A stretch of DNA of 64,000 nt from an uncultured Lachnospiraceae bacterium (GTDB lineage: Bacteria > Bacillota > Clostridia > Lachnospirales > Anaerotignaceae): contig CALWRB010000035.1 in assembly GCA_944383855.1 (NCBI GenBank), positions 1 to 64,000 on the forward strand, in the 5' to 3' direction. This document shows, piece after piece, positions 1-64,000 of the stretch. Each line of letters opens with the position of its first letter. The stretch's first letter is position 1. Position numbers and translations under genes: made by a program. The notes below the pieces were generated by a model, which worked only from the letters and a program-made list of their open reading frames with translations, did no database searches and was not told where the DNA came from.

Positions 1-155
1 GGAATCCGCAGTCGGAATTTATTTCCGACGAGGAAAAGCCGAAGTTTCAAGGCTTTTAGCCGATGGAACTTCGAGCTTTATACTTCTGTCAACTCGTCAA
101 AGGCTTGAATGAAATGAGCCTTTGACGTCAGGGTGTCGACTTTTTCGACACCCTG
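1..155 (-). repeat. Interspersed repeat, copy A (hairpin-rich)
   Basis: This stretch is a chain of inverted repeats: 11-29, 34-57, an 11-bp perfect stem at 95-105/117-127 and a 10-bp stem at 129-138/146-155. Read on the minus strand it contains CGTCAAAGG, 24 further bases, then AGTTGACAGAAGTA and AAAGC. The same blocks with the same spacing occur on the plus strand near 51316-51365. The minus strand also reads in frame as a short peptide ending AFDELTEV before a stop. There is no start codon or ribosome binding site, so I treat it as a dispersed element or gene remnant, possibly cut by the window edge. Confidence 0.6.
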
Positions 156-156
156 T

Positions 157-187
157 CAGGCAGCCTTTCGGGCTTGCCTGTTTTTTT
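157..187 (+). terminator. Hairpin plus T-tract
   Basis: CAGGCA/TGCCTG with an inner GCC/GGC stem is followed by seven T. It has the form of a plus-strand Rho-independent terminator. No plus-strand gene precedes it in the window, so it may belong to the repeat at 1-155 or end a transcript entering from the left. The T-tract overlaps the stop codon of the minus-strand lipoprotein gene. Confidence 0.5.
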
Positions 188-569
188 ATGCACCTGCGGA
201 TTTTTCTTCCTCTAACTGCTGTATCATTGTCACAAGCGATCCTCTGGATGTGATCGATGTATGCTCCACCGCTTCGTCCGCTTCCCTTGCCGCGCGGTCC
301 GCTTCCCTTTTTAATGCCTGCTCGTTTCCCCCCTGTTCTAACGTCAGACCAATGATCGCCGTGCCGCCCTCGATCACCACGGCAGCTGAAACGATTCCGT
401 CTGTTTGCAAAAGTGCTTCTTTAATTTTTGCCGCCCTCTCCTGCGCCGTTTCGCTTGGCGGCGCGCTTTGCTGCTCGCGTGTGGCAGAAAGATCGGCACC
501 CACACGCATACTTGCACAGCCGCTGAGGCATACTGCACAAAGGAGAAACCAAACTGCCATTCGTTTCAT
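186..569 (-). CDS. YhcN/YlaJ-type sporulation lipoprotein
   Basis: This is a small lipoprotein of 127 residues. The N-terminus is a typical lipoprotein signal with a basic start, a hydrophobic stretch and lipobox LSGC, so the mature protein should be anchored by the cysteine on a membrane face. The mature part, with an 'AAKIKEALLQTDGIVSAAVVIEGGTAIIGL' type pattern (seen here as separate blocks AAKIKEALL, GIVSAAVV and GTAIIGL), resembles the YhcN/YlaJ family of spore lipoproteins. I prefer the ATG at 569, which has AGGTGG about 10 bases upstream, over the in-frame GTG at 584, which overlaps that site. The exact role of this family in spores is not settled, and the assignment rests on pattern only. 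Confidence 0.65.
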   Translation of the reverse strand: MKRMAVWFLLCAVCLSGCASMRVGADLSATREQQSAPPSETAQERAAKIKEALLQTDGIVSAAVVIEGGTAIIGLTLEQGGNEQALKREADRAAREADEAVEHTSITSRGSLVTMIQQLEEEKSAGA

Positions 570-762
570 TTGTGATGCCACCACCTTTCTTGTTTCATCT
601 TTCCCACTCGGCGCATCTTCTATGAAAAAAAGAACTGGCAGATATGTTTCAAAAAAACAAACTTCGTACCTGCCTTGCCACCGCTTTGCGTTTTTGGTAT
701 GATAACATCAGAAAAAAAAAGCGCTGTCAAATAAGGAAGGGAAAAAAAGGAGGCGTTTTTCC

Positions 763-918
763 ATGTCTTTCCAAAAAATACGAGTCGATGAGATCAAACC
801 GTCGCCGCAAAACGGCTGTTATATCACAAAAAAAGAGCAGCAGACGATTTTTGTCTGCGGGATCCTCTGTGCGGCTCTGTTTGTATTAAAATCCCTCTTT
901 TTGCGAAAAAAATACTGA
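763..918 (+). CDS. Small single-pass membrane protein, 51 residues
   Basis: An ORF of 51 codons begins MSFQKIRVDEIKPS and has a perfect AGGAGG nine bases before its ATG. Residues about 29-47 form one hydrophobic segment with two cysteines (FVCGILCAALFVL), followed by a positive tail LRKKY. This predicts an N-out or N-in single-pass membrane protein, with orientation favouring a cytoplasmic C-terminus by the positive-inside rule. I recognise no family. It lies alone ahead of the ychF promoter. The strong ribosome binding site is the main evidence that it is translated. Confidence 0.55.
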   Translation: MSFQKIRVDEIKPSPQNGCYITKKEQQTIFVCGILCAALFVLKSLFLRKKY

Positions 919-945
919 AAAAAAGCTGTTTTTTGCGTTTTTTCC

Positions 946-974
946 TTGCAGTCGGATACGGCTTTCGATATAAT
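946..974 (+). promoter_or_regulatory. SigA-type promoter for ychF
   Basis: TTGCAG, a 17-base spacer and TATAAT lie 112 bases upstream of the ychF start. The -10 is perfect and the -35 matches four of six positions. Confidence 0.7.
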
Positions 975-1086
975 AACAACCGTATGACAGAGTTTTTCCC
1001 CTTACACGGCGCTCTGTCTGTTCTTATGTAGACACAACATGGATTTTTCATAGAACACAGTCAAACGGAAAGGAAGTTTTCACCCC

Positions 1087-2184
1087 ATGAAATTAGGTAT
1101 CGTTGGTCTGCCCAACGTGGGCAAAAGTACATTATTCAATTCCATGACGCTGGGTAAGGCAGAGGCTGCCAATTACCCTTTCTGCACGATCGACCCTAAC
1201 GTAGGTATCGTAACCGTGCCGGACGAGCGTCTGACCAAACTGACAGAGCTGTATGACTCCGCCAAGACAACCCCCGCCGTCATTGAATTTGTAGACATTG
1301 CAGGTCTGGTACGCGGCGCAAGCAAAGGCGAGGGCTTAGGCAATAAATTCCTCTCCCATATCCGTGAAGTGGACGCGATCGTACATGTGGTACGCTGTTT
1401 CGAGGATACCAATGTGGTGCATGTGGACGGCTCCATCGACCCGATCCGCGATATCGAAACGATTGAGCTGGAACTGGTATTTTCCGATCTGGAGATCCTG
1501 GAACGCCGTATCGCGAAAGTGACCAAACTGGCAAAATCCGATAAAACCATGCGTCACGAGCTGGAAATTCTGGAAAAACTGAAAGATGGACTGGAACAAG
1601 GTGTTTCTGCCCGTGCCATCGAGATGGAAACACCGGAAGACAAGGCTTTTGTGGAAAGCCTGACACTTTTGACCGCAAAACCCGTGCTGTATGCGGCAAA
1701 TGTTGCGGAAGAAGATCTGGCAGATGACGGCAAGAGCAATCCTTTTGTTGCGAAAGTACGCGAATTTGCCGCAAAAGAGGGCAGTGAAGTATTCGTATTA
1801 TGCGCAAAAATCGAAGAAGAGATCGCGGATCTGGACGAAGCGGACAAAAAAGAATTTTTGGCAGATCTGGGTGTCGCTGACAGCGGTCTGGACCGCTTGA
1901 TCGCCGCAAGCTATCAACTGCTGGGGCTAATCAGCTATCTGACCGCAGGACCACAGGAAAGCCGTGCTTGGACCATTCCCGCAGGCACCAAAGCACCGCA
2001 GGCGGCAGGAAAGATCCACAGCGACTTTGAACGCGGCTTTATCCGTGCGGAAGTGGTGGCATATGACGACCTGATGCGTCTTGGCAGTTATAATGCCGCA
2101 AAAGAAGCGGGTCTGGTACGCTCGGAAGGTAAGGAATATGTCGTCAAAGACGGTGATGTGATCCTGTTCCGCTTTAATGTTTGA
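1087..2184 (+). CDS. ychF: Redox-regulated P-loop ATPase/GTPase YchF
   Basis: YchF belongs to the universally conserved Obg-related family. It binds ATP in preference to GTP and associates with ribosomes and stress responses. The protein has 365 residues, the usual length. The P-loop GLPNVGKST is at about residues 7-15. The G3 region DIAGLVRGASKGEGLGN is present. NVAEED stands where GTPases carry NKxD, which is the feature that gives this family ATP preference. The C-terminal TGS-like domain ends with a VVKDGDVILFRFNV tail, as usual. The gene appears monocistronic, with its own promoter. Confidence 0.95.
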   Translation: MKLGIVGLPNVGKSTLFNSMTLGKAEAANYPFCTIDPNVGIVTVPDERLTKLTELYDSAKTTPAVIEFVDIAGLVRGASKGEGLGNKFLSHIREVDAIVHVVRCFEDTNVVHVDGSIDPIRDIETIELELVFSDLEILERRIAKVTKLAKSDKTMRHELEILEKLKDGLEQGVSARAIEMETPEDKAFVESLTLLTAKPVLYAANVAEEDLADDGKSNPFVAKVREFAAKEGSEVFVLCAKIEEEIADLDEADKKEFLADLGVADSGLDRLIAASYQLLGLISYLTAGPQESRAWTIPAGTKAPQAAGKIHSDFERGFIRAEVVAYDDLMRLGSYNAAKEAGLVRSEGKEYVVKDGDVILFRFNV

Positions 2185-2332
2185 TTTTTTACTAAATTGC
2201 ATGGTTTGTGTCTTTCGATCGCTTTCGGAAGACACTTTTTTTATAAAAGCTTCTTGTTATCCGTTTTGCGCCAAAAGCAGCAAAATAGTTCTGAAATCAA
2301 ACAAAAAATCATCGGAAAATGCAGGAAACGGA

Positions 2333-2361
2333 TTGCGTTTTCCCTATTCCTTATTCTATAA
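2333..2361 (+). promoter_or_regulatory. SigA-type promoter for the SLH protein gene
   Basis: TTGCGT, a 17-base spacer and TATAAT precede the SLH gene by about 90 bases. Confidence 0.6.
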
Positions 2362-2452
2362 TAAGAGTACCTTGGACGCTTGTATCACAAAAAAAGGGGA
2401 ACAGTGTTTCGGGGATCTTTGTAAAAAAAGGACGTAAAAGGGGGTTATTTTT

Positions 2453-3550
2453 ATGAAATGCAAAAAAATTACGGCGCTGATCGCCACAGCGGTAATGGCA
2501 TTGGGTCTGTGTATGCCCGCATCTGCCGCTGAGAATGTTGTCAGCGTGGACAGAGGCGGCAATGACGCACCGTACTACATCATTCAAAATGTGATCGGAA
2601 CAGAAAGCGCAAAAGTGACCGAGGATTTTGACATGACAGGCAATGATAATACCGCAATCTATTCCGGGGAAACGGTAGAAATCTATCAGGTAGAACCCGG
2701 TCAGGTATTTTATCTGAATGCGGTGAATGCTTACTATTTCTGCACCGCAAAAGTGGAAAACGGCATTCTTTATAGCACCGCTGCGGAAACAACAGGTATC
2801 GATCTTTCTGATTCCAACAAAGATGTCACCGTTTCCTTGGCATATGACAATGAGTATGACTACCCGATCAAATGCTACACCGGTCCGATCGTTTTGGAAG
2901 AAGAAGGGTATTATGCCCTGACCGCGTATGACTTCGGTCCTATGGCTGTATTTGATGTAAACACCAGAGTCGTTCATGTCATGGGCGAAGAAGAAGCACC
3001 CGCGGCAGAGCAGCCTGCTGCTACAACAACCAAATTTGTGGACGTCCCCGCTGATGCATACTATGCAGCACCCGTTGCGTGGGCAGTGGAAAACGGTGTC
3101 ACAGGCGGCACCAGCGCAACGACTTTCTCTCCGAAACAGACTTGCCGCAGCATCGAGATCTTGACTTTCCTGTGGAACGCATTGGAAAAACCCGAACCCA
3201 CTGCACAGGAAAATCCTTTCCCGAATGCGGACACAAGCGCTTACTACTACAAACCCATTCTGTGGGCATACCAGAACGGTGTCATCACCGAGGCGGAAGC
3301 AGCTACCTTTGATCCCGCGACCTACTGTGACCGCGGTGAAATGGCGATCTATCTGTATCGCGCAGCAGGTTCTCCCGCTACAGAAGCCGCAACTTTCAGT
3401 GATGTTCCTGCCACAGGCGAGTTAAACAGCGCAGTTTCGTGGGCATTGGCAAACGGCATCACAGCAGGAACCGGCGAGGATACCTATTCTCCCGATCAGA
3501 CTTGCCCGAGAGAGCAGATCATCACTTTCCTGTATCGTGCTTATCACTAA
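2453..3550 (+). CDS. Secreted S-layer-homology (SLH) domain protein
   Basis: The 365-residue protein starts with a clear Sec signal peptide (MKCKK, then a hydrophobic core, with likely cleavage after ASA-A near residue 26). Residues about 27-180 form a domain I do not recognise. After an Ala/Glu/Pro-rich linker come three SLH modules, at about 194-240, 254-302 and 314-365, each with the FxDVP...AVxWAxxNGVTxG...FxPxxxxxR pattern. SLH triplets hold proteins on pyruvylated secondary cell wall polymers, so this is probably a cell-wall-bound surface protein. The ribosome binding site AAAGGGGG precedes the ATG. A strong terminator follows directly, so the gene stands alone. Confidence 0.85.
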   Translation: MKCKKITALIATAVMALGLCMPASAAENVVSVDRGGNDAPYYIIQNVIGTESAKVTEDFDMTGNDNTAIYSGETVEIYQVEPGQVFYLNAVNAYYFCTAKVENGILYSTAAETTGIDLSDSNKDVTVSLAYDNEYDYPIKCYTGPIVLEEEGYYALTAYDFGPMAVFDVNTRVVHVMGEEEAPAAEQPAATTTKFVDVPADAYYAAPVAWAVENGVTGGTSATTFSPKQTCRSIEILTFLWNALEKPEPTAQENPFPNADTSAYYYKPILWAYQNGVITEAEAATFDPATYCDRGEMAIYLYRAAGSPATEAATFSDVPATGELNSAVSWALANGITAGTGEDTYSPDQTCPREQIITFLYRAYH

Positions 3551-3572
3551 GCAGATCATTTGATACCTTGCA

Positions 3573-3607
3573 AGAGTCGTGGAATTTATTTCCACGGCTC
3601 TTTTTTT
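3573..3607 (+). terminator. Terminator of the SLH gene
   Basis: A stem of about 12 bp (GAGTCGTGGAA / TTCCACGGCTC with one G-U pair) is followed by a T-run. Confidence 0.85.
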
Positions 3608-3835
3608 GGCTGCCTTTTTTAGGGGCAGCACCGCCCTTTTTTTCGAAAAATACCCCAAAAAAGTCAAGTGCTGATACCATAGAAGGTTTTTTTGCATCGC
3701 TGATACAAATTCGAAAAAACAGTTTCCGTTTATCCCCTTCCGTCTTTTTTTGCGCCTGATACGTTATTCTTTCCCATACTTTTCCCCCTCAGCAGGCAAA
3801 AAACACTGCTTTTTTGGGGACCGTTTCCACAGGGC

Positions 3836-3868
3836 AAAAAAAATCCTTCGCACGCACCGTACGAAGGA
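3836..3868 (-). terminator. Terminator of putP
   Basis: Read on the minus strand, TCCTTCG and CGAAGGA enclose an 11-base loop and are followed by eight T, 20 bases after the putP stop. Confidence 0.75.
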
Positions 3869-3887
3869 CTTTTTACTCTGATTCATT

Positions 3888-5426
3888 TTATTTTTTGCAC
3901 AGTTCGTTGACTTCATCAAACTGTTTGCAGATACGCTCGGAAGGCGGTGCGGTCAAAAGGCTTACCACAACGATCGCAACGCAAGCTACGATAAATGCAG
4001 GCAGCAATTCGTAAATTCCCCAAACGCCGCCCATCGGCGCAATCAAATATTTCCAGATGAATACCATCGCGCCGCCGCAGATCATACCTGCCAAAGCGCC
4101 CTGACGGTTACTTCTTCTCCAGAACAGTGCAAACAGCACCACAGGACCGAAGGAAGCACCAAAGCCAGCCCATGCGAACGATACGATACCGAATACGGAA
4201 CTGTCAGGATCTCTTGCGATAAATGCCGCAATGACGGAAATCAAGATAACGGAGATTCTGGCAACGATCATCGCTGTTTTTTCACTGATTTGAATTTTCA
4301 GGAAACCGCGGATCAGATTCTGCGAAACACTGGATGCCGCAGCCAACAGCTGAGAGTCCGCTGTGGACATCGTAGATGCCAGAATACCGGAAAGAATCAC
4401 ACCTGCCAAAAATGCGGGGAATACACCGTATGTACTCAGCAAATCGGAGATTTTTACAATGATCGCCTCGGAATTGGTGCCTTCCAGCACTTCGATCGCA
4501 CCTGCCTGAGATACGGCATAACCGATAATACCGATCAAAATGGCAACAGACATAGAGATCACGACCCAAACCGTAGCGATTTTTCTGGAAATGCTCAGTT
4601 TTTCCTTATCCTCGATCGCCATGAAACGCAACAGGATATGCGGCATACCGAAATAACCCAGACCCCATGCCAATACGGAGAAAATCGTCAGCGTACCATA
4701 AGGTTTTGCCGCCTGTTCCGCAACGCTGTAAGTTTCCGTCAAACTCAAATAACCGGGCAGTGCTTTCGCGTTTTCCATCACCGCGTCCCAACCGCCGGCA
4801 GAGCTGATGCCAAACAGCAGCACCACGATCAGCGCTACCGTCATTACGATACTCTGGATAAAGTCCGTTGTGCTGGCAGCCAAAAAGCCGCCGCTTGCGG
4901 TATAGCCTACAATGACGATCGCACTGATGAGCATCGCCGTCACATAATCCACTTCAAAAATATTGGCAAACAACTTACCGCAGGCAGCAAAGCCGGAAGC
5001 GGTATACGGAATAAAGAATATGATGATCACAATAGCCGCAATACACATCAAAATATTCTTATCATCTTCAAATCTTCTGGAGAAGAAATCCGGCAGTGTA
5101 ATGGAATTATCCGCCACATGGGAATAAATACGGATCCGCTTCGCCACGATCAGCCAGTTGACGTAGGTACCGATCGCAAGACCGATCGCTGTCCATGCCG
5201 CGTCAGCCACACCGCTTAAGTATGCCACACCGGGAAGACCCATCAAAAGCCAGCTGCTCATGTCGGAAGCCTCCGCGCTCATGGCAGTGACAAACGGTCC
5301 CAGTTTTCTGCCGCCTAAATAGAAATCGTCTACATTCTTATTTTGTCTGGAGCAATAAATACCGATGCCCAGAACGACCACCAGATAAACCACGATGGCC
5401 AACATGATATAAAATTGTGTTGTCAT
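3888..5426 (-). CDS. putP: Sodium/proline symporter PutP
   Basis: This is a member of the sodium:solute symporter (SSS) family that imports proline with sodium across the cytoplasmic membrane. The 512-residue length fits PutP (about 500). The first helix is followed by NVDDFYLGGRKLGPFVTAMS and then AEASDMSSWLLMGLPG, the helix-2 segment that in PutP carries the sodium and proline ligands. More than ten hydrophobic helices follow. The gene has its own promoter upstream and terminator downstream. The TetR gene lying upstream in the same direction could regulate it, but that is only proximity. Confidence 0.93.
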   Translation of the reverse strand: MTTQFYIMLAIVVYLVVVLGIGIYCSRQNKNVDDFYLGGRKLGPFVTAMSAEASDMSSWLLMGLPGVAYLSGVADAAWTAIGLAIGTYVNWLIVAKRIRIYSHVADNSITLPDFFSRRFEDDKNILMCIAAIVIIIFFIPYTASGFAACGKLFANIFEVDYVTAMLISAIVIVGYTASGGFLAASTTDFIQSIVMTVALIVVLLFGISSAGGWDAVMENAKALPGYLSLTETYSVAEQAAKPYGTLTIFSVLAWGLGYFGMPHILLRFMAIEDKEKLSISRKIATVWVVISMSVAILIGIIGYAVSQAGAIEVLEGTNSEAIIVKISDLLSTYGVFPAFLAGVILSGILASTMSTADSQLLAAASSVSQNLIRGFLKIQISEKTAMIVARISVILISVIAAFIARDPDSSVFGIVSFAWAGFGASFGPVVLFALFWRRSNRQGALAGMICGGAMVFIWKYLIAPMGGVWGIYELLPAFIVACVAIVVVSLLTAPPSERICKQFDEVNELCKK

Positions 5427-5484
5427 GTTTTTTCTTACCTCTTTCCCTTTCTGTTTGCTTTCTGCCGAAAATGCAATATCGGTA

Positions 5485-5513
5485 ATTATACCATAACTAA
5501 AATTAGACTGAAA
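5485..5513 (-). promoter_or_regulatory. SigA-type promoter for putP
   Basis: On the minus strand TTTCAG, a 17-base spacer and TATAAT lie 59 bases upstream of the putP start. Confidence 0.65.
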
Positions 5514-5610
5514 TACAGAATACAGTATAGAATAAATACTATACTTTATATCTAATAAATATTAAAAACCCATATTTTCATAGGTTTTATTACTGTACGA
5601 TAGACAAACG

Positions 5611-5657
5611 AAAAGCAGGGATATTTTTAAAAATATTATTTTTCTCCCTGCTTTTTT
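5611..5657 (-). terminator. Terminator after the TetR gene
   Basis: AAAAGCAGGGA and TCCCTGCTTTT form a long stem around an A/T-rich loop, with T-runs in both directions. It lies just after the tetR-family stop. A second weaker hairpin with five T follows at about 5563-5586 on the minus strand. Confidence 0.75.
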
Positions 5658-5675
5658 GTCATTTTTTATTGCTTT

Positions 5676-6269
5676 TCATTGCTGCGCGCCGCGAAAACCG
5701 TTCAAAAACATCGGCAGCATCTGTCTGGCGTACTGCGTCAAAGAATACTCCCCGTTGCATAGACACCAGTCATAGATCAGCGCCCGCTCACACAGCGCAT
5801 AGGCTTTGATAAAATCATTAACGGAAATATCCTGTCTGATCTCCCCGCGCTGCTGCCCTTCCGCCGTGATCTGGCGCAGCAGTTTGTAGTACACACGGTT
5901 ATGATCGAGCAAATGTTTCTCCCCTGCCGTTGTCAGTTGGGAAGAATACAGCCGGCTGACCAAAGAAAGCGGTACCGTATCGTCCATCATGCGAAACAGC
6001 TCCTGATTCAGTAACATCAGCTTCTCAAAGCTGTTCATCTGCGCGGGGATCTGCCCCATCAGCTGCTGGTAACGGTCGTCAAACAGATCGGAAAGGGAAC
6101 TGAGCAGGGCGTCTTTGCCGCTGAAATAGTGGTAAAACGAACCCTTTGACGTGCCGGATTTCTCCACGATCTCCTCAATGGTCGTATCATCGTAGCCCTG
6201 TTCATAAAACAGTTTCCATGCCGCGGAAACGATTTTGCTTTTCGTATTGCGGTTGTTTTTCTTCGCCAT
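5676..6269 (-). CDS. TetR/AcrR-family transcriptional regulator
   Basis: The protein has 197 residues. The N-terminal helix-turn-helix (about 8-55) is classic TetR: KSKIVSAAWKLFYEQGYDDT, then TIEEIVEKSGTSKGSFYHYF. The C-terminal ligand-binding domain is unassigned. The gene starts 16 bases after the CARF-nuclease gene and so is the last gene of that operon. It may autoregulate that operon or act on putP downstream. The inducer is unknown. Confidence 0.88.
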   Translation of the reverse strand: MAKKNNRNTKSKIVSAAWKLFYEQGYDDTTIEEIVEKSGTSKGSFYHYFSGKDALLSSLSDLFDDRYQQLMGQIPAQMNSFEKLMLLNQELFRMMDDTVPLSLVSRLYSSQLTTAGEKHLLDHNRVYYKLLRQITAEGQQRGEIRQDISVNDFIKAYALCERALIYDWCLCNGEYSLTQYARQMLPMFLNGFRGAQQ

Positions 6270-6285
6270 AGCCGCTCCTCTTTTT

Positions 6286-7485
6286 TTATACTTTCTTCCA
6301 CTTCAGGCTGACCAGATCATGTCCTTTGATGGTATCGACCAGTCTTTGCTCAAAATCCTCGGCAAGAATATCGTCTGCGTCCAACAGCTCCAATCCCAGC
6401 TCCTGCGCTCGTTTATATGTACCGGTATGCTCTCGTTTTTCCCGACTGTATGTGACGATGACACCCTTCGAAAACCAGCCGCCCAACCGCTTTTTCGCGA
6501 TCAAAAGCTCATTGAGCGCGGCAGTATCGGCATCGCGCAGTTTGCAGGAAATGAATACCGGTAAAGAGTCTTCCATCAATATCACATCGATCTCATTGCC
6601 CGCCATCGTCACGCCGTCGTAAGCGTCCCAGTCGATCATCGTGCCGAGCTTCACGTCCTGAAACGCGCCGGATCTTGCGGCAGAAACATAGACATATAAC
6701 TCCAGCCATACCCCGTAATTGATACAGTACTGCTTATTTTCCTTCGAAGTAAAGCGAAAGCGCACCCGATGCTCCTCGATTACCAGTCCGCTGATGAAAC
6801 CGTTTCGCTCCAGTTCCAATAAAATATGTTCATTCGCCCAAGCCTTTTTCCCGTTTTTCATGCTGACCTGTTTTTTGCTGTTGACATACATTTCATTGGG
6901 CTGCAGGCGGGATACCACCACCTGCAAAAAACTGCAAGTCGGTTTCCATTCAAATAAATGGCGGAATAAATACCTTGCCATGCGCAAGATCGCGTCATAC
7001 CGATCCTCTGCGGGCGGTTTATGCGACTCGCCGATAAAGCAGGCGCCTCTGGCGTCCACAAAATCCTCCAATGTCAGCTGTATGGTCTTTGCCACCACTT
7101 CTTCCCTGTCCAAATCCAGAATGGATTTGCTCGCTAATTCTGTGTAAAGCAGCTTGACACCTTTTTCACTGCCCGCCTTATAGCCCGCGATCATCATCAG
7201 CTCGCTGCCGCCTGTCAGCTCCATCGCAAAGCCTTCCGCACCTTCTCTTTCGATCAGACGGCAGGTGGTGCTGTAGATCTGATTCAGCGATAAAATATTG
7301 ATCGGATACGTTTCCAGTTTGATCTGCGGCATATGCCGCTGAAAGCATTTTTCCAGACTGCGAAAGCAAGTCAGATCCTGTATTTCCTTATCATACAGAA
7401 AAATGACTTTTTTCGGCCGCAGCGTCAAAACCGCCATGATATTTTTCAAAACATCTTTATCGTAAAACTCCAACAGGGTTTCCAT
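6286..7485 (-). CDS. Card1/Can2-like CARF-nuclease (DUF1887 family)
   Basis: The 399-residue protein looks like the DUF1887 family (VC1899 type), to which the cyclic-oligoadenylate-activated nuclease Card1 is related. The N-terminal Rossmann-like part carries FAMELTGGSELMMIAGY (about 87-102), the position where CARF domains show the T-G-G-T/S ligand loop. A middle winged-helix-like region (about 205-255) follows. The C-terminal PD-(D/E)xK-like part has WLELYVY (E262 area), GNEIDVI with D300, and FISCKL with K315; serine stands where many such nucleases carry the second acid. In type III CRISPR systems such proteins are switched on by cyclic oligoadenylates. Here no CRISPR array or cas gene is in the window. 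It lies between gerW (21 bases upstream) and tetR (16 bases downstream). Confidence 0.72.
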   Translation of the reverse strand: METLLEFYDKDVLKNIMAVLTLRPKKVIFLYDKEIQDLTCFRSLEKCFQRHMPQIKLETYPINILSLNQIYSTTCRLIEREGAEGFAMELTGGSELMMIAGYKAGSEKGVKLLYTELASKSILDLDREEVVAKTIQLTLEDFVDARGACFIGESHKPPAEDRYDAILRMARYLFRHLFEWKPTCSFLQVVVSRLQPNEMYVNSKKQVSMKNGKKAWANEHILLELERNGFISGLVIEEHRVRFRFTSKENKQYCINYGVWLELYVYVSAARSGAFQDVKLGTMIDWDAYDGVTMAGNEIDVILMEDSLPVFISCKLRDADTAALNELLIAKKRLGGWFSKGVIVTYSREKREHTGTYKRAQELGLELLDADDILAEDFEQRLVDTIKGHDLVSLKWKKV

Positions 7486-7506
7486 ATCGGTTCCCCCTTC
7501 CTTGCG

Positions 7507-7902
7507 TCAATCTTCCACAATGGTTTCTTCTTCAAACTTCACAGAAGGCTCGTCTTTTTTCCTGCCGCTAAAAACAGAGGCAAAGTCCAGACGATCCACA
7601 ACACCCGGCGCCATATCGATCAGCTTGCTGACCGCATCTTGATTTTTAACATTGATCATCTGTACGGAGCCACCGCGGATCACCAATACCGCAGAAGGTG
7701 TGATCTTCGCGCCCATACCGCCTGCCGTGTTTTGCTTGCCTTGCTGCTGCGCGCCCGCACCCACGCCGACCGAAACCTCGATCAGCGGCAAAAGTGTTAC
7801 CTCTCCTAAAACGATCGCATCGCCCACCACGGTTTTGGTAGATACCAAATCATCGACTTTTTGAAACAATACTTCCAAAGAATCCTGAAATTCTTTTCCC
7901 AT
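7507..7902 (-). CDS. gerW: Spore germination protein GerW (YtfJ)
   Basis: This 131-residue protein matches GerW/YtfJ, needed in Bacillus for germination in response to some nutrients. Recognisable blocks are VVGDAIVLGEVTLLPLIEVS, the glycine-rich GVGAGAQ and GGMGAKITPSAVLVI. The C-terminal tail is acidic (EEETIVED). It lies seven bases downstream of the DUF2953 gene, an arrangement also known for ytfI-ytfJ in Bacillus, which supports both calls. It should be made in the forespore, but I did not find a forespore-type promoter directly before it; the operon is probably read from upstream. Confidence 0.9.
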   Translation of the reverse strand: MGKEFQDSLEVLFQKVDDLVSTKTVVGDAIVLGEVTLLPLIEVSVGVGAGAQQQGKQNTAGGMGAKITPSAVLVIRGGSVQMINVKNQDAVSKLIDMAPGVVDRLDFASVFSGRKKDEPSVKFEEETIVED

Positions 7903-7909
7903 GCCCTTC

Positions 7910-8914
7910 TCACCTGCGTCCTTTCCAAATGGTTTTTATGATGCGCCGAACAGGCTTTGCACATACAAACGCCATGCCTGCCCATGCCAAATATCCCAAT
8001 CTGATGCGCCCTTTGACCCGTACAGAAATATCCTCTGCTGTCGCTTTGGAAAAATCCCCCCGTATTTGAAGATTTTCCCCGAATTTTGCTTTCGCGATCC
8101 CCGCAGCCGCCAACAAATATCCCGTCGCGGCAGGGTCCCCCGTGCCAAATGTGCCGGAAAGAGAAAAATCTTTCGGCAAAACGCCTTTCATCAGCCGCCG
8201 AAGCAATCTGCCAAACGCCGCCGCTAACTCCTTCTTCTCCTCCATCTGCAGAAAATAACGGATCGACAAGCCTTCTTCCTCCGCCTGTTTTTCCTCACAG
8301 CTTGCCTCCCTCGCAGGCTCCTGTGTATCAGGCGCGTTGTCCGGTGCGATGTGTGATACTTTCACCCGTCTGATCCCGGCAGAGGGTCTGTTTTCTTCCG
8401 CCGCGGCAACGCGTTCCTTTTCTTTTTCCAAGGGCGGCTCCTGCTGCAAAAGAGAATCTTCCTTTTCTTCCGCTTTTTCTTGCAAAGAAGGCTTTTCTTG
8501 CGCTTCTAAGGGCAAAGTGTCTGCCTTTTCTTTCCTCTGCGCAGGCGGTGTTGGCGCATCGGTCCTCTCTCTTGCCGCGATCGGTGCGTTTTGCACCTTT
8601 TTTGCGGCAGTTTTGTTCCGTTTTTTCTTCTTTTTTTCTTTTTTCCCCTCACCGAGAATGGTTTTGCCGCATAATCTGACGGTCAGCTCTAACTTTCCTT
8701 CCTGATAGCGCGCCAGAACGTAAAGCGCACCGAACAGCCAACGCACCTCGGCTTGTCCGTTTGGTTCGGGCGACTGCTGCGCCTGCACTTGATAGCGTAT
8801 TGAGCAAAGCAGTACCACCAACAATACCAACAATACCAACGCGATCAGACCCAGCAGCACAATACCGATCCATTTCAGTACCGTCAACAGTCCAAACAAT
8901 ATCTTCCAACCCAT
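7910..8914 (-). CDS. DUF2953 (YtfI-like) membrane protein with charged insert
   Basis: A 334-residue protein with one long N-terminal membrane helix (about 5-38). A short globular part (45-88) follows, then a very charged Glu/Lys/Ala/Gln-rich stretch (about 92-220, including KKEKKKKKRN) and a C-terminal domain (about 225-334: YFLQMEEKKELAAAFGRLLR, FSLSGTFGTGDPAATGYLLA, RVKGRIRLGYLAW) typical of DUF2953. Family members are usually near 220 residues, so the charged linker is an addition. The gene starts three bases after the preceding 117-residue gene. It pairs with gerW, but its biochemical role is unknown. Confidence 0.82.
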   Translation of the reverse strand: MGWKILFGLLTVLKWIGIVLLGLIALVLLVLLVVLLCSIRYQVQAQQSPEPNGQAEVRWLFGALYVLARYQEGKLELTVRLCGKTILGEGKKEKKKKKRNKTAAKKVQNAPIAARERTDAPTPPAQRKEKADTLPLEAQEKPSLQEKAEEKEDSLLQQEPPLEKEKERVAAAEENRPSAGIRRVKVSHIAPDNAPDTQEPAREASCEEKQAEEEGLSIRYFLQMEEKKELAAAFGRLLRRLMKGVLPKDFSLSGTFGTGDPAATGYLLAAAGIAKAKFGENLQIRGDFSKATAEDISVRVKGRIRLGYLAWAGMAFVCAKPVRRIIKTIWKGRR

Positions 8915-8917
8915 AGG

Positions 8918-9271
8918 CTATCTCTGCCTTTCCTGCGCCGCGTCTGCCTCTGTCATGACCAGACGCGCCCACTGCCTTTGATCTGTCATACTAAGCCCTT
9001 GCGCGGCGGCATCTTTGGCAATTTGCAGCAAAAGTTCCACTGCGTTTTTTCTGCCCATCGCAATGCCGAGGATCAGCCAGTCACGGCTTTTGCCGTAAGG
9101 GGTACATAACGATCTTGCGCTTTGCACTTCCAGACGATCTTCATGCAAACAGACACACCACAGCCGAAACACGGGAACCTCCCGCCGCAGGGCATACACC
9201 GCCGTTTCCACGTCCGTCACCGTATCGCTGATGTAGATCTCGTCGCCCAGATGCATCTTTGGTTTGCACAT
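8918..9271 (-). CDS. Hypothetical protein, first gene of the gerW operon
   Basis: I do not recognise this 117-residue protein. It has no signal peptide or membrane helix. It begins MCKPKMHLGDEIYISDTVTD and contains two tryptophans and four cysteines in the first half, then an alpha-helical, Gln/Ala-rich C-terminus. A good ribosome binding site (GAGAGG) precedes the ATG. Upstream on the minus strand is an extended -10 box (TGGTACAAT, about 9313-9321). Three bases separate it from the DUF2953 gene, so it is very likely translated with it. Confidence 0.65.
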   Translation of the reverse strand: MCKPKMHLGDEIYISDTVTDVETAVYALRREVPVFRLWCVCLHEDRLEVQSARSLCTPYGKSRDWLILGIAMGRKNAVELLLQIAKDAAAQGLSMTDQRQWARLVMTEADAAQERQR

Positions 9272-9373
9272 CCTCTCATCGTTTTACGCAAAAGTTCAAT
9301 CTATTTTTTTATTGTACCATACTCCGCCAAAAAAAGCATCTACATTTGTCTGAAGGTTTGCATAAAACCTTCG

Positions 9374-9796
9374 CTATTTTGTGCCGTATGGCTCTTGTTT
9401 GCCTGCGGCAGGGGGATTTTTTGTCTGCCCGTTTGCGGGCTTCTTTCTGCCTGCCACAAAAATCTCGCGCAGCCCCATCAGGCACAAAAAACCGCCGAAG
9501 AGCTTACGCAGCAGCGTGCCGTCCAGATATACCGCCAGAAAAGCGCCTGCCGCCGCACCCAAAAGCCCCGTAAATATCAAAGGTTTCGCGATTTTGACCG
9601 CGATCGTTTTCTGCCGCAGGTGGGTATAGATCGCGATCAGCGCCGTTGGCACAAAATACAGCAGATTGATGCCCTGCAGCGTCTGCTGCTCCAGATCGTA
9701 CAGCCAGAGAAGTGCAGGGATCAGCACCGTACCGCCGCCGATGCCCATACCGCTGACGATGCCCGCAAAAAAGCCTGCCACTACCGCCCCGATCAT
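9374..9796 (-). CDS. TauE/SafE-family permease, second half-size subunit
   Basis: The protein of 140 residues starts MIGAVVAGFFAGIVSGMGIG and carries GIGGGTVLIPAL, the signature of one repeat of the TauE/SafE (DUF81) permease fold. About four membrane helices can be seen and the tail (GRKKPANGQTKNPP) is soluble. Full family members have about 250 residues and two such repeats; this gene has one. The ATG overlaps the TGA of the preceding gene (ATGA), which indicates translational coupling, and sets the start well inside the longer open frame. Substrates in this family are sulfur-containing or organic anions; the one here is unknown. Confidence 0.82.
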   Translation of the reverse strand: MIGAVVAGFFAGIVSGMGIGGGTVLIPALLWLYDLEQQTLQGINLLYFVPTALIAIYTHLRQKTIAVKIAKPLIFTGLLGAAAGAFLAVYLDGTLLRKLFGGFLCLMGLREIFVAGRKKPANGQTKNPPAAGKQEPYGTK

Positions 9797-10149
9797 AACA
9801 TCATCCTCACAGCGGCCGCCAACATACATACCCCAAAGATACGATGCAGCCATACGCCGCTTAAACGCCGTAAAAGTTTCGCCCCCACAAAACCGCCTGC
9901 TACGCCTCCCGCACTTGCCCAAAGCGCAATTTCCCACGCAAGTTCCGTCTTCCAAAGGTATATCCCCAACGAAAGCAGGCTCAGCGGCAAAATCACCGCC
10001 AACGCCGTAGCGTGCGCACGGTGTTCTTCCACATCAAGAAACCGCTCCATCGCAGGCACTACGATCGTGCCGCCGCCGCTGCCGAACAGTCCGTTGGCAA
10101 ATCCTGTCACGATCCCTACCAGATGCGTCTGCCATGCCATATGCTTCAT
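9793..10149 (-). CDS. TauE/SafE-family permease, first half-size subunit
   Basis: This 118-residue protein carries the other repeat of the TauE/SafE fold: VGIVTGFANGLFGSGGGTIV followed by a conserved ALAVILPLSL helix. I chose the ATG at 10149 (MKHMAWQ) because AGGTGGAGAG lies properly before it. A longer reading from 10182 would place that site inside the gene. Together with the downstream 140-residue gene it should make a heteromeric version of the usual single-chain permease. Confidence 0.82.
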   Translation of the reverse strand: MKHMAWQTHLVGIVTGFANGLFGSGGGTIVVPAMERFLDVEEHRAHATALAVILPLSLLSLGIYLWKTELAWEIALWASAGGVAGGFVGAKLLRRLSGVWLHRIFGVCMLAAAVRMML

Positions 10150-10216
10150 ATGCTCTCTCCACCTTTTTTTCTGTTTTTCCATAGTATGGCAGAGAAAACA
10201 GGATTTTATGCCATAG

Positions 10217-10260
10217 GAAAAAAAGCCTGCGCACGGTCATTTTTTTCCGTGCGCAGGCTG
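10217..10260 (-). terminator. Terminator of asnB
   Basis: A perfect 12-bp stem (GCCTGCGCACGG / CCGTGCGCAGGC) is followed by a T-run on the minus strand, just after the asnB stop. It separates asnB from the permease pair. Confidence 0.9.
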
Positions 10261-10295
10261 ATTCCTGCTCCTGAAAGCATCTTGCAGTCATTTTT

Positions 10296-12146
10296 TTATT
10301 TCATAGCGGTGATTTCTGCCTCTCCGCCTTCAAAATAGACTTTATGCCATACCAAAAACATATAAACTGTCCAGATTTTTCTGCTGTTGTCCGCATGCTG
10401 CATGCGGTGCTCGTCCAAAAGCTCCACCAGCTTGTCCGTGTGGAAAAATTCCGCCGCCGCAGGTGATGTGAACGCTTCTTTCACCTTCAGATAGTACGCG
10501 TCCTCCCGCAGCCAGATACGGATCGGCACCGGAAAGCCCAGCTTCTTTTTCTCTGCCACCATATCCGGCAGATACCGATGCGCCGCCTGACGCATCGCAA
10601 ATTTCGTATTCTCTTTCGTAATGCGGTAGCGTGTCGGGATTTTTCTTGCCACATCAAAGACTTCCCGATCCAAAAACGGCACACGCACCTCCAGAGAATT
10701 TGCCATACTCATTTTATCGGCTTTTAACAAAATATCGCCGATCAGCCAGAAATGCATATCAATATACTGCATCTGCGTTTCCTCGTCCAGATGCGATACC
10801 TTATCGTAATAGGGTTTCGTCAGCTCCGTATGCGGATAACGCCCTGACGGGTCACGCAAGATCGCCTCTCTTTGCTCCTCGGGGAAGATAAAGGCATTGC
10901 CGATAAAACGCTCTCTCAGGTCTTTGCTGCCGCGGATCAGGTAATTTTTCCCCTTTACATTCGGCAGGCGTTTGGCAAAAGCACCCACTGCCTTTCTGAC
11001 AGGTCTTGGCAGGCGGGTAATGGGTCGCAGCGCGTGCGGCTCGCGGTAGATATTGTATCCGCCGAAAAATTCGTCCGCGCCCTCGCCGCTCATCGCCGCC
11101 TTCACATGCTCGGCAGCCGTTTTGCTGACAAAATACAGCGCAATCGCGGAAGCGTCCGCCAAAGGCTCGTCCATATGGTACTGCACCTTCGGAATGCTGT
11201 CCCAGTATTCTTTGGTGGAAATGAGCTTGCTGTAGTTATCGATCTGTATTTTTTCGGATAACGCCTTCGCGTAGTCGATCTCGTTGTATTTTTCGTAATC
11301 AAAGCCAACGGTGAATGTCTTATCCCCGTGGAATGTCGCGGCAACATAAGAACTGTCTACACCGCTGGAAAGAAAAGAGCCGACTTCTACGTCGCTGATT
11401 TTATGTTTTTCTACGGAGTCCTGCATCGCGGCATCGATCTCATCGATCCATTCTGTCAGCGTTTTGCTTTCGTCCGGCTCAAACACAGGCTCCCAATAGC
11501 GCTTTACCGTCAGGTTTCCTTCGCAAAATGTAAAACAATGCGCAGGCGGCAGTTTAAAAATGCCTTTGAAAAAAGTTTCCGGCAGTACGCTGTACTGAAA
11601 CGTCAGATAATTTTCCAGCGCGTCACGGTTGACCTCTCTGGGCAGCCCCGGATACTCGAGGATACTCTTGATCTCGGAGCCGTAAATCATCTGCCCTTGA
11701 TACAGCGCGTAGTAAAACGGTTTGATACCGAAAAAGTCCCTTGCGCCAAAGAGCGTTTTCTTCTTCGCGTCCCAAATCACAAATGCGAACATACCGCGCA
11801 GTCTTGGCAGCAGCGCTTCGCCGTATTCCTCATAGCCGTGCAGCAGTACTTCCGTATCGGCATTACTGCGCATGGTATGCCCTTTTTGCAGCAGTTCCTC
11901 TCTTAATTCCTGATGGTTATAGATCTCGCCGTTAAATGTGATGACCATATCTCTTGTTTCGTTATAGATCGGCTGATCTCCGCCGGTCAGGTCGATAAAA
12001 CTCAGACGGCGAAATCCCATCGCAATGCCTGTATCGATATGTTTTCCGCCGCTGTCGGGACCGCGGTGAAAAATCTTTTCCATCATATGCTCTAAAATCT
12101 CCTCCGAAGTGACAAGCTCTCCGGTAAAGCCGCAAATACCGCACAT
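10296..12146 (-). CDS. asnB: Asparagine synthase (glutamine-hydrolysing), AsnB
   Basis: AsnB makes asparagine from aspartate, ATP and glutamine in the cytosol. The 616-residue protein begins MCGICGFTGEL; Cys2 is the glutaminase nucleophile after Met removal, which fixes the start at 12146 even though the frame is open further upstream. AAGGAGG lies 11 bases before it. The N-terminal class II amidotransferase domain covers about 1-210 (RGPDSGG, FNGEIYNHQELR). The synthetase domain has the pyrophosphatase loop SSGVDSSYVA (about 260). The C-terminal part includes KADKMSMANSLEVRVPFLD. All expected parts are present. Confidence 0.95.
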   Translation of the reverse strand: MCGICGFTGELVTSEEILEHMMEKIFHRGPDSGGKHIDTGIAMGFRRLSFIDLTGGDQPIYNETRDMVITFNGEIYNHQELREELLQKGHTMRSNADTEVLLHGYEEYGEALLPRLRGMFAFVIWDAKKKTLFGARDFFGIKPFYYALYQGQMIYGSEIKSILEYPGLPREVNRDALENYLTFQYSVLPETFFKGIFKLPPAHCFTFCEGNLTVKRYWEPVFEPDESKTLTEWIDEIDAAMQDSVEKHKISDVEVGSFLSSGVDSSYVAATFHGDKTFTVGFDYEKYNEIDYAKALSEKIQIDNYSKLISTKEYWDSIPKVQYHMDEPLADASAIALYFVSKTAAEHVKAAMSGEGADEFFGGYNIYREPHALRPITRLPRPVRKAVGAFAKRLPNVKGKNYLIRGSKDLRERFIGNAFIFPEEQREAILRDPSGRYPHTELTKPYYDKVSHLDEETQMQYIDMHFWLIGDILLKADKMSMANSLEVRVPFLDREVFDVARKIPTRYRITKENTKFAMRQAAHRYLPDMVAEKKKLGFPVPIRIWLREDAYYLKVKEAFTSPAAAEFFHTDKLVELLDEHRMQHADNSRKIWTVYMFLVWHKVYFEGGEAEITAMK

Positions 12147-12259
12147 AGTTGATTCGTCCTCCTTATATCCGGTAGTTTTTCCTATATATCGCTTTATGAT
12201 ACTACAAAAGGCCGCCTTCTTCAAGCAAAAAAACGCGTTTTTGCCAAAGCGCGGCAGCT

Positions 12260-13876
12260 TCAGTCCTCTTGCGCTTTCTCCTGCGGCATTCTGCCGAATA
12301 ATTCGCTCAAATAACGAAGCCCGTTCGTGTACCCTTCCTGCCACATCTGCCACTGAAAGCGAAACCGCCAGTTATTCTCCACCGTCCCCGGTGTATTCAT
12401 GCGCCAACCGCTGTCTAACTCCAATACGTCCTGTAGGGGAAAGACTGCCATATCCGCCACAGAACTCATCGCTAAGCGAATCATATCCCACGCGGGCGAA
12501 TCCCCGCTGACATTGAGATAACGGCGAAAATGGTCTTTTTCCTTCTCCGCGGCGGACGCATACCAGCCGACTATCGTATCGTTATCGTGTGTACCGGTAT
12601 AGACCACAGTGTTTTTTTCATACCGATGCGGCAGATAAATATGGTTTGGATCCTGCCCGAAAGCAAACTGTAAAATACGCATACCCGGCAGTTTCAGCCG
12701 CTCACGCAGTGCCGCCACTTCCTGCGTAATGATGCCCAAATCTTCCGCGATCAAAGGCAGGGTGCCAAGCTCTTTTTCCAGTGCCGCAAAAAACGCATCT
12801 GCGGGGCCCTTTTCCCACTTGCCTTCCTGCGCGGTCTTTGCGCCGAAAGGAATCGACCAATAGCTTTCAAAGCCGCGGAAATGATCCAGCCGTACCAAAT
12901 CCGCACTCGCAAGCATATGCCGCATTCGCTCCGTCCACCAGCGATAGCCTTCCTTGGCGTGTTTTGCCCAATCATAGAGCGGATTGCCCCAAAGCTGCCC
13001 CGTCTGACTGAAATAATCGGGCGGAACGCCTGCCACCGCCAACGGAAAACCTTTGCTGTCCAGCTGAAACAATCCCCTGTGCGCCCATACGTCCGCACTG
13101 TCGTACGACACGAATATCGGTACGTCACCGATGATCTTGATGTTGTTTTCTGCCGCCGCATCTTGTAGCTGCCGCCATTGGCTGTGCGCAATAAACTGCA
13201 AAAAGGCGGTGAATGCCATTTCCCGCTCCAGTCGTTTTTTTGCCTTGCGCAAAGCGGCAGGCTGCCGTTTTTGCAGCGCTTTTGGCCAGCTGACCCATAC
13301 CGCCTGCCGAAAATGATCCCTTGCCGCTTCCTCGGATAAACTGCCTTCCGCTTCCGCCAGAAAATCCTCCCATGCCGCAGTATCTTCCTTTTCTGCCCGT
13401 TCTTTCAAAATTTCCTCTTGCAAAGCAGAAAACAGGCAGTAGTCCTCCAACCAATAGGCTTCTTTCTGCAAAAAAGTACGATATGCCGTATCCAACGCCA
13501 AATCGGTTTCTCGTTTTTCGGAAAATGCCGCAAACGCCTGCCGAAAACAGGGATATTTCACTTCTTTCGCAAGCGCATAGTCCGCCTTGCCAAACGGTAC
13601 TTCCTCCGGCAAGTCCTCCGGTGCAAGCAGCCCTTTTGCCGCAAGCAGTTCCAGACTGATATATAACGGCTCCAGCGCAAAAGCGGAATTACTCTGATAC
13701 GGCGAGCCGCCAAAACCCAACGGCTGCAGCGGCAGTACCTGCCAAAGCCCCTGCCCCGCCTCTTTGAGCCGATATAAAAATGCATACGCGTCCTTTCCCA
13801 TATCCCCCACTGCATATGCCGACGGCAAAGAGGAAATGTGCAACAATACACCACTTGTCCGTTTTTCCTGCCTCAT
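12260..13876 (-). CDS. malQ: 4-alpha-glucanotransferase (amylomaltase) MalQ
   Basis: MalQ transfers maltosyl or longer glucan units between maltodextrins in the cytosol, supporting maltodextrin or glycogen use. The 538-residue length and the blocks SGVLLHISSLPSAYAVGDMG, LPLQPLGFGGSPYQSNSAFA, IKIIGDVPIFVSYDSADVWA, VRLDHFRGFESYW and YTGTHDNDT are those of family GH77; the catalytic Asp, Glu and Asp lie in the last three regions (LDH, AEDLG, HDND). ATG 13876 has AGGAGG ten bases upstream, while the in-frame TTG nine bases earlier lacks spacing. A long inverted repeat lies upstream. Confidence 0.94.
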   Translation of the reverse strand: MRQEKRTSGVLLHISSLPSAYAVGDMGKDAYAFLYRLKEAGQGLWQVLPLQPLGFGGSPYQSNSAFALEPLYISLELLAAKGLLAPEDLPEEVPFGKADYALAKEVKYPCFRQAFAAFSEKRETDLALDTAYRTFLQKEAYWLEDYCLFSALQEEILKERAEKEDTAAWEDFLAEAEGSLSEEAARDHFRQAVWVSWPKALQKRQPAALRKAKKRLEREMAFTAFLQFIAHSQWRQLQDAAAENNIKIIGDVPIFVSYDSADVWAHRGLFQLDSKGFPLAVAGVPPDYFSQTGQLWGNPLYDWAKHAKEGYRWWTERMRHMLASADLVRLDHFRGFESYWSIPFGAKTAQEGKWEKGPADAFFAALEKELGTLPLIAEDLGIITQEVAALRERLKLPGMRILQFAFGQDPNHIYLPHRYEKNTVVYTGTHDNDTIVGWYASAAEKEKDHFRRYLNVSGDSPAWDMIRLAMSSVADMAVFPLQDVLELDSGWRMNTPGTVENNWRFRFQWQMWQEGYTNGLRYLSELFGRMPQEKAQED

Positions 13877-13967
13877 TTGCCTCAAACCTCCTTTTTTTCA
13901 CAGCCTGCTGTCCTGTTTTTTTATGGTATCGTTTCGTTTCGTCATTTTTTAAAAGGAAATCCATGCC

Positions 13968-13996
13968 TTCTTTGCCAAAATACAGTTGGCAAAGAA
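13968..13996. promoter_or_regulatory. 11-bp perfect inverted repeat, possible operator
   Basis: TTCTTTGCCAA and TTGGCAAAGAA are separated by seven bases. No T-tract follows on either side, so it is not an obvious terminator. It lies between the divergent malQ and small lipoprotein genes (92 bases before malQ, 80 before the lipoprotein). It may be the target of a dimeric regulator of one or both. Confidence 0.55.
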
Positions 13997-14075
13997 AGTT
14001 CCGTATGATTTTTACCGCCCAAGCAAATAGTAATCACGCAATCTTTTGTTTTGCAAAAAAAGGAGGGATATCTCG

Positions 14076-14447
14076 ATGAGATCCACAAAACTGATCACAG
14101 CCGCTGTTTTGGCAATGCTTATCTGTTCTGTCTGCGGTTGTTCCAAAAGCACCGGCACCAGCCTTGGCGGCGCGGTAGAAGGATACACCGACCGTGTAGA
14201 AGAAGATATCAAAAACGGCGCCGAACGTGTGAAAGATAATATCACAAACAACGTCGACAACATGGGAACCACCATGAACGGCTATGGTTACGACAGCCGT
14301 ACCGACGGCTACAACACCTATGTTTCCGACGGAATCGGCGGCAATATCTACTGGGACGGCTACGGTGTCAACGGCGGTACCATTGATGACGGCACTTCTC
14401 GTGACAGCCTGATGGAAGGTATCAACACTTCCACCATGGCAAACTGA
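14076..14447 (+). CDS. Small Gly/Asp/Tyr-rich lipoprotein
   Basis: A 123-residue protein with a lipoprotein signal (MRSTKLITAAVLAMLICSVCGC) and lipobox VCGC. The mature part begins with an amphipathic helix (YTDRVEEDIKNGAERVKDNI) and ends in a low-complexity segment rich in Gly, Asp, Tyr, Asn and Thr with repeated GYG/DGY motifs. I know no function for this type; similar helical starts occur in small spore-cortex lipoproteins, but this is a weak analogy. The start has AGGAGGG eight bases upstream, and a terminator follows. Confidence 0.7.
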   Translation: MRSTKLITAAVLAMLICSVCGCSKSTGTSLGGAVEGYTDRVEEDIKNGAERVKDNITNNVDNMGTTMNGYGYDSRTDGYNTYVSDGIGGNIYWDGYGVNGGTIDDGTSRDSLMEGINTSTMAN

Positions 14448-14473
14448 TGCCGCATACCTTTTTTCTTCATCAG

Positions 14474-14512
14474 AAAACCGACGCCTCTGCAAAAGAGATG
14501 TCGGTTTTTTTG
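14474..14512 (+). terminator. Terminator of the small lipoprotein gene
   Basis: AAACCGAC and GTCGGTTT with an inner CTCT/AGAG stem are followed by seven T. It ends six bases before the glmM stop codon on the other strand. Confidence 0.75.
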
Positions 14513-14517
14513 TGCGA

Positions 14518-15867
14518 TTATCTCATTTTTTCTTCCATCAAAGCTGCCAGCGCTTCCGCCTCGCGGCGCATCAGCGCCGTATCTTTGCCTTCGATCATAA
14601 TACGCACCAAAGGCTCTGTGCCGGAAGTGCGGATCAGTACACGTCCGTCTTTGGAGAATTTTTCTTCCAGTACACGAATCGCCGCCGCCACTTCTTCCAC
14701 TTCCAGATAACGGTTCTTTTTACTGTTATCCACTCTGGCATTGACCAATACCTGCGGCAGTGTTTCCATCACAGAAGCAAGCTCGGAAGCTTTTTTCCCT
14801 GTGCGCTTCATCACAGTCAACAGCTGGATCGCGGTCAAAATGCCGTCACCCGTGGTATTATGATCCAAAAATATGATATGTCCGCTCTGCTCGCCGCCCA
14901 AGTTATAGCCTTCCGCAAGCATCTGCTCCAGTACATAGCGATCTCCCACACTCGCCTGTTTGATGGTAATGCCGTGTTCTCTGCCCATCAATGTCAGTCC
15001 GAGGTTACTCATAACGGTGCCGACGACCGTATCTTTTTGCAGCGCGCCGTGTTCCTTCATGTATTTTCCGCAGATCGCAAGGATTTTATCCCCGTCCATC
15101 AGCTGACCGTTTTCATCTACCGCCAGACAGCGGTCCGCATCTCCGTCAAAGGCAAAACCGATATCCGCCTGCATCTCTTTGACAAACGCACACAGATCCT
15201 CGATATGTGTGGAGCCGCACTGCTCATTGATATTGGTGCCGTCCGGCTCGTTATGAATGATACAAAGCCCGGCGCCAAGGTCTAACAGCGCAAGCGGCGC
15301 CGCTTTATACGCCGCACCGTTGGCACAGTCCAAAGCCACTTTGATGCCGCCAAATTTCGCCGTTGTCGTATGACGTAAAAACGCGATATAATCGTCTAAC
15401 GCCTCCTCCGCAACGGATTTCGTACCGATCATAGCACCTGTCGGCGCGGGAAGAATCCCCTGTCTGCTTAAAATGATCTCCTCGATCTCATCTTCCAGCT
15501 GATCGCTTAATTTATACCCCTGTGCATTGAAAAATTTAATGCCGTTATATTCCACCGGGTTATGGGAAGCGGAGATAACGACCCCCGCGTCCAAACGGTA
15601 ATGCCGCACCAGATATGCCACCGCCGGCGTAGGCACCACACCTGCCAGTATCGCATGCGCACCCACCGAGCAGATGCCGGCTGTCAGCGCGCTTTCCAGC
15701 ATATCCCCGCTGATTCTGGTATCCATCGCGACCAGTATCCTCGGTGCGTGTTTCTTTTCCTTCGTCAAAACATACGCCCCGGCTCTCCCCAGCTGAAAAG
15801 CCAACTCTCCCGTCAGTTCCACATTTGCCACACCGCGCACACCGTCTGTGCCGAATAACTTACCCAT
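14518..15867 (-). CDS. glmM: Phosphoglucosamine mutase GlmM
   Basis: GlmM converts glucosamine-6-phosphate to glucosamine-1-phosphate on the way to UDP-GlcNAc and peptidoglycan. The 449-residue protein begins MGKLFGTDGVRGVAN. The phosphoserine loop SASHNPVEYNGIKFF, the metal loop FDGDADRCL and the sugar loop GGEQSGH are all visible, and RTSGTEPLVR forms the phosphate-binding C-terminus. It is the third gene of the cdaA-cdaR-glmM operon. In other Firmicutes GlmM binds the diadenylate cyclase and restrains it, so the arrangement ties c-di-AMP levels to cell wall synthesis. Confidence 0.97.
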   Translation of the reverse strand: MGKLFGTDGVRGVANVELTGELAFQLGRAGAYVLTKEKKHAPRILVAMDTRISGDMLESALTAGICSVGAHAILAGVVPTPAVAYLVRHYRLDAGVVISASHNPVEYNGIKFFNAQGYKLSDQLEDEIEEIILSRQGILPAPTGAMIGTKSVAEEALDDYIAFLRHTTTAKFGGIKVALDCANGAAYKAAPLALLDLGAGLCIIHNEPDGTNINEQCGSTHIEDLCAFVKEMQADIGFAFDGDADRCLAVDENGQLMDGDKILAICGKYMKEHGALQKDTVVGTVMSNLGLTLMGREHGITIKQASVGDRYVLEQMLAEGYNLGGEQSGHIIFLDHNTTGDGILTAIQLLTVMKRTGKKASELASVMETLPQVLVNARVDNSKKNRYLEVEEVAAAIRVLEEKFSKDGRVLIRTSGTEPLVRIMIEGKDTALMRREAEALAALMEEKMR

Positions 15868-15916
15868 GTTCTTTCCTCCTGCATATGCAAGTTTTGTTTT
15901 TTTTCGTTCGATTTGC

Positions 15917-17197
15917 TTATTCTGTCTGCGTTTCCTGCGTCAGCAACGCTGTTACCCGTACGCTGACCGTACTTTCCTCTGTCAGATAAATCCCATCGGG
16001 CAAGGTGACCGAAACCGCTACGGTATGCTCACCTTCCGACAGTTGGGATACATCTGCCGTCACATGCAGATGCGACTGCTCCAACGCTTCCAAATCTTCC
16101 TGCGTGCCGCGCAGATGCAGCACGGGGTTATTTTGCAGTTCATAGCTGAAGCCGTCCTGCTCATTGATCAACTGTACCTGTGATGCCTGTAACGTCAGCT
16201 CGGCATCTTCCGCTTCCAATATCTCAACGCTGACTTCAATCTGTTCTTCCTGCCCTTCTGCTAACAGAACGCCTTCCGGCAAATATTCCGACAGGAAATA
16301 ACGGAAGGTTTCCGATTGATTCATGCCGCTGACATCGATCACGTCCAACTGCAGCATATGCACACGATTAAGCGTATCCGCATCTGCCGTAATCTGTACC
16401 GATGCCGGGGAGCAGCTGATATCCCCGACAGTATACCCCTGTGCGGGAGTTCCCGTGATCTCCACTCGCACGGGGATCGTTTTTGTTTCCAACAAGCTGT
16501 AGGAAACCGTAACGCTTCCGGCGGAGAGCGAAACCTCACTGACCGGCGCGCCCGAAGCATCGCAGGCGGTCAAAGGTACCGTCGCGCTGCCGCCTGACAT
16601 CACTGTCTGCGCACTGACTAACGCACTCACACTTTCGACCCGCTCTACGGCACTGCGCGCACCTGTGACATAAACACGCTCCGCGCTCAGCGTCGGCTCG
16701 GAAACAAGCACGCCTTCTTCCAATTCACCGTCCATTGTGACTTGAATGGGAACTTCTTTTGTCGTAAGGCTTTCCACCTTCACCTCGATGGTTGCCGGTG
16801 AACGGCTGAGGATCTCATAGCTGGAAGCATAATTCTGCATCGACACATTGACGGCAAGCGTAACCGTTTCCCCATCGCTGCAGTTAACCAAACGGGATAA
16901 ATCCACCGAAGCCTTAATGGCAGAAGGATTTTGGCTCAAGCGGTCCAGATAGGTCCGCTGCGCCTTTACCCGCACCGTAATTTTCGTATTTTCCACCTGC
17001 TCGATGTCGGTAAGTGTCAGACCATAGCTTTCCAATTCTTCCAAATTTTCCAGTGTGATATTCCTGCTGTAGTTTCGAATATCCACCGGCTGATTGATAT
17101 TGATTACCATAAACCAAAGCGCAGTCGCGATCACGACGGAAAGCACCTTCCAGCCAAGATCCTTCGTGATCAATTCCTGGATTTTTTTCATCATCAT
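15917..17197 (-). CDS. cdaR: YbbR-domain regulator of diadenylate cyclase, CdaR
   Basis: The 426-residue protein has one N-terminal membrane helix (WKVLSVVIATALWFMV) and an extracellular region built of YbbR repeats of about 85 residues; four can be counted between about 45 and 415 from recurring KTIPVRVE/KEVPIQVT type strands. CdaR modulates the CdaA cyclase at the membrane. The ATG overlaps the stop of cdaA (ATGA), and GGAAGG lies six bases before it. The in-frame ATG at 17215 falls upstream of that site and is less likely. Confidence 0.9.
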   Translation of the reverse strand: MMMKKIQELITKDLGWKVLSVVIATALWFMVININQPVDIRNYSRNITLENLEELESYGLTLTDIEQVENTKITVRVKAQRTYLDRLSQNPSAIKASVDLSRLVNCSDGETVTLAVNVSMQNYASSYEILSRSPATIEVKVESLTTKEVPIQVTMDGELEEGVLVSEPTLSAERVYVTGARSAVERVESVSALVSAQTVMSGGSATVPLTACDASGAPVSEVSLSAGSVTVSYSLLETKTIPVRVEITGTPAQGYTVGDISCSPASVQITADADTLNRVHMLQLDVIDVSGMNQSETFRYFLSEYLPEGVLLAEGQEEQIEVSVEILEAEDAELTLQASQVQLINEQDGFSYELQNNPVLHLRGTQEDLEALEQSHLHVTADVSQLSEGEHTVAVSVTLPDGIYLTEESTVSVRVTALLTQETQTE

Positions 17198-18054
17198 TTC
17201 CGCCTTCCTTTCCAAAGCACAAGCTTTTGCTTGGCTGTTGTGCGCTGCGGCTGCGTCAGCATTCCTTTGAGCTGCTCAGGCGTCAGCCCGCGGTAGAGCA
17301 CACCGCCCCTTGCCATGGAAATGGCACCCGTTTCCTCGGAAACCACCACCACAAAGGCATCGGAAACCTCACTGGCACCGATCGCGGCACGGTGGCGCGT
17401 TCCCAGTTCCATGCTGATCTCGTTGCTGTCTGTCAGCGGCAAAAAGCAAGTCGCCGCCGCCACACGGTTTCTGCGAATGATGACCGCCCCGTCATGCAGC
17501 GGTGTATTATGCTCAAAAATATTGATCAGAAGCTGACTGGAAACCAACGCGTCGATCGGGATACCTGTGCGCTCAAAATCCCCCAGCGGCACTTCCTGCT
17601 CTATCAAAATCAAGGCGCCTGTTTTTGCCTCGCCCATTTTCTGCACCGCTTTTACGATCTCGTCATTGACACGTTCCGCCTGTTTATCATTGCCGCGCTC
17701 ATCGGAACGAATGATGTTAAAGTAGGAGAAAAACTCGCCTTTGCCCAGCTGTTCGAGCGCTTTACGCAGCTCCGGCTGGAAAATGACGATCAGCGCGATA
17801 ATACCCATGGAGATCGTATTCGACAAAATCCATAATATGGTATTGAGCTTCAACACAGATGCAATGGCAGCCAGTGCAAAAATCACCAAAATGCCTTTAA
17901 ACAGCACCCATGCTCTGGTTTCCTTGATCCAAAATATGATTTTATAAATGATATAGGCGACAATCAGGATATCCAATACGTCCAGGATACCCACCGTGGG
18001 CCACACGAACTCTGTGATCCCAAGATTCCCGATCCATTGTTCCAAATTTTCCAT
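17194..18054 (-). CDS. cdaA: Membrane diadenylate cyclase CdaA
   Basis: CdaA makes cyclic di-AMP from two ATP. The 286-residue protein has three membrane helices in the first 90 residues and then a DAC domain with the catalytic motifs LHDGAVIIRRNR and GTRHRAAIG, both intact. I chose the ATG at 18054, with GAGG seven bases upstream, over the GTG at 18060. It is first in the operon with cdaR and glmM. c-di-AMP controls potassium and osmolyte transport; the cation/proton antiporter at 57.7 kb and PutP may be among its targets, but nothing here shows that. Confidence 0.96.
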   Translation of the reverse strand: MENLEQWIGNLGITEFVWPTVGILDVLDILIVAYIIYKIIFWIKETRAWVLFKGILVIFALAAIASVLKLNTILWILSNTISMGIIALIVIFQPELRKALEQLGKGEFFSYFNIIRSDERGNDKQAERVNDEIVKAVQKMGEAKTGALILIEQEVPLGDFERTGIPIDALVSSQLLINIFEHNTPLHDGAVIIRRNRVAAATCFLPLTDSNEISMELGTRHRAAIGASEVSDAFVVVVSEETGAISMARGGVLYRGLTPEQLKGMLTQPQRTTAKQKLVLWKGRRK

Positions 18055-18117
18055 ACACACACCTCGTCAGCTGCAATTTTTGCTTACGGCTTTTTTTTAC
18101 AGATATTCTATCATATT

Positions 18118-18147
18118 AGTATAACATAAAAGCATGACAGTTGTCAT
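18118..18147 (-). promoter_or_regulatory. Candidate cdaA promoter with palindrome over the -35
   Basis: On the minus strand ATGACA, an 18-base spacer and TATACT lie about 65 bases upstream of cdaA. The -35 is one arm of a palindrome (ATGACA-AC-TGTCAT, 18134-18147), which could be an operator. Confidence 0.5.
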
Positions 18148-18251
18148 ACAGAAATTCAAGAAAAAACGGGTTTTTCCGCTGTTTTGCTACTGCATTATAG
18201 CACGCCGCGCTTTCTGAGGCAAGCATCGCCGACTTCCACAAAAAAACAGAC

Positions 18252-18293
18252 AAAAAAAAGAGTTTCGGCATCGGTTTTGTCCAAAACTCTTTC
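18252..18293 (-). terminator. Terminator of the 155-residue membrane protein gene
   Basis: AAGAGTTTTGG and CCGAAACTCTT form the stem and eight T follow on the minus strand. Confidence 0.8.
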
Positions 18294-18301
18294 TTTCCGT
18301 C

Positions 18302-18769
18302 TTATGTGTTGCTTTCGTAAAACAAACAGCTGCCGTCTGCAAACGACCAGAGTACCACCAAACGGTCAGAACCGTTTTCCGAAACAAATTCCCACCAACG
18401 GTAGTCACCTTCCTGCAGCTGCTTAATCCAATCCCGCAGAGTTTCGTCCCGTATGCCCCAATCCAGATATTCCATCAAATCCTGCAGCGAAGCAAACGGT
18501 GCTCTGCCATCGTCCGGCATGGAAATATCCGCTGTTTCGTCCGAAAAATCGAATAACTGCGCCGCTTCGCCATGCCCGAATAGGTCAAATCCGCTGCCTT
18601 TTGCGGTATATACGGCAGGCGTCTGTTCGTCCAACAGCAGTGTCGCACCCCTCTGTGCGGCGCTTTGCAGCATTTCCTCCAGACTGTGCGCAGGCGTGCG
18701 GTAACACAAAAACACCACGCCCACCAGCACCACAAATGCGATTAAGGCGCGTTTCCATGTTTTTTTCAT
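18302..18769 (-). CDS. Hypothetical membrane-anchored protein
   Basis: I do not recognise this 155-residue protein. It has an N-terminal anchor (MKKTWKRALIAFVVLVGVVFL) and an acidic, exposed remainder rich in Asp and Glu with YRWWEFVSENGSDRLVVLWSF near the end, which looks like a small beta-rich domain. The ATG at 18769 follows GGGAGG; a longer reading frame to 18817 lacks support. The gene stands alone, with a terminator downstream and no partner. Confidence 0.65.
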   Translation of the reverse strand: MKKTWKRALIAFVVLVGVVFLCYRTPAHSLEEMLQSAAQRGATLLLDEQTPAVYTAKGSGFDLFGHGEAAQLFDFSDETADISMPDDGRAPFASLQDLMEYLDWGIRDETLRDWIKQLQEGDYRWWEFVSENGSDRLVVLWSFADGSCLFYESNT

Positions 18770-19032
18770 CGTTTTTCTTCGCCTCCCGTACCCTCTTACC
18801 TTCTTTGGTAGTATCATACGAAGAAGGACAACCTATGTAAACCTGTTTTGGAAAATTTTAGGATGTTCTTAAAAAAGACGTAAGAAACAGATATTTTCCT
18901 ATATCATCAGGATTTTTTCCGTCCTCTCTTCGTGAAAAAAAATTTTTTCTTTCATGGTAATATGCCAATTCCATAGATATTATGTCACTTTTTTGCCGCA
19001 AAATACACCGGAATCGGATCGCCCGTACGGCA

Positions 19033-19066
19033 GAAAAAAAAGAGCCGTCGGTATTTCCGACAGCCC
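19033..19066 (-). terminator. Terminator of the liv operon
   Basis: GGCTGTCGG and CCGACGGCT(C) flank a short loop and are followed by a run of T on the minus strand, just after the livF stop. Confidence 0.85.
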
Positions 19067-19074
19067 TTCCGTTC

Positions 19075-19791
19075 TTATTTTTTGCTCTTGCCCAGATAAG
19101 CTTCTTTGATCTCCTCGTTTTCCAGCAACTCAAGCCCTGTGCCTTCCATCGTGATCTTGCCGGTTTCAATGACGTACGCCTTATGTGCGATCTTTAACGC
19201 CATATTCGCGTTCTGCTCGATCAACAGCACCGTAATACCTTCTTCGTTGATGGTCTGGATAATACGGAAAATATCCTTGACCACCAAAGGCGCCAGACCT
19301 AAGGAAGGTTCGTCCATCATAATCAGCTTGGGTTTGCTCATCAGCGCGCGCCCCACCGCAAGCATCTGCTGCTCACCGCCGGAAAGCGTACCCGCCATCT
19401 GCCATTCTCTTTCCTTGAGTCTGGGGAACAGGCGAAATACATATTCCAGATCGTCTTTCAGGTTATCCTTGCGCAGGTACGCACCGATTTTCAGGTTTTC
19501 CATTACCGTCAGGTTCGGGAATACCCGTCTGCCCTCAGGCACCAGTGTGATGCCCTTGGAAACGATATAGTCGGGAGATTTTCCGACCATTTCTTCGCCA
19601 TCAAACAGAATCGAAGCCTCTTTCGGGCGCACAATGCCGGAAATGCTTTTCAGCGTCGTGCTTTTTCCCGCACCGTTCGCCCCGATCAGCGTGACGATCT
19701 GCCCCTGCGGCACTTCCATGGAGATTCCTTTGACCGCTTCGATGCCGCCGTAAGAAACCACCAGATTTTTGATTTCCAAAATATTACTCAT
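19075..19791 (-). CDS. livF: Branched-chain amino acid ABC transporter ATPase LivF
   Basis: LivF is one of two ATPases powering the high-affinity Leu/Ile/Val importer. The 238-residue length is normal. Walker A GANGAGKST, signature LSGGEQQML, Walker B LIMMDEPSLG and the H-loop region VLLIEQNANMAL are intact. EQN in place of a histidine-containing switch (EQNAN) is the usual LivF form. It overlaps livG by eight bases and ends the operon. Confidence 0.96.
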   Translation of the reverse strand: MSNILEIKNLVVSYGGIEAVKGISMEVPQGQIVTLIGANGAGKSTTLKSISGIVRPKEASILFDGEEMVGKSPDYIVSKGITLVPEGRRVFPNLTVMENLKIGAYLRKDNLKDDLEYVFRLFPRLKEREWQMAGTLSGGEQQMLAVGRALMSKPKLIMMDEPSLGLAPLVVKDIFRIIQTINEEGITVLLIEQNANMALKIAHKAYVIETGKITMEGTGLELLENEEIKEAYLGKSKK

Positions 19792-20626
19792 CTTCAGCCA
19801 CCCCTAAATATGCGTCGATTACCCTCTGGTCATTCTGAATTTCCGCAGGGACGCCGGACGCGATCATTTTACCGAAATCAATGACATAAATACGGTCGGA
19901 AATATCCATGACCAGATTCATGTGATGCTCGATCATAAATACCGTCAGATGGAACTGATCGCGGATCCGCTTGATAAACGCCGTCAGCTCATCGGTTTCC
20001 TGCGGATTCAAGCCCGCCGCAGGTTCGTCTAACAGCAATAACTTCGGCTCCGTCGCAAGCGCTCTTGCGATCTCCAGATGACGCTGTTTGCCGTAAGGCA
20101 AAGAAGAAGAAATCTCGTCCCGCAGGTCATACAAATCCAGTATTTTCAACAGTTCCAGACAATCTTCCTTCATTTTGCGCTCCTCTTTATAGCTCAAACG
20201 GAAGGTGTCCGCAAAAATATTTGCCTTCATACGCATATGCTTGGCAATCAGCACGTTTTCCAGTACCGTCAGCTCCTTGAACAGACGAATATTCTGGAAC
20301 GTGCGGGCAATGCCAAGTTTTGTGATCTTATCGGGAGTAGGCTCCAGTACCTTTGTGTACTTGCCTTTGTTTTCCCCGGCATACAGCTTTGCCATTTTGC
20401 CTCTGGGATGATTGCAAATGATCTCCTTACCGCAGAAGCTTACCGCGCCGTTGGTGGGCGCATACACACCGGTAATGACGTTAAAGGCAGTGGTCTTGCC
20501 GGCGCCGTTGGGTCCGATCAAGGAAACGATCTCGCCTTCGTTGACCTCCAAAGAAAGATTATTCACCGCCACCACGCCGCCAAACTGCATGGTAATATCA
20601 CGCACGGAAAGTACATTCTCAGCCAA
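19784..20626 (-). CDS. livG: Branched-chain amino acid ABC transporter ATPase LivG
   Basis: LivG is the second ATPase of the importer. Walker A is GPNGAGKTT, the signature region LPYGKQRHLEIARAL carries the LPYG form seen in LivG, Walker B is LLLLDEPAAGLN and the H-loop is MIEHHMN. The start is a TTG at 20626, six bases after GGGGGTG, which gives 280 residues; the frame runs on upstream but inside livM and without a site. It overlaps the end of livM by eight bases. Confidence 0.94.
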   Translation of the reverse strand: MAENVLSVRDITMQFGGVVAVNNLSLEVNEGEIVSLIGPNGAGKTTAFNVITGVYAPTNGAVSFCGKEIICNHPRGKMAKLYAGENKGKYTKVLEPTPDKITKLGIARTFQNIRLFKELTVLENVLIAKHMRMKANIFADTFRLSYKEERKMKEDCLELLKILDLYDLRDEISSSLPYGKQRHLEIARALATEPKLLLLDEPAAGLNPQETDELTAFIKRIRDQFHLTVFMIEHHMNLVMDISDRIYVIDFGKMIASGVPAEIQNDQRVIDAYLGVAEDE

Positions 20627-21731
20627 TCTGCTCACCCCCCGTTTTTTTCTTCTGTTTTCTCTTGAACAATCCAAAGAAGCCTTCCCAGCTGAACTCACGG
20701 TTACCCATGATACCCTTGCGGAAGAACAATACCACAAGCATCAGCACCACGCTAAAGACAACCATACGGAAGCCGTTTTTCAAAAGCGGCACCTGGAAAG
20801 AACCGATATATAACTCCGTATCCAAAAAGCGCAGCCACCATTCCTTGGACGCAATGACCAAAAACGCAGAGATCACGCTGCCGGTCACAGAACCCATACC
20901 GCCGATGACAACGATCAGCAGGATATAATACGTCATCGCAATATTAAATGTAGTCGATGTAATCGCGCCCAAAAACATCGCAAGCAGCGCACCGCTGATG
21001 CCCGCGAAAAAGGAGCTAATCACAAACGCCATTCTTTTATGCTTCGCCAGATTGATGCCCATTGCCTCTGCCGCGATCTCATCTTCACGAATCGCTTTAA
21101 ACGCGCGGCCGTAGGAGCTGCGAATCAGCAGCACAATGATCGCGATGCAGACAGCAGAGATCAAAAACGGGAAATAAAATCCCGGGATCACACCGAAAAT
21201 ACTCGGGAAAGAAGGGATAGACTTCAGACCCAAGGAGCCGTTGGTGATACGGTTCATCAAAGCACTGCCTATGATGATACGAATGATCTCCGCAAGACCC
21301 AGTGTCGCAATCGCAAAGTAGTCACTCTTTAAGCGCAGTACAGGAATACCGAACAAAAACGCCAGCAATGCCGCCACAACGCCTGCCAAAAGCAGTGCCG
21401 CAAAAATCGGCAACTGTACATTTGCGATCGCCTCATGCATACCGTACAGATAATATACATTCGCGCGGCTTTCCAACGGAATGGTAAAGATCGCAAACGC
21501 ATACGCACCGATCGCCATAAACCCTGCCTGTCCCAGGGAAAACAAACCGGTAAAGCCGTTCAACAGGTTCATGGAAACGGCTACCAGCGCATAGATCGCA
21601 CCCATCTGTAATACAGAACGCAGAATATAAGTCGGCGCCGTCATACGGTTGACGCAGACCAGAAATACCACGCCGATCAGAAGGGCGATCAGGGAACAAA
21701 TCGTTTTTTTCTTCATTGACATGATTCTCAC
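20619..21731 (-). CDS. livM: Branched-chain amino acid ABC transporter permease LivM
   Basis: This permease subunit has up to 370 residues and about nine helices. The conserved blocks NLLNGFTGLFSLGQAGFMAI and GRAFKAIREDEIAAEAMGIN (the coupling loop to the ATPases) identify LivM. The C-terminus is basic (LFKRKQKKKTGG). The GTG at 21731 overlaps the livH stop (GTGA); an ATG three codons in (21722) has better spacing from GGAGAAGG, so the true start is uncertain between the two. Confidence 0.95.
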   Translation of the reverse strand: MRIMSMKKKTICSLIALLIGVVFLVCVNRMTAPTYILRSVLQMGAIYALVAVSMNLLNGFTGLFSLGQAGFMAIGAYAFAIFTIPLESRANVYYLYGMHEAIANVQLPIFAALLLAGVVAALLAFLFGIPVLRLKSDYFAIATLGLAEIIRIIIGSALMNRITNGSLGLKSIPSFPSIFGVIPGFYFPFLISAVCIAIIVLLIRSSYGRAFKAIREDEIAAEAMGINLAKHKRMAFVISSFFAGISGALLAMFLGAITSTTFNIAMTYYILLIVVIGGMGSVTGSVISAFLVIASKEWWLRFLDTELYIGSFQVPLLKNGFRMVVFSVVLMLVVLFFRKGIMGNREFSWEGFFGLFKRKQKKKTGGEQIG

Positions 21732-22615
21732 ACCTTCTCCGCAATTTTCTCGCCGAACAAGCCGGTCGGTTTAAACAGCAGCATCACAATCAGAATCAGG
21801 AAGGTAAATACATCACTGAATTCCGAATAGCCTGCCGCTTTGATGAATGTTTCGCAAAGTCCGATCAAAAAGCCGCCCAACACCGCGCCGGGAATCGAGC
21901 CGATACCGCCGAATACCGCCGCGATAAAGCATTTTAAGCCGGGCAGGGAGCCTGCCATGGGGTACACGGAAGGTCTGGGGGTAAAGTAGAGCACAGAGCC
22001 GACCGCCGCCAGAAAACAGCCGATAACAAAGGTGATGCTGATGATACGGTTGATTTTAATACCCATCAGCTGAGAAGTTTCAAAATCCTTCGATACGGCA
22101 CGCATCGCCATACCGATTTTGGTGTGATTGATCAACTGCATCAGCAGCACTACAAAAATAATCGTCAAAATCGGTGTGATAAATGTCACCACAGAGGTAG
22201 AGATGCCGCCGAGGTTGATATTGGTCATCAAAAACGGAATCTGCGGATAGCCCTTGGGCAATGCGCTGAATAAATAAGTCGCCAGATTCTGCAACAGGTA
22301 AGAAACACCGATCGCGGAAATCATAATCGACATACGCGGCGCGCTGCGCAGCGGTTTATACGCGATTTTTTCGATAAATACGCCCAAAAGCACCGTCGCG
22401 ATCGCCACCAGTGCCAAAGAAACGTACCAAGGCAGCGCAAAATCCACCATCGCGAATATCATAAAATACGCCGCCATCATAAAAATATCACCATGGGCAA
22501 AGTTGATCAGTCTTAAAATACCGTAAACCATGGTGTAGCCGATCGCGATCATTGCATAGATACCGCCAATGGATATGCCCGCCAAACAATATTGCAAAAA
22601 TGTTGTGGTATTCAT
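21728..22615 (-). CDS. livH: Branched-chain amino acid ABC transporter permease LivH
   Basis: LivH is the other permease subunit. The 295-residue protein starts MNTTTFLQYCLAGISIGGIY, with LRLINFAHGDIFM and AMRAVSKDFETSQLMGI (coupling loop) as family marks. The ATG at 22615 has a GGAGG site; the frame to 22663 is not supported. It is separated from livJ by 245 bases that hold a terminator-like hairpin, so the membrane part may be made at a lower level than the binding protein. Confidence 0.95.
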   Translation of the reverse strand: MNTTTFLQYCLAGISIGGIYAMIAIGYTMVYGILRLINFAHGDIFMMAAYFMIFAMVDFALPWYVSLALVAIATVLLGVFIEKIAYKPLRSAPRMSIMISAIGVSYLLQNLATYLFSALPKGYPQIPFLMTNINLGGISTSVVTFITPILTIIFVVLLMQLINHTKIGMAMRAVSKDFETSQLMGIKINRIISITFVIGCFLAAVGSVLYFTPRPSVYPMAGSLPGLKCFIAAVFGGIGSIPGAVLGGFLIGLCETFIKAAGYSEFSDVFTFLILIVMLLFKPTGLFGEKIAEKV

Positions 22616-22770
22616 TTGTGAGCCTCCTGCTGTTGTTTTTTTCTCGGTCCCGCCGATTTGCAAAGGTTTACAAAGGGTAATGAAACAAAACCCCCTCGTT
22701 CCTTACGCTTTGCATACCTTCGCAAGTCGGTATGCGTTTTTTTCTCCTTCGTCCCTTTTTTGGGCAAACG

Positions 22771-22824
22771 CAAAAAGAAAACGGTGGCGGAAAATGCCTC
22801 TGCCCGGGACATTCTCCGCTGCCG
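22771..22824 (-). terminator. Intercistronic terminator between livJ and livH
   Basis: On the minus strand CGGCAGCGGA and TTCCGCCACCG form an interrupted stem followed by TTTTCTTTTT. It lies 37 bases after livJ and is probably only partly efficient. A second stem (GCATACC / GGTATGC) lies at 22712-22735; its T-run is on the plus strand. Confidence 0.6.
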
Positions 22825-22860
22825 TTTTTCGGTCAGACAAAGACCGTTTTCATTTCCTGC

Positions 22861-24093
22861 TTAGTCAATCGTCTGTGTACGGATAAATTTGAAGGCGCCG
22901 TTTTCGATGGTCTTGATATACGCCAAGTTTTTGTTCGCGTCACCGTTTTCATCGAATGTGATGTTGCCTGTTACACCGTCTACATTGACTGCTGCCAGTG
23001 CGTCACGGATTGCCACACTGTTGAGTTCTACGTCCTGACCGTCCAAGCTCTGCAATGCAGCGTAAACTGTCATATATGCATCGTAACCCAAAGCGGAAAC
23101 TGCCGCAACACCGTCGGAACCGCCGTTTGCGGTCAGGTTGTCGCTGCTGCTGTTGAGATATTCTTTAAAGCCTGTTACAAATTCTGCCGCAATGGTGTTT
23201 TCTGTATCGTTTTCATCGAAGAATGTGGAAACGATCACGCCTTCTGCCGCATCGGAGATGATGGATTCATTCTCCCAAGTATCGCTTGCCAGAATCTGTG
23301 CGGTAATGCCGTTTGCCTGTGCCTGCGGCAAAATCAGAGTTGCTGTTGCGATGGAAGAAGGAATGAAAATACAATCAGGATCTGCGCTTTTTACTGCTGT
23401 CAAAATCGCATTGAAGTCAGACTCGTTTGTCTGGTATGTCTGTTCGGAAACGATCTGTCCGCCAAGACCTGTGAATGCCATCTTGAAGTATTCGCCAAGA
23501 CCTGTGGAGTAGTCATCGCCGTTCTGTGTGATGACAGCTGCTGTCTGGTAACCCTGCTCCCAAGCGTAGGAAGCCAGAACTGTACCCTGGAAGGGGTCTA
23601 AAAAGCAAACACGGAAGTAGTAATCATTGCCCAAAGTTACCTGCGGGTTTGTGCAAGAAGCACCCACTGCGGGAACTGCTGCGTTCTTAAACGTATCGCC
23701 TGCGGCAATGGATACCGCGGAGCCGTAGGAGCCCAGAACCGCCACAACGCCGGAGCTGATCAGATTCTGTGCAGCCGTAACAGCCGCTGCCTTATCGGAC
23801 TGGTTGTCCACCTCTACCAATTCAATGTCGTATGTTGTACCGTTGATATCCACGGTAGGCGCAACCTGGTGCGCATAACGCATACCCAGCACTTCCTGCA
23901 TACCGCCGCCGCCGTTTTCACCTGTGGTGGGTTCGAACACACCGATTTTGATGGTAGTGCCTTCTACCGCTGTGCCGGTTGCCGCTGCCGCATTATCGCC
24001 GCCCTGCGCCGCATCGGAAGCCTCAGAGCTGCCGCAGGCTGCCAAAGACATCGCCATCACTGCGCTCAATGCCAGTGCCAAAAACTTCTTCAT
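22861..24093 (-). CDS. livJ: Branched-chain amino acid binding lipoprotein LivJ/LivK
   Basis: This is the substrate-binding part of the importer, tethered outside the membrane. The 410-residue protein has a lipoprotein signal with lipobox LAAC (Cys20), a Gly/Ala/Asp linker, and a type I periplasmic binding fold beginning TIKIGVFEPTTGENGGGG. Markers include AVLGSYGSAVSIAAGDTFKN and YDAYMTVYAAL. It is the first gene of the liv operon. The ligand is most likely Leu/Ile/Val, though related proteins bind other amino acids. Confidence 0.93.
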   Translation of the reverse strand: MKKFLALALSAVMAMSLAACGSSEASDAAQGGDNAAAATGTAVEGTTIKIGVFEPTTGENGGGGMQEVLGMRYAHQVAPTVDINGTTYDIELVEVDNQSDKAAAVTAAQNLISSGVVAVLGSYGSAVSIAAGDTFKNAAVPAVGASCTNPQVTLGNDYYFRVCFLDPFQGTVLASYAWEQGYQTAAVITQNGDDYSTGLGEYFKMAFTGLGGQIVSEQTYQTNESDFNAILTAVKSADPDCIFIPSSIATATLILPQAQANGITAQILASDTWENESIISDAAEGVIVSTFFDENDTENTIAAEFVTGFKEYLNSSSDNLTANGGSDGVAAVSALGYDAYMTVYAALQSLDGQDVELNSVAIRDALAAVNVDGVTGNITFDENGDANKNLAYIKTIENGAFKFIRTQTID

Positions 24094-24199
24094 AAAAAAT
24101 TACCTCCCATTCATATTCCTCTTTATCTTGCAAGTCCAGCAAAGTGTCCGCTAAAAATGTCTTTTCTGTGCGGACAGATGCTTTTCTAAGACACGATGC

Positions 24200-24228
24200 A
24201 TTGTAGCACACTTCTTACAAAAAGGCAA
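24200..24228 (-). promoter_or_regulatory. SigA-type promoter of the liv operon
   Basis: On the minus strand TTGCCT, 17 bases and TACAAT lie 107 bases before livJ. Confidence 0.7.
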
Positions 24229-24409
24229 CAAAAAACGGCTTGTTTTCAAAAAAATACGATTTTTTTCTGACCGCCTCACTTCTTTTTTCAAATAAGCCCC
24301 CTTCCGCTTTCCCGACAGCATACACCGTCTTTTTGCCTCCGCGGCAAAATGATACGGCGCAAAACCGGAAAAATCCTGCTTTCCCGGCTCTTTTTTTATA
24401 AACATTTCC
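24229..24409. other. Intergenic region between divergent livJ and zinc-ribbon genes
   Basis: The full gene-free stretch runs from 24094 to 24484 and holds one promoter for each direction. Between the two promoters I see AT-rich sequence with a C-tract but no gene, riboswitch or clear operator. Confidence 0.5.
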
Positions 24410-24438
24410 TTGTCAAACAAAATCCAATTTCCTATAAT
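24410..24438 (+). promoter_or_regulatory. SigA-type promoter for the zinc-ribbon gene
   Basis: TTGTCA, 17 bases and a perfect TATAAT lie 46 bases before the ATG at 24485. Confidence 0.75.
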
Positions 24439-24484
24439 GTAAATATATGTAAATAACGGGCAAATGAAAAAAGGAGGTTGTTTT

Positions 24485-25222
24485 ATGGCTAAAATTCCCT
24501 GTCCGCACTGCGGATCCCCCGCCATGATCAAAGGTAACCATTGGGAGTGCGGCTACTGCGGCGATTTCGGTTTGCTTTCCTCGCTTTCGCGACCGGTATA
24601 CAAAAGGCTGCGTCAGGAATCTTCTCATACTATCGAATTAACCTTTTCGGTGGTAGATGTTTCCGAAGACGAGAAGGAGGAAGAACGAACTTTTTCCCGT
24701 GAAGAACTGGAGCAGATGGTACGCAACTGGGATTTCAGTGAAAATGAGTTCGCCGACTGTGATTTGCTGATTGCATCTTTCCCCGAAGCGGTCAAGCACT
24801 TGTCGAAGGAAACACTGGAGGATATGGATTATTTATTGGATGAGGTCAGCGAAAAAGATCCCGAAACCGCTGTCGCCATGGCAACACTGCTGTTGAGAAC
24901 CGCAGGCAACCAAGTCGCGTCTGAAGTTGTGGCAGAACGACTCATCGCATGCAATCTGGATACAATCTGCCGCTATCCCGACGCGCAAAAAGCGCTTCTG
25001 AGCGAGTTGAAGGCAGACGAAGATCTGGCAAGTCAAATCTTTCAAAGCCCCTGCTACGGATGGGAGCAGATACAGCTGATCAATGCCTGCGATACCTTCC
25101 GGGAATACGAACTGAAACAGAAACTGCTGACACTGATTCAGGAAAGTCCCTATTTTGAAGACTTTTCCGAAGAATTTTACGAGGACTTTTCCGAAGAATT
25201 TCCCGAACATCGATCCCGCTGA
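24485..25222 (+). CDS. Hypothetical protein with N-terminal zinc ribbon
   Basis: This 245-residue protein begins MAKIPCPHCGSPAMIKGN and continues WECGYCGDFG, a four-cysteine zinc ribbon (CPxCG...CxxCG) in residues 6-28. The rest is acidic and alpha-helical, with a Glu-rich centre (SEDEKEEERTFSREELEQM) and a tail with a near-perfect repeat (YFEDFSEEF then YEDFSEEFPEH). I do not recognise the helical domain. The start is the ATG after AAAGGAGG. It has its own promoter and terminator. A nucleic-acid or protein-binding adaptor is possible, but this is inference. Confidence 0.75.
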   Translation: MAKIPCPHCGSPAMIKGNHWECGYCGDFGLLSSLSRPVYKRLRQESSHTIELTFSVVDVSEDEKEEERTFSREELEQMVRNWDFSENEFADCDLLIASFPEAVKHLSKETLEDMDYLLDEVSEKDPETAVAMATLLLRTAGNQVASEVVAERLIACNLDTICRYPDAQKALLSELKADEDLASQIFQSPCYGWEQIQLINACDTFREYELKQKLLTLIQESPYFEDFSEEFYEDFSEEFPEHRSR

Positions 25223-25230
25223 GCATAAAA

Positions 25231-25273
25231 AAAGTCTGCTTTCTCCGACAGATAAGGCGGACTTTCTTTTTTT
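25231..25273 (+). terminator. Terminator of the zinc-ribbon gene
   Basis: AAAGTCTGC and GCGGACTTT (one G-U pair) form a stem followed by CTTTTTTTT. Confidence 0.75.
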
Positions 25274-25440
25274 TCGGCACGGCAATGCGGAAACCAAAAA
25301 ACGCTCTGTTTTTTTGTTTTCGGGAAGCGAAAAAGCGCGGACAAAAGCACTTCTCATGTTCGGTATCGAAAAAAAATATCACTCTCCCCTTTTTCCTGTG
25401 CCTCTGTGCATTTGTCCGCATCGGCAAAGCGCCTGTTATC

Positions 25441-25469
25441 TTGACTTTCCGTACCTGATTTGCCATAAT
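25441..25469 (+). promoter_or_regulatory. SigA-type promoter of thyA-folA
   Basis: TTGACT, 17 bases and CATAAT lie 49 bases before the thyA start. Confidence 0.65.
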
Positions 25470-25517
25470 AAATCCAGAAAAACAAAGTATCGAAAACCGA
25501 AAAAGGAGTGCAGCATC

Positions 25518-26348
25518 TTGAGCAGAGCAGACGAAATTTTTGTAGCAAATTGCAGACAAATACTGGAGAACGGCTTTTCCACCGAACAGGAAAAAGTTCG
25601 CCCGCATTGGGAAGACGGCACCCCTGCCTATACCGTCAAAACATTCGGTGTAGTCAATCGGTACGATCTTTCCAAGGAATTTCCGCTTTTGACACTGCGC
25701 GCGACCAACTGGCGCGCCGCCATCGACGAGATTTTATGGATCTGGCAGAAAAAATCGAATAATATCCATGACCTCAACAGCCACATCTGGGATTCTTGGG
25801 CAGATGAAAACGGCTCGATCGGCAAAGCGTACGGCTATCAGCTTTCCGTACCCTATTCGTTCAAACACGGCACCATGGATCAGGTGGATAATGTGCTGTG
25901 GCAGTTAAAAAACACGCCGTATTCCCGCCGTATCATGACCAATATCTATAACTTCGCAGACCTTTCGGAAATGGGTCTGGAGCCCTGCGCCTACAGCATG
26001 ACGTTTAACGTCGTGGGGGATACGCTCAACGCGATCCTCAACCAGCGTTCACAGGACACCCTTGCGGCAAACAACTGGAATGTCGTGCAGTATTCCGCGC
26101 TTTTGATGATGTTTGCGCAGGTCAGCGGGCTGAAAGCGGGGGAATTGGTACACGTCATCAGCGATATGCACATTTATGACCGCCATATCCCGATGATCCG
26201 CGAATTGATCCAAAGAGAGCAGTTTGCGGCGCCGAAAGTAACGTTAAACCCCGAGATCAAGGATTTTTATGCATTTACGGTAGATGATTTTACGGTAGAA
26301 AACTACCGGCACGGGGCGCCGATCGGCAAAGTCCCCGTCGCGATTTAA
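25518..26348 (+). CDS. thyA: Thymidylate synthase ThyA
   Basis: ThyA methylates dUMP to dTMP with methylene-tetrahydrofolate, releasing dihydrofolate for the next gene, folA. The start is a TTG at 25518, seven bases after AAGGAG, giving 276 residues; the frame is open much further upstream but crosses the promoter. The nucleotide-binding block NQRSQD followed by NNWNVVQYS and the block HVISDMHIYDRH match ThyA. The catalytic cysteine is Cys157 in LEPCAYSMTFNV. The usual His next to it (PCH) is Ala here, and the neighbouring NIYNF block is also divergent, so this is a divergent clostridial branch. Confidence 0.93.
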   Translation: MSRADEIFVANCRQILENGFSTEQEKVRPHWEDGTPAYTVKTFGVVNRYDLSKEFPLLTLRATNWRAAIDEILWIWQKKSNNIHDLNSHIWDSWADENGSIGKAYGYQLSVPYSFKHGTMDQVDNVLWQLKNTPYSRRIMTNIYNFADLSEMGLEPCAYSMTFNVVGDTLNAILNQRSQDTLAANNWNVVQYSALLMMFAQVSGLKAGELVHVISDMHIYDRHIPMIRELIQREQFAAPKVTLNPEIKDFYAFTVDDFTVENYRHGAPIGKVPVAI

Positions 26349-26367
26349 AAAAAAGGAGGCGGACAAC

Positions 26368-26880
26368 ATGGTACTGATCGCAGCAGTCGATGCCGCTTGG
26401 GGCATCGGCAAGGACGGCGATCTGCTCAAGCGGATCTCCGCAGATATGAAATTTTTCCGCAGCAAAACACAAGATCATGTTCTGATCATCGGCAGAAAAA
26501 CGCTGGAATCTTTTCCGAATCAAAAACCCCTGCCGCGCCGCACGCATTTTGTACTGAGTGCAAACCCTGCTTTTGGGGCAGAGGGCGTGACCGTCTGTCG
26601 GGATATTCCGTCCCTTTTGCAGGCAGTTTCCGACTACCCGCCGGAAGAAGTCTTTGTCGCAGGCGGCGGCAGCATTTACCGCCAGCTTCTGCCTGAGTGC
26701 ACCGCAGCATGGATCACAAAGATCGACGCGGTCTTTCCCGCCGACACCTACTTTCCCGATCTGGACAGCGATCCCGACTGGGCACTTACCAGCCAAGGGG
26801 ATTGGCAGGAAGAAGACGGTATCCGTTTTTGCTTCTGCCGTTATGAAAAAATGCCGACCAAAGGAGAAGATGCTGAGTGA
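26368..26880 (+). CDS. folA: Dihydrofolate reductase FolA
   Basis: FolA regenerates tetrahydrofolate from the dihydrofolate made by ThyA, with NADPH. The 170-residue protein has the family marks: MVLIAAVDAAWGIGKDGDLL, the PADMKFF-like SADMKFFRSKT with the acidic substrate residue, IIGRKTLESFP, and the NADPH loop VFVAGGGSIYRQLLP. The ribosome binding site is AAGGAGG and 19 bases separate it from thyA. The C-terminus overlaps the next start (GTGA). Confidence 0.96.
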   Translation: MVLIAAVDAAWGIGKDGDLLKRISADMKFFRSKTQDHVLIIGRKTLESFPNQKPLPRRTHFVLSANPAFGAEGVTVCRDIPSLLQAVSDYPPEEVFVAGGGSIYRQLLPECTAAWITKIDAVFPADTYFPDLDSDPDWALTSQGDWQEEDGIRFCFCRYEKMPTKGEDAE

Positions 26881-27080
26881 AAGACAAATCCGACGAACGC
26901 TTTATCCGCATCTACAAACAAAGCAAAATCAGCCATAACACGGAAATCTGGGTAGACCGCATGACAGGCGTACAGTACCTTTATCACGGCACCGGTTACG
27001 GCGGCGGCATCTGTCCGCTGTTAGATGAACACGGAAAACCGGTCATTACGGACCCATCTGCACTACGGGATTATGAATAA
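26877..27080 (+). CDS. DUF6440-like small protein
   Basis: This 67-residue protein starts at a GTG that overlaps the folA stop. It reads RFIRIYKQSKISHNTEIWVDR, then MTGVQYLYHGTGYGGGICPL and an acidic tail. The pattern D(R/K)xTGVxYL...G.GGGxxPLLD is that of the small DUF6440 family, often found as phage or housekeeping-operon riders. The coupling to folA and the terminator after it make it part of the thyA-folA operon. The function is unknown. Confidence 0.75.
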   Translation: MKDKSDERFIRIYKQSKISHNTEIWVDRMTGVQYLYHGTGYGGGICPLLDEHGKPVITDPSALRDYE

Positions 27081-27113
27081 AACACGGGCAGGAATCCACC
27101 GCTTTTCGCAATC

Positions 27114-27175
27114 AAAAAAAACCGCTTGTTTTTCCCGCAATTATTTTCGGGAAAACAAACGGTTTTTCTTTTTTT
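27114..27175 (+). terminator. Terminator of thyA-folA operon
   Basis: A long stem (AAAAACCG, TTGTTTT, CCCG paired with CGGG, AAAACAA, CGGTTTTT) is followed by CTTTTTTT. Confidence 0.9.
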
Positions 27176-27277
27176 CATCTTCTTACTGCCGCAAAGGTTT
27201 CAAAAAAACGGATCACAGACCATTTATCAGCGTTTTTCTTATTTTTGGGTCAAATACCGTTTCTTCCTTTTAATCAC

Positions 27278-29014
27278 TCAATCCACAGCCTTGACTTTTG
27301 CGTCAATATCCGCTTCCAAAGCAGCGATCTTTTCATCTGCCAAAGCGGCATTTTGCGCCTGCACGCCATAGTAGAACTTCAGCTTCGGCTCTGTGCCGGA
27401 AGGGCGAATGCAGATCCATGTGCCGTCTGAAAGGGTGTAATACAAAATATCAGAAGAAGGCAGATCAATCTGATCTTCCGCTCCGCTTTGCAGGTCTTTT
27501 TTCAGACCCGTGCTGTAGTCCGCCGCCGTTTTTACCGCGATACCCGCAAAGTGGGACGGTGCCGCCGTACGGAACGATGCCATGATCCTGCCGATTTTTT
27601 CTGTACCGGCAAGCCCTTTGAGTGTCACGGAAATCACCTTCTCACGGTAGCAGCCGTAGGTGTCATACAGCGCAAACAGTGCGTCATAAAGCGTCATGCC
27701 CTGCTCCTTATAATATGCCGCCATCTCCGCGATCAAAAGCACCGCGACCACAGCGTCCTTATCTCTGGCATAAGTGCCTGCCAGACAGCCATAGCTTTCC
27801 TCAAAGCCGAACAGATAGGTATGGCTGCCGCTTTCTTCAAATTCCTTGATTTTTTTGCCGATATATTTGAAGCCTGTCAGTACGTCCATCACTTCCACGC
27901 CGTATGCCGCGCAGATGGGGCGGATCATTTCCGAGGAAACAATGGTTTTGATCACAACACCGTTATCGGGCAGTGTGCCTTTTTCCTTTCTGCGGCGCAG
28001 GATATAGTCCGTCAGCAATGTGCCTACCATATTGCCCGTCAAAACGGTATAATCCCCGTGATGGTCTTTCACCACCGCGCCCACACGGTCACAGTCGGGG
28101 TCCGTACCAACGATCAGATCGGCGCCCGTCTGTCTTGCCAAAGCCTCTGCCAGTACAAATACCTTCGGGTCCTCGGGGTTGGGATAACCGACCGTGGTAA
28201 AGTTGCCGTCGGGCAGTTCCTGCTCTTTGACCACATGCACCTGCGTAAATCCCGCTTTTTCGAGCACACGTCTAACCGGCAGATTGCCCGAACCGTGCAG
28301 TGGTGTATAGACCAAAGAGAAATTCTCACAGCGTTTTTGCGTTTCCTGCGTGGTATCAAAGCGCTGCGCCAGCACTTCATCGTCATACGCTTCGTCCACT
28401 TCTTCGCCGATCAGACAAAACAGTCCCTTTTCCTTTGCTTCTTCTAACGGCATGGTCTTGACCTGCCCATAGCCGTCAATGGCATTGACCTCATCGATGA
28501 TAGCATGGTCCTGCGGTGTGGACACCTGCGCGCCGTCCGCCCAGTATACTTTATAACCGTTATATTCCGGCGGGTTATGGCTTGCGGTGATGACAATACC
28601 CGCCGTTGTACCCAGTTTTCTGACGGCGAAGGAAAGCATCGGCGTCGGACGCAGGGAAGGGTAAACATATGCCTTGATCCCGTTTGCCGCAAGCACACAG
28701 CCTGCCGCGTGCGCGAACTCTACCGACATATGTCTGGAATCATACGCAATGGCAACGCCCTGTGCGGCTGTACCTGCTTTTTGGATATAGTTGGCAAGCC
28801 CCTGTGTCGCGCGCCCCACGGTGTAAATATTCAATCGATTGCTGCCCGCGCCGATGATGCCGCGCAGACCGCCCGTACCGAATTCCAGGTCTTTGTAAAA
28901 CCGTTCCTTGATCTCATCTTCTTTTCCTCTGATTCTCTCCAGCTCCGCCTTGGTTTGGGCGTCGATATTCTCATCTTTCAGCCAGCTTTCGTATTTTTCC
29001 ATATAATTGTCCAT
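27278..29014 (-). CDS. pgcA: Phosphoglucomutase/phosphomannomutase PgcA
   Basis: The 578-residue enzyme interconverts glucose-6- and glucose-1-phosphate (or mannose phosphates) for glycogen and surface polysaccharides. The phosphoserine loop TASHNPPEYNGYKVY, metal loop GTDPDCDRVG, sugar loop GFEESYG and RPSGTEPKLKFYYG are present, and the length fits the long Firmicutes PgcA type. The ATG at 29014 has GGGAG eight bases before it; the GTG at 29023 overlaps that site. It follows the PEGA-domain gene by 72 bases, perhaps in one transcript. Confidence 0.94.
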   Translation of the reverse strand: MDNYMEKYESWLKDENIDAQTKAELERIRGKEDEIKERFYKDLEFGTGGLRGIIGAGSNRLNIYTVGRATQGLANYIQKAGTAAQGVAIAYDSRHMSVEFAHAAGCVLAANGIKAYVYPSLRPTPMLSFAVRKLGTTAGIVITASHNPPEYNGYKVYWADGAQVSTPQDHAIIDEVNAIDGYGQVKTMPLEEAKEKGLFCLIGEEVDEAYDDEVLAQRFDTTQETQKRCENFSLVYTPLHGSGNLPVRRVLEKAGFTQVHVVKEQELPDGNFTTVGYPNPEDPKVFVLAEALARQTGADLIVGTDPDCDRVGAVVKDHHGDYTVLTGNMVGTLLTDYILRRRKEKGTLPDNGVVIKTIVSSEMIRPICAAYGVEVMDVLTGFKYIGKKIKEFEESGSHTYLFGFEESYGCLAGTYARDKDAVVAVLLIAEMAAYYKEQGMTLYDALFALYDTYGCYREKVISVTLKGLAGTEKIGRIMASFRTAAPSHFAGIAVKTAADYSTGLKKDLQSGAEDQIDLPSSDILYYTLSDGTWICIRPSGTEPKLKFYYGVQAQNAALADEKIAALEADIDAKVKAVD

Positions 29015-29086
29015 TTGAAGCACTCCCTTCTGTATTGTCTGCCTGCATTCTTTCTTTTGGGAAGAAAGAAATGTCAGAGCGCATCG

Positions 29087-30541
29087 TTATTCTTCTTCCA
29101 GTTCCACAGAAAGCGAAACCGGTGTTTCTCCGATGGTCACTGTCGTGCTGTAAGGTATATAGTCTTCCGCTGTCAGCTCCAGCGTATAAGTGCCGTAAGG
29201 CAGCGTCGCGTTCATCGGCGAGATGCCGTACGCCGCGCCGTTGATGGAAACGTGTACGCCGATGGGGAATGTCGTGACGCTCAATACGCCTTTTTCCTGC
29301 TCCAGTGTTGCCCGCAGGGTATAAGTGTCCTCTGTCAGCGAAATATTTTCCGTAAAGGTATGGTAACCGCTTTTGAGGATCACGACTTCATAATCCCCCA
29401 AAGGCAGCACCACAGGCTGCGAAGGGTCTACCGAAGTACCGTTGACATATAATTTATACCCGTCCACATTCGCATTGACGATCAATACCCCCACTTTTTC
29501 CTGCGCGCGGGAAAGGTCATAGGTAAACTCTTTTCCCACTTCGATAAAAACAGTATCGGTACGTTCTTCGATATTGCTGCCGGAAACCGTCACTTCATGC
29601 ACACCTTCCGAAAGCGCCAGACGCTCTATGCTCTCAAGCACGATCTTTTCCTTGCCGTCGATGGAAAGGCTGCCGTCTTTGACCGCGTCCTGATTGGAAA
29701 GGGTCAGATAGCCATGGCTTTTTTCCACTTCGACCGACCAGACCGTATTGCCGCTGCCGCGTAATTTCAGTACATCACACGGCTCCAGATCCGCCGCCGA
29801 AAGGGTTTCTTCGCCATAGAAAAACAGGGTATGCGTATCGTAATCGTATCGTTTCTCACCGATCTGTATGGTCTGCGCGATCGGGTCCGTTTGTGCCTCG
29901 GTCACATCGCTTTCCGTCCAAAACTCCCCTTTGGCGGAGATCTCAATGGCTGTTTCTGTCACTTCTTCCATCTGTACGGACAACAGCATGCCTTTTTCCA
30001 GCATGGAAAAAGAAGCCGCCTTCCCGTCCGCATCGGTATAGACCGTATTGCCAAGCAAAGTCAGGCTGCGGTTTTCTTCCGCTTGCAGGTCATAAACCAA
30101 AATCTCCCCTTCGCTGAAAATAGAGCGTAACAGCGCTGTAAACTGTGTTCCTTCCTGCGGCAGCACTTCTTCCTGCTGATCCGGATCGCTGCCAAACAGA
30201 CCGCGCCCCACGAACAAAAAACAGGCGATACAGACCACAACACCCACCAGTGCCAGAATACCGATCATGCGCTTATTGCTCAAAGCGCTTTCCTCGTTGT
30301 CCTCTTTGCCGCCTTCCGCCTGCGGCTGCATCGGCTCTCTGCCAACAGGGGTGTTTTGCTGTGTGGTATCGAACCTTTCGGAATCAAACGCGTCCAAAAA
30401 CGCGTCTTTATCGCCCAGTTCGTCTTCTTCCTGCGCTTTTTGCGCCTCCTCCAATTCCTTTACCTTTTCATTGATATGATCTAAACGTATGGTTTTATCC
30501 AATGAACCGTCTGTATGCTCAAAATGATATTCTTTTTTCAT
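29087..30541 (-). CDS. PEGA-domain membrane protein
   Basis: The 484-residue protein has a cytoplasmic N-terminus of about 90 residues with a charged helix (INEKVKELEEAQKAQEEDEL) and one membrane helix (about 92-112: MIGILALVGVVVCIACFLFV). The extracellular part contains beta-rich segments and two C-terminal PEGA domains, about 336-405 (PLGDYEVVILKSGYHTFTEN) and 412-484 (PYGTYTLELTAEDYIPYSTT), each with the P-x-G-x-Y-x-L/V pattern. PEGA domains are found in surface proteins and sensors. The ligand or partner is unknown. Confidence 0.8.
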   Translation of the reverse strand: MKKEYHFEHTDGSLDKTIRLDHINEKVKELEEAQKAQEEDELGDKDAFLDAFDSERFDTTQQNTPVGREPMQPQAEGGKEDNEESALSNKRMIGILALVGVVVCIACFLFVGRGLFGSDPDQQEEVLPQEGTQFTALLRSIFSEGEILVYDLQAEENRSLTLLGNTVYTDADGKAASFSMLEKGMLLSVQMEEVTETAIEISAKGEFWTESDVTEAQTDPIAQTIQIGEKRYDYDTHTLFFYGEETLSAADLEPCDVLKLRGSGNTVWSVEVEKSHGYLTLSNQDAVKDGSLSIDGKEKIVLESIERLALSEGVHEVTVSGSNIEERTDTVFIEVGKEFTYDLSRAQEKVGVLIVNANVDGYKLYVNGTSVDPSQPVVLPLGDYEVVILKSGYHTFTENISLTEDTYTLRATLEQEKGVLSVTTFPIGVHVSINGAAYGISPMNATLPYGTYTLELTAEDYIPYSTTVTIGETPVSLSVELEEE

Positions 30542-30707
30542 ACGATAAGTTCCTCCCTTCTTCGAGGATAGACTCTTTCAGCCTTATTTTATATGCTTTC
30601 CGAAAAAGAAGCAAGGAAAAACCATTCCCGCAAGCGAAAAAAACAGGCGCAAAAACAGACAAAACCCCGTGTCGCCAAATCCCGACACGCTGCGGAAGAT
30701 ACGCAAC

Positions 30708-30747
30708 AAAAAAACAGGCGATCTGTTTTTTTCAAACAAGCCGCCTG
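30708..30747 (-). terminator. Terminator of rex
   Basis: On the minus strand CAGGCG..TTGTTT pairs with AACA..CGCCTG and is followed by seven T. Near it, at 30669-30688, another hairpin (GTGTCG/CGACAC) can be seen. Confidence 0.75.
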
Positions 30748-30806
30748 CCTTCGCGCTTTTTTTTCGCCGTGTACGCTCAAACAGCACGGCTGCTTTTTTT
30801 GTGTTG

Positions 30807-31517
30807 TTATTCTTCTTCCGCATCGCTTTGTGTAAGCGGTTTGACCGGAAGACCGTTCGCCATATGATGAAAATCATTCTCCTCGCTGTACATTTCATTG
30901 ATCTTATACAGCAGCGTCATCAAGCTGTCGGTCAGATGTACATTTTCCACGACTACATCATCGGGCACCTGCAGATCCACATGACTGAAGTTCCACATTC
31001 CCTTTACGCCCCATTTTGCCAAGTCATTGGCAACTTTCGGCGCCTGCGTACGGGGCAGTGTCAAGATCGCCACGTCCACACGGTTGTTTTTCACATACTC
31101 CTCCATGCTGTCCACATCGTACACACCGATGCCGCGAATGGTCATGCCAATTAAGCGGGGGTTGACATCAAACACCGCTTTGATGACAAATCCGCGTTTT
31201 TCAAAATTTGTGTAATTCACCAGTGCCTGACCAATATTGCCGCCACCGACCACGATCAAATTATACATACGGTCCAGACCCAGTATCTTTTTAATCTCGT
31301 TATAGAGATATTCCACATTATAGCCATATCCCTGCTGTCCGAAACCACCAAAATTATTGAGGTCCTGACGAATCTGAGATGCGGTAATATTCATCTTGGT
31401 GCTCAGTTCTTTTGAGGAAATTCTTGTAATGTCACTCTCCAGCAGGTCACCCAGATAGCGGTAATATCTCGGCAGACGGTTGATTACCGCCGAAGAAATC
31501 TTTTTCTCGTTATCCAT
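30807..31517 (-). CDS. rex: Redox-sensing transcriptional repressor Rex
   Basis: Rex represses fermentation and respiration genes until the NADH/NAD+ ratio rises. The 236-residue protein has the winged helix (SSAVINRLPRYYRYLGDL, then ASQIRQDLNNFGGFGQQGYG) and the dinucleotide-binding fold (LIVVGGGNIGQALVNY). The ATG at 31517 has GAGAGG ten bases upstream; four other ATGs upstream in frame are less well placed. A textbook promoter lies just ahead. Likely targets in other Clostridia are alcohol dehydrogenase and butyrate genes; the alcohol dehydrogenase at 61 kb shows no clear Rex site. Confidence 0.96.
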   Translation of the reverse strand: MDNEKKISSAVINRLPRYYRYLGDLLESDITRISSKELSTKMNITASQIRQDLNNFGGFGQQGYGYNVEYLYNEIKKILGLDRMYNLIVVGGGNIGQALVNYTNFEKRGFVIKAVFDVNPRLIGMTIRGIGVYDVDSMEEYVKNNRVDVAILTLPRTQAPKVANDLAKWGVKGMWNFSHVDLQVPDDVVVENVHLTDSLMTLLYKINEMYSEENDFHHMANGLPVKPLTQSDAEEE

Positions 31518-31550
31518 TTTCCCCATTCCTCTCATCATCAACTTATTTTC

Positions 31551-31579
31551 AGTATACACTTTCGTTATTTTCCTGTCAA
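31551..31579 (-). promoter_or_regulatory. Strong SigA promoter of rex
   Basis: On the minus strand a perfect TTGACA, 17 bases and TATACT precede rex by 34 bases. The -35 lies inside an imperfect inverted repeat (GTTATT ... AATAAC, 31564-31586), which partly resembles the TTGTTA...TAACAA Rex operator and could serve autoregulation. Confidence 0.8.
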
Positions 31580-31657
31580 CAATAACTCTTTTATTCCGCC
31601 CCGTTTTCTGCTATGATATCTAATAGTAAAAACAGTGATCGACAAGGAGGAAACACT

Positions 31658-33592
31658 ATGATCCTGTCCTGTAAAAATGTGAAAAAAACATACGGTATCG
31701 ACACCGTTTTGGAAAATGTCACCTTCCATATCGAGGAGCGGGAAAAAGCCGCAATCGTGGGCGTTAACGGCGCCGGCAAGACCACCTTATTTCGTATTCT
31801 TGCCGGACAAAGCAGCGCCGATGGCGGCGAGATCTCATGGAAAAAAGACACCCGTCTGGGCTATCTTGCACAGCAAGTTGAGCTGGATTCTTCCCGCACA
31901 ATTTACGAAGAAATGGAGTCCGTTTTTGAAGATTTGATGGCATTGGAGGCTCGTCTTCGTGAAATAGAAAACGAAATGTCGACCCTTTCCAAAGATGCAC
32001 TGGCAGAAAAAATGGAACTTTACACCCGGCTGCAGGCAGATTTTGAAGCAAAAGACGGCTACAGCTGCAAAAGCCGCTTAAAAGGCGTCTTAAACGGTCT
32101 TGGCTTTGGCGAAGAATCGTACGATAAGCCGGTGCGGCTGCTTTCCGGCGGGCAGAAAACACGCGTCTTTTTGGGTAAACTTTTGCTCAGCGCGCCCGAT
32201 ATTTTGCTGTTGGACGAGCCGACCAACCATCTGGATATCGCTTCGATCGAGTGGCTGGAAGATTTTTTACGCGGCTATCAGGGCACGGCGCTGATCATTT
32301 CACACGACCGTTATTTTCTGGACCGCACCGTCAGCAAAGTCATTGAACTGGAGCGCGGCAAATCCACCGTTTTCGGCGGCAATTACAGCTACTACACCGA
32401 ACAGAAAGACCTGCACAGGCAAATTGCGGCAAAAGCGTATGAAGCGCGCATGAAAGAGATCGGCAGACAAGAGGAGATCATTCGCACGCTGCGTTCTTTC
32501 AACCGTGAAAAATCCATCAAACGCGCGGAAAGCCGTGAAAAAATGTTAGAAAGAATGGAAAAACCCGACCGCCCCGAAGCCGCTCCCGAAAAAATGCGGC
32601 TGAAGCTGACACCGTTTATCACCAGCGGCACGGACGTACTGCACGCAGAGGAACTGTCCAAAAGTTTCGGGGACAAGCATCTGTTTTCGCATCTGAATTT
32701 CGACATCAAACGCGGCGAAAAAGTAGCGCTGATCGGTGCAAACGGCATCGGCAAATCTACATTATTTAAAATCCTGCTCAAAGAGATCGCGCCGGACAGC
32801 GGGCATTTTCGTTTCGGCGTCAACGTCCATGTCGGCTATTACGACCAGGAACAGCAGAAACTGTCCGATCAAAAAACGATACTGGACGAGATCTCGGACA
32901 GCTATCCCACGCTGACGACCGGGCAGATCCGAAATATGCTTGCCGCTTTCGTCTTTACGGGAGATGATGTCTATAAACCCATTTCCGCCTTAAGCGGCGG
33001 CGAAAGAGGCAGGGTATCGCTGGCAAAGATCATGCTTTCCAAATCCAATCTGCTGATGTTAGACGAGCCGACCAACCATCTGGATATGTTCTCGAAGGAA
33101 GTCTTGGAAGACGCCATTCGGGATTATGAAGGAACGGTATTTTATATCTCGCATGACCGTTATTTCATCAACCGCACTGCGGAAAAAATACTGGAGCTGA
33201 CGCCAAACGGCGCCGAGGTTTATCTGGGCAATTACGACTATTATTTAGAGAAAAAGGCGGAGCGCGCGCTGCTTATGCAAAACAGCCCGACACCTTTTAC
33301 CGCGGCAAAGCCTGCCGCCGCTGCCACTGCTGCCGCTGCCGTCAGCGATACGAAAGCGGACTGGCTCAAGCAAAAGGAATTGCAGGCGACACAACGCAAA
33401 AAAGCGGCACAGATCGCCAAAATCGAGCGGCAGATCGAGGAAACGGAAAGTGCGATCGCCGAAAAGGACGCTGCGATGGCCGAGGCAAGCGCGGACTATG
33501 CACTGGCGCAGACGTTATTTGAGGAGAAGCAGGCGCTGGAGGCAAAACTGGAAACGCTTTATGCGCAATGGGAAGAAGCACAGGAGAGTTAA
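31658..33592 (+). CDS. ABC-F family ATPase (ribosome-associated)
   Basis: The 644-residue protein has two ABC ATPase domains on one chain and no membrane helices, which defines ABC-F. Domain 1 has Walker A GVNGAGKTT and LLSGGQKTR with LLLDEPTNHLD; domain 2 has GANGIGKST, ALSGGERGR and LMLDEPTNHLD. The linker (about 245-315) is a charged helical hairpin that reaches into the ribosomal tRNA exit site in this family. The C-terminus is an Ala-rich linker and a coiled coil (KAAQIAKIERQIEETESAIA), as in YdiF-type members. It could be a translation factor or an antibiotic-protection protein; the sequence alone does not decide. The ATG follows AAGGAGG. Confidence 0.93.
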   Translation: MILSCKNVKKTYGIDTVLENVTFHIEEREKAAIVGVNGAGKTTLFRILAGQSSADGGEISWKKDTRLGYLAQQVELDSSRTIYEEMESVFEDLMALEARLREIENEMSTLSKDALAEKMELYTRLQADFEAKDGYSCKSRLKGVLNGLGFGEESYDKPVRLLSGGQKTRVFLGKLLLSAPDILLLDEPTNHLDIASIEWLEDFLRGYQGTALIISHDRYFLDRTVSKVIELERGKSTVFGGNYSYYTEQKDLHRQIAAKAYEARMKEIGRQEEIIRTLRSFNREKSIKRAESREKMLERMEKPDRPEAAPEKMRLKLTPFITSGTDVLHAEELSKSFGDKHLFSHLNFDIKRGEKVALIGANGIGKSTLFKILLKEIAPDSGHFRFGVNVHVGYYDQEQQKLSDQKTILDEISDSYPTLTTGQIRNMLAAFVFTGDDVYKPISALSGGERGRVSLAKIMLSKSNLLMLDEPTNHLDMFSKEVLEDAIRDYEGTVFYISHDRYFINRTAEKILELTPNGAEVYLGNYDYYLEKKAERALLMQNSPTPFTAAKPAAAATAAAAVSDTKADWLKQKELQATQRKKAAQIAKIERQIEETESAIAEKDAAMAEASADYALAQTLFEEKQALEAKLETLYAQWEEAQES

Positions 33593-33723
33593 AAAAAATT
33601 TTTTCTACCCGAGAGGCGGACTTGCCCCTTCCCTTTTTCCTATGGATATGGTATAGTTTTTTTGTGAAAAAGAAAGATATGATCGCCTGTACGCAGGCGT
33701 GTGAAAAAAAGGAGGCGACATGT

Positions 33724-33924
33724 ATGCAGGTAACAAAGGATATGACCATCGGCGAACTGTTGATGATTGACAGAGGCGTTGGCATCGTTTTGATGCAAAA
33801 CGGTATGCATTGTGTCGGCTGCCCTTCTTCCGCAGGGGAAACTCTGGAAGAAGCCAGCCTGGTACACGGCATGGATATCAACGAACTGTTAGCGGATATC
33901 AATGATTTTCTGGCAAAAAAATAA
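33724..33924 (+). CDS. DUF1858 small disulfide protein
   Basis: The 66-residue protein reads MQVTKDMTIGELLMIDRGVG, then MQNGMHCVGCPSSAGETLEE; the CVGC pair and the GMHC block identify DUF1858, known as a hybrid-cluster-protein-associated disulfide-reductase domain. It is thought to act in redox or nitrosative-stress chemistry. The ATG at 33724 has AAGGAGG eight bases before it. It shares a bidirectional terminator with the Crp/Fnr gene that ends opposite it. Confidence 0.9.
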   Translation: MQVTKDMTIGELLMIDRGVGIVLMQNGMHCVGCPSSAGETLEEASLVHGMDINELLADINDFLAKK

Positions 33925-33945
33925 TGCGGCACAGCAAAAAAAGAG

Positions 33946-33974
33946 GCACCGACTGTTTTGTCGGTGCTTTTTTT
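33946..33974. terminator. Bidirectional terminator
   Basis: GCACCGAC and GTCGGTGC form a perfect 8-bp stem, with T-run on the plus side and, on the minus side, CTCTTTTTTT. It ends the DUF1858 gene and, on the other strand, the Crp/Fnr gene. Confidence 0.85.
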
Positions 33975-34645
33975 CATTCCTGTTCCCGCGTGCCTGTTTT
34001 TAACACCACACGCTGCCCTTTTGTTTCCAACAACCCTTCCCTTTGCATGCGCCCAAGCTCCGCGGACATCGCGCTTCGCTCCACACACAAATAATCTGCC
34101 AGCTGCTGACGGCGAAACGGTATCGTAAAACTATCCGACCCCGCCGCTCTGGCGCAGTCCGAAAAATAAGCAAGCAGTTTTTTTCTGGTCGTTCTGCGTG
34201 AAAGCAGTTCTGTCTTTTTCGCCAACAGCTTCGTTTTTTCCGCCATTGCCATCAACAAGTTCTCGGCAGTTTGCAGATATGCCGCATTCTCACCGGCAGC
34301 GGACAACAGCGGCACATCGACCCAGATGACGACCGCTTCCTGCGCCGCCTGCACCGTCACTTCCGCCGCCGTTTTCGTGCAGGCATAAACCTCGCCGAAA
34401 ATCTGCGATGGCTGAATCTTCGCCAATATCGCGCTGTCCCCCCAAAAATCTTCCTGCAAAATATATGCCTCTGACTGTACCACAATGCCAATCTGCGGCA
34501 TCACTTCCCCTTGATGCAGTAAAATCTGTGATTTTCCGTAGTGTTTGACCCCTGCGTGCAGCAAGTTCAGTACTTCCGCGATTTGCCGCGGCGTCAAAGA
34601 GCGAAACAACGTACATTTTTCCAAAACAGGCAGATATTGTTCCAT
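33974..34645 (-). CDS. Crp/Fnr-family transcriptional regulator
   Basis: The 223-residue protein has an N-terminal cyclic-nucleotide-binding-like beta barrel (VLEKCTLFRSLTPRQIAEVL, LLHQGEVMPQIGIVVQSEAY, IFGEVYACTKTAAEVTV) and a C-terminal winged helix (PFRRQQLADYLCVERSAMSAELGRMQREGLL as overlapping blocks). It has no N-terminal cysteine cluster, so it is not a classic FNR Fe-S sensor; it may use heme or another ligand. Its start lies back to back with the ferredoxin gene, with a shared 106-base control region. The ATG has AAAGGACGG upstream. Confidence 0.88.
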   Translation of the reverse strand: MEQYLPVLEKCTLFRSLTPRQIAEVLNLLHAGVKHYGKSQILLHQGEVMPQIGIVVQSEAYILQEDFWGDSAILAKIQPSQIFGEVYACTKTAAEVTVQAAQEAVVIWVDVPLLSAAGENAAYLQTAENLLMAMAEKTKLLAKKTELLSRRTTRKKLLAYFSDCARAAGSDSFTIPFRRQQLADYLCVERSAMSAELGRMQREGLLETKGQRVVLKTGTREQE

Positions 34646-34751
34646 AAAAAAACCGTCCTTTCGTTGTTTTTCCAACAGAAATATTATTTGCAGTATAGTA
34701 TAGTTTTCTCACAAACACAAGAAAAAAAGACACAAACGGAGGTTATGACAT

Positions 34752-35450
34752 ATGCTTAGAAAAATCATTCACATCGACCGGGAAAAATGCAACGGCTGCG
34801 GGCTTTGCGCTACCGCCTGCCATGAAGGTGCCATCGGCATGGTAAACGGCAAGGCAACGCTGCTAAGAGAAGACTACTGCGACGGGTTGGGCGACTGCCT
34901 GCCGGTCTGCCCCACAGGCGCCATCACATTTGTCGAACGGGAAGCTGCCGCTTATGACGAAGCCGCAGTCAAAGCCAACCAAGCCGCACAAAAACAGGCG
35001 TTTCACGGCTGTCCGGGTTCCGCGGTGCGTACGCTTTCCCCGCAGCAGCAGACACCTGCGCAAGAAAACGCTCCCGCTTCTTCTTCCATGCTTCGCCAGT
35101 GGCCCGTACAGATCAAGCTTGCGCCCATTCAGGCGCCGTATTTCCAAAACTGCCGCCTGTTGATCGCGGCAGACTGCAGCGCCTTTGCCTATGGTAATTT
35201 CCATCAGGATTTTATCAAAGGGCACACGGTACTGATCGGCTGTCCGAAGTTAGACAGCGTGGACTACAGCGAAAAGCTGACCGAGATCATTCGCCAAAAC
35301 GACATCAAAAGCGTGACCGTGGTACGCATGGAAGTTCCCTGCTGCGGCGGTATTGAGCAGGCAGTGAAAACCGCTTTGCTGCAAAGCGGCAAATTCCTGC
35401 CTTGGCAGGTCGTGACGATCTGCGTTGACGGAAAACGGATCGATGCATAA
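34752..35450 (+). CDS. Ferredoxin-type 4Fe-4S protein
   Basis: The 232-residue protein begins with a bacterial ferredoxin domain. The first cluster motif is complete: Cys13, Cys16, Cys19, Cys23 (CNGCGLCATAC). The second reads CDGLGDCLPVCP with Cys43, Cys49, Cys53, and Leu46 takes the place of the second cysteine. After a Gln/Pro-rich linker (about 85-115) comes a C-terminal domain with conserved cysteines, including CSAFAYGNFH, LIGCPKLD and VPCCGGIEQ, that may bind another metal centre. Such proteins often neighbour hcp and DUF1858 genes in Clostridia. It is divergent from the Crp/Fnr regulator, which probably controls it. Confidence 0.85.
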   Translation: MLRKIIHIDREKCNGCGLCATACHEGAIGMVNGKATLLREDYCDGLGDCLPVCPTGAITFVEREAAAYDEAAVKANQAAQKQAFHGCPGSAVRTLSPQQQTPAQENAPASSSMLRQWPVQIKLAPIQAPYFQNCRLLIAADCSAFAYGNFHQDFIKGHTVLIGCPKLDSVDYSEKLTEIIRQNDIKSVTVVRMEVPCCGGIEQAVKTALLQSGKFLPWQVVTICVDGKRIDA

Positions 35451-35454
35451 TATG

Positions 35455-35490
35455 CAAAAAAGCACTCCTCTCTTTCGGAGTGCTTTTTTT
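35455..35490 (+). terminator. Terminator of the ferredoxin-type gene
   Basis: AAAGCACTCC and GGAGTGCTTT flank an eight-base loop, followed by T-run. Confidence 0.9.
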
Positions 35491-35620
35491 GTTATTACAT
35501 ATCTTTTCCGTCACATCATTTTTCGCTATAATGAAAGAAAAAACCTCTTACAAAACTTTTTTTCATATACAAAATATATGATATATCCGTTATCTGTAAT
35601 CTGATAGAAAGGAGCTTCCT

Positions 35621-36400
35621 ATGCACAATACATTTTTGGAAAAAATACAGAATCATCAACAGCCCATCGGCACTTTTCTGGAATTAGGCAGCGCGTTTGC
35701 GACAGAGGCTTTGGGCAAAAGCGGACTGGATTTTGTCATCATTGATAATGAGCACGGTCCTTTTGAAGCCGAAAGCAGTGCAGCGCTTGTCCGTGCGGCA
35801 GAAGTCAGCGGGATTTGTCCTCTGGCACGCGTCAGAGAAACCTCTCGCCCCGCTGTACTCAAACTGTTGGATATTGGTGTAAAGGGTCTGATCGTTCCTG
35901 ACGTTCACAGTGCGTCGCAGGTAAAAGAACTGGTGCATTTTGCCAAATATGCACCCATCGGTTCACGCGGCTTCTGCCCTTCCCGCAAAGACTTCTGGGG
36001 ATTCGATTTTCCCGCAGCCGAACCAATTCCCACACAGATGGCATACCACAACCGGGAAACGCTGCTGATCCCGCAATGCGAAACCGTCGGCTGCCTAAAT
36101 GAGATCGAAACGATCGCCGCTATGGAAGGGGTAGACGGCATTTTCGTCGGTCCTTTCGACCTTTCCATCTCCATGGGCATCGCGGGAGAATTTGACCACC
36201 CGGATTTTCAAAATGCTTTGGAACGTGTGCAAAAAGCCTGCAAAGAGGCTGGAAAATTCTGCATCTGTTTTGCGCCTTCCCAAGAAGCTGCTATACAAGG
36301 ATTCCAGCGAGGATTTGATGCCATGGCATACAGTTTTGACGCTGCAATGCTGGCACAGGCATATCAAAATGCCATTGCACAGATCCGGGCAGCGCTATAA
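35621..36400 (+). CDS. HpcH/HpaI-family aldolase
   Basis: The 259-residue enzyme belongs to the class II pyruvate aldolases that cleave 2-keto-3-deoxy acids (or similar hydroxy-keto acids) to pyruvate and an aldehyde. Marks are GTFLELGSAF, FVIIDNEHGPFEAE (base His45), RVRETSRPAVLKLLDIGVKG, SRGFCPSRKDFWGFD and IPQCETVGCLNEIETI with FVGPFDLSISMG; the acidic metal ligands are present. It stands alone between two terminators. The physiological substrate cannot be read from the sequence. Confidence 0.9.
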   Translation: MHNTFLEKIQNHQQPIGTFLELGSAFATEALGKSGLDFVIIDNEHGPFEAESSAALVRAAEVSGICPLARVRETSRPAVLKLLDIGVKGLIVPDVHSASQVKELVHFAKYAPIGSRGFCPSRKDFWGFDFPAAEPIPTQMAYHNRETLLIPQCETVGCLNEIETIAAMEGVDGIFVGPFDLSISMGIAGEFDHPDFQNALERVQKACKEAGKFCICFAPSQEAAIQGFQRGFDAMAYSFDAAMLAQAYQNAIAQIRAAL

Positions 36401-36428
36401 AATCACACTCATTTCTTCTCATACCTTC

Positions 36429-36454
36429 GCCGTCCGCTTTGGACGGCTTTTTTT
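36429..36454 (+). terminator. Terminator of the aldolase gene
   Basis: GCCGTCC and GGACGGC flank a five-base loop, followed by seven T. Confidence 0.9.
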
Positions 36455-36457
36455 CAC

Positions 36458-36510
36458 AAAAAAACCTGTCCTTTGCCGCGGGGAAACGGCAAAAGACAGG
36501 CGTTTTTTTC
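36458..36510 (-). terminator. Terminator of folT
   Basis: CCTGTC..TTTGCCG and CGGCAAAGGACAGG form a long stem followed by seven T on the minus strand. Confidence 0.9.
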
Positions 36511-36528
36511 ATTTTTTCACCAGAAAGA

Positions 36529-37047
36529 CTATGCCCCGACACTTCTTCCGGGGAACATCTGCGGCACATAACGGATTAAAATAGGAATTACAATGATCTC
36601 CGCAGTGAAAATCACGACTGCCTGAAACAGTCTGGCAGGCAATAATGCCCAGTAGGGGCTACCCGACATCAAGCTGATCCAAAGGGTATTCAACCCTAAG
36701 CTGCAAATCACCTGCTTGGTCAATATCGCCGTTGCCACGCAGGGCAGTTTCCTGCTTCTATGCAGAAAAAAGCCGTAGATCGCACCTGTTATGACTGCCG
36801 TGACAGTATAGCCCGGAAAATACGCGCCGATCGGAAAAGCAATCGCACCCACCAGATCACCAAGACCTGCTACTACCGCGCCGCCGACAGGACCGTACAG
36901 CAATGCCCCTACCACCACCGGCACAAAGGCAAAGCCGATCTTTACATTCCAAAGCGCGATGGAAAGAAAGCGGCTCAGCACGATATTGACGGCAATCAGC
37001 ACTCCCAGCGTTACAATCATTTGTGTTCTGTTCCTGTTTTGTTCCAT
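36529..37047 (-). CDS. folT: Folate-type ECF transporter substrate-binding protein (FolT)
   Basis: This 172-residue membrane protein with about six helices is an S component of an energy-coupling-factor importer. MIVTLGVLIAVNIVLSRFLS, GFAFVPVVVGALLYGPVGGA and IGAYFPGYTVTAVITGAIYG are typical of the folate family, and the LNTLWISL block near the end is also typical. The upstream tetrahydrofolate riboswitch makes folate the likely substrate. It must share the energising module (EcfA, EcfA', EcfT), which is encoded elsewhere. The ATG at 37047 follows AAAGGGGG; the frame upstream runs through the riboswitch and is not coding. Confidence 0.92.
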   Translation of the reverse strand: MEQNRNRTQMIVTLGVLIAVNIVLSRFLSIALWNVKIGFAFVPVVVGALLYGPVGGAVVAGLGDLVGAIAFPIGAYFPGYTVTAVITGAIYGFFLHRSRKLPCVATAILTKQVICSLGLNTLWISLMSGSPYWALLPARLFQAVVIFTAEIIVIPILIRYVPQMFPGRSVGA

Positions 37048-37074
37048 GAAAAAAAGAACCCCCTTTCTCAGAAG

Positions 37075-37101
37075 AAAAAAGCCACCGCAAATAAACTGGC
37101 T
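37075..37101 (-). terminator. Candidate attenuator of the folT riboswitch
   Basis: On the minus strand AGCCA pairs with TGGCT and six T follow, between the riboswitch and the folT start. The stem is only five base pairs. The left arm (ACAGCC) can also pair with GCTGT from the riboswitch P1 stem, which would prevent the hairpin. Confidence 0.45.
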
Positions 37102-37133
37102 GTGAGATAATAAAGAGCGTTCTTCATTATAGG

Positions 37134-37231
37134 ACAGCGGGATGCGGGTCCTGCACCGCAGAAAAAAATTCTTTCGTCCCCGCAGCAACTCCCCGTCTGC
37201 AAGGCACTTAACGCGCAAAACCCTACTCTGT
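37134..37231 (-). ncRNA. Tetrahydrofolate (THF) riboswitch
   Basis: On the minus strand the element starts ACAGAGTAGG, continues GCGCGTTAAGTGCC, then GACGGGGAGTTG, CGGGGACGAAAGAA and CTGCGGTGCAGGACCCGCAT, and closes with CCCGCTGT. These are the conserved P1 flank GAGTAG, the GCGTTAAGTGCC core, the GGACGAAA turn and the CCCGCAT closing segment of the THF class. P1 is ACAG/CTGT extended. It sits 87 bases upstream of folT and should lower folT expression when reduced folate is plentiful. Some internal pairings were not verified. Confidence 0.87.
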
Positions 37232-37312
37232 AATTTGCAGTTTGATACCGCGGTCGTTTCCTGTCGACCGCAAGGCTATCGTATCACAATCCTACCTTTG
37301 TGTAAAGCCTTT

Positions 37313-37891
37313 TCAAGCCTGCAAATAAAATCCGTATAAAAAGCTGTGCGGGGAAGCAAACGAGCCTGTCAGCAACAGATGCTCCGTATCCAGTGCGCAT
37401 TCTTTCGTCAGGTGATGAAACAGCCTGTCCGTTTCGGCAAAACCGCCCTGCCCAAAGTAAAATACTACCGATTCCGCCTCTTTCGGCAAAGAGGAAAATG
37501 CCTCCTGCGGGCAGCTTCTGATCAGTGCCTGCGGCAGACGGCTCAAACGCCGCTTCAAATCCTCCATCTCAAAATCCAGATGCAGAAATTCCGCCGTAGC
37601 ATAATAGATCGCCGTGATAAACTCCAATAAATCTTCTTCCGCCGCAAAACGCAGCACATGAGGCGCAAAGCGCGGCACATCACCTACCGTGCAGACAAAC
37701 CACGGCGCCTGCGGTGTCAGAAACGATACTGCATACAGCCGTTTTTGAATCACTTCCGTATCATTGATCGCAAACACGATGGTATTGCCCGTTATCTGGC
37801 GAACCAAAGGGATCTTTCTCTCCCGCAGCTGCTGTATCAGCTGCTCGCTTGCGCCGAATAAACGTACCCCGTCCGTATGAAATCCCAACAT
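37313..37891 (-). CDS. Hypothetical protein, 192 residues
   Basis: I do not recognise this protein. It begins MLGFHTDGVRLFGASEQLIQ and has no membrane helix or signal peptide. It looks alpha/beta, with a helical centre (EEDLLEFITAIYYATAEFLH) and a C-terminal part with VVFYFGQGGFAETDRLFHHL and LLTGSFASPHSFLYGFY. The ribosome binding site (AAGGAGGCAAGG) is strong. It lies upstream of the folT riboswitch in the same direction, but the riboswitch has its own start, so no link is implied. Confidence 0.6.
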   Translation of the reverse strand: MLGFHTDGVRLFGASEQLIQQLRERKIPLVRQITGNTIVFAINDTEVIQKRLYAVSFLTPQAPWFVCTVGDVPRFAPHVLRFAAEEDLLEFITAIYYATAEFLHLDFEMEDLKRRLSRLPQALIRSCPQEAFSSLPKEAESVVFYFGQGGFAETDRLFHHLTKECALDTEHLLLTGSFASPHSFLYGFYLQA

Positions 37892-38012
37892 AATGCGTCC
37901 TTGCCTCCTTTTTTTCCCGCTTTTGCCTTCTATTGTAATCGAATCCAGACAAAAAAGAAACCCTTTCCGTTCTGAAAAAAAATGCCCCGCCTACTGCAAA
38001 GAAGTATGCCTA

Positions 38013-38058
38013 AAATAAAAAAACCTCTCTGTTTTCCACGATGGAGAGAGAGGTTTTA
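38013..38058 (-). terminator. Terminator of the nitrilase gene
   Basis: AAACCTCTCT and AGAGAGGTTT with an inner TCCAT/TGGA stem form the hairpin, and seven T follow on the minus strand. Confidence 0.85.
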
Positions 38059-38127
38059 TGCGCGTGGTCTTTGACTGCGAGAAAACTGCAGCCGTGCCAA
38101 GGCGCCGCAAAAAAATGCAACCGGCAG

Positions 38128-39048
38128 TTATTTCTCCGCTACATTTAACTGCAATACATCATTTCTCGCATAATGCCCGCAGACATCATGCTCCATTTTG
38201 CTTGCGGGCACTTTCTGCATATCCAATGTCGCATAAATCACGCCCTCAGCGTCCCATAAAGTTTCTGATACCGCATGCCCAAACGGGTCGATCACACAGC
38301 TTCCGCCGCGGCAAACAATATCCGGCAGCTTCCCAATCTCCTCTGCCGCGCTGTAAGTTTGCGGATAATCCGCCTTCGTAAAGAACATATCACAGTTGAT
38401 AAAATAACAATGCCCCTCGATCGCAATATGCCGAATGGTATTCTGCCACTCCGCATTGTCATTGGTGTTCGGCGAAATATAGAGGGAAATGCCTTTTTGA
38501 TACAGCGCGACCCGCGCCAAAGGCATATAGCTTTCCCAGCAGATCAAATTTCCCATAGGCCCCCACGGCGTATCCATCACAGGGAAGTATTCCTTATCCG
38601 CATCTCCCCATACGACCCGCTCCGCACCTGTCGGTTTCAATTTCCGATGATTCAGCATCTGACCGTCCGGTGAGATCATCATATTGGAATTGTAGAGGGT
38701 CGCGGTGACCTCATCGCGCTCCGAGTATCCTATGCTGACATACACATTTTTCTTTGCGGCAGCCTGCGCGATTTTCTGCATTTGTGCGCCGTTTGCCAAA
38801 ATGGAATTATCATAGTATGTTTTCCAGTCTTTCCGCCCTTCCTGCGTGCGGCTCCCCACTGTGAAGCCATAGGTCATGCCATACGGGTAGCCCGGAATGA
38901 ATAACTCCGGAAAAACGATCAGCTCCGCGCCGTTTTCGGCACACGCATCAATGTATTGCAGCACTTTTTCGACGCACGCGTCTTTTTGGAACATGATCGG
39001 ACTTGCCTGCACAACGGCGAGTCTACAGCTATTTTGTAATTCTTTCAT
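38128..39048 (-). CDS. Aliphatic nitrilase-family amidohydrolase
   Basis: The 306-residue enzyme belongs to the carbon-nitrogen hydrolase family. The catalytic triad is visible: Glu48 in VFPELFIPGYPYG, the lysine of HRKLKPTGAE (about 136-138) and Cys170 in GNLICWESYMPLA. The HRKLKPT and CWESY forms, and the overall size of about 300, fit true nitrilases (nitrile to carboxylate plus ammonia) more than amidases or biosynthetic members. The substrate is not known. The ATG follows AGGAGGGG. Divergent from the UxaA-like pair. Confidence 0.88.
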   Translation of the reverse strand: MKELQNSCRLAVVQASPIMFQKDACVEKVLQYIDACAENGAELIVFPELFIPGYPYGMTYGFTVGSRTQEGRKDWKTYYDNSILANGAQMQKIAQAAAKKNVYVSIGYSERDEVTATLYNSNMMISPDGQMLNHRKLKPTGAERVVWGDADKEYFPVMDTPWGPMGNLICWESYMPLARVALYQKGISLYISPNTNDNAEWQNTIRHIAIEGHCYFINCDMFFTKADYPQTYSAAEEIGKLPDIVCRGGSCVIDPFGHAVSETLWDAEGVIYATLDMQKVPASKMEHDVCGHYARNDVLQLNVAEK

Positions 39049-39179
39049 GGTATATCCCCTCCTTAGGCTACCCGCTTTTATACTCTGTTTACGGATATCG
39101 TATCACAAATATCCAAACAAAAACAGTCACCGGGATAAATTTCACAAGTTCCGTCTGTTTTTTTTATGCCCGCCGCCAT

Positions 39180-39208
39180 TGCTTCCGCCGTATTTTATCC
39201 GTATAATG
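39180..39208 (+). promoter_or_regulatory. SigA-type promoter of the UxaA-like pair
   Basis: TTGCTT, 17 bases and a perfect TATAAT lie 52 bases before the first start codon. Confidence 0.75.
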
Positions 39209-39259
39209 GAAATAAAAAAACCGGTTAGATCACCGCGTTCCAAGAAAGGGGATATGCGT

Positions 39260-39550
39260 ATGAAAGCACTGTTACAGATCGCAGAAAGCGACAACCTCGC
39301 CACCTGCCTGAAGGCACTGAAAAAAGGGGAAACCGTACAGACAGATGAGGTAACGATTTGCGTTACGGAAGATATTCCGCAGTTTCATAAAATCGCGCTG
39401 CAAGCCATTCCCAAAGGCGCACCCTGCCGCAAATACGGCGAGATCATCGGGATTGCTTCCGCGGATATCCCACAAGGCGCACATGCCCATGTGCATAATA
39501 TCGAAAGCACCCGCGGCAGAGGCGATAAACAGGAAGGAGGCGCACAATGA
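39260..39550 (+). CDS. UxaA/SuyA-like small subunit (SAF domain)
   Basis: This 96-residue protein is the SAF-type N-terminal domain of the UxaA/SuyAB lyase family made as a separate chain. It includes KGETVQTDEVTICVTEDIPQ, FHKIALQAIPKGAPCRKYGE and IIGIASADIPQGAHAHVHNI. In the sugar-acid dehydratases the same domain is fused to the large part; in sulfolactate sulfo-lyase it is the SuyA subunit. The ATG at 39260 has AAAGGGG eight bases upstream. The stop overlaps the next start (ATGA). Confidence 0.85.
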   Translation: MKALLQIAESDNLATCLKALKKGETVQTDEVTICVTEDIPQFHKIALQAIPKGAPCRKYGEIIGIASADIPQGAHAHVHNIESTRGRGDKQEGGAQ

Positions 39551-40713
39551 TGCAATTATACGGCTATTTGAGAGAAAACGGTACTTACGGTATCCGTAAC
39601 TATGTTCTGGTCATTCCCGCTTCCGTCTGTGCTTCGCACTGTGCGGTACAGATCGCGGAAGGCATTCCCATGGCAGTCGCACTGCCGCATCAGCACGGCT
39701 GCTGTCAGTTAGGCGATGATTTCGCAAGCACGGTGCGCACACTGGCAGGATTTGGCAAAAACGCCAATGTCGGCGCGGCGTTGGTCGTGGGGCTTGGCTG
39801 TGAAGGCATTCAGGCAAAAGACATTGCCGATGAGATTTCTGCCAGCGGCAAGGAAACGGCATCTTTGATCATTCAGGAAGCAGGCGGCACACTGCCTGCC
39901 ATCGCAGAGGGCAAACAGATCGTTTCCCGTATGGCAAGCAAACTTGCCACCCAGCAGAAAGTACCGTTTGACGCCTCCGCGCTCATTCTCGGACTGGAAT
40001 GCGGCGGCAGTGACCCCACCAGCGGCATCGCGTCCAATCCCGCCATCGGTGTTGCTTCCGACTTGCTGGTACAGGCAGGCGGCAGCAGTATCCTCAGCGA
40101 AACGACAGAATGCATCGGTGCGGAGCATCTGTTGGCAAAACGCTTTGTCGATGCCGCACAGGCGGAACGGTTCTTAGATATGGTGCGCCGTGTGGAAGAC
40201 CACGCCATCGCCGCAGGGCAGGACCTGCGCCAAGGGCAGCCGACTCCCGGCAATATCGAAGGGGGACTGACCACCATCGAGGAAAAATCCCTTGGCTGTA
40301 TGCATAAAGCAGGCACAAGCCCGTTTTTAGGCGCACTGGAATATGCCGAAGCAGTGCCGTTTGACGCACACGGACTGTATTTCATGGACTCCCCCGGGCA
40401 GGATATCGACTCTATCACAGGTATGGTCGCAAGCGGCGCGCAGATCGTCGTTTTCTCCACGGGTCGCGGCACCCCCACGGGTAACCCCATTGCGCCTGTC
40501 ATCAAAATCACAGGCAACAGCGAAACCTATGAAAAAATGAAGGATAACATCGACATCAACGCGGGCAGAATGATCACCGACGGCGTTTCTTTACAAGACA
40601 TGGGGCAGGAAGTGTATGACTGTATCCTGCGCACCGCAAATGGCGAGCTGACGAAAGCGGAAGCGCTTGGGCATCGGGAATTCGGCATCTACCGCACGGG
40701 TTATACCTATTAA
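39547..40713 (+). CDS. UxaA/SuyB-like large subunit (lyase/dehydratase)
   Basis: The 388-residue large part has GYLRENGTYGIRNYVLVIPA, LPHQHGCCQLGDD, ALVVGLGCEGIQ and LILGLECGGSDPTSGIASNP, the iron- or metal-binding and active-site blocks of the UxaA family. The size pair 96 + 388 fits SuyA + SuyB, but altronate or galactarate dehydratase-like activity cannot be excluded. Reactions in this family remove water or sulfite from 2-hydroxy acids next to a carboxylate. No sulfite reductase or sulfolactate dehydrogenase gene is nearby, and the opposite nitrilase gives no clear hint. Confidence 0.85.
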   Translation: MMQLYGYLRENGTYGIRNYVLVIPASVCASHCAVQIAEGIPMAVALPHQHGCCQLGDDFASTVRTLAGFGKNANVGAALVVGLGCEGIQAKDIADEISASGKETASLIIQEAGGTLPAIAEGKQIVSRMASKLATQQKVPFDASALILGLECGGSDPTSGIASNPAIGVASDLLVQAGGSSILSETTECIGAEHLLAKRFVDAAQAERFLDMVRRVEDHAIAAGQDLRQGQPTPGNIEGGLTTIEEKSLGCMHKAGTSPFLGALEYAEAVPFDAHGLYFMDSPGQDIDSITGMVASGAQIVVFSTGRGTPTGNPIAPVIKITGNSETYEKMKDNIDINAGRMITDGVSLQDMGQEVYDCILRTANGELTKAEALGHREFGIYRTGYTY

Positions 40714-40779
40714 AAATACGGCAAACATGCGGCAAAAACCCGAAATTTTAAAATCCCAGTAATATTATAGGATAAACCA

Positions 40780-40809
40780 TTGACATATCCGCCGCACCAT
40801 TGGTATAAT
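40780..40809 (+). promoter_or_regulatory. SigA promoter of the SufC/SufB-like pair
   Basis: A perfect TTGACA, 18 bases and a perfect TATAAT lie 97 bases before sufC-like. Just upstream, ATCC-CAG-TAATATTA-TA-GGAT (40753-40773) is an imperfect dyad that could bind a regulator. Confidence 0.85.
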
Positions 40810-40906
40810 AAGGGACGGATTTGGGCAAAGTTGGAAAAAAGAGAAGGGATTTTTCCACCATGCCCTTGTTATGGAAAAAAACGCACTCTTGCAGGAGGGA
40901 AAATAT

Positions 40907-41620
40907 ATGCTTGAGCTGAAACACATTTCTTTTTCCGCAGATGAAAAAGAAATTTTACGAGATGTCAATCTCACCATCGACGACGGGAAATTTGTCGTCA
41001 TCACCGGTCCCAACGGCGGCGGAAAATCCACATTGGCAAAGATCATCGCGGGGATTTTGCAGCCGGAAAGCGGACAGATCTTCTTAGACGGAGAGGACAT
41101 CACCAACTGGGGCATCACAGAGCGTGCCAATGCCGGCATCAGCTTTGCGTTCCAGCAGCCCGTGCGCTTTAAAGGCGTTACGGTCATGGATCTGATCACA
41201 CTGGCAAGCGGCAAGGAATTGACAACTGCCGCAGCCTGCGATTATCTTTCCCAGGTCGGTCTTTGCGCAAAAGACTATATCAACCGTGAAGTAAATGCCA
41301 GTCTTTCCGGCGGCGAACTGAAGCGTATTGAGATCGCTACCGTGATGGCAAGAAAAACGAAGCTGTCACTGTTTGATGAACCGGAAGCGGGCATCGACCT
41401 TTGGAGTTTCAAAAATCTGATCGACGTATTCGAAAAAATGCATGAGGAAATCCAGGGCTCCATCGTCATCATTTCCCATCAGGAGCGGATTTTGAACATT
41501 GCCGACCAAGTCGTTGTGATCGCGGGCGGCAAGGTAGAAAAAATCGGTCCGAAAGAAGAAGTTTTGCCCGGTCTGTTCGGTATCGACACCGGCTGCAGAG
41601 GCATGAGGGAGGGAATGTAA
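40907..41620 (+). CDS. SufC-like ATPase of a minimal Fe-S assembly system (SmsC)
   Basis: The 237-residue ATPase has Walker A GPNGGGKST, the SufC-type signature LSGGELKRIE, Walker B LSLFDEPEAGIDLWSF and the H-loop VIISHQERIL. The EAGIDLWSF run is characteristic of SufC-type proteins (EADTGLD-like region), distinct from transporters. It works with the next gene as an Fe-S scaffold ATPase. The start at 40907 has GGAGGG. No SufD, SufS or SufU is present beside it, as in the SmsCB (SUF-like minimal) systems. Confidence 0.85.
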   Translation: MLELKHISFSADEKEILRDVNLTIDDGKFVVITGPNGGGKSTLAKIIAGILQPESGQIFLDGEDITNWGITERANAGISFAFQQPVRFKGVTVMDLITLASGKELTTAAACDYLSQVGLCAKDYINREVNASLSGGELKRIEIATVMARKTKLSLFDEPEAGIDLWSFKNLIDVFEKMHEEIQGSIVIISHQERILNIADQVVVIAGGKVEKIGPKEEVLPGLFGIDTGCRGMREGM

Positions 41621-41622
41621 CG

Positions 41623-42549
41623 ATGGCGTTAAGCGATCTTTTGAAACAACTGCTTTCCGATGTGGCGGATTTGAAGGATATCCCGACGGAAGGCGCTTTT
41701 AACATCAGAAATAACGGCAAAAGCGAAGGACGCCGTTCCACAAAAAATATCCGTATCGAGCCAAAGGAAAACGGCAGCGGACTGGATATTTATATCGCAC
41801 CTTACACCAAGAACGAAAGTGTGCATATCCCCGCGCTGATCACAGCAAGCGATGTGCATGATGTGGTATACAACGATTTTCACATCGGCGAAGGCGCCGA
41901 GGTCAATATCGTGGCAGGCTGCGGCATTCATAACTGCGGCTGTGATACGTCCATGCATGAGGGCATTCATCGCTTCTTCTTAGGCAAAGGCTCTAAAGTG
42001 TATTATGAAGAAAAACACATCGGCGAAGGCGACGGCACAGGGGAGCGGATCATCAACCCCACCACGGAAGTCTTTGCCGAGGAGGACAGCTATCTGGAAA
42101 TGGATACTGTGCAGTTAAAAGGTGTTGACTCCACGAAACGTGTTTCTTCCGCGAAATTGGCGGCAGGCGCTACGATGGTGATTCGCGAAAAAATCATGAC
42201 CCACGGCAAACAGACAGCGGAAACTTCTTTCGATGTGGAATTAAACGGGACAGGCAGCAGTGCCAAGCTCATCTCCCGTTCCGTGGCAAAAGACGAGTCC
42301 AAGCAGCTGTTCCGCTCCAAAATCACTGGCAATGCGGCGTGCTACGGTCATTCCGAATGCGATGCTATCATTATGGATCAGGGCGTGGTTGCGGCAGAGC
42401 CTGAGATCAAGGCAAACCATGTGGACGCCTCTTTGATCCACGAGGCTGCCATCGGCAAAATCGCAGGCGATCAGCTCGTGAAGCTGATGACGCTGGGTCT
42501 GTCCGAAAAAGAAGCCGAAGAACAGATCATCAACGGTTTCTTAAAATAA
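41623..42549 (+). CDS. SufB/SufD-like scaffold protein (SmsB)
   Basis: The 308-residue protein is a shortened SufBD family member with the parallel beta-helix core: GAEVNIVAGCGIHNCGCDTS, KVYYEEKHIGEGDGTGERII, GATMVIREKIMTHGKQTAET, AACYGHSECDAIIMDQG and EPEIKANHVDASLIHEAAIG near the end. SufB is about 465 residues, so the N-terminal part is missing, as expected for SmsB. Cys106, Cys111 and Cys113 (CGIHNCGC) are candidate cluster ligands. It starts two bases after sufC-like. Confidence 0.88.
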   Translation: MALSDLLKQLLSDVADLKDIPTEGAFNIRNNGKSEGRRSTKNIRIEPKENGSGLDIYIAPYTKNESVHIPALITASDVHDVVYNDFHIGEGAEVNIVAGCGIHNCGCDTSMHEGIHRFFLGKGSKVYYEEKHIGEGDGTGERIINPTTEVFAEEDSYLEMDTVQLKGVDSTKRVSSAKLAAGATMVIREKIMTHGKQTAETSFDVELNGTGSSAKLISRSVAKDESKQLFRSKITGNAACYGHSECDAIIMDQGVVAAEPEIKANHVDASLIHEAAIGKIAGDQLVKLMTLGLSEKEAEEQIINGFLK

Positions 42550-42565
42550 AAAATAGGCTGGAATC

Positions 42566-42597
42566 AAAAAAGCGCGGCAGAGGTCGCGCTTTTTTTG
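42566..42597 (+). terminator. Terminator of the SufC/SufB-like pair
   Basis: AAAAGCGCG and CGCGCTTTT flank an eight-base loop, followed by a T-run. Confidence 0.9.
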
Positions 42598-42822
42598 CTG
42601 TGCCTTTCCCCACAAAAAAACACCTCCTTTTTTTCAGACAAACCTACACCACCCACCGAATAGAGGCGACAAAAGTCTTTCTAACTTCTTACAATTTCTG
42701 CTTCGTTTGCCTTTTTCTTCGTCCGTTCTGGTTTTTTGCCGTATAATATGCTATCCTTTTCTTAAGAATACACGCACACCCCGCCAAAAAGCCTTAGAAA
42801 GAAGCCTTAGGAGGTGTTTTTT

Positions 42823-43869
42823 ATGAAACGATTCTATCCGCTGCTCATCTGTTGCCTTCTGCTTTGCGCCTGCGGACAGACAAACCCGACCTCGCCCGCT
42901 TCGCCGCAGGAACCGTCGGCACAAGAAGAAACGAATGCAAACGATGCGTTGACACAAATTTTGGCGCAGTATGCCGATACGGACCATCTGCCTGCCTTCA
43001 CGGGGGAGTATGCCGCCAAAACCGTCAACGCTGACAAAACAATCGTATTGAAAGACACTATCGAAAACGATTTGGAATGGAAGGTCTATGCTTCTTATCT
43101 GTATCTGGTCACAGAGCAGTGGGACGACTACCTTCTGTTGGCAAACAAAAGCGGTGCGTTCCATGACGCTTTTGTCAATACGCAAGAGGACGCAAAAGAA
43201 GGGCGCTACATGACTTCCTACACCATTCATGCCCTTGGCACACTGACCGCAAAAGAGATCAATGCCGTTTTCGCTCCCGATATTTTGTTACGGGATATTC
43301 AGCAAAACGCGCTGACAGAATACGCTGTTGTTTCGCTTGACATCGACTGGGTATCTAACGAAGCCCGCCTTGCGGCAGGACCGCAGTTAGACGACGGCAG
43401 GTATACACGGTACTATCTGTTGGGAAAAACAGCGGACAGCGATGCATGGCTCCTCTCGGAAGTCTATTGGGAAGATTTCTTGACACCGACGCAGACAGCC
43501 GCGGATCAGGTCGCGTTTACCATTGATTTTGCCACAGATGAAACCACAGAACATGCCGTCTGTTATCAGGCGGAAGAAGACAGCCCTTATCTGAATGCAG
43601 TCTGCATCACACCTGCTGTACCCTTAGACGAATTATCCTTCGTTTCGCTTCTTTGGGACGACGCATCGGCAAATGTGGCACTTGGCGAAACCGTCTTTAC
43701 GGCAAAAGACCTCTCCCCTTCTCGTCCCTTTGTGGTAAAGATGACATTGCCGGAAACGATTCCTGCTTGGGGCATCTCTTTTTGTGACGAAAGCGGAAAC
43801 ACAAAGGTCTATGCCATTTTGCAAAGCGGCAAAGACGGCTCTTTGCTCCTTTCTGCCATTGACGCATGA
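42823..43869 (+). CDS. Hypothetical secreted lipoprotein
   Basis: This 348-residue protein begins MKRFYPLLICCLLLCAC with lipobox LCAC and a Pro/Ser/Thr-rich linker, so it should be a lipoprotein on the cell surface. The acidic mature part shows no domain I know. It is rich in aromatic and acidic residues (YASYLYLVTEQWDDYLLLAN, WLLSEVYWEDFL). The ATG has AGGAGG nine bases upstream; the in-frame ATG three codons earlier overlaps it. A short direct repeat AGCCTTAGA/AGCCTTAGG precedes the site. Confidence 0.72.
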   Translation: MKRFYPLLICCLLLCACGQTNPTSPASPQEPSAQEETNANDALTQILAQYADTDHLPAFTGEYAAKTVNADKTIVLKDTIENDLEWKVYASYLYLVTEQWDDYLLLANKSGAFHDAFVNTQEDAKEGRYMTSYTIHALGTLTAKEINAVFAPDILLRDIQQNALTEYAVVSLDIDWVSNEARLAAGPQLDDGRYTRYYLLGKTADSDAWLLSEVYWEDFLTPTQTAADQVAFTIDFATDETTEHAVCYQAEEDSPYLNAVCITPAVPLDELSFVSLLWDDASANVALGETVFTAKDLSPSRPFVVKMTLPETIPAWGISFCDESGNTKVYAILQSGKDGSLLLSAIDA

Positions 43870-43921
43870 TATTTTTGCAAAACCGGCGGCACACACAGAG
43901 AACTATTTTTTCTGTTCCACG

Positions 43922-43977
43922 AAAAAAAGCAGAAGTCCCGAGGTTTTCCCTCAAGGCGCTTCTGCTTTTTATTTTTC
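43922..43977. terminator. Bidirectional terminator
   Basis: AAAGCAGAAG and CTTCTGCTTT form a stem with A- and T-runs on both sides, ending the lipoprotein gene (plus) and argH (minus). Confidence 0.85.
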
Positions 43978-44001
43978 TCCTCTTTTTTGCCGTCTGCTTG
44001 A

Positions 44002-45384
44002 TTATGCCAAAGCGGAAAGCCAGTCCTCATTGGCTTTTATCGCGTTTTCCGTCATTTCTTTGGCGGGGCCGCCGGGGAGTTTTCTTGCCGCTACGCACTG
44101 CCCTACACCGATGGCATCGTACACCGTTTCATCAAAAACAGGGCTGATGGCGCGGTATTCTTCCAACGACAGATCGTCCAGATTGGTATTATGCTCGATG
44201 CAGTACAGCACCAACTGCCCGATGATGCTGTGCGCATCGCGAAAAGGCACGCCCTGCTTGACCAACCAGTCTGCCGCATCGGTCGCATTCGTAAAGCCGC
44301 CCTTTGCCGCAGAGAGCATATTTTCTTTTCTGACCTGCATCGTCGCGATCATATTCGTAAAGACAGGCAGGCACATTTTCACCGTATCAATGGTATCAAA
44401 AATCGCTTCCTTATCCTCCTGCATATCTTTGTTATACGCCAAAGGCAGACCTTTCATCGTTGTCAAAAGCCCCATCAGATGCCCGTAAACACGACCCGTT
44501 TTCCCACGAATCAACTCTGCCATATCGGGGTTCTTTTTCTGCGGCATGATACTGGAGCCTGTGGCATAGGCATCGTCCAGCTCAATAAAGCGGAATTCAT
44601 GACTGCTCCAAAGAATGATCTCCTCACAAAAACGGCTCAAATGCATCATCAAAATCGACAATGTACTTGCCAGTTCCACACAGAAATCACGATCGCTGAC
44701 GCCGTCCATGCTATTTTGCGTGATCGCGCCAAATCCCAGTTGTTCCGCTACAAAATAGCGGTCCAAAGGATAGGTCGTCGTTGCCAGAGCGCCGCTTCCC
44801 AGCGGGCATACGTCCGTTCTGCCGTAAGTGTCCGCAAGACGGCTGTAATCGCGTTTGAACATCTCACAGTATGCCAACAGGTGATGCGCCAGCGTTACAG
44901 GCTGCGCTCTTTGCAGGTGGGTATACCCCGGCAGAATGGTTTCGGTATGCGCTTTGGCAAGCACATTGAGCTCACGCACCAGATCCGCCACCAACGCCTG
45001 AATTGCTGTAATTTCCTTTTTCACATACATACGCGTATCCAGCGCCACCTGATCGTTGCGGCTTCTGCCGGTATGCAGACGTTTTCCTACATCGCCGATG
45101 CGGCTGATGAGTATGGTTTCGATATTCATATGGATATCTTCCGCTTTTTCGTCAAATGTGACTTTCCCGTTTTCAATATCCTCTAAAATCTCACCCAGTG
45201 TTTTCTGAATCAGCTCTGCGTCCGCTTCGGAAATGATGCCCTGTCTGCCCAGCATTTTCGCGTGTGCCATGCTTCCCGTAATATCCTCGCGGTACATACG
45301 GCTGTCAAATGATATGGAAGAATGAAAATGATCGGTAAAGCTGTCTGTCTGCTTCGTAAAACGACCGCCCCAAAGTTTGCTCAT
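44002..45384 (-). CDS. argH: Argininosuccinate lyase ArgH
   Basis: ArgH splits argininosuccinate to arginine and fumarate, the last step of arginine synthesis. The 460-residue protein begins MSKLWGGRFTKQTDSFTDHF and has HMNIETILISRIGDVGKRLHTGRSRNDQVALD as successive blocks, plus GSSIMPQKKNPDMAELIRGK, the fumarase/lyase signature with the catalytic serine loop. The start was placed at MSKLWGG, with GGAATG-type site upstream; the longer frame is unsupported. It is downstream of argG on the same strand, with a terminator between. Confidence 0.97.
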   Translation of the reverse strand: MSKLWGGRFTKQTDSFTDHFHSSISFDSRMYREDITGSMAHAKMLGRQGIISEADAELIQKTLGEILEDIENGKVTFDEKAEDIHMNIETILISRIGDVGKRLHTGRSRNDQVALDTRMYVKKEITAIQALVADLVRELNVLAKAHTETILPGYTHLQRAQPVTLAHHLLAYCEMFKRDYSRLADTYGRTDVCPLGSGALATTTYPLDRYFVAEQLGFGAITQNSMDGVSDRDFCVELASTLSILMMHLSRFCEEIILWSSHEFRFIELDDAYATGSSIMPQKKNPDMAELIRGKTGRVYGHLMGLLTTMKGLPLAYNKDMQEDKEAIFDTIDTVKMCLPVFTNMIATMQVRKENMLSAAKGGFTNATDAADWLVKQGVPFRDAHSIIGQLVLYCIEHNTNLDDLSLEEYRAISPVFDETVYDAIGVGQCVAARKLPGGPAKEMTENAIKANEDWLSALA

Positions 45385-45471
45385 AATAACATTCCTTTCT
45401 GTATCCGTTTTTCTCAAAAATTCATTAGCTTGATTGTACGCAAAATATCCCGAAAACGCAAGTTTTTCCAT

Positions 45472-45529
45472 AAAAAACTCCCATCGTTTCTTCTCCTGCG
45501 GGAAAAAAGGCGATGGGAGATTTTTTTTG
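45472..45529 (-). terminator. Terminator between argG and argH
   Basis: CTCCCATCG and CGATGGGAG form a perfect 9-bp stem with T-runs on both strands. It lies 50 bases after the argG stop and 88 bases before argH, so argH may need read-through or its own promoter. Confidence 0.85.
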
Positions 45530-45578
45530 TAAACTTACGGTCAGATCACATCAATCGTTTTCTTCTGTGATGCCGGCA

Positions 45579-46796
45579 TTATTTCTTTTCCTGGTTTGCC
45601 ATCATCATTGCACGCACTTTCAAAGGCAGACCAAAGAGGTTGATGAAGCCGTCTGCGTCTTTGTGGTTATACAGCTCGCCTGTGGTAAAGCTTGCGATGG
45701 ATTCGTTATACAGGCTGTAAGGAGAAGTGGAACCTGCGGAGATGATATTTCCTTTATACAGTTTCAGTTTTACGGAACCTGTCACAACTTCATTGACTTT
45801 ATTGAAGTATTCGTCCAGCGCTTCCTTCAAAGGAGTATACCATTCGCCGCTGTATACCAGTTCGGTGTATTTGTTGCTTGCCACTTCGTTAAATGCCTGT
45901 GTCTTTTTGTCCAGGGTAAGGTATTCCAGTTCACGGTGTGCATAGTACAAAATGGTACCGCCGGGTGTTTCATATACACCGCGGGATTTCATACCAACTA
46001 CACGGTTTTCGCAGATATCACAGATACCTACGCCGTTTTTGCCGCCGATCTCGTTTAACAGCTTCAACATTTCCACAGGACCCATCTTTTCACCGTTGAC
46101 TGCAACGGGAATGCCTTTTTCAAAGTCGATGGTCACATATTCGGGTGTATCGGGTGCGTCCTCGGGGGATACGCCCAACTGTAACAGATGTTTATAGTTC
46201 GGTTCGTTTGCGGGGTCTTCCAACTCCAGACCTTCGTGGCTCAAATGCCAGATGTTGCGGTCACGGCTGTAGGAATTGTCATGACCTGCCTCAAAAGGAA
46301 TGCCGTGCGCTTCCAGATATGCCAACTCATCTTCACGGCTTTCCATGCCCCAAGTATCCAGACGCCAAGGCGCGATGATATTCAGCTCAGGCGCCAAAGC
46401 CTTAATGGTCAGCTCAAAACGCACCTGGTCGTTGCCTTTGCCGGTTGCACCGTGGCAGATCGCGGTTGCGCCTTCCTGTTTTGCGATCTCTACCAATTTC
46501 TTTGCAATGATAGGACGCGCCATCGATGTACCCAAGAGATATTTGCCTTCATACACCGCATTTGCTTTGATGCAAGGATAGATAGCGTCGGTGATGAATT
46601 CTTCTGTCAAATCAGCGATATACAGTTTGCTTGCGCCTGTTTTCAGCGCTTTTTCTTCCAGACCGTCTGTTTCTTTTCCCTGTCCCACATCACCGCAGAC
46701 AGCGATGACTTCACAGTCATAATGCTCTTTCAGCCAAGGAATGATAACGGAAGTATCCAAACCGCCGGAATATGCCAATACGATCTTTTGTTTCAT
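45579..46796 (-). CDS. argG: Argininosuccinate synthase ArgG
   Basis: ArgG joins citrulline and aspartate with ATP. The 405-residue protein has the PP-loop [17 protein letters not shown], the ATP/aspartate segment [35 protein letters not shown] and [13 protein letters not shown]. All parts expected for the family are present. The ATG follows a GAGAGGAG site, and the upstream region has a promoter and direct repeats that may be ARG-box related. Confidence 0.97.
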
Positions 46797-46833
46797 AATT
46801 GATGCGCTCCTCTCAATCTATCATGTGTTTTTT

Positions 46834-46889
46834 TGAATATCCAATGAATAATATAAGTGAATTATACAGAGTAAGCCATAAAAAAGCAA
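46834..46889 (-). promoter_or_regulatory. argG promoter with TGAAT repeats (possible ArgR site)
   Basis: On the minus strand TTGCTT (46884-46889), 17 bases and TATAAT (46861-46866) form a promoter. Just downstream of the -10, on the plus strand, TGAAT occurs at 46834, 46845 and 46858 in an A/T-rich setting resembling Firmicutes ARG boxes. This position would block initiation when ArgR binds. No argR gene is in the window. Confidence 0.6.
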
Positions 46890-47167
46890 TAGTAATTTGA
46901 TATTTTATCTGCATTTGTGTATAATTATAAAAAAATCATGTGTATTGCTGTATATTTTGTCTGTTTGCACCAGTTTGAAACAAGACAGGCGGCGCCGCTT
47001 TGTTTTTTCGCAAAATCCGCGCTTTGTCCATCGAGAAATAGTACCATTTTGAAAAGGAGTGTGCTATAATTGATTTGATATACGCAAAATAACGCTGTTT
47101 CCTTCGTTTTTTTTGCGAAAAACAGACTGAAAAAAAGACCGCTTGCGGTAATATAAGGAGGACGCCC
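46890..47167. other. Intergenic region upstream of the FAH-family gene
   Basis: The gene-free stretch is 46797-47167. Apart from the argG control region it holds an extended -10 box TGCTATAAT at 47062-47070, without a good -35, which probably drives the FAH-family gene. A/T-rich sequence with GTGTATAATTATA at about 46916 may be a second -10 for either strand. No small gene is evident. Confidence 0.45.
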
Positions 47168-48046
47168 ATGAAAGTATTAACCTATTACCATAACGGCAGT
47201 ATCGATGTAGGCATCTTAAATTCGGAAAGTACGGAAGTCGTGCCCGTCAATTACCTTGGCTGCGGCGCCCGCACCATGATACAGTTCATCGAAAAAGCAC
47301 ACGGACTGAAGTTGGAAAAACTGGCAAAAAACGCGGATCTGATGCGCGGTATCCCGTTAGAGGAAGTACGCATCGTATCCCCCATTTTATATCCCGCACA
47401 AGATGTGATCTGCCTTGGCATCAACTACCTTGCGCACGCGGAAGAATCCGCCAGATATAAAAAAGAAGCATTCGGCGGCGAACGCCCCGTGCCGATCTAT
47501 TTTTCCAAGCGCGTCAACCGCGCGGTCGGCGACGGAGAAGCTGTCGATGGGCATTTTGATATTGTAGACAGCTTAGATTATGAAGTGGAGCTTGCGGTCA
47601 TCATCGGTCGCGACGCGAAAAATGTAGCCAAAGAAAACGCCTTTGACTATGTGTTTGGCTATACCATATTAAACGACATCAGCGCGAGAAATTTGCAGAC
47701 TGCGCATAAGCAGTGGTACTTCGGCAAGAGTCTGGACGACTTTACGCCCATCGGTCCGTGGATCGTCACCAAAGACGAATTTTCCACCCCTCCTGCCATT
47801 GGGATCCGTTCCTATGTCAACGGCGAACTGCGTCAGGACAGCAATACTTCTTTGATGATTACAAGCATCGCAGATGTTATCCACGAGCTTTCCGCAGGCA
47901 TGACATTAAAAGCAGGCACCATCATTGCGATGGGCACACCCGCAGGTGTCGGCATGGGCTTTGAGCCGCCGAAATTCCTGAAAAAAGGCGATGTGGTACG
48001 CTGTGAGATCGACGGCATCGGTTCTTTGACCAACGAGATCAAATAA
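47168..48046 (+). CDS. Fumarylacetoacetate hydrolase (FAH) family protein
   Basis: The 292-residue protein has the FAH fold: VICLGINYLAHAEES, then PIYFSKRVNRAVGDGEAV, DYEVELAVIIG (metal ligands Glu, Glu) and NDISARNLQTAHKQWYFGKS followed by GPWIV, and AGTIIAMGTPAGVGMGFEPP. The family hydrolyses or isomerises beta-diketo acids and includes 2-keto-4-pentenoate hydratase-like and oxaloacetate decarboxylases; the reaction here cannot be fixed. The ATG follows AAGGAGGACGCCC. The next gene is 81 bases downstream. Confidence 0.88.
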   Translation: MKVLTYYHNGSIDVGILNSESTEVVPVNYLGCGARTMIQFIEKAHGLKLEKLAKNADLMRGIPLEEVRIVSPILYPAQDVICLGINYLAHAEESARYKKEAFGGERPVPIYFSKRVNRAVGDGEAVDGHFDIVDSLDYEVELAVIIGRDAKNVAKENAFDYVFGYTILNDISARNLQTAHKQWYFGKSLDDFTPIGPWIVTKDEFSTPPAIGIRSYVNGELRQDSNTSLMITSIADVIHELSAGMTLKAGTIIAMGTPAGVGMGFEPPKFLKKGDVVRCEIDGIGSLTNEIK

Positions 48047-48127
48047 TTCTTCGGCAAAACCGCCGTTTCTTGGTCCGATTTTTGCGCAGATTCGGCGCAA
48101 AGAAAAATAAAAGGAGTTACATTTACC

Positions 48128-49291
48128 ATGACGGAAAAAATCAAAGTAATGAGCGTTTTCGGCACCCGTCCGGAAGCGATCAAAATGGCGCCGCTTGTGA
48201 AATTGCTCCAGCAGACGCCCGAGATCAAAAGCATTGTCTGCGTCACGGCACAGCACAGGCAGATGTTAGATCAGGTACTGGAAATTTTCGATCTGAAACC
48301 CGATTATGACTTGGATATCATGCAGGCAAAGCAGACATTAGCCGGTATCACCACCCGTGCATTGACGGGTTTGGAGGAAGTGATGGCTAAGGAAAAGCCG
48401 GATCTGGTTTTGGTACACGGCGACACCTCCACCACATTCGCGGGGGCGCTTGCGGCATATTACAACCAAATCAAGGTAGGTCATGTGGAAGCGGGGCTTC
48501 GCACCTATGACAAATACCAGCCTTTTCCCGAGGAGATGAACCGCAGACTGACCGGCGCTTTATGCGACCTGCACTTTGCGCCCACCCCTCTGGCAAAAGA
48601 GCATTTATTAAAAGAAAACATTCCCGAGGCGGATATTTCCATCACGGGAAATACCGTGATCGATGCATTGCAGCATACCATAGAGGCGGATTATACATTT
48701 TCCGAAGCGGTACTGAATACCATTGATTACCAAAACAAACGTGTCATTGCCATGACCGCGCACCGCAGGGAAAATCTGGGCGAACCGCTGGAAGCGATCT
48801 GCCGCGCGGTGCTGCGATTGGCAGAGGAGTTTCCCGATGTGGAAGTGGTGTATGCAGTGCATAAAAACCCCGCGGTACAGGAAGTCGTTTACCGCATTCT
48901 GGGCGGACACCCGTCGATTCATCTGACGGAGCCGCTGGATTTGAAGGATATGCATAACCTGATGAGCCGTTCCTATTTTGTCATGACCGACAGCGGCGGC
49001 TTACAGGAAGAAGTGCCGTCCATGGGCAAACCCGTTCTGGTACTGCGTAACGTGACAGAGCGCCCGGAAGGTGTCGAAGCGGGCACATTAAAGCTTGCCG
49101 GCACAGACGAAGAAACGATCTATGCCATGGCGAAGGAGCTGCTGTGCGATGCGGCAGCTTATCAGGCGATGGCACAGGCAAAAAATCCTTTCGGCGACGG
49201 GCAGGCGTCCCGCCGTATCATCGAGCACATTTTATACGCATTCGGGCAGCGAAGCGAGCGGCCCGCACCGTATCGTTATCAAAATGACTGA
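48128..49291 (+). CDS. wecB: UDP-N-acetylglucosamine 2-epimerase WecB/MnaA
   Basis: The non-hydrolysing epimerase turns UDP-GlcNAc into UDP-ManNAc for teichoic acid linkage units or capsule. The 387-residue protein begins MTEKIKVMSVFGTRPEAIKM, with HGDTSTTFAGALAAYYNQIK and HVEAGLRTYDKYQPFPEEMN, AMTAHRRENLGEPLEAICRA, and SYFVMTDSGGLQEEVPSMGK. These are the full set of UDP-binding and catalytic blocks (Asp, Glu, His). Other wall polymer genes are not in the window. Confidence 0.95.
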   Translation: MTEKIKVMSVFGTRPEAIKMAPLVKLLQQTPEIKSIVCVTAQHRQMLDQVLEIFDLKPDYDLDIMQAKQTLAGITTRALTGLEEVMAKEKPDLVLVHGDTSTTFAGALAAYYNQIKVGHVEAGLRTYDKYQPFPEEMNRRLTGALCDLHFAPTPLAKEHLLKENIPEADISITGNTVIDALQHTIEADYTFSEAVLNTIDYQNKRVIAMTAHRRENLGEPLEAICRAVLRLAEEFPDVEVVYAVHKNPAVQEVVYRILGGHPSIHLTEPLDLKDMHNLMSRSYFVMTDSGGLQEEVPSMGKPVLVLRNVTERPEGVEAGTLKLAGTDEETIYAMAKELLCDAAAYQAMAQAKNPFGDGQASRRIIEHILYAFGQRSERPAPYRYQND

Positions 49292-49339
49292 CCCCGATCC
49301 TATCGGATCGTAAAAAACCATAAGGAGGCTGATGGAGTT

Positions 49340-49945
49340 ATGAAAGAAGAACGTCTGGCAATTTTAGGTATGTTGGAAAAAGGTATCATCACTGTCGATG
49401 AAGCAGAAAGATTATTGAACACACTGCAAAAAGACAGTATCATCGACACGGAAGGCATCGGCGCCACTGTCAGCGGCGCTTTGGAAAAAGCAGGGCAGGC
49501 ACTCGGCGTAGTCGCAAAAAAAGCGGGAGAAACCGCGGAGCGCATGCAGCCGAGAGTCAAAAGCGCGGCATTCCGCGTGAAAGAAAAAACATATGAGTGG
49601 AAAGACGATGCCGCTTATTACAAAGAACGTCTGAAACAAAAACGGGCACAGGCAAAGCAGGAAGCCGAGGAAAACGAAGATCCGTATGATTTTTCCTCTA
49701 TCGCACAGGCATGCGAAGAAGAAACCAGCCAGCCCGCAGCACCGGCAGAGGAGATCGATCCCGAAATGGAAAAATACGCACAGAAAATAGACGGTGTCAT
49801 GGATTCCATTCAGGAACAGGTTTCGCAGATCGATTCCGCAGAGGATTTCCTGCGCAACGCTTTCGGCGACATCGACTATAACGAGCTGGAAGACGATGAT
49901 GACGATGCGCAGGCAGAAGGGGACTCCAAAGAAGAAACAAAATAA
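49340..49945 (+). CDS. Acidic protein with YvlB/LiaX-like N-terminal domain
   Basis: The 201-residue protein begins MKEERLAILGMLEKGIITVD and EAERLLNTL, the short helical YvlB/LiaX N-terminal (SHOCT-like) motif seen in cell-envelope stress proteins. The rest is a long charged helix (YKERLKQKRAQAKQEAEENE), a region likely to form coiled coil, and a very acidic tail (DDDDDAQAEG). It has no membrane helix. The gene follows wecB by 48 bases and precedes the signal peptidase by 204. The function is unknown; an envelope-related role is inferred only from the N-terminal motif. Confidence 0.65.
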   Translation: MKEERLAILGMLEKGIITVDEAERLLNTLQKDSIIDTEGIGATVSGALEKAGQALGVVAKKAGETAERMQPRVKSAAFRVKEKTYEWKDDAAYYKERLKQKRAQAKQEAEENEDPYDFSSIAQACEEETSQPAAPAEEIDPEMEKYAQKIDGVMDSIQEQVSQIDSAEDFLRNAFGDIDYNELEDDDDDAQAEGDSKEETK

Positions 49946-50149
49946 AAAGCAGGCGGAAAATTTTAGAAAGAAGGGTTCCGCCCGGCGCAGTGTTTCGGGG
50001 TAAAACGGATCGTCTTTTTGCCAACAGTGCCAAGCGGGCTTTCTGCCGCGCAGATGTATCCGGCACGACCAAAAAATGCCCGTCTGCATTCGGTCGAAAA
50101 AAAGGAAGTCTTTTCGTTATGACCTGCGCTTTGCGGAAAAAAAATAAAC

Positions 50150-50671
50150 ATGAGCAGTTCTGTAAAACAAGAAATTTTCAGTTGGATCAAAACCATTCTT
50201 TGGGCTTTGGTTTTGGCATTGGTGGTCAATTTTGTATTCATCGTCAATGCGAATGTCCCCAGCGGTTCGATGGAAAACACCATTATGACAGGTGACCGCA
50301 TCATCGCACTGCGCACCTCCTACTGGTTTGATTCTCCCGAACGCGGAGATATCGTGGTATTTCGTTTTCCCGATGATGAAAGCGGAAAAACGCTGTATGT
50401 CAAGCGTGTCATCGGTCTGCCCGGTGAAACGGTAGAGATCGTGGACGGCACCGTCTATATCGACGGTACAGCACTGACAGAAACGTATCTGAAAGAGCCG
50501 CCCTTGGGTTCTTTCGGTCCCTACACCGTACCGGAAGGGCATTATTTCATGCTGGGGGATAACCGCAACGGCTCCTCCGATTCCCGTTTTTGGGAAAATA
50601 CCTATGTCGCGGAAGATGAGATTTTGGGGAAAGTCGTTCTGCGTTACTACAAAGGCTTTAAATTATTCTGA
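50150..50671 (+). CDS. lepB: Signal peptidase I (LepB/SipS type)
   Basis: This membrane serine protease removes signal peptides from Sec-exported proteins. The 173-residue protein has one N-terminal membrane helix (about 12-33). The catalytic serine is Ser40 in VPSGSMENTI and the lysine is Lys85 in YVKRVIGLPGE. Box E GDNRNGSSDSRFW is intact. Size and single helix fit the Firmicutes SipS type. The ribosome binding site is weak (GGAAAAAAAATAAAC). Clients in this window include the SLH protein. Confidence 0.95.
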   Translation: MSSSVKQEIFSWIKTILWALVLALVVNFVFIVNANVPSGSMENTIMTGDRIIALRTSYWFDSPERGDIVVFRFPDDESGKTLYVKRVIGLPGETVEIVDGTVYIDGTALTETYLKEPPLGSFGPYTVPEGHYFMLGDNRNGSSDSRFWENTYVAEDEILGKVVLRYYKGFKLF

Positions 50672-50730
50672 TACGGCTGATCTGCCGTATCCCGATACAT
50701 CAGAAAAAAAGATAGGAGAGAACATTTGAA

Positions 50731-51114
50731 ATGGCTTTAATCGATTTAAACAGTAAGTCTTTGATTTCCAAGCTGTTCGGCAGATACCTCACTGACAGAC
50801 AGCGCAAAATCATCGGCGTGATTGCCGGATTGATCTTGACGGTGTTAGTGGTACAGCAAAGAAATATTTCTCTGCATACCTTCTCTACCGACCGCTGGAT
50901 TGACTATGGAGTGGAACGTCGGCTGATGATGGTGGACGATCTGGTGGCAAAGTACACGCTGGAAGGCTTATCCGAAACGCAGATCAAAGAATTACTGGGT
51001 GAGCCGGACGAGGTGGCAGACGGCAAGATGTATTACCTGCTGCCCGATCCGCAAGTTTTTACCCTGACATTAGAAGACGGCACAGTCGTTTCCTACGCAG
51101 TAGAGGAGCGCTGA
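50731..51114 (+). CDS. Hypothetical membrane protein with SmpA/BamE-like fold
   Basis: The 127-residue protein has one membrane helix (about 27-43: IIGVIAGLILTVLVV). The outside part contains LVAKYTLEGLSETQIKELLG followed by EPDEVADGKMYYLL and LEDGTVVSYAVEE, a pattern seen in small SmpA/OmlA-like repeats where 'GxsxxqvxxlLGxPd' recurs. This similarity is short and the molecule could be unrelated. It starts 59 bases after the signal peptidase and ends at a terminator, so it is likely in its operon. Confidence 0.6.
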   Translation: MALIDLNSKSLISKLFGRYLTDRQRKIIGVIAGLILTVLVVQQRNISLHTFSTDRWIDYGVERRLMMVDDLVAKYTLEGLSETQIKELLGEPDEVADGKMYYLLPDPQVFTLTLEDGTVVSYAVEER

Positions 51115-51136
51115 GATCCTTTTATCACGACCACGT

Positions 51137-51172
51137 CGGAGCAAGCTTTCTATCGCTTGCTCCGATTTTTTT
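51137..51172 (+). terminator. Terminator of the lepB region
   Basis: CGGAGCAAGC and GCTTGCTCCG form a perfect 10-bp stem, followed by ATTTTTTT. Confidence 0.92.
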
Positions 51173-51289
51173 ACAAAAATTACGCGATCATGCCGCTTTT
51201 CCACCTCTGCAAATCAAACCCGCTGCGTTTCGCTTCGATTTGGGTTCCTTTGACGGAAAGTACAGATTCTGTATCGCCACTCATACCAT

Positions 51290-51370
51290 TTTCGATTTTT
51301 TGATCAGCACCCTATCGTCAAAGGAGCGTATGCAATGCGCTTTTGAGAAGTTGACAGAAGTAGAAAGCCA
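51290..51370 (+). repeat. Interspersed repeat, copy B
   Basis: This part matches the element at 1-155 (minus strand): CACCCT, CGTCAAAGG, 24 bases, then AGTTGACAGAAGTA and AAAGC, with no gap between blocks. It lies inside an ORF of 126 codons (51240-51620) whose peptide there reads TLSSKERMQCAFEKLTEVES, next to TLTSKAHFIQAFDELTEV for copy A. No ribosome binding site precedes the ORF, and the remainder is A/T-rich with low complexity, so I do not call a gene. Confidence 0.6.
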
Positions 51371-51780
51371 AAGTTTTATCACAAAAAAACCTTATCACTT
51401 TGCCTTTTCTTTCGCGATAAAATACATTCCGCCTGCGTTTTTTTCATCGGGAAACATCTTGTTTCCGAAACCTTTCTGCGCATTTAAAAGGTATAAGCTC
51501 AAATTTTTATCAAACCGTTGCATCGGCTTTCCCGATGCTTCTTTTTTTGTTTTTTTGCCGCGGTTTCAGCGTCTTTTTTGCTTTTTTCGTTTTTACGGCA
51601 AAAGGTTTATCATAGCATGATGAAAGGTTTTCTATTACTAAACCCCGCCGCAGCCGTTTGTTTTCTCCACTCGATTTTTCCCGAAATTGCAACACTTTAC
51701 GAAAAAACCACCGCTTTTTTTCCATTTTTCTGGCAGAATGTCAAAAAGTTTAATAAATCAAATCTTTTGTTTATTTTCTA
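51371..51780. other. Gene-poor region after repeat copy B
   Basis: The gene-free interval is 51115-51887. Beyond the terminator, the repeat and the promoter at 51781, it holds T-rich plus-strand sequence with several poly-T and poly-A runs and small hairpins. I see no convincing gene; it may be remains of an inactive gene. Confidence 0.4.
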
Positions 51781-51808
51781 TTGCATTCGCCGCCAAAAAG
51801 TGTATAAT
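51781..51808 (+). promoter_or_regulatory. SigA-type promoter of the polyamine operon
   Basis: TTGCAT, 16 bases and a perfect TATAAT lie 79 bases before the XRE-cupin gene. Confidence 0.65.
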
Positions 51809-51887
51809 GAATGAGGTTTAGTGATAATAATTGATTTGTTTAGTATTGGTAAAACCCGACCGAATCGAATGCAAAAGGAGTGTTGCT

Positions 51888-52421
51888 ATGGATATCGGGC
51901 ATAAGATCAAACAACTCAGAATACAAAAAGGACTCACATTAGAGGAACTGGCAAGCCGCAGCGAGCTGACCAAAGGCTTCCTTTCTCAGACGGAACGCAA
52001 CCTGACTTCCCCCTCCATCGCTACCCTCAACGACATCGTAGAGGCATTGGGCAGCAGCCTTTCCGAGTTTTTCCGCGAAGAAAAGGAAGAAAAAATGGTA
52101 TTCCAGAAAAAGGATTTTTTTGTGGACGAGCGGGAAAACTATACCGTCAACTGGATCGTGCCCAATACACAGAAAAACGCGATGGAACCCGTATTGCTGG
52201 AATTGCCGGAAGGCGGCACTTCCTTTGAAGTTGAACCGCACAGCGGTGAGGAGTTCGGCTTTGTGTTAGAAGGCTGTGTCAAGCTGATTTTGGGCGAGGA
52301 AAGCTACACCGTGCGCAAAGGCGAAACCTTTTATCTGACAGGAAAGTATTTTCATTATCTGACAAACGAAAAAAAGACCACCGCAAAGGTGCTCTGGATC
52401 TCGACACCCCCGCTTTTTTGA
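51888..52421 (+). CDS. XRE-cupin transcriptional regulator
   Basis: The 177-residue protein has an N-terminal helix-turn-helix (HKIKQLRIQKGLTLEELASR, then GFLSQTERNLTSPSIATLND) and a C-terminal cupin (EPHSGEEFGFVLEGCVKLIL, GETFYLTGKYFHYLTNEK). This is the PuuR-like type that often controls polyamine transport, with the cupin sensing a ligand. It starts at ATG 51888 after AAAGGAGTG. It is 24 bases ahead of potA, so the operon is self-regulated in all likelihood. Confidence 0.92.
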   Translation: MDIGHKIKQLRIQKGLTLEELASRSELTKGFLSQTERNLTSPSIATLNDIVEALGSSLSEFFREEKEEKMVFQKKDFFVDERENYTVNWIVPNTQKNAMEPVLLELPEGGTSFEVEPHSGEEFGFVLEGCVKLILGEESYTVRKGETFYLTGKYFHYLTNEKKTTAKVLWISTPPLF

Positions 52422-52445
52422 TTTTGCATTTTCTGGAGGTCATAC

Positions 52446-54014
52446 ATGAAAAAACTGATTCAATTCAAACGCATTGTCAAAGAGTTTGACGGAAAACTGG
52501 TGCTTAAGGGCATCGATCTGGATATTTACGAAAATGAATTTGTAACGCTTTTGGGCCCTTCCGGCTGCGGTAAGACCACTTTGCTTCGTATTTTGGGCGG
52601 TTTTCTGACCCCTACCGAAGGGCAAGTGCTCTTTGACGGGCAGGATATCAGCAAAATCCCGCCGTATAAACGCGAAGTCAACACCGTATTCCAAAAATAC
52701 GCGCTGTTTCCGCATATGAATGTATACAACAACATCGCCTTTGGTCTGAAAATCAAAAAAGAACCGAAGGACATCATTGAGCAGAAAGTCATGCGTATGC
52801 TCAAGCTGGTCAATTTGGAAGAATACGCCGACCGCGCCGTCACCGAAATGAGCGGCGGTCAGCAGCAGCGTGTCGCCATCGCCCGCGCTTTGGTCAATGA
52901 GCCGAGCGTTTTGCTGTTGGACGAACCTTTGGGCGCTTTGGACTTAAAATTGAGAAAAGAAATGCAGCGCGAACTGAAAAAAATCCAGCAGGAAGTCGGC
53001 ATCACCTTCATCTATGTCACACACGACCAGGAAGAAGCGCTGACCATGAGCGATAAGATCGTTGTCATGAAAGAAGGCGAGATCCAGCAGATCGGCTCCC
53101 CGACCGATATTTACAACGAGCCGGTCAATGAATATGTCGCGAATTTCATCGGCGAGAGCAACATCATCGACGGTATTATGCTCAAGGATTATCAGGTCAT
53201 GTTCGAGGATAAAAAATTCGACTGCGTGGACTTTGGCTTTGCGCCCAATGAGCGTGTCGATGTGGTCATCCGTCCCGAGGACTTGGATATTGTGCCGAAG
53301 GAACAGGGCAAGTTAAAAGGCATCATCAAATCCGTACTGTTCAAAGGCGTACATTATGAAATGATGGTAGAAACGAAAGTCGGCACTTCCATCACCGTCA
53401 AAATGCGCGTTTCCGAAGACCGCCCTGTCTTTAACGAAGCCGCCAATGAAAAAATCTCCGCCAACGACTTTTATCTGGACGTGGAAGACGTTGCGGAGCT
53501 GGACGAGGCAACGATCGTGGCAAGAGCGGACGCGCAGGCGTGGAATCCCGATACGGACGAGTTTATTTCCATCAAAGAGATCGAATATACCATCAAACAG
53601 GAAAACGGCACTTATCCCGTTACCTTCCGTACTGCGGCAGGCACTGCCGTTACAGTCAATATGATCGTAAAAGACGAAAACCGCGTGGTGAATAAAGAAT
53701 ATCAAGAGGAGATCTTTGCGGTAAACTTCTTCAAAAAAGCCGACGAGATCCACGAATCCATTGCACTGGAAACCGACCTGAAAACATGGGCAAATGCTTC
53801 CGCCTGGAGTCTGGAAGACGGCAGCCCCGTCGAGATCACCTCTATTCATTACGATTTTGACCCCGAAACTGTCACCACCGGTGTGTATGAAGTGACATTT
53901 GCCACCGAGGGTTATGAGTATAAGGTCGATACCACAGATTTCCACCCGGAAGGCGCGGAAGTCGGACTTACCTTCACCCCCGAAGACATTCACATCATGT
54001 CAAAAGAACAATAA
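52446..54014 (+). CDS. potA: Polyamine ABC transporter ATPase PotA with C-terminal repeat insertion
   Basis: PotA energises spermidine/putrescine import. Residues 1-235 form a standard ABC ATPase: Walker [10 protein letters not shown] (37-45), signature MSGGQQQR (135-142), Walker [13 protein letters not shown] and H-loop His193. A TOBE-like domain begins at about 265 ([13 protein letters not shown]). PotA is normally 350-380 residues; this one has 522. Residues about 330-410 and 415-495 are two related copies ([20 protein letters not shown] beside [40 protein letters not shown] beside [20 protein letters not shown]). A final [18 protein letters not shown] returns to TOBE. No frameshift is evident. 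The ribosome binding site is GGAGG. Confidence 0.95.
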
Positions 54015-54035
54015 AAAAGGGGGCGAATACACAGT

Positions 54036-54878
54036 ATGAAAGAATTTCGAAACATGGCGTTTCCCTATGTGATCTGGATCGCCGTTATGATCGTTGCCCC
54101 GATGCTTTTGATCCTGCTGTACGCTTTTACCACGGCAGGAAACGATGTGACGACATTTCATTTTACACTGGAAAACTTTACCCGCTTTTTCAGCGATATG
54201 GTATTTTTAGAGGTGCTGCGGCGGTCTTTGTTTATCGCTATCATCACCACTGTGATCTGCATTGTGCTGGGCTATCCGATCGCCTACATCATTGCCAACT
54301 CCCAAATCAAGCATCAGGTACGGCTGATCTTAATGATCACCATTCCCACCTGGATCAATATGCTGGTACGCACTTACGCGTGGATGGGCATTTTGCAGGA
54401 TAACGGACTGGTCAATCAGATCTTGGGATTTTTCGGCATTGGTCATGTGACACTACTGTATACGGACTTTGCGGTCATTCTCGGCATGGTCTATAACTTC
54501 ATTCCGTTTATGATATTACAGATACACGCTTCGCTGACGAAAATGGACAAAAGCTATCTGGAAGCCGCAAGCGATCTGGGTGCGGATAAAGTACAGTCGT
54601 TTTTAAAAATTACGCTGCCGCTTTCCCTGCCCGGCGTCATCAGCGGCATTACGCTGGTATTTTTGCCCGCTGTATCCAGCTTCTTTATCCCGAAACTTTT
54701 GGGCGGCGGACAGTATGTCCTGATCGGTAATGTCATCGAGAGCCAATTTTTGACTTCCGGTGACTGGAACTTCGGCAGTGCCATCTCTGTCATTATGGCG
54801 ATCATCATTATGTTCTCCATGTATCTGACCAAAAAAGTGGATAAAGATGAATCCGCGAAAGGGGGAGATACCGTATGA
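54036..54878 (+). CDS. potB: Polyamine ABC transporter permease PotB
   Basis: The 280-residue permease has six helices and the coupling segment SYLEAASDLGADKVQSFLKI. The sequence IPTWINMLVRTYAWMGILQD is characteristic of PotB-type permeases (NxLVRTYAW). It starts 21 bases after potA with an AAAGGGGGCG site and overlaps potC at ATGA. Confidence 0.96.
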   Translation: MKEFRNMAFPYVIWIAVMIVAPMLLILLYAFTTAGNDVTTFHFTLENFTRFFSDMVFLEVLRRSLFIAIITTVICIVLGYPIAYIIANSQIKHQVRLILMITIPTWINMLVRTYAWMGILQDNGLVNQILGFFGIGHVTLLYTDFAVILGMVYNFIPFMILQIHASLTKMDKSYLEAASDLGADKVQSFLKITLPLSLPGVISGITLVFLPAVSSFFIPKLLGGGQYVLIGNVIESQFLTSGDWNFGSAISVIMAIIIMFSMYLTKKVDKDESAKGGDTV

Positions 54879-55669
54879 AGCAAAAAAGGATCTTCTCCAA
54901 ACTCGTACTGCTTTTGACCGGCTTGTTTTTTTACCTGCCGATTCTCTATATCATCGTATTTTCCTTCAATGACGGGCGTTCACTGACCAAATTCGAAGGT
55001 TTTTCGCTGCGGTGGTATGATAAAATGTTTTCCGATTCCAGTATGATGGAAGCGCTGGGCTACACCATACTGATCGCCTGCATCGCCACGGTGGTTTCCA
55101 CCATTGTGGGGACACTGACCGCCATCGGGCTGTCACGCTCCAGAAAGATCATGCGCTCTTTGGTCATGCAGATCAACGACCTGCCGGTGTTAAACCCCGA
55201 GATCGTGACCGCCATCGGACTTTTGATGTTTTTCAGCTCCCTTGGCATCTCCAAAGGTCTTGGTACACTGATTTTGGCGCATATCATGTTCTGTATTCCG
55301 TATGTGATACTAAGCGTAACGCCGAAACTGCGTTCTTTGGACCCGAACTTGGCAGACGCCGCGCTGGATTTAGGCGCAACGCCGTTTCAGGCGCTGATGC
55401 AGGTCATTGTGCCGCAGATCACACCGGGTATCCTCTCCGGCGCTTTGATCGCCTTTACCATGAGTTTTGATGACTTCATCATTTCTTATTTTGTAACAGG
55501 CAACGGCATTTCCAATATTTCGATCATCGTTTACACCATGAGTAAACGAATCAATCCGTCAATTAACGCATTGTCCACAGTGGTAATACTGCTGATCACG
55601 ATTGCGTTGATTCTGATAAATATTATTCCAATCATTCAAGAAAAAAAGAAAGGACGAAACGCAAAATGA
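54875..55669 (+). CDS. potC: Polyamine ABC transporter permease PotC
   Basis: The 264-residue permease begins MKQKRIFSKLVLLLTGLFFY and has YTILIACIATVVSTIVGTLT, INDLPVLNPEIVTAIGLLMF and the coupling block DAALDLGATPFQALMQVIVP, with FTMSFDDFIISYFVTGNG near the end. These are PotC hallmarks. It overlaps potB and potD by four bases each. Confidence 0.96.
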   Translation: MKQKRIFSKLVLLLTGLFFYLPILYIIVFSFNDGRSLTKFEGFSLRWYDKMFSDSSMMEALGYTILIACIATVVSTIVGTLTAIGLSRSRKIMRSLVMQINDLPVLNPEIVTAIGLLMFFSSLGISKGLGTLILAHIMFCIPYVILSVTPKLRSLDPNLADAALDLGATPFQALMQVIVPQITPGILSGALIAFTMSFDDFIISYFVTGNGISNISIIVYTMSKRINPSINALSTVVILLITIALILINIIPIIQEKKKGRNAK

Positions 55670-56742
55670 AAAAACTTCTGGTATTAACCCTGAGCGCGGT
55701 TGCGCTTCTTTCCGGCTGCGGCAGCAGCAGCTCCGCTTCCTCCGACGCAGTGGAAAAATACGGCTCCGACACTTTAAAGCTGTATAACTGGGGCGAATAT
55801 GTAGGAGAAAACCTGATCTCCAATTTTGAGGAAGAGTTTGGTGTGAAAGTCATCACGGAATACTTTGATTCCAACGAAATGATGTATACCAAACTGCAGG
55901 CAGGAGATTCCTATGATGTCATCATCCCTTCTGACTATATGATCGAGCGTATGATCTCGGAAAATATGCTGCAGGAGTTGGATCTGAGCCTGATCCCCAA
56001 CATCTCCAACCTGGCAGACGGTGTGAAAAACCTGCCTTATGACCCCGACAACACCTATTCCATTCCCTATTTCTGGGGCACTGTCGGTCTGGTTTACAAC
56101 CACAACAACGTAGACCCTGCCGTGGTGGAAGAACAGGGTTATGAGATCCTGCGCAACACGGACTATGCAGGCAAGATCTATTTCTACGACTCTGAAAGAG
56201 ATTCCTTCATGGTGGCACTGAAAGCACTGGGTTATTCCATGAATACCGATGACGAAGCGGAGATCCAGGAAGCTTACGAATGGCTGCTGGATATGAACAG
56301 CAAAATGGACCCCGTTTATGTCACAGACGAAGTCATTGACGGCATGAGCAACGGCACCAAAGACATCGCAGTCGTTTACAGCGGTGACGCTGCTTACATT
56401 CTTTCCGAAAACGAAGATATGAGCTTCTCCATGCCCAAACAGGGTACCAACCTCTGGAGCGATGCAATGGTCATTCCTGCCAACGCGGAAAATCCTCTGC
56501 TGGCGCATGAATTTATCAATTATGTACTGACCTATGACGCTTCTTATGACAACTCCGAATATGTCGGCTACACCTCCTCTAATCAGGAAGTCATGGACGC
56601 ACTGAGCGGAGAAGGCGGCGCATACGAAGGTATCAACGCATACCTGCCCAGAGAAGGCTATGAACTGGACGAAGTATTCATCGACAACCAGGTACTGCGC
56701 AAAACATTATCCGAGCTTTGGATCAAAGTAAAGGCGGAATAA
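55666..56742 (+). CDS. potD: Polyamine-binding lipoprotein PotD
   Basis: The 358-residue protein has a lipoprotein signal (LLSGC lipobox, Cys19) and a short Ser-rich linker, then LKLYNWGEYVGENLISNFEE, EFGVKVITEYFDSNEMMYTK, YDVIIPSDYMIERMISENML and IPYFWGTVGLVYNH. These match the PotD/PotF fold for spermidine or putrescine capture outside the membrane. Fourth gene of the transport cluster, coupled to potC. Confidence 0.96.
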   Translation: MKKLLVLTLSAVALLSGCGSSSSASSDAVEKYGSDTLKLYNWGEYVGENLISNFEEEFGVKVITEYFDSNEMMYTKLQAGDSYDVIIPSDYMIERMISENMLQELDLSLIPNISNLADGVKNLPYDPDNTYSIPYFWGTVGLVYNHNNVDPAVVEEQGYEILRNTDYAGKIYFYDSERDSFMVALKALGYSMNTDDEAEIQEAYEWLLDMNSKMDPVYVTDEVIDGMSNGTKDIAVVYSGDAAYILSENEDMSFSMPKQGTNLWSDAMVIPANAENPLLAHEFINYVLTYDASYDNSEYVGYTSSNQEVMDALSGEGGAYEGINAYLPREGYELDEVFIDNQVLRKTLSELWIKVKAE

Positions 56743-56744
56743 AC

Positions 56745-57149
56745 ATGACAGATGCCGATTTTCTTTCCGCCCTGCAAGCGCTTCGCGCAAAGGGACAGCC
56801 GTTTTTCATCTGTCTGGGCGGCAGTGAGGACGCCAAAGCGCTTTGGCTTGCCAACGGCGGCACGCCGTCTTTACTGCTTGACCAACAGCAGATTGCGGCA
56901 TGGCTTGCCGCAGGCACACCCGATTTGTCAGCGGAGCACGCGTTTTACGGCAGTTTTCGGGAATTTCTTTCCCTCTTTGACGCAAAAGGCACAGGCGAAG
57001 TATCTGCCAATCGCCTGATCGCAGGCGGTGTGCTGGAATATCGCGAAAACGAGTGGAACGGCTTCACCTGCCGTATTGCCCGTCTTTCCTGCTGCATGGG
57101 ACCGTACTTTTCCGCAGTCAATCAAAAAGAACTTTCCTTGCAGCCGTAA
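56745..57149 (+). CDS. Hypothetical protein coupled to potD
   Basis: The 134-residue protein starts two bases after the potD stop (ATG 56745, AAAGGCGG upstream). It begins MTDADFLSALQALRAKGQPF and has no signal peptide, membrane helix or known domain. It contains FICLGGSEDAKALWLANGGT, a Ser-Leu-Phe block FYGSFREFLSLFDAKG and a pair of cysteines (SCCMGPYF). The spacing puts it in the polyamine operon, but its job is unknown. Confidence 0.65.
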   Translation: MTDADFLSALQALRAKGQPFFICLGGSEDAKALWLANGGTPSLLLDQQQIAAWLAAGTPDLSAEHAFYGSFREFLSLFDAKGTGEVSANRLIAGGVLEYRENEWNGFTCRIARLSCCMGPYFSAVNQKELSLQP

Positions 57150-57188
57150 CCGCAACACAAATAAATACCGTCACTTGACTGTGATACA

Positions 57189-57221
57189 AAAGGCGCCGCG
57201 TATGATCGGCGTCTTTTTTTT
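57189..57221 (+). terminator. Terminator of the polyamine operon
   Basis: GGCGCCG and CGGCGTC (one G-U pair) flank an eight-base loop, followed by a T-run. Confidence 0.8.
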
Positions 57222-57523
57222 GTATAAAAATATATCTTTCGGCTCATGCAAACAGTAAAACAACACTTTCCCAAAGTTTTTCTCCCCTCCCCCAAAGCAA
57301 GCTCTTTCCTCGGTACTTTTCTTCACGATTTCTAAACGACAAAAAACAACGGTTGATGTATTTCCTGCTTCCCTTCTTTTTTTGTTCAATCCTGACGATT
57401 TGCGAAAAATTTTTTTCAACTTTACAAGAAAAAATCAATCTTTGTTTTTTTATTCACATTTTTCCTGAAATACTGCCCAATGTCATGCCTTTTAGCTATG
57501 AAAAATACAGTAACAAAAACCAC
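57222..57523. other. A/T-rich intergenic region before the antiporter gene
   Basis: The gene-free stretch is 57150-57686. This part is A/T-rich with several poly-T runs and no gene or repeat that I can recognise. It is followed by the antiporter promoter and a leader of about 130 bases. Confidence 0.4.
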
Positions 57524-57551
57524 TTGCATATGAAAAAAAACGGTGTATGAT
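57524..57551 (+). promoter_or_regulatory. Candidate promoter of the antiporter gene
   Basis: TTGCAT, 16 bases and TATGAT lie 135 bases before the ATG. The leader between contains CCCTAT (about 57572), complementary to ATAGGG that overlaps the ribosome binding site, so the leader could fold over it. Confidence 0.5.
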
Positions 57552-57686
57552 AATAGTCAAAAAAAAGCGTCCCTATTCCTGTTTTAGTACTTTTTATACT
57601 ATAAAATCCGACGCATAAAATTCTTTCTCGACGATCCTATATGAGGAAGCATTTTTCAAAAAAAATTCCATAGGGGGTTGATACAA

Positions 57687-58865
57687 ATGGAAGACTATAC
57701 ATTCTTATTGGTTTTGGCAATCATTTTACTTTCCACAAAAATTTTAGGTCTGGTAACAGAACGCGTGAATATGCCGCAGATCGTGGGCGCCTTATTAGCA
57801 GGCTTATTGCTGGGTCCCGCCTGTCTGGGCATTGTAGCGGAAACCTCTTTGCTCGATCAGCTGGCAGAGCTTGGTGTCATTTTTCTGATGTTTCATGCAG
57901 GGCTGGAAACAGATTTTGACGAGTTGAAAAAAACAGGACCGTCCTCTTTGGTCATCGCCTGTCTGGGCGTTATCTTTCCGCTTGTCGGCGGTACCATAGT
58001 CTATGCCGCATTCTTTGATGTAACCAGCTCCGCAGACTTATTGGAAGCTGTTTTCACAGGCGTTGTTTTAACGGCTACTTCCGTCAGCATCACGGTAGAA
58101 GCGCTCAAGGAAATGGGCAAGCTGGAAGGAGCTGTCGGTACCGCTATTTTGGGCGCAGCGATCATAGACGATATTTTAGGTATTCTGGTATTGACTATCG
58201 TTTCAGGATTTGCAGATCCTAATACCAATATCATGCTGGTACTGGGTAAAATTTTGCTGTATCTGGTGCTGCTGCCGGTGGTTATGGTGGTGGTACGCAA
58301 ATTCTTCCGCTACATGGATCTTCGGCGGGCATACTCCAAACGTACCGCAATTTATCTTTTGTCCTTCTGTCTGTTGATGGCATATGTTTCCGAAGTATTT
58401 TTCGGCATTGCCGACATCACGGGTGCATACTTTGCGGGCATGATGGTTTGCAGTATTCAAAAAACAAGGGAGTCTGTATCCGAAAAAATCGATATTACCA
58501 GTTATATGTTCTTTTCTCCCGTATTTTTTGCCAGCATCGGTTTAAAAACGGATTTAAGCGGTTTTTCCTCACACTTGGCACTGTTCTGCGCGGCACTGTT
58601 AGCGGTTGCGATTTTGACCAAAATCATCGGCTGCGGTCTGGGCGCAAAACTGATGAAATTTTCCACCCAAGACGCGCTGCGTATCGGTATCGGTATGATC
58701 TCCCGTGGTGAGGTGGCGCTGATCGTTGCCAGAAAGGGGCAAGATGCCGGTGTGCTCAGCGCGGACCTATTCCCCGCTTTCGTACTGATGGTAATTGTGA
58801 CCACACTGTTAGCACCTATATTGCTCCGCCCCGCTTTTCGGGAAAAAGCCAAAGCAGCTTTATAA
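57687..58865 (+). CDS. Cation/proton antiporter, CPA2 family
   Basis: The 392-residue membrane protein has about 12 helices and begins MEDYTFLLVLAIILLSTKIL. RVNMPQIVGALLAGLLLGPA, LAELGVIFLMFHAGLETDFD, VLTATSVSITVEALKEMGKL and GIGMISRGEVALIVARKGQD mark the CPA2 (KefB/NapA-like) family. It lacks the C-terminal TrkA-N/TrkA-C domains of KefB, so it is a short form for Na+ or K+ exchange. The ATG at 57687 follows AGGGGG. The ion cannot be read from sequence. Confidence 0.92.
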   Translation: MEDYTFLLVLAIILLSTKILGLVTERVNMPQIVGALLAGLLLGPACLGIVAETSLLDQLAELGVIFLMFHAGLETDFDELKKTGPSSLVIACLGVIFPLVGGTIVYAAFFDVTSSADLLEAVFTGVVLTATSVSITVEALKEMGKLEGAVGTAILGAAIIDDILGILVLTIVSGFADPNTNIMLVLGKILLYLVLLPVVMVVVRKFFRYMDLRRAYSKRTAIYLLSFCLLMAYVSEVFFGIADITGAYFAGMMVCSIQKTRESVSEKIDITSYMFFSPVFFASIGLKTDLSGFSSHLALFCAALLAVAILTKIIGCGLGAKLMKFSTQDALRIGIGMISRGEVALIVARKGQDAGVLSADLFPAFVLMVIVTTLLAPILLRPAFREKAKAAL

Positions 58866-58868
58866 CGA

Positions 58869-58905
58869 AAAAAATTGCTTCTCTGTCTGACAGGGAAGCA
58901 TTTTT
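58869..58905 (+). terminator. Terminator of the antiporter gene
   Basis: GCTTCTCTGT and ACAGGGAAGC (one G-U pair) form the stem, followed by ATTTTT. Confidence 0.8.
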
Positions 58906-59142
58906 GATTTCTCCTCTTTCGATCGCAAATACGAAATCTCTTTTCTCATGTCACTCATCTAACAGAACACACTTCTTTTTGCTTGCGCGCCTATTTCGTC
59001 GGCTGTAAAAGTTTTGAAAAATCCGCTGCGCTCCATCTGCGCTGATACTTGTCGAAATCAAGCATCTGTTTTTTATGCCGGCATACGGCAAAGAACAGCA
59101 TTTTCCTGCGGAACAAATCACCGCCATTTTTAAGACGCGGCA
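58906..59142. other. Gene-free stretch before spoIIID
   Basis: The gap between the antiporter and spoIIID is 58866-59188. On the minus strand this part can be read as a 64-residue frame (with WSAADFSKLLQPTK at its end), but it has no start site and lies after the spoIIID terminator. It may be another dispersed sequence; nothing else was recognised. Confidence 0.35.
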
Positions 59143-59179
59143 CAAAAAAAATCTCCGACCGAAACCGTGATCGAAGATT
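59143..59179 (-). terminator. Terminator of spoIIID
   Basis: On the minus strand AATCTTCGA and TCGGAGATT (one G-U pair) form a stem, followed by T-run, ten bases after the spoIIID stop. Confidence 0.75.
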
Positions 59180-59188
59180 TTTCAAGCT

Positions 59189-59446
59189 CTACCGATATGC
59201 TTTTTTCAGATACTTTTCCCTCGTTGCCATACCGCCTCTGATGTGACGCTCCGCTTTATTGACCTCCAGTACCTGTCTGACACTGCGCGCCAGCTCGGGA
59301 TCAATTTTTTCCACCCGATCTGTAATGTCTTTATGCACTGTAGACTTACTGATACCGAATTTTTTTGCTGTTTCTCTGACTGTGGCATTGGTGTGGATCA
59401 TAAATCTTGCCACTTCGACCGCCCTTTCTTCAATATAGCTTTTCAA
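59189..59446 (-). CDS. spoIIID: Sporulation transcription factor SpoIIID
   Basis: SpoIIID is the small mother-cell DNA-binding protein that tunes sigmaE and sigmaK genes. The 85-residue protein is made from a TTG (59446) that has GGGGAG nine bases upstream; the frame runs nine codons further but without a site. Blocks are KSYIEERAVEVARFMIHTNA, TVRETAKKFGISKSTVHKDI and the basic C-terminal half RHIRGGMATREKYLKKAYR. The helix-turn-helix is residues about 22-45. Confidence 0.95.
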   Translation of the reverse strand: MKSYIEERAVEVARFMIHTNATVRETAKKFGISKSTVHKDITDRVEKIDPELARSVRQVLEVNKAERHIRGGMATREKYLKKAYR

Positions 59447-59537
59447 ACAAAAGCACTCCCCTAAGATCATACTTGATTATCTATATGCATCGGGGCGAAC
59501 GGTTATGCCACTACCGAAAAAAGCAAATTACATTCTT

Positions 59538-60419
59538 TCAGCTATCGTATAATTGCTGCAGCTGTTCCAAAAATTTCTGTGCCGCGCGGGAAAAGACACG
59601 GTATTTTTTCCATACCACACAAATACCGACCTTTCGTTCGGGAAACAACGGACGAAAACACAGGTCACTGTTTGCATCGGTCTGCACCAGCCGATCCAGA
59701 CAAAGCGCATACCCCATTCCTTCCGACACCATCAAAGAAGCATTAAACAGCAGGTTATACGTTCCAACCACATGCAGCTCCTCCAACGGCTTTCCGATCC
59801 ACGCGGGAAGCTCCGAAAGTACGCGCGACTGTGCCGAGATCAAAAGCGGCAGGTCCCAAAGTTCTTCCGTCCGTACAAAGGCATGCGCCGCAAGCGGACT
59901 GTCCTTACGCATCAAAACGCCCCATGTGTCTGTAACGGGCAGCTTCAAAAAATGATATTTTCGCCTGTCAAACGGCTCGATCATCAAGCCAAAATCCAAC
60001 ACACCGCGGTCTAAGCGCTCCATCACATCATCTGCGTTCCCGCTGTATAGGTGATAGCGCACAGCGGGGTATGCCTGTGCCACTGCCTGTGCGCAGGAAG
60101 CGATCAGGCGCATTGCCTGCGTTTCTCCTCCGCCGATGTATACCTCTCCTGTGATCTCCTCTGTGCTGTCGCGAAATGCCGCTTCCGTGTTTTCCACCAA
60201 CGTCAAGATCTCCGTCGCCCGCTGCCGCAGCAGTTCGCCGTCCTCTGTCAGCGTGATCTTCCGGTTTCCGCGTAAAAACAGCGTCTTACCCAGTTCCCGT
60301 TCCAACTCCATCAGCTGTCTGGACAGGGAAGGCTGCGAAAGATGCAGATAATTTGCCGCACCGGATATGCTTTCTTCCTTTGCCACCGCCAAAAAATACC
60401 GCAATACACGCAGTTCCAT
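59538..60419 (-). CDS. LysR-family transcriptional regulator
   Basis: The 293-residue protein has the LysR winged helix (MELRVLRYFLAVAKEESISG, AANYLHLSQPSLSRQLMELE) and a C-terminal effector-binding domain beginning GEVYIGGGETQAMRL. The ligand is unknown. It is divergent from the cyclophilin-like lipoprotein and alcohol dehydrogenase genes; a dyad that fits the LysR T-N11-A rule lies between, so it probably regulates both directions. Confidence 0.93.
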   Translation of the reverse strand: MELRVLRYFLAVAKEESISGAANYLHLSQPSLSRQLMELERELGKTLFLRGNRKITLTEDGELLRQRATEILTLVENTEAAFRDSTEEITGEVYIGGGETQAMRLIASCAQAVAQAYPAVRYHLYSGNADDVMERLDRGVLDFGLMIEPFDRRKYHFLKLPVTDTWGVLMRKDSPLAAHAFVRTEELWDLPLLISAQSRVLSELPAWIGKPLEELHVVGTYNLLFNASLMVSEGMGYALCLDRLVQTDANSDLCFRPLFPERKVGICVVWKKYRVFSRAAQKFLEQLQQLYDS

Positions 60420-60457
60420 CTGATCGCCTCCTTTTTTTGCAGTATAGCATGCTTTTA

Positions 60458-60476
60458 CTATGCTTTACAAGCATAG
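60458..60476. promoter_or_regulatory. LysR-type operator dyad
   Basis: CTATGCTT-TAC-AAGCATAG is a perfect 8-bp inverted repeat around three bases. It contains T-N11-A (TGCTTTACAAGCA). A related half-site CATGCTT lies 10 bases to the left. It is 38 bases upstream of the LysR start and 21 bases before the -35 of the opposite gene. Confidence 0.7.
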
Positions 60477-60497
60477 CAAACCATAACGCATAGATAT

Positions 60498-60526
60498 TTG
60501 TTCTTTTCCGAAAAATACGCTATACT
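60498..60526 (+). promoter_or_regulatory. SigA-type promoter of the cyclophilin-like gene
   Basis: TTGTTC, 17 bases and TATACT lie 32 bases before the ATG. The LysR dyad sits just upstream, in the position used for activation. Confidence 0.7.
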
Positions 60527-60558
60527 GATGACAGTAACTTACCGAAAGGAGCGATCAC

Positions 60559-61068
60559 ATGTACCGTTTTTTGATGTTGTTGAGTGCGGCAGTGCTATCC
60601 GGCGGCTGTTCCTTGCAGCAGGCGCAGACCCAAAACGTACCGCCTGCCGTCACACAGCAGGAAACCGATACGCAGGTGCAGGAAACCTTCACAGAAGAAA
60701 CAGAACAACCAGCAGAAATCCCGATCACCATTACCATTGGAACAGAAACATTTTCCGCCGTTTTCTATGACAACGAAAGCGCGCGCGCAGTGGCAGAACA
60801 GCTGCCGCTGACCATCGAAATGCAGGAACTGAACAGCAATGAAAAATACTACCGCTTTTCGGAAAGCTTCCCCACAGCGGAAGTTTCTCCGGATACCATT
60901 CAAACAGGTGATATTATGCTCTACGGCAGCGACTATCTTGTTTTATTCTACGAAACACACAGAACCTCGTACCGCTATACCCCGATCGGAAAAATAACAG
61001 ATCCCACAGTGCTTCGCGAAGCAGTGGGTACGGGTGATGTCACCATCAGCTGGCAAAAAGAGTCTTAA
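60559..61068 (+). CDS. Cyclophilin-like-fold lipoprotein
   Basis: The 169-residue protein begins MYRFLMLLSAAVLSGGC with lipobox SGGC, so it should be a surface lipoprotein. After a Gln/Thr/Glu-rich linker comes ITITIGTETFSAVFYDNESA, RAVAEQLPLTIEMQELNSNE, GDIMLYGSDYLVLFYETHRT and RYTPIGKITD, the pattern of small cyclophilin-like (DUF369/Cyclophil_like2) proteins. Such proteins often lie next to LysR regulators and oxidoreductases. Their function is not known. The ATG has AAAGGAG. Confidence 0.82.
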   Translation: MYRFLMLLSAAVLSGGCSLQQAQTQNVPPAVTQQETDTQVQETFTEETEQPAEIPITITIGTETFSAVFYDNESARAVAEQLPLTIEMQELNSNEKYYRFSESFPTAEVSPDTIQTGDIMLYGSDYLVLFYETHRTSYRYTPIGKITDPTVLREAVGTGDVTISWQKES

Positions 61069-61116
61069 AGATGGCAGATTACAAGCAATCCCAGAAAAAA
61101 AGAGGAGGCAACATTT

Positions 61117-62283
61117 ATGTTAGGTGAATTTATGTACTGCAACCCTACCAAACTGCATTTTGGCAAACACGCACTGGACCATCTGGCAGAAGAGATGCAA
61201 AACTTCGGTCCGAAAGTTCTGCTTGCCTATGGCGGCGGCTCGATCAAACAATACGGTCTGTACGATCAGGTCATGCAGATCCTGCACGACTGTGCCAAAG
61301 AAGTCATTGAACTTCCCGGCGTCATGCCAAACCCTACGGTAGATAAACTTTACGAAGGCTGCGCGCTTGCGCGGGAGCATGATGTGGATTTGATACTGGC
61401 AGTCGGCGGCGGCTCTGTCTGCGATTACGCAAAAGCGCTGTCTGTTTCCGCATGGTGCAAAGAAGACCCGTGGGAGAAATATTATCTGCGTATGGAAGAT
61501 GTGGACAACCGCATTATCCCCGTCGGCTGTGTGCTGACGATGGTCGGCACAGGCTCCGAAATGAACGGCGGTTCTGTCATCACACACCCGCGTCAAAAAC
61601 TGAAGATCGGGCATGTATTCGGGGAGAATGTATTCCCGAAATTCTCCATCTTAAATCCGGAACTGACCTATACCCTGCCGCAGTATCAGATGGTAGCGGG
61701 GATCTATGATATTTTCAATCATATTTTAGAGCAGTATTTCTCCGGCGAGGACGACAACACGACCGATTATATCGCAGAAGGCCTGATGCGTTCTTTGATC
61801 CATTCCAGCCGCATCGCCGTAAAAGACCCGAAAAATTACGAAGCCCGCAGCAATATCATGTGGAGTGCCACCTGGGCATTGAATACCCTTTTGGATAAGG
61901 GCAAAACGACCGACTGGATGGTGCATATGATCGGGCAGTCCATCGGCGCCTACACAGATGCCACCCACGGCATGACACTGGCAGCGGTTTCCGATGCGTA
62001 CTATCGCTTCATCTGCCCTTACGGTCTGGCAAAATTCAAACGCTTTGCAGAAAATGTCTGGAATATCGACCCTAACGGAAAAAGCGATGAAACCGTTGCG
62101 GCAGAAGGTCTTAGCGCGATGAAGGAATGGATGCAGCAGTTAGGTCTGGTGCTGCACATCAGCGAACTTGGCGTGACGGAAGATATGTGGGAAGGCATTG
62201 CAGACGGCACCTTCCTGTTAGATGGCGGCTACAAAACATTGACCAAAGAAGATGTGATTCAAATTTTACGCGAAAGCATGTAA
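61117..62283 (+). CDS. Iron-containing alcohol dehydrogenase
   Basis: The 388-residue NAD(P)-dependent dehydrogenase reduces aldehydes or butanal-type substrates. It has LLAYGGGSIKQYGLYDQVMQ, LAVGGGSVCDYAKALS (dinucleotide loop GGGS), VLTMVGTGSEMNGGSVIT and the iron ligands in AGIYDIFNHILEQYF and ATHGMTLAAVSDAYYRF (Asp, His, His, His). The closest type is BDH/YqhD (NADPH-dependent butanol dehydrogenase). It starts 48 bases after the lipoprotein gene, and a terminator follows. Confidence 0.94.
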   Translation: MLGEFMYCNPTKLHFGKHALDHLAEEMQNFGPKVLLAYGGGSIKQYGLYDQVMQILHDCAKEVIELPGVMPNPTVDKLYEGCALAREHDVDLILAVGGGSVCDYAKALSVSAWCKEDPWEKYYLRMEDVDNRIIPVGCVLTMVGTGSEMNGGSVITHPRQKLKIGHVFGENVFPKFSILNPELTYTLPQYQMVAGIYDIFNHILEQYFSGEDDNTTDYIAEGLMRSLIHSSRIAVKDPKNYEARSNIMWSATWALNTLLDKGKTTDWMVHMIGQSIGAYTDATHGMTLAAVSDAYYRFICPYGLAKFKRFAENVWNIDPNGKSDETVAAEGLSAMKEWMQQLGLVLHISELGVTEDMWEGIADGTFLLDGGYKTLTKEDVIQILRESM

Positions 62284-62318
62284 TCTTTGCGGTTCGCTGT
62301 AAAAACACAAACCCAAAA

Positions 62319-62361
62319 CCGCCCGCGGGTAATTCTTTTTTTCCCGCAGGCGGCTTTTTTT
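62319..62361 (+). terminator. Terminator of the alcohol dehydrogenase gene
   Basis: CCGCCCGCGGG and CCCGCAGGCGG form a long stem with one mismatch around a T-rich loop, followed by a T-run. Confidence 0.85.
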
Positions 62362-62447
62362 GTTTCTGGATAGACACATAAATCCATGTCTTTAGGACAC
62401 ACTACAAAATAATAAATCCACTGAGATTCCTGACGGGAGGTCTTTTT

Positions 62448-63428
62448 ATGTGTACCAGCATCACACACCTAAACGGTGCGCCGCTTTATGGCAGAAATCT
62501 GGATCTGGAATACGGTTTCGGGGAGCAGATCGTGATCACCCCCACTCATTTTCCGCTTTCCTTTCGGTACGCACCGCCGCTTGCACAGCATTATGCCATG
62601 ATCGGCATGGCGGCTGCGGAAAAAAGCTATCCGCTCTATGCCGAAGCGACGAATACCCACGGGCTGTATCTGGCGGGGCTTTACTTTCCGCACAGCGCGC
62701 AGTATGCAAAAGACGGTGCTGATTTTGAAAAAAACATTCCGCTTGCGCCTTATGAACTGATTCCCTATCTATTGGGCAGCTGCAAAAACATCGCCGAAGC
62801 AAAGGCAGTGCTTGCGGATTGCGTACTGGTGGATATTCCTTTTTCGCCGCAAATGCCCTGCGCACCGCTGCACTGGCATCTGGCGGACCCCACAGGTGCG
62901 CTTGTCATCGAGCAGAGCGCAGACGGGCTCAAGATATACGACGATACACTCGGTGTTTTGACCAACGAACCGCCCTATCCGTTTCAAACGGCATATCTGA
63001 CGCATTTTGCGCATCTTAGCGCAATGCCGCCAAGACATACCTTCGCGCCCACACTCTCACCGGCACACTATGGGCAGGGATTCGGTGCCATCGGACTGCC
63101 GGGGGACGCTTCTCCCGCTTCCCGATTTGTACGGGCGGCATTTTTGAAGGCGCATTCCGTCTGCGAATCGGAAGAAAACGCGTTAGTGGCGCAATTTTTT
63201 CATATTTTGGAACAGGTCGGCATGGTACGCGGCAGTGTTCTGACAGAACAAGGCAAGTGCGACATCACACGCTACAGCTGCTGCATCAGCGCAAAAAGCG
63301 GTATCTATTCCTACAAAACTTACGACTGCCCCATACCGCGCGGCGTACGCTTATCCCAAGAGCGGGCAAAGGGCGAAAAACTGCTGTTTTTCCCGCTTCA
63401 GACGGATTTTTCTTTCCCCGTCAGCTGA
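62448..63428 (+). CDS. Choloylglycine hydrolase family (bile salt hydrolase-like)
   Basis: The 326-residue enzyme belongs to the Ntn-hydrolases that cleave bile-salt amides or penicillin V. Cys2 (after Met removal) is the nucleophile; Arg16 and Asp19 in GRNLDLEY are the conserved partners; LTNEPPYPFQ and GLPGDASPASRFVRAAF supply the Asn and Arg. The GRNLDLEY form matches bile salt hydrolases more than penicillin acylases, but the split between these is subtle. The protein has no signal peptide, as usual. The gene has GGGAGG. Confidence 0.88.
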   Translation: MCTSITHLNGAPLYGRNLDLEYGFGEQIVITPTHFPLSFRYAPPLAQHYAMIGMAAAEKSYPLYAEATNTHGLYLAGLYFPHSAQYAKDGADFEKNIPLAPYELIPYLLGSCKNIAEAKAVLADCVLVDIPFSPQMPCAPLHWHLADPTGALVIEQSADGLKIYDDTLGVLTNEPPYPFQTAYLTHFAHLSAMPPRHTFAPTLSPAHYGQGFGAIGLPGDASPASRFVRAAFLKAHSVCESEENALVAQFFHILEQVGMVRGSVLTEQGKCDITRYSCCISAKSGIYSYKTYDCPIPRGVRLSQERAKGEKLLFFPLQTDFSFPVS

Positions 63429-63446
63429 CACTTTTTGAAAACCGCA

Positions 63447-63496
63447 AAAAAAGCAGAGGATTTGCGCATTTTTAGGCAATTTCCCTCTGCTTTTTC
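63447..63496. terminator. Bidirectional terminator
   Basis: AAAAAGCAGAGG and CCTCTGCTTTTT form a long stem around a 24-base loop, with A- and T-runs on both sides. It ends the choloylglycine hydrolase gene and probably the minus-strand gene too. Confidence 0.8.
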
Positions 63497-63560
63497 TATT
63501 GATAGGTATCGATTCCAAAACAAATTATGGAAAGCGTCAGCCGCACTTTTTTTCGTCATT

Positions 63561-64000
63561 TCACAAACGAAGACTGCCTTCTTCCAGAATACGCACAAAA
63601 CCTTTCAGGCGCAGTGCGCAAAGCCTGCCTTCTGTCATCTGTGCCGAAGCGGTGAGCGTACCGCCGTCCTGTTTGAGCGAAAGCGTCACGCTTTTTTTCG
63701 CGCAGTTTGCGGCGTATGCCGCCACCGCACAGCTGCCGCTGCCGCAGCTTGCCTCCCACATCTGACTGCCGCCTTTCACACGGACATACGGCGCCAAAAT
63801 GCCGTTTGCTTTCTCCCACAGCAGGATACCAAACGCGGGTGCGTCAATTTCCGCTTCCCACTGCGCTGCCGCCTGCTCTGCCAGCTGTTTTTGCCGGACT
63901 GTGATTTTCTCCGTTTCCCAAATGATGTGGCTGATCCCGTCCAGATGCACGACGGGGAAGGTATACGCCTGATGGGCAAGCAGGAAACACCGTTTTTCAA
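63561..64000 (-). CDS. DapF-like epimerase, partial
   Basis: This frame is open to the right edge, so its N-terminus lies outside the window. The 146 visible residues have VVHLDGISHIIWE, APYVRVKGGSQMWEASCGSG and SCAVAAYAANCAKK, followed by a beta-hairpin ending in LRLKGFVRILEEG. The CGSGSCAVAA loop holds one of the two catalytic cysteines of the diaminopimelate-epimerase fold, where DapF has CGTGA. The split form with extra Cys may be an amino acid racemase or a histidine-racemase type rather than DapF proper. The other cysteine would be outside. Confidence 0.7.
   Translation of the reverse strand, partial: EKRCFLLAHQAYTFPVVHLDGISHIIWETEKITVRQKQLAEQAAAQWEAEIDAPAFGILLWEKANGILAPYVRVKGGSQMWEASCGSGSCAVAAYAANCAKKSVTLSLKQDGGTLTASAQMTEGRLCALRLKGFVRILEEGSLRL

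What the first reader, a model, noticed from the sequence alone, without database searches (positions are those of the whole stretch)
5676..9271. Card1-like CARF nuclease in a gerW spore operon
A DUF1887 protein with TGGS ligand loop and a PD-(D/E)xK-like region lies between gerW and a TetR gene with gaps of 21 and 16 bases, in one apparent operon. No CRISPR array, cas gene or cyclase is nearby. The Card1 family is activated by cyclic oligoadenylates in type III CRISPR defence. The link to germination could be incidental, or it may be a stress or abortive-infection module acting in or near the spore. The acidic residue of the second motif is Ser (SCK).
Basis: partly seen in the sequence, partly recalled or inferred. 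Interest (0 to 1): 0.75.

Follow-up and report, generated by a model that had tools for sequence, protein, structure and literature searches.

The report
CRISPR-free CARF nuclease in gerW operon
A protein built like the CRISPR defence nuclease Card1 has become a permanent, single-copy gene in the spore-gene (gerW) operon of a whole bacterial family that mostly lacks type III CRISPR, and its signal-binding pocket has turned acidic, so it probably answers to a different signal than the known ones.

Summary
In detail: a 399-aa CARF-PD-(D/E)xK protein (6286-7485, minus) lies 21 bp after gerW and 16 bp before a TetR gene. The fold is Card1/Can2/VC1899 over its whole length (model pLDDT 93; VIA Z 25.9-31.8). 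It is no stray defence gene: it is single-copy in 55/58 genomes of its family (Anaerotignaceae; 37/37 of high quality), behind DUF2953-gerW with gaps of -1 to 62 bp in 46/47 loci, under strong purifying selection (dN/dS about 0.06, as gerW). Clear Cas10 is in 6/58 genomes, not in this one; Cas1, RAMPs and SMODS cyclases were not found here. The type III loci examined carry their own Csm6. Two changes are fixed: the conserved cOA-binding lysine (Can2 K99, Cdn1 K104) is Glu95 (acidic in 70/70), and the catalytic Glu of ExK is Ser313. Two more cA4-contact positions are Asp9 and Asp32, as in VC1899, an orphan published as not regulated by cA4. Best reading: a VC1899-like orphan CARF nuclease fixed in a gerW operon and gated by something other than Cas10-made cOA. 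Spore role, ligand and nuclease activity are untested; no sporulation promoter motif was found.

The parts
6286..7485 (-). CARF (about 1-133), linker/helical part (134-250) and PD-(D/E)xK nuclease (about 251-399) protein, 399 aa
7201..7215 (-). T91-G-G-S-E95 loop after CARF strand 4; E95 stands where cOA-binding CARFs have Lys
   Evidence: PMC10018336, PMC7969007, PMC12825302
6541..6594 (-). nuclease core E298-x-D300 ... S313-C314-K315 (with E262, four of the five Mg-network residues of Cdn1 kept; catalytic Glu replaced by Ser)
7507..7902 (-). GerW/YtfJ family protein (PF09579), 131 aa
7910..8914 (-). DUF2953-like protein (weak Pfam match), 334 aa; conserved partner by position
8918..9271 (-). 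117-aa protein of no known family, conserved in the block upstream; relatives have a Lit gene between it and DUF2953 that is missing here
5676..6269 (-). TetR-family regulator; same operon only in the Anaerotignum-like part of the family

Best explanation
It is an orphan CARF4-clade CARF-PD-(D/E)xK protein (Can2/Card1/VC1899 fold) that separated from CRISPR and became a vertically inherited core gene of Anaerotignaceae, lying in one apparent operon behind DUF2953 and gerW. Shown here: family-wide presence, synteny, co-inheritance, purifying selection, fold, retention of the nuclease core except E-to-S, and acidic replacement of the cOA-binding lysine. Inferred from the solved relatives: it works as a homodimer; a cellular ligand other than Cas10-made cOA (or a partner protein) binds the acidic CARF pocket and moves the two nuclease domains so that E298/D300/K315, probably with E262 and possibly E326, cut nucleic acid. 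Further inferred, with less certainty: since it shares an operon with gerW, which is expressed in the developing spore in Bacillus, it acts during spore development or dormancy, for example in RNA or DNA processing.
For: 55/58 family genomes, 37/37 of high quality, carry it, one copy each (a second match in one genome is the other half of a split frame); gerW and spo0A likewise. DUF2953-GerW-CARF synteny in the family loci with enough flank; GerW-CARF gap -1 to 62 bp in 46/47. CARF and GerW+DUF2953 trees share 30 of 36 splits, patristic r 0.90, one strong conflict. Median dN/dS 0.060 vs 0.059 for GerW. Clear Cas10 in 6/58 genomes, none in own; RAMPs in 3 of the 36 family genomes searched; SMODS 0/58; no Cas1 or RAMPs in own; four type III loci examined carry Csm6 of their own. 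Fold: VC1899 Z 31.8, Can2 Z 29.1, Card1 Z 27.2 over the whole chain. Mapping onto Cdn1: K104 to E95, Y124 to Y114, E274/E308/D310/K325 to E262/E298/D300/K315, E323 to S313. Position 95 acidic in 70/70, Glu in 48/48 of the family. VC1899, likewise acidic at the positions of D9 and D32, is an orphan with weak RNase activity not regulated by cA4 (PMC7969007). The nuclease core is the best-conserved part (32 of 95 columns at 98% or more).
Against: E-to-S at 313 could mean a weakened or dead nuclease. No sporulation sigma-factor motif is enriched upstream of any gene of the block. GerW is dispensable for germination in Bacillus (PMC4366231), and its family is also found in an archaeon (control). 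One genus without a SpoIVA match (G005, G019) keeps the CARF gene. No coordinates were available to inspect the pocket. The window genome is only 86.7% complete.
Confidence: 0.6

Rival explanations
1. It is a standard cOA-activated Card1/Can2 defence effector that borrows cyclic oligoadenylates from a type III CRISPR or CBASS system elsewhere or from horizontally acquired systems.
For: Whole-length Can2/Card1 fold; 6/58 family genomes have Cas10.
Against: Lys99/Lys102/Lys104 position is Glu in 48/48; D9 and D32 replace the Ser and Thr contacts; no Cas10, Cas1, RAMP or SMODS in own genome; type III loci examined have their own Csm6; vertical, single copy, not in phage or viral collections.
Confidence: 0.08
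2. The nuclease is dead: the protein is a ligand-binding or nucleic-acid-binding scaffold or regulator that kept the fold only.
For: The catalytic Glu of ExK is Ser in all members; this Glu is part of the Mg network in Cdn1 (PMC12825302).
Against: E262, E298, D300 and K315 are invariant in 70 sequences, and the nuclease core is the most conserved region, which is unusual for a decayed active site; E326 on the following helix is invariant in the family and could take over (not tested in 3D).
Confidence: 0.25
3. The gene is a stress or abortive-infection module with a CRISPR-independent trigger that happens to be parked in a stable operon.
For: CARF nucleases are typically defence effectors; relatives outside the family occur singly in other loci.
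Against: Defence genes normally come and go; this one is in 37/37 good genomes at one site with gerW-like selection; neighbours of outside relatives are mostly housekeeping genes, without a type III locus.
Confidence: 0.2
4. The link to gerW is incidental: CARF entered the operon once early in the family and has a vegetative housekeeping role (e.g. RNA turnover) unrelated to spores.
For: Lit and TauE in the same block are not spore genes; no sigma E/F/G motif; one genome (G006) has the block without CARF; a genus without a SpoIVA match keeps it.
Against: Direct adjacency to gerW, of all genes in the block, is kept through the family, while the TetR gene on the other side is not.
Confidence: 0.4

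Closest known systems
VC1899 of Vibrio cholerae (PDB 1xmx), orphan DUF1887/CARF4 protein
   Same: Best structural match over the whole chain (Z 31.8); Asp at the positions of D9 and D32; no CRISPR partner; E-x-D and K of the nuclease kept.
   Different: VC1899 has Arg where this has E95, and ECK where this has SCK; VC1899 is not known as a family-wide gerW-operon gene.
Can2/Card1/Cdn1 (type III CRISPR ancillary nucleases)
   Same: Domain order, fold, most of the Mg-binding network, pocket Tyr (Y114; Tyr or His in the family).
   Different: About 13-18% identity in the structural alignments; conserved cOA-binding Lys is Glu; Ser for catalytic Glu; no type III locus in most hosts; vertical inheritance.
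PADLOC CARF4--CARF_PDDEXK model PDLC01895
   Same: Full-length match at E 1.8e-203: this sequence group was already catalogued as a candidate defence CARF protein.
   Different: The catalogue entry as returned gives no operon context, no CRISPR-independence and no residue changes.

Membership tests
DUF1887 / CARF4 CARF-PD-(D/E)xK proteins | CARF Rossmann domain followed by PD-(D/E)xK domain, whole-length fold | tested here: met
DUF1887 / CARF4 CARF-PD-(D/E)xK proteins | canonical nuclease motif E-x-D ... E-x-K | tested here: not met
   E298, D300 and K315 present; the Glu of E-x-K is Ser313 in 70/70 (the retrieval pattern contained SCK, but 19/19 also in the set taken without that pattern). 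Membership by fold and homology stands; canonical catalysis cannot be assumed.
Card1/Can2 cOA-activated effectors | conserved pocket lysine after TGG (Can2 K99, Card1 K102, Cdn1 K104) | tested here: not met
   Glu95, acidic in 70/70 (PMC10018336, PMC7969007)
Card1/Can2 cOA-activated effectors | encoded with a type III CRISPR-Cas locus | tested here: not met
Card1/Can2 cOA-activated effectors | nuclease activated by cA4 | not testable with these tools
   needs binding and cleavage assays
VC1899-like orphan CARF proteins | no CRISPR linkage and acidic residues in the cA4 site | tested here: met
GerW operon / spore genes | conserved synteny with gerW in hosts with sporulation genes | tested here: met
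GerW operon / spore genes | sporulation sigma-factor promoter | tested here: inconclusive
   no enrichment of sigma E/F/G-like motifs against shuffles; consensus patterns are those of Bacillus

The most novel reading that the evidence does not exclude
A CARF nuclease has been domesticated into spore development in Anaerotignaceae: a non-cOA ligand made or released in the forespore (perhaps a cation, polyamine or metal complex, given the acidic D9/D11/D32/E95 pocket) switches a Ser-variant PD-(D/E)xK nuclease on or off, a CARF signalling pathway outside antiviral defence.
Probability: 0.25. Interest if true: 0.85.

Novelty: new variant of a known kind. Interest (0 to 1): 0.6.

Why it matters
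CARF proteins are treated as sensors of antiviral cyclic oligoadenylates; in a 2014 survey only 9 of 145 CARF-bearing genomes lacked both cas1 and cas10 (PMC4012209). Here a whole bacterial family keeps one in a core operon, mostly without Cas10. That gives a clean system, with cultured species such as A. lactatifermentans and A. neopropionicum, in which to ask what CARF domains sense when type III CRISPR is absent, and warns against calling every DUF1887 gene a defence effector.

Tried and rejected
Hidden type III or CBASS partner: no Cas10, RAMP, Cas1 or SMODS in own genome; weak matches to the Cas10 palm model elsewhere look like GGDEF-type proteins (inferred from their scores) and were not counted. 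Mobile or phage origin: nothing in viral contigs or phages, one distant plasmid match at 21%. Sporulation promoters: no enrichment. E326 as a migrated catalytic Glu (as in Cfr10I-type enzymes, from general knowledge): suggestive conservation, but Lys in three distant relatives and no model coordinates to measure distances. G006 as the ancestral empty site: its position in the tree is unsupported (0.55), so gain and loss cannot be told apart. The 2020 CARF classification paper is not held. Literature searches found no report of a CARF-gerW link; most subscription journals are not searched.

Full report
Observation. Pfam calls Card1_endonuc (E 7e-9) and CARF_Card1 (E 1e-4, just under its cut-off) in the 399-aa protein, Spore_YtfJ in the 131-aa protein and TetR_N in the 197-aa protein; the DUF2953 call is weak. 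PADLOC has a full-length CARF4--CARF_PDDEXK model for this group (E 1.8e-203), so the sequences are not unknown, but the context appears to be unreported in the papers that could be searched.

Distribution. A search of the host's family (58 genomes, 17 genera) finds the protein in 55, and in all 37 genomes of high quality, once each; the second match in G061 is the other half of a split frame. Named contigs identify the family as Anaerotignaceae (Anaerotignum and relatives). GerW and Spo0A have nearly the same distribution; SpoIVA is in 52 of 58, the window's genome included. Outside the family, relatives at 20-41% identity occur sporadically in Lachnospiraceae and other Clostridia. GerW was not found near those with flanks, and a pooled scan of their neighbours shows mostly housekeeping genes and no type III locus.

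Synteny and selection. DUF2953-GerW-CARF is conserved in the family loci with enough flank; the GerW-CARF gap is -1 to 62 bp in 46 of 47. TetR follows only in the Anaerotignum-like half. One genome, G006, has the upstream block and gerW followed by serC-serA, without CARF; its place in the tree is unsupported, so this may be a loss or an ancestral state. The CARF tree matches the GerW+DUF2953 tree (30 of 36 splits, patristic r 0.90, one strongly supported conflict). Median dN/dS is 0.060 for CARF, 0.059 for GerW, 0.034 for TetR and 0.25 for DUF2953. This is the behaviour of a core gene, not of a defence gene that comes and goes.

No cOA source. Clear Cas10 matches (E below 1e-35) occur in 6 of 58 family genomes, not in the window's own. 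RAMPs and Cas1 were not found in the own genome, and SMODS cyclases in none of the 58. The own assembly is 86.7% complete, so its own negatives are not final, but the family-wide pattern does not depend on it. The four type III loci whose candidate effector was identified (L146, L149, L150, L151) encode their own Csm6.

Fold and residues. The AlphaFold2 model (pLDDT 93.1, pTM 0.89) matches VC1899 (Z 31.8, 361 residues, rmsd 3.3), Can2 (29.1), 8bao (28.3), Cdn1 (27.8) and Card1 (27.2) over the whole chain. Cdn1's published metal network E274, E308, D310, E323, K325 (PMC12825302) maps to E262, E298, D300, S313, K315: four of five kept. Its cA4-backbone residues K104 and Y124 map to E95 and Y114. 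The four cA4 contacts shared by Can1 and Can2 (S19, T42, K99, Y118; PMC7969007) map, by the alignment and its continuation by one residue, to D9, D32, E95 and Y114. Position 95 is Glu in 48 of 48 family members and acidic in 22 of 22 others. In Sis0455, mutation of this lysine lowers cA4 binding about 2000-fold (PMC10018336). VC1899, with Asp at the positions of D9 and D32, was published as an orphan with weak RNase activity not regulated by cA4, and its acidic site as unsuited to cA4. The window protein is one step further, with Glu where VC1899 keeps Arg. Ser313 is constant in the set; the retrieval pattern contained SCK, but the 19 sequences taken without that pattern all have it too.

Interpretation. 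That this is a CRISPR-independent, family-core CARF4 protein is well supported. That it does not answer to cOA is a strong prediction from residues and gene content, not a measurement. That the nuclease is active is more likely than not, since four metal-network residues are invariant and the nuclease core is the most conserved region, but E-to-S leaves room for a dead enzyme. A spore role rests on the operon alone: gerW is expressed in the developing spore in Bacillus (PMC4366231), yet it is not needed for germination there, and no sporulation promoter motif was found here. The confidences given to rivals overlap, since a dead nuclease or an incidental gerW link is compatible with the CRISPR-independent core reading.

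Verdict. New variant of a known kind: a VC1899-like orphan CARF nuclease, fixed in a gerW operon, with a charge-reversed pocket.

Noticed in passing
window 9374-10182: TauE/SafE appears as two overlapping half-size ORFs here (9793-10182 matches only profile positions 119-237), and half-size TauE ORFs next to each other are also seen in L044 6561-7279, so the split looks conserved.
   Followed up: partly
window 8914-8918; L044:7867-8550, L109:1756-2568: Relatives carry a Lit (lipoprotein intramolecular transacylase, PF07314) gene between the 117-aa protein and DUF2953; it is missing at this place in the window.
   Followed up: partly
window 8918-9271: 117-aa protein without any Pfam, NCBIfam or PHROGs match, conserved in the gerW block of most of the family.
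   Followed up: no
neighbours of L083-L111: One relative outside the family has an RtcR/PspF-like CARF-AAA-HTH gene within about 5 kb (E 4e-93).
   Followed up: no
L152:6813-7934, L154:6666-7787: Related CARF4 proteins in a large-genome Lachnospirales genus have SSGDN instead of TGGSE in the ligand loop and also SCK, a further divergent group.
   Followed up: no
L079:6242-6830: Only family locus with a 578-bp gap between gerW and CARF; could hold an insertion or a separate promoter.
   Followed up: no
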